Origin: Candidatus Helarchaeota archaeon
Lineage (GTDB): Archaea > Asgardarchaeota > Lokiarchaeia > Helarchaeales > JABXJV01
Assembly (NCBI GenBank): GCA_013375355.1
Contig: JABXJV010000004.1
Coordinates: 1-22,858, forward strand
Direction of reading: 5' to 3'
Length of the DNA stretch: 22,858 nt
The translations under genes were made by a program, and so were the position numbers. Under the pieces are notes generated by a model that saw nothing but the letters and a program-made list of their open reading frames with translations, was not told the origin of the DNA and searched no databases. This document shows, piece after piece, positions 1 to 22,858 of the stretch; position 1 is the stretch's first letter, and every line of letters starts with the position of its first letter.

Positions 1-2
1 CC

Positions 3-1016
3 AAGCTTGCTACTGCTGTAACTAATGCGGGTGGCTTGGGACTTCTTAGTCAGTGGGGCAGCCGATTGAAAATCGACCCTGATACTTGGGAATTTACTGA
101 TGACCCAAAAAAGGCAATAACGTATATGTCCTGGGAAAAATTAGAGATGGACATCAATTATATAATGGAACATAGTAAAGGACCATTTGGTTGTAACATT
201 AGAGTTGCAAGGGTTCAAATAGATTATCCTAAATGCCTAGAAACTATTATAAAGATGTGTAAAGAAAATACTGAAATAAAAGAACGTCTTAAAATTGTTG
301 TAACTAGTGCAGGAAACCCCGCACCACCGCATAAACAATTAAAAGAAGGAGCACCTGGCCTTATGCACTTTCATGTCTCCCCTTCTCTTAGATTGGTCCA
401 TAATACATTCAAAGCGGGATGTGATGGAGTTGTAGCTGTTGGTTATGAAGGGGGCGGGCATCAGTCTTATGAAAAAGTCCATACTCTGGTTTTAATACCT
501 GAAGTCCGAAAACATTACCCTGATAAACCTATTATTGCAGGTGGTGGATTCTATGATGGTGCGGGATTGGCTTCTGCTTTTACAATGGGAGCAGATGGAA
601 TACAAATGGGTTCTCGTTTAATAGCGACAAAGGATTGCGAATTTCATCCAAATTACAAACAAATGGTAGTTGATGGTAAGGATGAAAGTACAGAGGTCTG
701 TCAAGGGGCATTCGGTCCTATAAGGCTCCATAAGAACAAATACACCGCGGAGCATAATAAAATAATAAGTAGAGAAGAAAAAATGAAACTAGAGAAAGAG
801 GAAGGATTATTGGACCCAAAAAGATTACTTCAAGAACAAGTAAGAAAAGAAGCTCTGGCTTATGCTCTAGTATATATGGGTGATATCGAAAATGGAGCCG
901 TACTCTTGGGACAATCAATTGGCGGTGTCGATGATATTCCTACCGTAAAAGAATTATTGGATCGTATGGTTTCCGACGCAGAAAAACGAATAAAAGAAGT
1001 TTCGAAGCAATTTTAA
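3..1016 (+). CDS. Nitronate monooxygenase / FabK-like NAD(P)H-flavin oxidoreductase, 5'-truncated by window edge
   Basis: FMN-dependent TIM-barrel oxidoreductase of the nitronate monooxygenase (2-nitropropane dioxygenase) family, which also includes FabK-type enoyl reductases. The frame is already open at base 3. Its first residues read KLATAVTNAGGLGLLSQWG, the N-terminal glycine-rich FMN loop of the family, so only a few codons are missing upstream; the TTG at 36 lies inside the domain and is not the start. Further support: the VAVGYEGGGHQS segment (active-site His region), then a glycine-rich phosphate-binding GGGFYDGAGLASAF and a GADGIQMGSR strand-loop near the end of the barrel. About 337 residues are visible, the normal size. 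The substrate cannot be decided: the family acts on nitronates, enoyl thioesters or quinones. It runs convergently into the MBL-fold gene, with T-runs between them. Confidence 0.85.
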   Translation, partial: KLATAVTNAGGLGLLSQWGSRLKIDPDTWEFTDDPKKAITYMSWEKLEMDINYIMEHSKGPFGCNIRVARVQIDYPKCLETIIKMCKENTEIKERLKIVVTSAGNPAPPHKQLKEGAPGLMHFHVSPSLRLVHNTFKAGCDGVVAVGYEGGGHQSYEKVHTLVLIPEVRKHYPDKPIIAGGGFYDGAGLASAFTMGADGIQMGSRLIATKDCEFHPNYKQMVVDGKDESTEVCQGAFGPIRLHKNKYTAEHNKIISREEKMKLEKEEGLLDPKRLLQEQVRKEALAYALVYMGDIENGAVLLGQSIGGVDDIPTVKELLDRMVSDAEKRIKEVSKQF

Positions 1017-1018
1017 CC

Positions 1019-1035
1019 TTTTTTTTAGTTTTTTT
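1019..1035. terminator. T-rich intergenic terminator between convergent genes
   Basis: Two T-runs (8 and 7 Ts, separated by AG) directly follow the flavoprotein stop codon. Archaeal RNA polymerase terminates on T-runs of the non-template strand, so this serves the + strand gene. The convergent - strand gene ends at 1034 and overlaps it. No hairpin is evident. Confidence 0.5.
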
Positions 1036-1660
1036 ACATTCCCCATGAAGAAACTTGTTTTGCGAATTGATATGACATTTTGACATGTTTATTCCCGTTT
1101 TTTACAGCATCCATATGACCTGGACATAAAACTTCTATATCTAATTTTAGCAATTTTTCTATTGAATTTACTAATGAATTAATATTTCCACCTATATCAG
1201 TTCTACCTATATTACCATGACTAAAAATTGTGTCACCGGAAAATAAAACTTTATTTTTCTCATCATATAAACAAATTCCTCCTCTACTATGTCCTGGAGT
1301 ATATATTACTTTAAGTTCTAAATTTTCATCGACTTTTAATAGATCTCCTTCATTTAAAATCAATAATTTGTCCTTCAAATATCCATATCTTTTTGCCAAT
1401 TTTTCATGAACACAAACTTTTACATTAAATTCTTTTTCAAATATATCAACATTACTTGAATGGTCCGGATGATTATGTGTTAGCACAATCCTATCAATTT
1501 CTATATCATAAGATTTCACATGTTTTATAATTCCTTCAGCATATTGGCTACTATGGCCAGTATCTATGAGAATTTTTTTCCCGTAAATGTAAATATTTGA
1601 GTTAAAGGTTTGACTTGCTATATAATATACTTCTGGGGTTATGTATGAAAATTTAAACAC
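1034..1660 (-). CDS. Metallo-beta-lactamase-fold hydrolase (glyoxalase II-like)
   Basis: Soluble MBL-fold metallohydrolase of 208 residues. All metal ligands of the glyoxalase II/rhodanese-MBL branch are present: THNHPDH gives His62, His64, Asp66 and His67, then His124 in TPGHSRGG, Asp143 in SGDTIF and His182 in PGHMD. A dinuclear Zn/Fe site is therefore expected, and an intact hydrolase is likely. The substrate is unknown (thioester such as S-lactoylglutathione-type, persulfide or other). The only canonical start in frame is GTG at 1660, just after an in-frame TAA. It is embedded in an AAAAGGTG purine stretch, so the exact start is a little uncertain. The gene lies 14 nt after the 89-residue ORF on the same strand and is probably co-transcribed with it. 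Confidence 0.88.
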   Translation of the reverse strand: MFKFSYITPEVYYIASQTFNSNIYIYGKKILIDTGHSSQYAEGIIKHVKSYDIEIDRIVLTHNHPDHSSNVDIFEKEFNVKVCVHEKLAKRYGYLKDKLLILNEGDLLKVDENLELKVIYTPGHSRGGICLYDEKNKVLFSGDTIFSHGNIGRTDIGGNINSLVNSIEKLLKLDIEVLCPGHMDAVKNGNKHVKMSYQFAKQVSSWGM

Positions 1661-1674
1661 CTTTTAAATGTCAA

Positions 1675-1944
1675 TTACTCATTTTTTAAATCTACTCTAG
1701 CTGTAATGATTAGAGTATAATTAAGTTGATCATAATAAATTATTAAATAAGGATAACCATTCTTTTTTCTAACAATCCAACCACGACGAAAGTTATCATC
1801 TTTACTTTCTTTCAAGTCGGCTATTATTTCTCCTTCTAGGAAATCGCCGTACTTTTCTATTGCATCCTCTTTCATATCAATTACAAAAAAATCCCCAGTT
1901 AATTTGTAAAGATCCCAAAAATTTTTATCCTCTACTAGTTTCAT
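1675..1944 (-). CDS. Small hypothetical protein (89 aa), upstream partner of MBL hydrolase
   Basis: No family recognised. Acidic, aromatic-rich soluble protein with ATG start and a purine-rich GGACGGG stretch upstream. The C-terminal half alternates hydrophobic and polar residues (GWIVRKKNGYPYLIIYY, then TLIITARVD), which suggests a small beta-sheet domain; there are no cysteines, membrane segments or signal peptide. It is the promoter-proximal gene of a likely two-gene unit with the MBL-fold hydrolase, 14 nt apart, so a shared function is possible but not shown. It is called a gene because of the clean start, the tight spacing and the lack of any competing ORF. Confidence 0.6.
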   Translation of the reverse strand: MKLVEDKNFWDLYKLTGDFFVIDMKEDAIEKYGDFLEGEIIADLKESKDDNFRRGWIVRKKNGYPYLIIYYDQLNYTLIITARVDLKNE

Positions 1945-2265
1945 TGATTTTCCCGTCCAATTTTTAAGCTATTTTTATTAATCATAGATTTTTTTAAATA
2001 TTTTTTTATGTTTTTTCTTCAATTCGACTTTTAATGATTTTGTCTATCTATATTTTCCATTTATTTACCACTAAAAGTTTTTAGTCATACCGCAATGTTT
2101 TTATTTATAATATAATTTATCTTTGTTAAGGTGACTTTTAATGAGGGTCTGTGTTCTCCCCAAATGAAACAGAAAGACTATTTTTTATAACACTAAAGTT
2201 TGGGATGAACACTGAAAAAGCAAAAATATTTAACACCTTAAACAAATTAAAAGAGATGATTAATT
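1945..2265. other. Divergent intergenic region and leuA leader
   Basis: 321 bases, very AT-rich, between the 89-residue gene (-) and the LeuA-type gene (+). The left half is mainly poly-T tracts. The right half has a TATA-like TTTATAATATAA near 2104-2115, then a leader of roughly 130 nt before the TTG start. That leader holds an AAGGTGA at 2128-2134, an 8-codon ORF (2141-2167) and a 22-codon ORF (2205-2273) whose stop overlaps the leuA start. No tRNA or stable hairpin was seen. Confidence 0.5.
2104..2115 (+). promoter_or_regulatory. Putative TATA box for the leuA-type gene
   Basis: The TTTATAATATAA element is the best TATA match upstream of the synthase gene. Initiation would fall about 25 nt downstream, near 2132-2140, leaving a long leader. 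No convincing BRE purines precede it, so this is a sequence-only call. Confidence 0.4.
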
Positions 2266-3897
2266 TTGAGTGAAGAATCTAAAAAGATATTCGTTTCTCC
2301 GCATATCGAAAAAATTGCTAAAGACTTAGATCTACCCGAGAGAGTTTATATTTTTGATACCTCTCTACGAGATGGTGAGCAAACTCCAGGTATATCGTTT
2401 ACCCTACAAGAAAAAATTCTAATAGCCACTCAATTGGACAAGCTAGGTGTCGATATAATCGAAGCCGGAATGCCTATAGTGTCTAAAGGCGATTATGAGG
2501 CGTGTAAAAAAATTTCGAAACTAGGTTTAAATGCAGAAATAACTGGATTAGCTAGAATAAGTCGTGTAGATATTGATAAAGTTATTGAATGTGATATGGA
2601 CTCAATTCATGTGTTCATAGCAACCTCTGATCTCCATTTAAAAGAAAAATTAAAAATGACAAGAGAAGAGGTATTAGAAGCTATAACTAAAGAAACTGAA
2701 TACGCGAAAGAACATTACTCAACTGTAGAATTCTCAGCAGAAGATGCAACTCGTTCAGACTTAGACTATTTAATACAAGCAAATAAAGCAGCTGTTGAGG
2801 CAGGGGCAATTCGAATAAATATTCCTGATACTGTGGGAACCATTACTCCTCAAGGATATGCTTATATTATTAGAGAGCATAGAAAAGTGCTTCCTAAAAA
2901 TGTTCGCATCTCGGTTCACTGCCACGATGATTTTGGATTGAGTACTGCGAATAGTATCGCTGGAATAGAATCTGGTGCAAGTCAAATTCATTCTACAATT
3001 CTAGGAATTGGAGAAAGGGCTGGTAATGTTTCTATGGAAGAAGTGGTAATGTCTCTATATGCATTATATGGAATCAAAAGTAATATGAAAATCAAATTTC
3101 TATACGAAACTGCAAAAATGCTTGAAAGAATGACGGGTTTTGAGATATCTCCGAATTTCCCACTAGTTGGATCAAATGCGTTTAAACATGAATCTGGTAT
3201 CCATGCACATGCCGTCATTATGAACCCACGCACTTACGAACCTTTGACTCCCGAATTATTAGGAGTACCACGTACGGATAAACTTTCAGATATTATTGAA
3301 AAGTCGATATCTGTTGGGAAGCATACCGGAGGACATAGCTTAGGGGCTAAGCTTGAAGAATTCGGATTTTCAAATCTATCAAAATCCCAATTCAATGAAA
3401 TAAGAACTGAAGTTAAAGAAATCGGAGATAAAGGAAAGCAAATATCAGATGCCGATTTATTCGCAATCGCCACATCTGTTATTGGAGAAGTACCAGAAGA
3501 AGAAAAAACGATGAATTTGGAAGAATTATCAGTTATGTGCGGGATAAATATAACACCAACAGCAACAATACGACTTCAAATAAAAACTGATGGTGACTGG
3601 ACAGAACAAGTGGGATCTGCTACTGGAGTAGGACCAGTAGATGCAGCTTGTAACGCTTTACAAGAAGTATATAATAAATTTGGTTACGGTATAATTAAAT
3701 TAAAAGAATATAACATAGAAGCAATAACAGGCGGAACAGATGCACTAGGACAAGTAAAAGTTTTACTTGAGGATCACAAAGGAGAACAATTAAAAGCTAG
3801 AGCAGTAGATCCTGATATTGTTAACGCCAGTATAAAAGCAATGGTTAATGGTATGAATCGATATCTTGCCAAAAGAAGAATTGAAAATTCAAAATAA
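2266..3897 (+). CDS. leuA: 2-isopropylmalate synthase / (R)-citramalate synthase family enzyme with C-terminal regulatory domain
   Basis: Condenses acetyl-CoA with a 2-oxoacid (2-oxoisovalerate for leucine, or pyruvate for the citramalate route to isoleucine). The HMGL-like TIM barrel fills residues 25-300: FDTSLRDGEQTPG (Arg35, metal-binding Asp36), EFSAEDATRSD, VHCHDDFG (metal ligands His218 and His220) and GIGERAGN. The linker with VGKHTGGH follows, and residues from about 400 to 540 form the LeuA-type dimer/allosteric domain, so feedback inhibition is likely. At 543 residues it is a full LeuA/CimA length; AksA-type homocitrate synthases usually lack the regulatory domain. TTG start: an in-frame TGA at 2257 leaves no ATG, and GAGATGAT lies upstream. 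It is convergent with the dehydrogenase (2-nt gap), so the two are not co-transcribed. Family is certain; the choice LeuA over CimA is not. Confidence 0.87.
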   Translation: MSEESKKIFVSPHIEKIAKDLDLPERVYIFDTSLRDGEQTPGISFTLQEKILIATQLDKLGVDIIEAGMPIVSKGDYEACKKISKLGLNAEITGLARISRVDIDKVIECDMDSIHVFIATSDLHLKEKLKMTREEVLEAITKETEYAKEHYSTVEFSAEDATRSDLDYLIQANKAAVEAGAIRINIPDTVGTITPQGYAYIIREHRKVLPKNVRISVHCHDDFGLSTANSIAGIESGASQIHSTILGIGERAGNVSMEEVVMSLYALYGIKSNMKIKFLYETAKMLERMTGFEISPNFPLVGSNAFKHESGIHAHAVIMNPRTYEPLTPELLGVPRTDKLSDIIEKSISVGKHTGGHSLGAKLEEFGFSNLSKSQFNEIRTEVKEIGDKGKQISDADLFAIATSVIGEVPEEEKTMNLEELSVMCGINITPTATIRLQIKTDGDWTEQVGSATGVGPVDAACNALQEVYNKFGYGIIKLKEYNIEAITGGTDALGQVKVLLEDHKGEQLKARAVDPDIVNASIKAMVNGMNRYLAKRRIENSK

Positions 3898-3899
3898 AA

Positions 3900-5051
3900 T
3901 TAAAAGGACTTAATTCGAGCAGCTATCGCATCGCCCACTTCCGAAGTCTTAGAACTACCTCCCAAATCATAAGTCTTTATTTTTCCTTCTTTTAATATCT
4001 CTTCTATTGCACGTTCTACTTGTTTTGCTCCAGTTTTTAAATTTATATCATCATATTTATTTCCAAGCCAATCTAATAACATATGAGCAGATAGAATTGC
4101 TGCAATAGGATTAGCCTCATTTTTTCCAGCGTGTCGAGGTGCTGAACCGTGAATTGGCTCAAACATTCCTTTTTCATCTCCAACATTCCCGCTAGCTGCC
4201 ATTCCCATACTACCTTGTAAAACTGCAGCAAGATCTGTTGCGATATCGCCAAACATATTTGGAACCACTCCTACATCATACCACTCAGGGTTTCTAATTA
4301 TCCATTGAGTAAATGCATCAATAAAAGCATAATCCTGTTCTATTTCAGGATAATGTTTGGCAATTTCTTGATATATTTGTCTAAATAGTTTACAACCTGC
4401 TGTGACATTGCTTTTGTCGATACAAGTAACTCTTAATTTTCCATCACTAGGAGAACCCTTATTTCTTCTAATACAATAATCAAATGCGAAATTAATTACT
4501 CGTTCTGCACCTTTTCTGGTAATTAACCTTGTATCTGTCGCAATCTCAACTTTACCACCCCGATCTAGTCTACCATGTGTATCTGAATACAACCCTTCTG
4601 TATTTTCTCGGATAATTACAAAGTCAACATTTTGTGGACTCCATATCTGTCTGAATTCTCCTGAAATTTTATGGGGAACTCCTTCGTATAATTTAGTTGG
4701 GCGTATATTAGCATAAAGATCAAGGCCAAAACGCAATCCAAATAAAATATTTAACCCGACCATCTTTCCATCAGGATATGAGACAGTAGTTCCGTCTGGA
4801 TTGGTCCATCCTATTGCTCCTAATAAGATAGCATCCGCTTCATTTTGACAAACTTCATAAGTTTCTGCGGGCCATTCTTCTTTTCTTCCAGTTTTTAGCC
4901 AATATTGTCCTCCACATGGATATTCAATAAATTCAAAATTTATGCCCTTATCTTTTTCTTCTACTGCTTTTAATGCTTTCAAAGCTTGGGGAACTACTTC
5001 TTGCCCTATTCCATCTCCTGGCAAAACAACTATTTTATATTTTTTTGTCAT
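3900..5051 (-). CDS. Isopropylmalate/isocitrate-type beta-decarboxylating dehydrogenase
   Basis: Oxidatively decarboxylates a 2-hydroxyacid, most likely 3-isopropylmalate given the synthase next door. 383 residues. Family marks: GDGIGQEV at 12-19, YANIRP with substrate Arg117, catalytic Tyr155 in [10 protein letters not shown], Lys213 in DKSNV, metal ligands Asp269 and Asp273 in [10 protein letters not shown], and the cofactor loop [10 protein letters not shown] at 301-310. That loop normally carries Asp-Ile in NAD-dependent isopropylmalate dehydrogenases (GSAPDIAG). Here Arg306-His307 recalls the Lys-Tyr pair of NADP-dependent isocitrate dehydrogenase, so NADP use is likely. It is longer than typical archaeal LeuB (about 330-340). 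Homoisocitrate or tartrate dehydrogenase activity cannot be excluded. ATG start, divergent from TrpB2. Confidence 0.85.
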
Positions 5052-5219
5052 AATAAGTCACTCTATATTTTACACAAAGTATAAATATTCAATTTTATGA
5101 TTATTTGAAAATCTTAAATTTGCAAAGGAGCTTTTTGTAATTTATTTATTTTTGATCCCGATTAAGATTTTATTAATAAAAAAACAATTAAAAATAAAAA
5201 AAATCAAAATAAAACAAAT

Positions 5220-5225
5220 GGAGGT
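5220..5225 (+). promoter_or_regulatory. Strong Shine-Dalgarno of trpB2
   Basis: GGAGGT lies 6 nt before the ATG at 5232. It is among the closest matches in the window to the complement of the archaeal 16S 3' end and fixes this start. Confidence 0.75.
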
Positions 5226-5231
5226 TAATTT

Positions 5232-6536
5232 ATGAAGGAACCAATTAAAATAATACTTGACCCGGAAGAAATTCCAAAACAATGGTATAATATTTTATCT
5301 GATTCACCGGCAGAATTTCCACCACCTCTAAATCCAGCGACTAAAGAACCAGTAGATCCCTCTATGTTAATGGCATTATTTCCTGTAGAATGCATCAAAC
5401 AAGAGCTTAGTCCAGAAAGATACATTGATATCCCCGAAGAAATAATAGAAGCATACTACCGTCTGGGAAGACCAAGTCCACTACATCGAGCTAAAAGACT
5501 AGAAGAAAAATTAAAAACACCAGCTAAAATCTTTTTAAAAAGAGAAGATTTGTCTCCCCCAGGCTCTCATAAACCAAATACAGCAATAGCACAAGCTTTT
5601 TATGCAAAAAAAGAAGGTATTGAAAAGCTAGTAACAGAGACTGGAGCCGGACAATGGGGCAGTGCCTTAGCTTATTCCTGTGCCTTGATGGGTATGGCTT
5701 TACAAGTCTTTATGGTTCGAATTTCATATCAACAGAAACCATATAGAAAATATTTAATGAGTGTATATGGCGCAACAATAGACCCTAGTCCTTCAGATAA
5801 AACGGATTTTGGTAAAAAATTATTAACAAAGGACCCAAATCACCCTGGTAGTCTAGGTATTGCTATTTCAGAGGCCATAGAGACGGCTATGAAAGATGAA
5901 AAAGCAAAATATACTCTTGGAAGTGTTTTGAATCATGTAATTCTTCATCAAACAATAGTAGGTCAAGAAATAATTAAACAATTTGAAAAGATAAACACGA
6001 AACCCGATATTTTAATCGGTTGTATTGGCGGAGGATCCAATTTTGCAGGATTTTCATTTCCCTACATTGGTAAAAAATTACGTGGTGAAATAAAAGATTT
6101 ACAAATAATTGCAGTAGAACCAACAGCTTGTCCAAGTGTAACCAAAGGAGAGTACAAATATGATTTTGGTGATACAGCTATGACAACACCACTTGTAAAA
6201 ATGTATACATTGGGTAGTGATTTTATTCCACCTCCAATTCATGCAGGTGGATTAAGATATCACGGCATGGCTCCATTGGTAAGCTTACTGGCAAACGAAA
6301 AAGTTATTGAAGCAGTGGCATATCCTCAAGAGGAAATATTTGCTTCGGCGAAATTGTTAGCAGAAACAGAAGGTCTTGTTACTGCTCCTGAAACTGCCCA
6401 TGCACTACATTCTGCGATAGTTCAAGCAAAAAAATGCAAAGATACAGGTGAATCAAAAGTTATTTGCTATAATCATTCTGGACATGGATTCTTCGACTTA
6501 GAAGGGTATAAGGAGATTCTAAAATTACCCATCTAA
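5232..6536 (+). CDS. trpB2: Tryptophan synthase beta chain, TrpB2 type
   Basis: PLP enzyme joining indole and L-serine to give tryptophan. At 434 residues it belongs to the longer TrpB2 branch, which often works without a co-encoded TrpA; none is seen here. Evidence: FLKREDLSPPGSHKPNTA with the Schiff-base Lys114, TETGAGQWGSALA (residues 135-147) as the TrpB2 signature, the phosphate-binding GGGSN at 266-270, and YNHSGHGFFDL near the C terminus. ATG start with a strong GGAGGT 7 nt upstream. It stands divergently from the dehydrogenase and is followed 28 nt later by a small zinc-ribbon ORF. The indole may come from salvage or from a trp operon elsewhere. Confidence 0.92.
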   Translation: MKEPIKIILDPEEIPKQWYNILSDSPAEFPPPLNPATKEPVDPSMLMALFPVECIKQELSPERYIDIPEEIIEAYYRLGRPSPLHRAKRLEEKLKTPAKIFLKREDLSPPGSHKPNTAIAQAFYAKKEGIEKLVTETGAGQWGSALAYSCALMGMALQVFMVRISYQQKPYRKYLMSVYGATIDPSPSDKTDFGKKLLTKDPNHPGSLGIAISEAIETAMKDEKAKYTLGSVLNHVILHQTIVGQEIIKQFEKINTKPDILIGCIGGGSNFAGFSFPYIGKKLRGEIKDLQIIAVEPTACPSVTKGEYKYDFGDTAMTTPLVKMYTLGSDFIPPPIHAGGLRYHGMAPLVSLLANEKVIEAVAYPQEEIFASAKLLAETEGLVTAPETAHALHSAIVQAKKCKDTGESKVICYNHSGHGFFDLEGYKEILKLPI

Positions 6537-6564
6537 TTCTTTTATTTTTTTAAAACATTTTTAT

Positions 6565-6771
6565 ATGGAAAATCAATTTATTATAAATTATTTATTTCGT
6601 ATAATCAAATTTGGGCGAATATTTTTGGAAAAACGTTGTTCAGTAGTTAATTGTCAGAAAGAGGTAAAAGAAGGACAATATAAAGTAATAAAGGGGAAAA
6701 TTTATTGCATTCAATGTGCAATTCTTGTATATAGAGAAGCATTAGGTAATATGGGAGTCCCAATCGATTAG
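6565..6771 (+). CDS. Small zinc-ribbon-like protein (48-68 aa)
   Basis: Four cysteines in two pairs, CSVVNC (C-x4-C) and CIQC (C-x2-C) about 15 residues later, suggest a mini zinc ribbon; the tail is short and helical. The first ATG (6565) would add a hydrophobic, basic N-terminal stretch of 20 residues without an obvious ribosome binding site. The TTG at 6625 gives a compact 48-residue protein starting MEKRCSVVNC and looks equally plausible. The gene lies 28 nt after trpB2 and could be read through from it, and it ends 4 nt before the convergent orphan gene. Function unknown; such ribbons may bind nucleic acid or a protein partner. Confidence 0.55.
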   Translation: MENQFIINYLFRIIKFGRIFLEKRCSVVNCQKEVKEGQYKVIKGKIYCIQCAILVYREALGNMGVPID

Positions 6772-6775
6772 TTTT

Positions 6776-7660
6776 TTAACTTCTTAGGAAATATAATACT
6801 TTCCTTTTTGTATCTTCGTCTCCTAATTTGATTTTTCCTTGAACGTCTATTTTTGCATTTTTACTTTTTACAGTGGACCAAGCCCCTAATTTACTTAATC
6901 CCTCGAAATTAAATAATATTTCTTGGCGTGACCTTAAATCTTCCATACCTTCTACTACATTAGGTCCTTCCACTGTAATACGCTCTACTCCGCTAAATCC
7001 ACTCATTTCACGTGGACATGATACTACTAGTTTCTCAATCGGTCTCATATGTTGTAAAAATTCTCTAATTACATAAGAATAAATAAGTATTTCTTCAATT
7101 TTGGTTTCTAATAAATCTTCTAAGACATTGAGACACAAGTTTATTCTTATTTTAGAAATACCTGAAATTTGGATGTATCCATTATTGCCCAACAAACACC
7201 TTATCCGCTGAATTGAATGGTGAATATGAAATTTTAAACCTAGTTCCTCTATCACTCTTGGAGATCCTTCAAAATCAAAAACTATATAAACTCCCAATCC
7301 CTCAAATTTATCGAGAATTAAATAAAAACCTTTTTTTATGTTTTTCTTCAAAATTTGATTTAATTTTTCTTTTAATTGACTTAGATCCCCAATATTTTCT
7401 ATCTTGGAAGAATCGTACCGATATAATACCCAACTTCTATTTTTGAGGCAATTTTTCTCTTTTAAGAGCCATAGTTTTTGAAACTGCTCTGTTGTTAATT
7501 TATTTCCTGCTGTTCTTTTAAAAAGTTCAAACTTAGAATTAGATTCTTTCTTAATTTTAAAATCCCAATCTTTTAATAAATTAATTAAATCTTGTCGGTC
7601 GATTGCATTAACCCAATCTCTTATCAATTCGTCTTTTAACCGCATTTTAGTCGTCGACAA
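6776..7660 (-). CDS. Hypothetical protein, about 294 aa, family not recognised
   Basis: No family recognised. A long open frame fits real coding. The N-terminal 70 residues are helical and charged. The middle has beta-like stretches (residues roughly 120-190), and residues about 190-290 include KLVVSCPREM, VERITVEGPN and WSTVKSKNAKIDVQGKIKLG, suggesting a mixed alpha/beta C-terminal domain. There is no membrane segment, signal peptide or cysteine cluster. The longest frame starts at GTG 7669, but GGTG there is better read as the ribosome binding site of the TTG at 7660 (6 nt spacing), giving MSTTKMRLKDELIRDW. It is divergent from the GTPase gene across a 340-nt region and convergent with the zinc-ribbon ORF. 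Possibly Asgard-specific. Confidence 0.7.
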   Translation of the reverse strand: MSTTKMRLKDELIRDWVNAIDRQDLINLLKDWDFKIKKESNSKFELFKRTAGNKLTTEQFQKLWLLKEKNCLKNRSWVLYRYDSSKIENIGDLSQLKEKLNQILKKNIKKGFYLILDKFEGLGVYIVFDFEGSPRVIEELGLKFHIHHSIQRIRCLLGNNGYIQISGISKIRINLCLNVLEDLLETKIEEILIYSYVIREFLQHMRPIEKLVVSCPREMSGFSGVERITVEGPNVVEGMEDLRSRQEILFNFEGLSKLGAWSTVKSKNAKIDVQGKIKLGDEDTKRKVLYFLRS

Positions 7661-8007
7661 TGAAACCACCTTATTTTTAAAAGTTTTAAATTGTATGAGT
7701 TTGAAAATTTAATCATCGCAATTATGTTAATATTTTTGTCAACATATTAAAAAAATTAGTACTATTCTCATCTTTATTAGTTCAAACTATATTTACAGTG
7801 TTTTCTTAATTCACGAATTCTCGTTAGATTTTAAAATAAGAAGAAATTAAAATCATTAGAAAAAGATAAAATATGAAAAAAATAATTTCAATAAGAGCGA
7901 ACAAAATTAATTAGTTATAAAATATTAATGTTTTTAGAAGATCGATACCATTATAAAATACCGTAAAAAATAATTCATATAATCAATTCACAAATAGGTA
8001 TTAAAAA
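7661..8007. other. Divergent AT-rich promoter region upstream of the GTPase
   Basis: About 340 bases without a supported gene. It must hold promoters for the orphan gene (-) and the GTPase (+). TATA-like TTATAAAATA runs lie at about 7915-7924 and 7951-7960, and AGGTA at 7996-8000 serves the GTPase start. No tRNA, repeat array or hairpin was seen. Confidence 0.5.
7951..7960 (+). promoter_or_regulatory. Putative TATA box for the Rab-like GTPase gene
   Basis: TTATAAAATA would place initiation near 7980-7985, giving a short leader with AGGTA 7 nt before the ATG at 8008. A second similar element about 36 nt upstream could act as an alternative. Confidence 0.4.
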
Positions 8008-8544
8008 ATGGGAACATACAAACTGAAAATGTTGCTTATCGGTGATGCTGCTGTTGGAAAAACATCTTTAATAAAAAAATTCATCAAAGGTGCTTTCCAG
8101 AAAGATTACAAGATGACGATAGGTTGCGACATCTTTACAAAAGATGTTGAGTTGAATGATGGTCAAGACCTCGTGACTCTTTCTATTTGGGATATTGCAG
8201 GTCAAGATCGCTTCAAATTTTTCCGTTCCTCATTCTATCGCGGCTCTGCAGGAGCTATGGTAATATTTGATCTTACACGTTATACTACTTTCAACCCAAA
8301 TGTTGTGAATTGGTTAAAGGAATTATGGTCGTTTACTGGGCGAATTCCTATAGTAATTCTAGGTAATAAAGTAGATTTAATTAATATGAGAGCGGTACGT
8401 GCAAGTGACGCCAAAGCTTTTGCTGATCAAGTTCCTTGTGACTATATTGAAACTTCAGCAAAAGAAGGACAATACGTTGACGAATCATTTTCAGCTTTGG
8501 CTATGAGCATGTTACAAAATATGAGAAACAAAATGACTCCTTAA
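8008..8544 (+). CDS. Ras-superfamily small GTPase, Rab-like
   Basis: Eukaryotic-signature small GTPase of 178 residues with all nucleotide motifs intact: P-loop GDAAVGKTS (12-20), switch I TIGCDIF with Thr37, WDIAGQDRF (61-69) with Gln66 in the place of Ras Gln61, NKVD (120-123) and ETSAK (148-152). FYRGSAGAMVIFDLT is close to the Rab YYRGA segment. Active GTP binding and hydrolysis are therefore expected. There is no C-terminal cysteine or CAAX/CC motif and no N-terminal myristoylation-type Gly-Ser helix, so membrane attachment by prenylation is not supported. Asgard archaea encode many such GTPases. No GAP, longin or roadblock partner is adjacent. ATG start preceded by AGGTA; it ends 3 nt from the convergent PDCD5 gene. 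Confidence 0.95.
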   Translation: MGTYKLKMLLIGDAAVGKTSLIKKFIKGAFQKDYKMTIGCDIFTKDVELNDGQDLVTLSIWDIAGQDRFKFFRSSFYRGSAGAMVIFDLTRYTTFNPNVVNWLKELWSFTGRIPIVILGNKVDLINMRAVRASDAKAFADQVPCDYIETSAKEGQYVDESFSALAMSMLQNMRNKMTP

Positions 8545-8547
8545 TTT

Positions 8548-8968
8548 TTATTCCTGTTCCTCTTTCAATTTTTTGGATAATTCAACCGCCTCCTCATCTC
8601 CTTGAAACTTTACTTTGATTGTAGGTCCTATCCCTAAAATTTTACGTTGTAAAACTATTAGGTCATTTTTTGAAAGTTTGCTTCGTAATTGATTTTGAGA
8701 AATCAAATAGATTAATGTACTAGTAATTCTTTCTGCAACTTTTGGATATTGTGATTTAAGCTCTGTCTCATAAATAAATATAAGCATCTGGTTCTAAAAC
8801 TGCCTTCATTATTTTTAGTTTTGCCTCTTCAGTTTCCCCCTCTTTCTTTTTTCTTTCTTCTTCAAGTACTTTTTGCTTTGATTCCTCTTCTTTAGCATGT
8901 ACTAAACGTTTTTGAAATTTTTCTAACCGCTTTTTACGAATTTTTTCTAATTCGTCATCATCTGACAT
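8548..8968 (-). pseudogene. PDCD5/TFAR19-family DNA-binding protein, split by a frameshift
   Basis: Two overlapping frames together make one PDCD5 homologue. The upstream frame (ATG 8968; a TTG at 8980 is less likely because GGTAA precedes the ATG) has the charged N-terminal helix DELEKIRKKRLEKFQ, a Lys/Glu coiled coil and the family motif MKAVLEPDAY, then stops at 8768. The downstream frame resumes with TELKSQYPKVAERITSTLIYLI and QNQLRSKLSKNDL, which match the PDCD5 three-helix core (family pattern KPELAxxVExxLIxLAQ...GKIT). At the junction the coding strand reads ATATTTATTTATGAG; removing one TTAT unit restores a continuous protein with normal family spacing. The cause may be true inactivation, an assembly indel or recoding. 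Archaeal PDCD5 is a small nucleic-acid-binding protein of about 115 residues; its role is unclear. Confidence 0.8.
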
Positions 8969-9138
8969 TTTAGTTACCAATACTAAATTTTCTTTTCAAC
9001 TAAATATTCAATTTAAATATAGTAATTTAAAGAATTTTATTTGAAATTTTTTTATTTGAATGAAAAAGAAACTTTTGGATAAAAAATGTATTTCTTAGTT
9101 AAGAAATACTTGAAAAGATTAAATATTAACCCCGAATT

Positions 9139-9678
9139 TTATTTAAGCTGTTTCTTTTGGATAATTTCTATTATTTTATGTCCCCATTTCTCAAAGATTT
9201 CTTTCTTGGAAGTATACCATTTCTGTTTTGATAGTAATTCATATAATTTGAAACAATTTTTAACCCCTTTTAGCTCTAACCGAAGATTTTTACCCTTATT
9301 TGTCTCGTAAGGGCCATTCATATTAATTCCAAGTTTTTTAAAGTATGTCTTGATTTGATTAACAACTTGTAAGTCATTTTCATTAAAAGTCAAGAAAAAA
9401 GTAGGACGAGGAAAATAATAAGAAATTTTTGGAGAATGAAACTTTATTTGTATTAATAAATTTTTAAGTTCTTCTAATGATAATTCCTTTATTTTTTCTC
9501 TCGTATAATAATCAAGTTTACCATCTCGTATGATTTCACGGATAATATCATTTTTCTCCAAGCTATTAATATACTCAAAACTATATTTCTTTTTAGATGT
9601 GGAGACTTTTTGAAGTGGGATAGTGAAACACCCCTTGGCTTCTACAAAACCTATTATCCATAAAATGTCAATAGCCAA
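9139..9678 (-). CDS. Free-standing LAGLIDADG homing-endonuclease-like protein, probably inactive
   Basis: 179 residues with a single LAGLIDADG helix at the N terminus, WIIGFVEAKGCFTI (residues 7-20), and the family C-terminal pattern GVKNCFKLYELLSKQKW followed by an F-x2-W helix. A PTFFLTFNENDLQVV segment matches the strand-loop that follows the first motif in LAGLIDADG_1 proteins, but here about 60 extra, helix-rich residues separate it from the motif. Single-motif members work as homodimers. The acidic residue that binds the catalytic metal (eighth position of LAGLIDADG) is Lys15, codon AAG, one base from GAG. Cleavage is therefore unlikely; DNA binding may remain. TTG start with AAGGA upstream. 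It lies between PDCD5 and the 714-residue gene, not inside a host intron or intein that I can see. Confidence 0.75.
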   Translation of the reverse strand: MAIDILWIIGFVEAKGCFTIPLQKVSTSKKKYSFEYINSLEKNDIIREIIRDGKLDYYTREKIKELSLEELKNLLIQIKFHSPKISYYFPRPTFFLTFNENDLQVVNQIKTYFKKLGINMNGPYETNKGKNLRLELKGVKNCFKLYELLSKQKWYTSKKEIFEKWGHKIIEIIQKKQLK

Positions 9679-9736
9679 ATTGTAATAATCCTTAATTGTA
9701 ATTTTTTATTTGTCTATTATCATAGACAAAACAACT

Positions 9737-9748
9737 CTTATATATTTC
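9737..9748 (+). promoter_or_regulatory. Putative TATA box of the 714-aa protein gene
   Basis: CTTATATATTTC preceded by an A-rich ACAAAACAA stretch that could act as BRE. Initiation would fall near 9770, about 40 nt before the ATG, with AAGGTAAT at 9800-9807 as ribosome binding site. Confidence 0.4.
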
Positions 9749-9811
9749 CTCCATTAAAAATCAAACAAGAAAAATTACTTATTGAATATTAATAACTTTA
9801 AGGTAATTTAA

Positions 9812-11956
9812 ATGCAAACTGCTAGAAAAGCAAAATGGCTAAGACTACCCTGTATTAGATGTGCAACAGAAATTCCAGAGTTAATTGAGGGTGTAACTCT
9901 TCGATGTTTACAGTGTGGGTCTGACAATACTTTTACTGAATCTTCCAAATTCTTGGAAAAGCTTGCAAAAGAGCGTTTGGGCTCGGTTCCAAGTATTGAT
10001 TTCATTAAAGACCCAGGCAAGAGAGCCACCGCTATACAAACAAGAATGCAAAAACTAAATACTTATTATAATTCAATGGACAAAGATTTTGAAGATCTCC
10101 AGAAACACGCAATCGTGGCAACCCCATTAGAGAAATATGGTGTAAGTGGGAGAAAAATTCTCGGTTTAACTCAAGGATATAATACGGTTGCAACTTTAAT
10201 TAGAAACTACGTGCTACCTCTTGCTTTAACTCAAGAAGAATTGGTCCCTGCTCAGGAACTGTATTTCAATGCTGCTTACAGGTCCTCCCTTAATCTAGGA
10301 ACATTTCATACAATTGAGGCAAGAAGAGCTGAATCTAACAAAGATGCAACAAAGAAATATGATAATGCTGCAAGAAATTTTAACAAAGCCTCGGAAGCTG
10401 CACAACATGCCATTGATGCAGGATTTGAAGAATTCAGGGCAAAAAAAGCCGTTTCAGACGCTTCATCAAATTATTCCACTGGATTATCAAGTATTACACG
10501 TGGAAATCCGGATTATGGCACCCGAAAATTCAAACAGGTAAGATCACTATTGGAAGATGTTTTAAGTAGAGAACCTCGTTCTAAGATTGACCATGTAAGA
10601 GTAGGAATGATTGTTTCCTTACAACCATCAGTAAAAATGATACTCAAACAGCTTAAAGAAGGTAAAAAAGTACGAGAAGCTTCAAAAGTTCGGCTATACC
10701 CCTTAGATAAATCAAAAGAAATCGTGGATACTGTTCGTGATACTAAAGAGTGGATTGTAAAACAGAAAGACAGATTCGACGGTATTTTAAAATTCTATTA
10801 TGATTTAAATTATGGTGAGAAATTAGACTATACCGAACGATATATTGAAAGGTTTAGCGACTTTTTTAAGAATGCACAGACCGTTTTTGATGAAACAGTT
10901 CGCGATATCATTACAAATCTCTCCGATGAATATAATTTCAAGATAGGCCAATTATATCGGAGACTGGAAGCGGCTGCAAGGGCGGCAGTATTACCTGGTG
11001 AGTCTACACGGGAACAATTCGAAGAAGGAAGGCGTGAATTAGAAGCAATTGATGACCTTTACAAGTCTGTTATGGCAACACTAATTGACGCTACATATAC
11101 TGTTAAAAAAACCGAATTTGCGGGAACCGCAGACCTCTCAATTAAAAAAGCACATGTTCAATTCGATGATTTAATCAGAATGGCAATTACACAGTTAATT
11201 CTGGACTTTGATGAAAGTACTCAACGTGTTTTTGACCGTTTAATTCCGATTGCCGATGGAGCAAAAATGCCCGGTGATGAAACAGTCGAATACGTTCGTG
11301 ATGCTCGTGCAGAAGTGGATTCTTTAGGTTTTACTATATCCTCACTCGTAGATGTTTCCTATACTGTTAAGCGAAAAGAATTCATGGAGAGAATCAAAAC
11401 GGTTCAAAAGAAACAAAGAGAACGATTCGATACTGTAGTTCGCCGAGCAATACATGCTCTCATAGGTGATTACTACCTTTCAGGTAAAAAAATAGTAGTA
11501 ACTGCAACACCAATTGCTAGAGCAGCAGGAGCACTTGGTGAACGCGCAATAGAAGAACTTACTGAAGCAAAGAAAGATATTGACTCAATTGATGACTCAC
11601 TAGAAGACTCAATCAATCAGTTAATTTCGTCTGGTTATAATGTGAAACGTTACGAATTCCATGAAGATATAATGTTATCACAAATGAATAGAGATCGTGA
11701 TTTCACAGATTCTATTAGAACAGCAGTTGAGAGCTTGTTGACGTTTACTGCAATGCCTCGGTGGAAAATGATTCGTATACGCAAAGACCTGATTTCAAAA
11801 GGTGAAACAGCGATGGCAAGGGGGAAATACGCACTTGCATCTCGTTACTTTGCCGATGCTGCCAAATTATCCTCTGAACTCGGCGAAGTAGACAAAGCAA
11901 AAGAGCTAGAAGAACGTGCCCGTGGTATGGAAAGACTTGCATCCATGATTGGTTAA
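9812..11956 (+). CDS. Large zinc-ribbon plus helical-repeat protein, family not recognised
   Basis: 714 residues, soluble and almost wholly helical. The N terminus is a zinc ribbon (Cys14, Cys17, Cys32, Cys35 in CIRC and CLQC). A helical region follows, with RAESNKDATKKYDNAARNF resembling TPR-type packing. From residue 359 there are four tandem units of about 90 residues starting at 359, 451, 539 and 631. Each begins with a Phe-Asp/Thr amphipathic helix (VFDETVRDII, QFDDLIRMAI, RFDTVVRRAI, DFTDSIRTAV), and the first three end in Y-T/N-VK-K/R-x-EF (429-436, 517-524, 609-616). The C-terminal GKYALASRYFADAAKLSSEL is TPR-like. There are no membrane segments. ATG start with AAGGTAAT. The architecture suggests a scaffold or adaptor. 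Codon choice is richer in GC than the flanking orphans, so it may be well expressed. Confidence 0.85.
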   Translation: MQTARKAKWLRLPCIRCATEIPELIEGVTLRCLQCGSDNTFTESSKFLEKLAKERLGSVPSIDFIKDPGKRATAIQTRMQKLNTYYNSMDKDFEDLQKHAIVATPLEKYGVSGRKILGLTQGYNTVATLIRNYVLPLALTQEELVPAQELYFNAAYRSSLNLGTFHTIEARRAESNKDATKKYDNAARNFNKASEAAQHAIDAGFEEFRAKKAVSDASSNYSTGLSSITRGNPDYGTRKFKQVRSLLEDVLSREPRSKIDHVRVGMIVSLQPSVKMILKQLKEGKKVREASKVRLYPLDKSKEIVDTVRDTKEWIVKQKDRFDGILKFYYDLNYGEKLDYTERYIERFSDFFKNAQTVFDETVRDIITNLSDEYNFKIGQLYRRLEAAARAAVLPGESTREQFEEGRRELEAIDDLYKSVMATLIDATYTVKKTEFAGTADLSIKKAHVQFDDLIRMAITQLILDFDESTQRVFDRLIPIADGAKMPGDETVEYVRDARAEVDSLGFTISSLVDVSYTVKRKEFMERIKTVQKKQRERFDTVVRRAIHALIGDYYLSGKKIVVTATPIARAAGALGERAIEELTEAKKDIDSIDDSLEDSINQLISSGYNVKRYEFHEDIMLSQMNRDRDFTDSIRTAVESLLTFTAMPRWKMIRIRKDLISKGETAMARGKYALASRYFADAAKLSSELGEVDKAKELEERARGMERLASMIG

Positions 11957-11964
11957 AACATATT

Positions 11965-11989
11965 CTTTCTTTTTTTAACTATTTTTTTT
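11965..11989 (+). terminator. T-run terminator after the 714-aa gene
   Basis: Two pyrimidine tracts (CTTTCTTTTTT and eight Ts) lie 9-33 nt after the stop codon, the usual archaeal intrinsic signal. No stem-loop is needed or seen. Confidence 0.5.
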
Positions 11990-12062
11990 AAAATATTTCT
12001 TAAGTATGTTATTTTGATTAATTTTCTTTTTTAGCTTCGGTAGTTCATAAATTTTAAATCAA

Positions 12063-12079
12063 TTTAAATATCTATATAT
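12063..12079 (+). promoter_or_regulatory. Putative TATA region of the methionine adenosyltransferase gene
   Basis: TTTAAATA and the adjoining CTATATAT are the best TATA matches in the 216-nt gap before the gene. The leader would be about 75-80 nt and ends in GAGCTGA just before the ATG. No SAM riboswitch-like fold was recognised. Confidence 0.35.
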
Positions 12080-12172
12080 GCAATAATTCTAAAAGAATTA
12101 AAGACCAAAAATAATTGATTAATTTAAATCTAAAACTTAAAAAAATTAAAACAATACCGAGACGAGCTGAAA

Positions 12173-13399
12173 ATGGCAAATATACAAGTCCTTAAGTATA
12201 ATTACACTCCAATTGAACAACAAGAGATTGAAATAGTTGAAAGGAAAGGTAAGGGACACCCAGATACACTATGTGATGCCAGTGTTGAGAATTTAAGTCG
12301 TAAATTATCCCAATATTATTTGGATCATTATGGAATAATTTTGCATCATAATGTAGATAAATGTTCTTTAGCTGGAGGAAGATCTGAACCAATTTTTGCA
12401 AAAATTGACCCAAATGGTGGAGAAATTATAACACCTATCTATATTTGTGTTATTGGGCGAGCTACTGCAGATATTTTAAAAGAAGGTAAGTTAGATAGAA
12501 TTCCTATAGACGTATTAGCCCGAGAAGCGGTTTTAGAGAATGTTAAAGATTCTGTTAGGAATCTAGATACCGCAAAACATTTACAAATTGACTCGAAAGT
12601 CTTTCAAGGAAGTGGAGATTTAGTTACACTTTTCGGTCATAAAGAAAAAATTCCTCTAAGCAACGATACTTCATTCGGTGTCGGATTTGCTCCTTTTTCT
12701 GAAACTGAAAATTTGGTATTTAATGTGGAACATTTTTTAAATTCTCCAAAAACTCATAAAAAAATTCCAGCCATTGGGGAAGATATTAAGGTTATGGGAC
12801 TACGCCAACGTGATAAAATTCATCTTACAGTAGCAATAGCAATGGTTGCAAAAGAATGTGACGATGTAGATGCGTATATGAATATTAAAGATCAAATTAT
12901 AAATGAAATTTTAGATCTCGCGGCAAAATCGACAAAATATGAAGTTGCTTGCGATGTGAATAGAGCGGATATCCCAGAAAAAGGAAGTGTATACATAACT
13001 GTAACAGGAACTTCCTCAGAAAGCGGTGATGATGGACAAGTAGGTCGTGGAAATCGAGTTAATGGGATAATTACACCATGCCGCCCGATGAGTCTTGAAG
13101 CTAGTGCTGGAAAAAACCCTGTAAACCATGTGGGAAAATTATATAATGTATTGGCTAACGAGATTGCTGATGAAATAGTTTGTAAGGTAAAAGGAGTGAA
13201 TGAAGCATATTTAAGATTATTAAGTCAAATTGGCAAACCAATATCTGAACCGTTAGTAGCATACGCTTCCCTTCTAACAGAAGAAGGTAGCGCATGGAAC
13301 ATCATTCAAAGTGAATCAGAAGCAATAATAAATCAAGAACTAAAAAGTATTACTGATCTTACACAAAAATTCTTAGAAAAGAAAGTTACTGTCTGCTAA
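12173..13399 (+). CDS. mat: Archaeal-type methionine adenosyltransferase (S-adenosylmethionine synthetase)
   Basis: Makes S-adenosylmethionine from methionine and ATP. It belongs to the distinct archaeal family, not bacterial MetK. 408 residues, the usual length. Marks: GKGHPDTLCDASVE at 27-40 (ATP/metal site), GIILHHNVDKCSLAGGRSEP, SGDDGQVGRGNRVNG, MSLEASAGKNPVNHVGKLYN and a conserved tail. ATG start preceded by GAGCTGA, a one-mismatch Shine-Dalgarno. It stands alone, with T-runs before and after. The product feeds methyltransferases and could supply the radical SAM protein encoded at 19218, but there is no operon link. Confidence 0.96.
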   Translation: MANIQVLKYNYTPIEQQEIEIVERKGKGHPDTLCDASVENLSRKLSQYYLDHYGIILHHNVDKCSLAGGRSEPIFAKIDPNGGEIITPIYICVIGRATADILKEGKLDRIPIDVLAREAVLENVKDSVRNLDTAKHLQIDSKVFQGSGDLVTLFGHKEKIPLSNDTSFGVGFAPFSETENLVFNVEHFLNSPKTHKKIPAIGEDIKVMGLRQRDKIHLTVAIAMVAKECDDVDAYMNIKDQIINEILDLAAKSTKYEVACDVNRADIPEKGSVYITVTGTSSESGDDGQVGRGNRVNGIITPCRPMSLEASAGKNPVNHVGKLYNVLANEIADEIVCKVKGVNEAYLRLLSQIGKPISEPLVAYASLLTEEGSAWNIIQSESEAIINQELKSITDLTQKFLEKKVTVC

Positions 13400-13407
13400 T
13401 TTTTTTT
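13400..13407 (+). terminator. T-run terminator after mat
   Basis: Eight consecutive Ts begin immediately at the stop codon, with more T-rich sequence for 40 nt; typical archaeal termination signal. Confidence 0.5.
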
Positions 13408-13530
13408 CATATTATTTATTACTATCTTTTTTAAGTAGAAAACTAAAATATTCTGAGAATTTTAGATAATTTTTGTTTGATAAACTAATTTTTTTGAATT
13501 TTAGGGTTTAATATGATGAACTCAATTTCT

Positions 13531-13737
13531 TTATAATCCAGTTCCAAAATACAGCAAGAAGAAGTGAACACTAAAACCGAGTAACAATGAAATAATCGGT
13601 ACTGCAATAAAAGCCTTTTTTCTGGAATATCTTGTGCCAGCAGAAACATGAACCATGAACCAAACAAGGTAAGTAACTCCAATTACTAGACAAACAATGG
13701 CAAGCACAAGTATAATTACAAGAACCCATTCATACAT
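13531..13737 (-). CDS. Small membrane protein with two predicted transmembrane helices (68 aa)
   Basis: Hydrophobic segments at residues about 4-31 (WVLVIILVLAIVCLVIGV) and 44-65 (IAVPIISLLLGFSVHFFLLY) flank a basic loop, HVSAGTRYSRKKA. By the positive-inside rule the loop faces the cytoplasm and both ends face outside. ATG start at 13737 with GTGA a few bases upstream. The frame is chosen over the overlapping 65-codon frame ending at 13485 because it gives a clean two-helix membrane protein. It is divergent from the gene at 13877. Function unknown. Confidence 0.55.
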   Translation of the reverse strand: MYEWVLVIILVLAIVCLVIGVTYLVWFMVHVSAGTRYSRKKAFIAVPIISLLLGFSVHFFLLYFGTGL

Positions 13738-13876
13738 CTATAAATCACGAATTTTTAACTATTAAAAATATATCTTAAAAAGAAAATTAATAAGATTTTG
13801 GTTCATTAGTTCGTAATTTCATAGATAAACAAATTTTTAATATTAGATATATTAATTGTTTCTGAGGTTTATTCAA

Positions 13877-14740
13877 ATGCATTTCCTCAATAAAATTATT
13901 AAAGGCCAAATTGATGACGCTGTGCATAGGAAATTTATAAAATTCTCAAAAGGTTTGTTTATGAATGGAGGTCCTGTTTTATTAGCAAAATTAGCTAAAA
14001 ATAAAATATTATCTCTTAATGCTAGTTTTGACTACGAGGATTTAATTGGGGAATTTACAACTAACCATTTACCTGATGGCAATTATAAATTAAACGGTGT
14101 AATTTACACTCAACCAAGGGTTCCATTAACTGATTGTGAGGCTTTGGCGAATTCATTAGGCTTAAATGGGAATTGGGAACGAGGAAAACGTGATTTGAGA
14201 AATCTCCACTTATTAAATATAAACGAAGAGAAATTAAATTCAGAAATTAAAGAAATTTATCCAAAATTAAGTGAGTTCTGTACATTATTATTAAATATTA
14301 CTCCAATATCTGGTAAAGCATGGAAATTTACTACAAAAGATAAAATTCCAAGCCTCAAAAAACTACAAGACACTCCTATGCCCAATTGTAAACCAGATAA
14401 GGCAGAAAAATGTAAGTACCTAAAATTTTGTGAAAAAAATGGTATTTGTGTTAATAGTAGAATTGGTTTTGTTAAAGTAAAGACGGATAAGCTTGACGAA
14501 AAAAGTATCAAAGATTTCAATGATCTATTTATACCAGATTTCAATGGAAAGGTACAATCTAATTTTACTGAACTTGTCCTAGCAAATCAATATATGATTG
14601 AAAATTTTGAAGATCCGCCAAATAAAGATAAATTAACATCTAAAGAATTACGTGAAAAGATTATTAAAAAGGGTTATATTAATCGAATTCTTTTGATAGA
14701 TAAAAAAGAGATAGTAAATAAAGTCGAATTTAAGATCTAA
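13877..14740 (+). CDS. Hypothetical protein with a four-cysteine cluster, family not recognised
   Basis: No family recognised. About 287 residues from the ATG at 13877, which has GAGGT 8 nt upstream; the longer frame opens at TTG 13856, but that codon lies before the ribosome binding site. The N-terminal 60 residues are basic and helical (KIIKGQIDDAVHRKFIKFSKG). The middle has WERGKRDLRNLHLL. Residues about 171-191 hold four cysteines spaced C-x7-C-x5-C-x5-C (KCKYLKFCEKNGIC), which could bind zinc or an iron-sulfur cluster. The rest is charged and helical, with a C-terminal ILLIDKKEIVNKVEF strand pattern. There are no membrane segments. It runs convergently towards the MFS gene, with 34 nt between. 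Confidence 0.7.
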   Translation: MHFLNKIIKGQIDDAVHRKFIKFSKGLFMNGGPVLLAKLAKNKILSLNASFDYEDLIGEFTTNHLPDGNYKLNGVIYTQPRVPLTDCEALANSLGLNGNWERGKRDLRNLHLLNINEEKLNSEIKEIYPKLSEFCTLLLNITPISGKAWKFTTKDKIPSLKKLQDTPMPNCKPDKAEKCKYLKFCEKNGICVNSRIGFVKVKTDKLDEKSIKDFNDLFIPDFNGKVQSNFTELVLANQYMIENFEDPPNKDKLTSKELREKIIKKGYINRILLIDKKEIVNKVEFKI

Positions 14741-14774
14741 CAGGTAAATCTTCTATAAAACTTTCACAATTTAT

Positions 14775-16076
14775 TTAATTTTCAAGCCCTGGTAAAGTTT
14801 CTTTTATTCTCATAAAAAGTGGAAGAGAAATAATAAAAAAAATAGGAGCAAAGGCAAAAATTACAGTCAAACCAAAGATCGTTGCGATAATTCCACCTAT
14901 TAATGCACCTATCACTTGAGAAACGGTATTTGTTATATTTAATATTCCTAAGAATTTGCCTCTTTTTTCTTCTGGTAATAAATCTTGATGCCAGGCATTA
15001 AGAGGGGTAAGAACTCCAAGTAATACTGTTAGAATTGATGCAAAGGCAAAAACATATAGAACAAGAATTGGCTCAACAGTGGTGTCTAAAAAAGGAATAA
15101 TAAAGAATCCGAAGCAGGATATTATAATTGTTGGAGTTATAAATTTCTTACGTCCATATTTATCAGCATACTTTCCTAATAAATACATCATAAGGAAAGT
15201 AAATGGAGCGGATATACCAAGTATAATAACCATTGTAGTTGTAGAAAACCCCAGATCAAAAATATATATGAATAAAAATGGCAGAATGGTATAAACACCT
15301 GAATTAAAAATTGTAAATGCAAAAACAAATTTATAAAATTCGCGATTCTTTTTAAATTCTTCAATTTTAAATATTTCTTTGAACTCTTGAAAAAAAGGCT
15401 TTTTTGGTGGCAATTCTGAACCTGATTTTTCTTTAATGAATAAGAAACCTACTAAAGAAACAATAAAAAAAACTATTCCTCCTATTAAAAGTATGAAAAT
15501 ATACCCCTCTCTAGTTATTATAGTTCCTGGCCACCTTAAAAGGTCCGGGATCCCAAATATTTCATTAAGTATCAAAGTAGATGCGACTCCAACAACCAAA
15601 CCGATATTTCCAAGTATATTAACGATTCCGTTTGCTCTACCACGATATTCAATATCTACTAAATCTGGGATAAGAGCTCTTTGTGCAACATAATAGGAAT
15701 TAGATGCAATTCCAACAGCAATAACATCAATTATTACTGCCGTTAAGTAATCCTGTGAAAATGGATATATAATCATTGAAATCCCAGCTAATAAACCACC
15801 AAACACCAGAAATGGTCTTCTTCTTCCAAACCTGGATCGTGAGTTATCACTTAATATCCCTAAAAAAAGATGTGATAAAAGACCTGCAAGGGCAGAAAAA
15901 GCCACCATGATTGAAATATATATGTATTCTAACCTGAGAACATGATCTAAGAAAGTGTTAAAAATTTGTGCCTCAAGATAACCAAAAATTTGGGCTGCTG
16001 CATATAGAATTCCTATAATAATAATTTGAAAGATCAGGAAACGGCTTAACTTTTTTTCTCCATCTTTTAATTCCAT
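14775..16076 (-). CDS. Major facilitator superfamily transporter (12 TM, GPH/SLC45-like)
   Basis: 433 residues with about twelve hydrophobic helices in two halves, separated by a charged central loop around residues 215-245 (FIKEKSGSELPPKKPFFQE). The loop between helices 2 and 3 carries GILSDNSRSRFGRRRPF (73-88), the variant of MFS motif A typical of glycoside-pentoside-hexuronide and SLC45 sugar carriers. The second half repeats it as GKYADKYGRKKF. A secondary carrier, possibly for a sugar or sugar conjugate; the substrate cannot be read from sequence. The ATG lies one base after the nreA stop codon, so it is probably co-transcribed with, and translationally coupled to, nreA, although no functional link is obvious. 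Confidence 0.9.
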   Translation of the reverse strand: MELKDGEKKLSRFLIFQIIIIGILYAAAQIFGYLEAQIFNTFLDHVLRLEYIYISIMVAFSALAGLLSHLFLGILSDNSRSRFGRRRPFLVFGGLLAGISMIIYPFSQDYLTAVIIDVIAVGIASNSYYVAQRALIPDLVDIEYRGRANGIVNILGNIGLVVGVASTLILNEIFGIPDLLRWPGTIITREGYIFILLIGGIVFFIVSLVGFLFIKEKSGSELPPKKPFFQEFKEIFKIEEFKKNREFYKFVFAFTIFNSGVYTILPFLFIYIFDLGFSTTTMVIILGISAPFTFLMMYLLGKYADKYGRKKFITPTIIISCFGFFIIPFLDTTVEPILVLYVFAFASILTVLLGVLTPLNAWHQDLLPEEKRGKFLGILNITNTVSQVIGALIGGIIATIFGLTVIFAFAPIFFIISLPLFMRIKETLPGLEN

Positions 16077-16077
16077 T

Positions 16078-17352
16078 CTAATAAACCTTTTTCCTTTCTA
16101 CATAATCAAAAAGAGTTTTTTGGTATTTGATCTGTTCTATTATTTTACTATTTTTAATCCAATGCTTTAAGGAAACTTGAAAAGCTATGCCTATTTCTTT
16201 TAAAGCTGAATTAATATCACTAAACACTTTAGGCTGTATCTTAAGGGCTTTCCTTACAGTCTCTCGAATAACCCAAACTCCTAATGGTACGATATAACCT
16301 GAGGATACTTCTCGAAATATAATGGAAGTCGCTTGTTTTCTAATTTTATTTAAATATTCTGCGACTCCTAATCTTGCAGCATAGTAAGCACCTGTAACAT
16401 TCGAAGCATACGTCTTTCGACCTTGATAGAATTCATAATCATCCATAATTACTGGTGAACTGCTGGGATTAAAAGAAGATTGTGGATTCCAAGTTTCCAA
16501 CATCTCAAATGACCATTCTTTCGGTATGAGGAGGATTTGAAAATGATTATCAAAATGTCTTCCACTAAAAAGAAAATATTGAGAAATTTGGGGATAATCC
16601 TTAATCTTGCTAATTAATTGCTTCGAAATAGTATCATCCGTGGCAGTTATAGCCCATCTTGTAGGAACCAGCTTTCTATTATTCTGTATTCCAAGTAGAC
16701 CCGCAGATAAGATGCGCATAACTTGGGTAACCGTTAAATTATGGCCATAAAGATAATTTACCGCATTAACTGCTTTAAAATCTGTATCAGATACTGCTTT
16801 ATCAACGGGACGATCAATTATTGGATTTTCAGCAACTTTTATTTTTTTTAAAGTTCCCGAAGGCCCAATAGGTGGTGAATGTGAATCATACATCATTCTA
16901 AATGATGGCTCCTTTTCTAATTGAACTTCAGTGTCAACTTTTCTTGAAGATTGAATTATTTCTTGAGAAGTATCGAGTAGTCTACTATTTGTAATTTTAT
17001 TGACATTCATGCGGAAAGAAGTTCTTAATAGTGAGGTCCTGAACTTTACTAAGTCTTCGATTCTATGATCTATCCACCCTAGTTCAGGCTCATCTAAAAT
17101 TTTTATTGAATCACTTCTAATCGACATAGGATTAATCATCGGTCCAATCAAAACATTTGGATACGAATGTCGACCAACAAAGAATGAGGGAGGACTAGCC
17201 CCTTCAAAATCCTTTTTTATTGAAATGCGTTTTAAGGGAATAATAGCTTGCTGTTTTAAAATAATTGGACATTGTGTTTTACCACATAACATTCTGGAAC
17301 CTTTACATCTTACACAAAGTCCCGCTTTAGATGCATCAGGTGGACGAACCAT
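16078..17352 (-). CDS. nreA: Archaeal DNA repair protein NreA
   Basis: Member of the archaeal Nre family (Nre_N plus Nre_C domains), associated with response to DNA damage through PCNA. 424 residues. The N terminus has a zinc site, CVRC-x6-C-x4-C (Cys13, 16, 23, 28). The family core reads FFVGRHSYPNVLIGPM, followed later by VPTRWAITATDD and the C-terminal domain with FYQGRKTYASNVTGAYYAARLGV. The last residues, QKTLFDYV (411-418), fit a PCNA-interacting box (Q-x-x-h-x-x-a-a, with Tyr417-Val418 as the final pair), as in characterised NreA proteins. ATG start, facing the TFB gene divergently across 342 nt; the MFS gene follows immediately. Confidence 0.93.
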   Translation of the reverse strand: MVRPPDASKAGLCVRCKGSRMLCGKTQCPIILKQQAIIPLKRISIKKDFEGASPPSFFVGRHSYPNVLIGPMINPMSIRSDSIKILDEPELGWIDHRIEDLVKFRTSLLRTSFRMNVNKITNSRLLDTSQEIIQSSRKVDTEVQLEKEPSFRMMYDSHSPPIGPSGTLKKIKVAENPIIDRPVDKAVSDTDFKAVNAVNYLYGHNLTVTQVMRILSAGLLGIQNNRKLVPTRWAITATDDTISKQLISKIKDYPQISQYFLFSGRHFDNHFQILLIPKEWSFEMLETWNPQSSFNPSSSPVIMDDYEFYQGRKTYASNVTGAYYAARLGVAEYLNKIRKQATSIIFREVSSGYIVPLGVWVIRETVRKALKIQPKVFSDINSALKEIGIAFQVSLKHWIKNSKIIEQIKYQKTLFDYVERKKVY

Positions 17353-17607
17353 TATGTAAATCTCATTTTGTTATATACTAATCTTCTAATTTATTAATTA
17401 AAAATGAATTTTAAATTTATATTATAATACTGCATTAGATAATTAAAATTTAAATATAATTTTTTGTCAAGTCTCCGATTTTACATAGATTTCACAATAA
17501 TCTTTCTAATTTTTGATTAATTTGCATTAACCTATGAAAATTATTTAAAGGATAAATGATAAAATTAATTATATTTATCAAAAAATCTTGAAATTACTGA
17601 CATATCA

Positions 17608-17623
17608 CCGAAACATTTAAAAA
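17608..17623 (+). promoter_or_regulatory. BRE plus TATA box of tfb (upstream promoter)
   Basis: CCGAAACA immediately followed by TTTAAAAA is a near-textbook archaeal BRE/TATA pair. Initiation about 25 nt downstream (near 17645) gives a leader of about 50 nt that includes the GAGGTG Shine-Dalgarno. Confidence 0.65.
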
Positions 17624-17653
17624 GCATGCCCTTCTTCTAACTTATAAACTTTT

Positions 17654-17667
17654 CGAAAAGTATTTAA
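17654..17667 (+). promoter_or_regulatory. Second BRE/TATA-like pair of tfb
   Basis: CGAAAAG followed by TATTTAA, 46 nt after the first pair. Initiation would fall near 17690, almost at the proposed ATT start, giving a nearly leaderless transcript without the Shine-Dalgarno. Weaker than the upstream pair. Confidence 0.4.
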
Positions 17668-17680
17668 TTCTGTTTTTTTT

Positions 17681-17686
17681 GAGGTG
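17681..17686 (+). promoter_or_regulatory. Shine-Dalgarno that points to an ATT start for tfb
   Basis: GAGGTG sits 8 nt before ATT at 17695, the same spacing as GAGGT to ATG at 13877. The nearest ATG (17702) is 15 nt away and in the wrong frame; the GTG inside this motif is also out of frame and stops after 12 codons. Confidence 0.6.
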
Positions 17687-17694
17687 TTTTTAAA

Positions 17695-18660
17695 ATTTCA
17701 AATGAAAATAACTCCTTCTTAGATAAAACAGACGATTTCAACTCTAATGATGACGAAACCTCAATTTGTCCGGAATGTGGGAGCGTAGAAATTACTAATG
17801 ATGTAACCCGTGGAGAACTTATTTGTAGAAATTGTGGAATGGTCATAAGTGAAAAGCTTATTGATCAAGGTCCTGAATGGAGAGCTTTTAACTTAGAGGA
17901 AAGGGATAAACGAAGCCGTGTAGGGTCCCCCTCAACTTATACTTTACACGATAAAGGTCTATCTACTATGATAGATTGGCATGATAAAGACTCATTTGGA
18001 AAAAAATTGACTCCTAAAAGGCGAGCACAAATATATAGATTAAGAAAATGGCAAATTCGAACAAGAGTTCATAGCTCTATTGATAGAAATTTGGCAATAG
18101 CTATGAGTGAGTTGGATAGACTCAGTAGTCAATTGGGGATCCCACGTGGTGTTAAGGAGAGCTCTGCTGTAATTTACAGGAGGGCTATTGAGAAAAAACT
18201 CATAAGAGGTAGGTCTATTGAAGCTATGGTCGGTGCCTCAATTTATGCTGCCTGTCGTATGAGAAAAATTCCTCGAACTTTGGACGAAATTGCTCGACAT
18301 TCAAGAGTCAATAAGAAGGAATTGGGAAGATGTTACAGATTAATTTTAAGAGAACTAGATGTTCAAATTCCTATCGCCAGTCCAATTGATTTTATTCCAC
18401 GTTTTGGCGCAGAATTAGCTCTTTCCGGACGAACTCAACGTAGAGCGGCCGAAATAGTAATTATGGCACGAAAAAGTGGTATAACTGCTGGCAAAGATCC
18501 TACTGGTTTGGCTGCAGCTTCGATTTATATTTCTGCTATATTAGAGGGTGAACGAAGAACCCAACGAGAAATTGCTGAAATTGTTCACGTCACTGAAGTT
18601 ACAGTTAGAAATAGGTATAAGGAATTAGTAAGAGAACTGAAAATCAGAGTTGATGTGTAA
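17695..18660 (+). CDS. tfb: Transcription initiation factor TFB (TFIIB homologue), apparent ATT start
   Basis: Recruits RNA polymerase to TBP-bound promoters and contacts the BRE. About 321 residues counted from ATT. The zinc ribbon has Cys25, Cys28 (CPEC), Cys44, Cys47 (CRNC), then the reader/linker region with [16 protein letters not shown], and two cyclin-fold repeats: about 115-210 ([16 protein letters not shown]...AAIYAACR-type core) and about 215-310 ([13 protein letters not shown], then the BRE-contacting helix-turn-helix [12 protein letters not shown]). The first ATG in frame is at 17839, within the zinc ribbon after the fourth cysteine, so it cannot be the natural start. Between the in-frame TGA at 17680 and that ATG there is no ATG, GTG or TTG. 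ATT at 17695 is best placed by the Shine-Dalgarno; a one-base indel upstream is the alternative. Confidence 0.93.
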
Positions 18661-18694
18661 GATTAGCCTATACTATATTTTATTTTTCTTATTT

Positions 18695-18994
18695 TTATTG
18701 AACCACAATATTTTCTTCAGCAAAACCTTCTTTTTCAAGGACATCTTTGACTATTTGTCGATGGTCACCTTGTAACACTATATATCCATTTTTATATGAT
18801 CCCCCAGCAGCACAACGATTTTTTAGTCTGACGACTAAATCTTTTAATCGGTTTTGCTCAATCCCCTCGACTATAGTAACAAGTTTACCGTATTTTCGCT
18901 TTTCAACTTTAATCTTAATTTCTTTTTCTTCTTTGGCTATTTCTTTACACATGCACAAATCTTTAGGTAACGAACATTTTGGACAAATTTCTAT
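18695..18994 (-). CDS. Translation initiation factor aIF1 (SUI1/eIF1 homologue), apparent ATA start
   Basis: Small ribosome-bound factor (99 residues) that enforces start-codon selection on the 30S subunit. The SUI1 fold is clear: KRKYGKLVTIVEGIEQNRL, then RLKNRCAAGGSYKNGYIVLQGDHR with the conserved basic loop and GD-HR turn, and FAEENI at the end. The archaeal zinc knuckle EICPKCSLPKDLCMC (Cys4, Cys7, Cys14, Cys16 from ATA) lies in frame upstream of the TTG at 18958, which would cut it in half. No ATG, GTG or TTG exists between the upstream in-frame TAA and the first cysteine. ATA at 18994 gives M-E-I-C-P, the usual archaeal beginning, and AGGAGAG ends 7 nt before it. It is convergent with tfb, with 34 nt between stops. 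Confidence 0.92.
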   Translation of the reverse strand: MEICPKCSLPKDLCMCKEIAKEEKEIKIKVEKRKYGKLVTIVEGIEQNRLKDLVVRLKNRCAAGGSYKNGYIVLQGDHRQIVKDVLEKEGFAEENIVVQ

Positions 18995-19001
18995 ATTTTT
19001 T

Positions 19002-19008
19002 CTCTCCT
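19002..19008 (-). promoter_or_regulatory. Shine-Dalgarno of the aIF1 gene, supporting an ATA start
   Basis: AGGAGAG on the minus strand leaves a 7-nt spacer to ATA at 18994. It is 43 nt from the first canonical start (TTG 18958), too far to serve it. Confidence 0.6.
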
Positions 19009-19217
19009 GGGTTGCTTTTGAAAAAACATCTTATATTGATTATTTTATTTTAATGTTTATTTGTTTGTTATTATTCTTTATATTTCTTATTGTACTTTAT
19101 TAATTCAAATTATTTAAGACTTGTTCGAATTTTTAACATAGAATTGATAACTCATGTCATTAAATATTTGTTTTTGAGCAAAATAAAATAAATGGCGCCG
19201 TATTTGAAATAAAAGTA

Positions 19218-20861
19218 TTGAAATCTGATGAGTTTAAGATATTTAATTTAAAAAATAGAAAATTTGGTGAAATAAAAATAGTTAGAACACTAATTGTAGA
19301 TGCATTAAGGTCCGAAAAGGGAATAAAACGTTTTACTAGGGATTTTATAGGAGCCGGTCCTCGAACTATCGCAGGTATTCTTGAAAGTTATGGAATAAAC
19401 TCAAAAATAATTACACCTGAAAATTTAAATATAAAAGAATTAACAGACTACGATTTATTATTTATAAGTGCAATGACCATCGATCTAATAGCTGTAAATA
19501 AAGTCATTAAAAAGTGGAAGAGATATAATAATAGCCCAATTTTTATTGGAGGTCCAATAACATCTAATCCTTTTGATTTAAAATCTTTAGAATTCAATTT
19601 AGCTTTTATGGGAGAAAGTGAAGAATCACTTGAAAAAATAATCAATTTTGGTCTAAAGGATGGAAAATTGCCCTCATTTTCTGATTTAAAAAAAATTAAC
19701 GGGATATTTTATCGTAAGAATGGTGAAATTATTATTATTAAGCCTAACTCTTATATATCAAAGGAAATGTTAAACAAGTTTCAGCCTTCAATAGAGAGAA
19801 TTACTGATTATCCTTACTATTTTATAGCAAGAGTTTATATTGAATGTATCCGTGGTTGTTCAAATTTTTTACGTCCAACTATTAAATTAAGCGAAAATAT
19901 CGAATGTAATAACTGCGGAAAGTGCAGTGATAGTCTTGACGAAAGATTAGATTGTCCCCAAAATATACCACCCGGATGTGGTTTTTGTTCAGTTCCATCC
20001 GTTTATGGTCCTCCAAGGAGCCGGTCCGTTTCTAATATTGTTAATGAAATCAAGGGATTAATTCGCAAAGGTGTACGAAGATTAGTTCTTGGAGGTTCTG
20101 ATTTTCTGGATTATGAAAGAGAAGAACTAGTTAAACCTTTACCCTTAACTGACCCTTACCATCCGCTTCCCAATAGTGAAAAAATTGAGGAATTATTATC
20201 CGAAATTACTTCGATTCCTGAGGTCAAGAATAATAAAGCCTATATCTTTATTGAAAATATAAAAGCTTGTTTATTCTCAAGAGAAATCGCTAAAATTATT
20301 TCAAAATATCTACCAAATACTTCAGTTTCAATAGGATGTGAATCTGGGTCAAGTGATTATTTAAAATCAATAGGAAAACCTTCATCTGTTGAAGATATAA
20401 TCAAATCAATCCGAATTTGTAAAGAATTTGGTATAAGAACACATTGTTATTTTATTCACGGACTGCCTAACCAAAATATTTCTGTATTAAAAGAAACCAA
20501 AGATTTAATGGAAAATTTAGATAAAATTGGAACTGACAAGATTACAATTTATAGATTTAAGCCTCTTCCAAAGAGCTCTTTTGAGAAATTTAATTATAAA
20601 AGATATAAATTATCAGAACAAATAAAAAAACTGGCAATAAAAATTAATTATAATCGGAAATTGGCTTTAATTGATAAAAAATTTCAAGTTGTCATCGCAG
20701 AACCTCATAAAAGAAATAAAAACGATGGAATTGGATATATTCTAGAAGGCGGTCCAACAGTTTTAATAAAAAATGGAGGAAAATTAATCGGAAAAGAGGT
20801 TATTGTAAGAATTATTAGTGTACTATCTGATAAATTTGTGGAAGGGGAAATTATTAATTAA
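19218..20861 (+). CDS. Radical SAM protein with Rossmann-like N terminus and C-terminal TRAM-like domain
   Basis: 547 residues. Residues 20-180 form a Rossmann-like domain like the B12-binding part of COG1031/B12-type radical SAM enzymes (GPRTIAGILESYGI, YDLLFISAMT, PIFIGGPITSNP), but without the DxHxxG cobalamin motif. The radical SAM core spans about 205-460. Its cluster motif is split: RGC (Cys214; Cys210 also near) then GCGFCSVP (Cys254, Cys257). The 39 residues between carry CNNCGKC...CP (Cys230, 233, 236, 246), similar to a ferredoxin site. GCESGS (373-378) and GLP are the SAM and barrel strands. Residues about 485-545 (VVIAEPHKRN, IGKEVIVRIISVL) look like a TRAM RNA-binding domain, as in methylthiotransferases. 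An RNA-modifying role is an inference. TTG start, no clear Shine-Dalgarno. The WD40 gene follows 5 nt later. Confidence 0.85.
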   Translation: MKSDEFKIFNLKNRKFGEIKIVRTLIVDALRSEKGIKRFTRDFIGAGPRTIAGILESYGINSKIITPENLNIKELTDYDLLFISAMTIDLIAVNKVIKKWKRYNNSPIFIGGPITSNPFDLKSLEFNLAFMGESEESLEKIINFGLKDGKLPSFSDLKKINGIFYRKNGEIIIIKPNSYISKEMLNKFQPSIERITDYPYYFIARVYIECIRGCSNFLRPTIKLSENIECNNCGKCSDSLDERLDCPQNIPPGCGFCSVPSVYGPPRSRSVSNIVNEIKGLIRKGVRRLVLGGSDFLDYEREELVKPLPLTDPYHPLPNSEKIEELLSEITSIPEVKNNKAYIFIENIKACLFSREIAKIISKYLPNTSVSIGCESGSSDYLKSIGKPSSVEDIIKSIRICKEFGIRTHCYFIHGLPNQNISVLKETKDLMENLDKIGTDKITIYRFKPLPKSSFEKFNYKRYKLSEQIKKLAIKINYNRKLALIDKKFQVVIAEPHKRNKNDGIGYILEGGPTVLIKNGGKLIGKEVIVRIISVLSDKFVEGEIIN

Positions 20862-20866
20862 ATATT

Positions 20867-22756
20867 TTGAAGAATAACAATTGTAGGGTTATTAAAAATA
20901 AATTTAATAGTATGGAATCAAACTTGAATGAAATTAATTTTACATATCCTGAACATTTAATCCTCAAAAAAGAAAAATTGCTAAAAGCATTTCATGTAGC
21001 ACCAAATTTTGGTCATTCTAGTTCTGTGAATTCGGTTGTGGTCTCTCCTGATGGGAAATATATAATAAGTGGGTCAGGAGATAAGACTATTAAGATTTGG
21101 GAACTAGACACTGGAACTTTGGTTCGAACTATAGAAGCGCAAATGGGTGCTGTATATTGTGTCGCAATTTCTTCCGATGGAAAGAATATAATCAGTAGTG
21201 GTGATGGGCCTATTAAAATCTGGAGTTTAGAATTAGGAATTCTAATAAAAACCTTAAACCGCCAAAAAGGGGTTGTTCCTTCTTTCGCAGTTTCCCCTGA
21301 TGGAAATGACATAATACCTGCAATTTTTAAACTAGGTCTTGGAATGGATGAAATTAAAGATACGGAATGTTCAGTAGTAATTTCTCCTGATGGCAAATTT
21401 AAGGCAGTTGGGTATTTTGGGGGTGTAATTAAGTTAAGAGATATCAAGACTGATGAATTGATCCGTACTTTTGAAGGACATATGGGAATCATGGGAACTG
21501 TGAATTCGCTATTAATTACTTCAGATGGTAATTATATTATAAGCGGGTCTTCTGATAAAACAATCAAGATTTGGGATTTAAAGACAGGAAATATAATTCA
21601 GACTCTAGAAGGGCATGAAGATGGGGTGAACTCGGTTGCATTATCTCCTAATGGGAAATATATAATAAGCGGTTCTCGGGATGCGACAATTAAAGTTTGG
21701 AATCTTGAGCAAAGGGAACTTCTCCGCGATCTCGCCAAGCTTCCAAAGAAGGAACCAATACTACCGATTATTAAAAGTTTAAAGAATCGTATTAATTCAG
21801 TTGCTCTCTCACCTGATGGCAAGTATGTTATAAGTGGATCACTTGATACTGATATTAGGGTTTGGGAACTGGATACTGGAGTATTAATTCGAACTCTTAA
21901 GGGTCATAGATGTGATGTGAGTTCACTTGAGGTATCTAGTGATAATAAGAATATTATATGTGGGTCTTGGGATAAGACAGTTAAAATATTTGAACTTGAG
22001 TCAGGTAAGCTCGTCCGTTTACTTAGAGGTCATAAGGGTCCTGTGACATCTGTTGCGATTTCTCATGATGATAAATATGTAATCAGTGGTTCAAGAGATA
22101 ATACAATAAAAATCTGGGATTATAATACTGGAAATTTATTACGAACTCTCGAAGGAGATAAGAGATATGTTTTTTCTATCGCCTTGACAAAGGATGGAAA
22201 ATATGTGGTTGGTGGATCTTATGGCAACAGTATTAATATTTGGGAGTTAGAAACAGGAAAATTGCTTCATAATCTTGAAAAAAATGTAGGTGTGAAAAAC
22301 TCGATTGCAGTTTCTCCTGATGGAAGATATATAATAAACGGATCGTATGATAAAAACATAAAAGTATGGGAACTTAGTACAGGAGCGCTTGTAGACACTT
22401 TCGAAGGTCACAAATCAGAAGTGCATTCGGTTGATATTTCGACTGATGGAAAATTTATAATTAGTGGATCTTGGGATTTCAGTGTTAAAATCTGGGACTT
22501 TAAAACAGGAGCTTTGGTTCATAATTTAAAAACCGGGTCAGTGAATTCAGTCAAAATTTCTGAAGATAATAGGTTTATAGTTTCAGGATCATATGACAAT
22601 GCAGTAGAAATTTGGGATATAAATAAGTATATGTATTATGGACCATTTTATCATGCATCCCAAGTATATTCAGTTTTTATCACCTCCAAACCGTATTTAG
22701 TAATTGCAGGAGATAGACATGGAGATATTTTAGTTTGGGATTTTTTAAAGGAATAA
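20867..22756 (+). CDS. WD40-repeat protein, 14 repeats (probably two seven-bladed propellers)
   Basis: 629 residues, soluble scaffold-type protein. Fourteen WD40 units begin at about residues 54, 96, 137, 169, 212, 254, 309, 351, 393, 435, 478, 519, 559 and 600. Each has the V-x-S-V-x-x-S-x-D-G-K-x-I-I-S-G-S strand pair and most end in IKIW-E/D-L-x-T-G. Repeats 3 and 4 are degenerate, and a linker of about 14 residues (KLPKKEPILP) precedes repeat 7. 14 = 2 x 7 suggests a double propeller. Several repeats are close at DNA level (GGGAAATATATAATAAG at both 21052 and 21655), so recent internal duplication is likely. There is no signal peptide, membrane segment or fused enzyme. TTG at 20867 is 5 nt after the radical SAM stop; ATG 20912 is an alternative start. 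It is probably co-transcribed with the radical SAM gene. Confidence 0.93.
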   Translation: MKNNNCRVIKNKFNSMESNLNEINFTYPEHLILKKEKLLKAFHVAPNFGHSSSVNSVVVSPDGKYIISGSGDKTIKIWELDTGTLVRTIEAQMGAVYCVAISSDGKNIISSGDGPIKIWSLELGILIKTLNRQKGVVPSFAVSPDGNDIIPAIFKLGLGMDEIKDTECSVVISPDGKFKAVGYFGGVIKLRDIKTDELIRTFEGHMGIMGTVNSLLITSDGNYIISGSSDKTIKIWDLKTGNIIQTLEGHEDGVNSVALSPNGKYIISGSRDATIKVWNLEQRELLRDLAKLPKKEPILPIIKSLKNRINSVALSPDGKYVISGSLDTDIRVWELDTGVLIRTLKGHRCDVSSLEVSSDNKNIICGSWDKTVKIFELESGKLVRLLRGHKGPVTSVAISHDDKYVISGSRDNTIKIWDYNTGNLLRTLEGDKRYVFSIALTKDGKYVVGGSYGNSINIWELETGKLLHNLEKNVGVKNSIAVSPDGRYIINGSYDKNIKVWELSTGALVDTFEGHKSEVHSVDISTDGKFIISGSWDFSVKIWDFKTGALVHNLKTGSVNSVKISEDNRFIVSGSYDNAVEIWDINKYMYYGPFYHASQVYSVFITSKPYLVIAGDRHGDILVWDFLKE

Positions 22757-22832
22757 CTACCATTTTAAAGAATAACAATTTTATTAAATGATTTATTTCA
22801 TTATTTAGAAGAAAAAAAGGAATGTGTAATTT

Positions 22833-22858
22833 TTGCCTTATATCTGTGGTAAATGCGG
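22833..22858 (+). CDS. Possible start of a zinc-ribbon gene, cut by the window end
   Basis: A TTG at 22833 opens MPYICGKCG, with a C-x2-C pair typical of the first knuckle of small archaeal zinc ribbons such as RpoP/Rpb12-like proteins. An ATG at 22822 in another frame gives MCNFC and then no recognisable pattern. Only eight codons are visible, so this is tentative. Confidence 0.3.

Follow-up and report, generated by a model that had tools for sequence, protein, structure and literature searches.

A near-cognate AUA start and possible autoregulation of the aIF1 gene in Asgard archaea

The gene for initiation factor aIF1 in the Helarchaeota DNA analysed here (a stretch of 22,858 nucleotides, hereafter the window) almost certainly begins at an ATA codon. 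Many of its Asgard relatives appear to begin at AUA, AUU or CUG, a pattern suggesting that aIF1 regulates its own synthesis. In our judgement the best explanation is an AUA-initiated aIF1 under negative autoregulation, to which we assign a probability of about 0.6 from the sequence evidence laid out below.

Results

The gene product is a member of the SUI1/aIF1 family, its frame matching Pfam PF01253 (68.5 bits against a cut-off of 25.5; E = 7e-19) and NCBIfam NF002096 (124.9 bits against a cut-off of 98). The gene and its leader comprise the following features, with two Helarchaeota relatives (L001 and L002) used for comparison:

18695..18994, minus strand: aIF1 (SUI1 family) coding sequence from ATA, 99 codons plus a TAA stop; relatives L001 and L002
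18992..18994, minus strand: almost certain ATA start codon, from the sequence and its conservation in relatives
19002..19008, minus strand: Shine-Dalgarno (SD) sequence AGGAGAG, 7 nt 5' of ATA, facing the anti-SD GGATCACCTCCT
19031..19033, minus strand: in-frame upstream stop TAA, bounding the possible start
18947..18985, minus strand: zinc knuckle CPKCSLPKDLCMC, with invariant Cys at columns 4, 7, 14 and 16 of a 19-row alignment
18956..18958, minus strand: TTG, first canonical in-frame start, within the knuckle and judged unused
18991..19029, minus strand: out-of-frame upstream ORF (uORF) of 12 codons (ATG...TAG), its stop overlapping ATA
18995..19217, minus strand: divergent intergenic region, the expected site of the aIF1 promoter and leader

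Following the upstream TAA, the minus strand reads GAT GTT TTT TCA AAA GCA ACC CAG GAG AGA AAA AAT ATA GAA ATT TGT. This reading confirms the original prediction that no ATG, GTG or TTG occurs in the aIF1 frame between that stop and the first cysteine, and that ATA at 18994 lies behind AGGAGAG at a distance of 7 nt, the spacer AAAAAAT being exactly of that length. Initiation at the first canonical codon, TTG 18958, had been said to break the knuckle, and the codon does sit inside it, as does the next in-frame ATG (18952-18950); the knuckle is translated whole only with initiation upstream of TTG 18958. It carries Ser where the published motif has Gly. The anti-SD was found at two 16S-like 3' ends of the nearest genome (G001).

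The aIF1 gene is convergent with a TFB gene (17839-18660, plus strand) and divergent from a radical SAM gene (from 19218, plus strand), a layout repeated by the ORFs in L001. No minus-strand gene is listed directly upstream of aIF1, and operon coupling is therefore not expected. The uORF is common to the window and L001 and absent in L002; its TAG overlaps the ATA by two bases. Scanning the window for tRNA genes gave no hit.

Comparison of the upstream regions of Asgard relatives, proposed at the outset as a check for a conserved ATA or ATT with an SD, was positive. ATA and GGAGAG occupy the same place in L001 and L002, whose proteins show 98% and 61% identity, respectively. Neither an indel nor a set of relatives all carrying ATG was found; both of the nearest genomes with available DNA have ATA. 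In L002, a TAA lies one codon 5' of ATA with only GTT between them, such that only GTT or ATA could initiate upstream of the conserved GAG-ATT-TGC. In the 14-codon stretch that begins with ATA and ends just short of the internal ATG, the window and L002 differ by eight synonymous and no non-synonymous changes, which argues that this stretch is translated, with its N terminus under protein-level selection, and that the TTG or ATG picked by gene callers is too late.

To place this start in a wider context, we matched aIF1 in 200 of the 227 genomes of the phylum, nearly all of them metagenome assemblies; the matches listed may lack second copies from some genomes. A profile search of the 80 genomes whose matches were still unread gave 54 with a match, a few fragment matches being left out. 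In total, 201 aIF1 genes were read, including that of the window, and 188 retained the knuckle after 13 were dropped (one cut by a contig end, one masked and 11 without a knuckle). In 69 of these 188, there is no in-frame ATG, GTG or TTG from the upstream stop to the first cysteine.

Start codons were called by ourselves, from position after the SD and alignment within clades, in 172 genes: GTG in 51, ATG in 47, ATT in 44, ATA in 14, CTG in 10, TTG in five and ATC in one. The other 16 were left unclassified because GTG, TTG or ATG is also in frame, often inside the SD. With group labels taken from the NCBI names of the closest proteins (a few of them Odinarchaeota, Hodarchaeota, Hermodarchaeota or Heimdallarchaeota), the ATT/ATC set (44 + 1 = 45 genes) is Lokiarchaeota/Promethearchaeota-like. 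The CTG/GTG group is mainly Thorarchaeota-like, as are nine of the ten CTG genes, and the 41 classified Thorarchaeota-like genes divide into 32 with GTG and nine with CTG, none having ATG. A gene tree (187 rows, with the unclassified G084 left out, and about 100 columns) implies that the start switched between canonical and non-canonical at least 11 times, a rough count. As called from sequence, the near-cognate start of aIF1 is conserved in relatives, yet not in all of them, since 47 of the 172 genes have ATG and 51 have GTG.

Some Lokiarchaeota-like genomes hold a second aIF1 copy (L147 in G093, L186 in G119 and L161 in G139), in which a GTG within an SD-like GAGGTG hides which codon initiates.

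The motif AAGGTTGTGA precedes the start by exactly 9 nt in 38 of the 45 Lokiarchaea-like genes and is missing in seven, three of which have a weak SD (-3.7 to -3.8). An in-frame stop stands one to three codons 5' of the start in 44 of the 45. The Ile codon just before the first cysteine is likewise mostly ATT (38 of 45). Across ten Lokiarchaea-like genomes, the aIF1 SD duplex energy ranges from -8.6 to -10.0 kcal/mol, compared with control medians in those genomes of -3.3 for aIF1A, -1.1 for aIF6 and -3.5 for aIF2beta; uL14, at -9.3, equals aIF1 in strength. The aIF1 SDs of Thorarchaea-like genomes are no stronger than those of the controls. Lokiarchaea reportedly have few SDs (PMC12993045, PMC7531240). 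By this analysis, the putative AUU start of Lokiarchaea-like aIF1, mostly behind a strong SD, resembles the design of bacterial infC.

The controls were the genes for aIF1A, aIF6, uL14 and aIF2beta in 30 genomes picked for near-cognate or ambiguous aIF1 starts, a choice reflected in the 25 of 30 whose aIF1 has no canonical codon. Of 116 control matches, three were dropped (the mislocated L243 and L251 and the partial L289). No canonical codon precedes the conserved part in only three of the remaining 113, all of them aIF6. Set against the 69 of 188 aIF1 genes, this gives a Fisher p of about 3e-13, with kinship ignored. Except for aIF6, the control blocks begin farther from the stop than in aIF1, and this longer lead makes a canonical codon likelier by chance; the fairest control is therefore aIF6, with its short lead, in which 3 of 28 are without a canonical start.

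Two of these aIF6 genes, from Thorarchaeota-like genomes (L267 in G180 and L271 in G216), have ACG about where the relative L273 has ATG, behind GGCGGAGGGATAG. The third (L276 in G096) has CTG or ATT.

Outside Asgard, an aIF1 gene without a canonical start was found in none of 75 (Thermoplasmatota and DPANN). ATG begins all 46 of the non-Asgard archaeal loci assigned to Thermoplasmatota or Euryarchaeota by title, and to DPANN (49 loci minus L049 and L050, which were dropped, and the bacterial L051). A further 29 DPANN genes comprise 28 with ATG and one with GTG; these are 31 loci minus two repeats (L390, identical to L010, and L392, identical to L016) and represent about half of 59 DPANN matches.

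We also surveyed 400 kb of G001, in which a few of 355 ORFs appear to begin at near-cognate codons. An SD-like site with no canonical codon at normal spacing occurs at 141 of the 355, many of these sites being probably intragenic, and the scan is noisy enough that no rate was derived from it. Seven suspicious ORFs were chosen by eye and three put to Pfam; in all three the match begins 5' of the first canonical codon. The DUF2229 and KaiC matches exceed the curated cut-off, and the PCI match is weak and falls short of it. The DUF2229 gene (CoA enzyme activase; C1:91969-92994, in L374) matches from residue 4, its first canonical codon being residue 12, and seems to initiate at an ATT directly after AGGTGATGTAA. 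Plausible N termini precede any canonical codon in a KaiC/V4R ORF (C1:198023-199834), a PCI-like membrane ORF (C5:22748-23674) and a membrane ORF (C5:48604-49740), the membrane or PCI-like cases, of which there are two or three, having been judged by eye. We rejected the idea that aIF1 is the sole gene with a near-cognate start, since some of these other ORFs look much the same; the feature is enriched in aIF1 but is apparently shared by a few other genes. These archaea thus seem, from such cases, to tolerate near-cognate starts at a low level.

One further ORF (C5:132648-133988), radical-SAM-like by eye, has no ATG, GTG or TTG in its first 279 codons and is probably a frameshifted or broken gene.

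Alternative explanations

Most gene callers assume that aIF1 begins within the knuckle, at TTG 18958 or ATG 18952, and eight database relatives (P0002-P0009, the first of them encoded on the L001 contig) are recorded as proteins of 80-85 aa from an internal Met. We rejected this reading as highly improbable: the SD is placed for ATA and not for TTG or ATG, protein-level conservation extends upstream of both codons, and NCBI annotation itself begins at a near-cognate codon in two distant relatives, P0046 (ATT; contig of L203) and P0175 (CTG; contig of L064). NCBI also lists a 99 aa version beginning MEICP (P0001), although the start codon of its gene could be any. The leader contains T6 and A6 runs, which could point to a sequencing or assembly error, with a true ATG start or a canonical start hidden by a one-base indel. 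Such an error is barely conceivable, and we rejected it, since ATA with its SD recurs in G001 and, at 61% protein identity, in L002, with leaders that differ, and AUU, AUC and CUG versions occur in dozens of separate assemblies. Translation might instead start at the upstream ATG (19029) and reach the aIF1 frame by a -1 slip on the T6 run, or terminate at TAG 18991 and re-initiate at ATA, which we consider very unlikely. The ATG and T6 run are kept in L001, the uORF stop overlaps the ATA and the literature discusses a -1 frameshift in the Sulfolobus solfataricus aIF1 gene (PMC8211752), but L002 is without this leader and has TAA one codon 5' of ATA, and nearly all Lokiarchaea-like genes (44 of 45) likewise have an in-frame stop one to three codons before the start. 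A frameshift upstream of such a stop could not yield the protein, and it was rejected for the group; re-initiation would in any case leave ATA as the start.

The main rival accepts the near-cognate codon as real, with the codon either setting a low constant level of aIF1 synthesis or having drifted through permissive initiation, and involves no feedback. Simple permissiveness is possible given the few other G001 genes with apparent near-cognate starts, the DUF2229 and KaiC/V4R genes seeming alike in this respect, and the alternation of GUG (32) and CUG (9) among the 41 classified Thorarchaea-like aIF1 genes also speaks for it. Against it, aIF1 stands far above the background of the controls (69/188 versus 3/113), and drift does not predict AUU in 44 of 45 Lokiarchaea-like genes or a fixed SD distance in 38, although the mostly ATT Ile codon just before the first cysteine weakens this point. 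Furthermore, any near-cognate start should respond to aIF1 if the factor acts as it does in S. solfataricus. We regard a start without feedback as unlikely, though it deserves serious consideration, and prefer negative autoregulation of an AUA-initiated aIF1.

Discussion

Under autoregulation, AUA (18994) would initiate translation of the aIF1 mRNA, placed by the SD 7 nt upstream, and aIF1 would destabilise initiation complexes formed at any codon but AUG. A gene with a near-cognate start whose product rejects such starts should be repressed by that product: when aIF1 is plentiful, translation of its own mRNA would fall and, when scarce, it would rise, forming a negative feedback loop. Recurrence in Asgard genomes, the controls and the infC-like architecture are consistent with aIF1 acting on its own mRNA, and with the codon being kept for that reason. 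The loop would be like that of bacterial infC and its product IF3, having arisen independently on a non-homologous factor. The SUI1 fold of aIF1 is not known to be homologous to IF3. As for infC, the sequence gives a gene for a fidelity factor (by homology) and a near-cognate start that is conserved in relatives.

The proposed action of the factor draws on the literature: in S. solfataricus, aIF1 helps to discriminate against non-canonical starts, and the Pyrococcus abyssi factor is reported to keep initiation complexes dynamic, favouring proofreading (PMC6237735, PMC8211752, PMC7531240). The infC gene likewise encodes a fidelity factor, begins at a near-cognate AUU (AUC in Streptomyces), is often misannotated and is autoregulated by IF3 through its AUU start (PMC5472188). 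Lokiarchaea-like aIF1 and infC share the same AUU codon; unlike infC, the aIF1 mRNA is archaeal and feedback is here a proposal from sequence. In Streptomyces, the GTC start of sigR is repressed by IF3, a non-canonical start being read by a fidelity factor as would be the case here, although sigR is another gene as target and its regulation is experimentally shown (PMC5472188). The eukaryotic eIF1 mRNA offers a homologous factor (e/aIF1) with a start site disfavoured by the factor itself (cited in PMC6237735), but eIF1 keeps AUG and weakens its context under scanning, whereas Asgard aIF1 would change the codon behind an SD. Unusual expression is also reported for S. solfataricus aIF1, in the form of a -1 frameshift; this gene was later re-sequenced as full length, and the case is not a start-codon effect (PMC8211752). 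No description of a non-AUG start in archaeal aIF1 emerged from a literature search that covered few subscription papers.

In many Asgard genomes the annotated aIF1 is cut short and loses its zinc knuckle, which affects structural or evolutionary work on Asgard translation. More broadly, we tentatively suggest, at somewhat less than an even chance, that an infC-like aIF1 homeostat evolved in several Asgard lineages, in which a strong SD promotes starts at AUA, AUU or CUG no further than scarce aIF1 allows. Other genes with near-cognate starts in these genomes would then form an aIF1-sensed regulon. Bacteria and archaea would have built the same homeostatic trick on unrelated factors. Self-limiting start-codon fidelity would be found in all three domains, in eukaryotes on a homologous factor. 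If so, the closest archaeal kin of eukaryotes would carry the trick on a factor of the eukaryotic type, their version could be an evolutionary precursor of eIF1 autoregulation, and the origin of that autoregulation would become testable.
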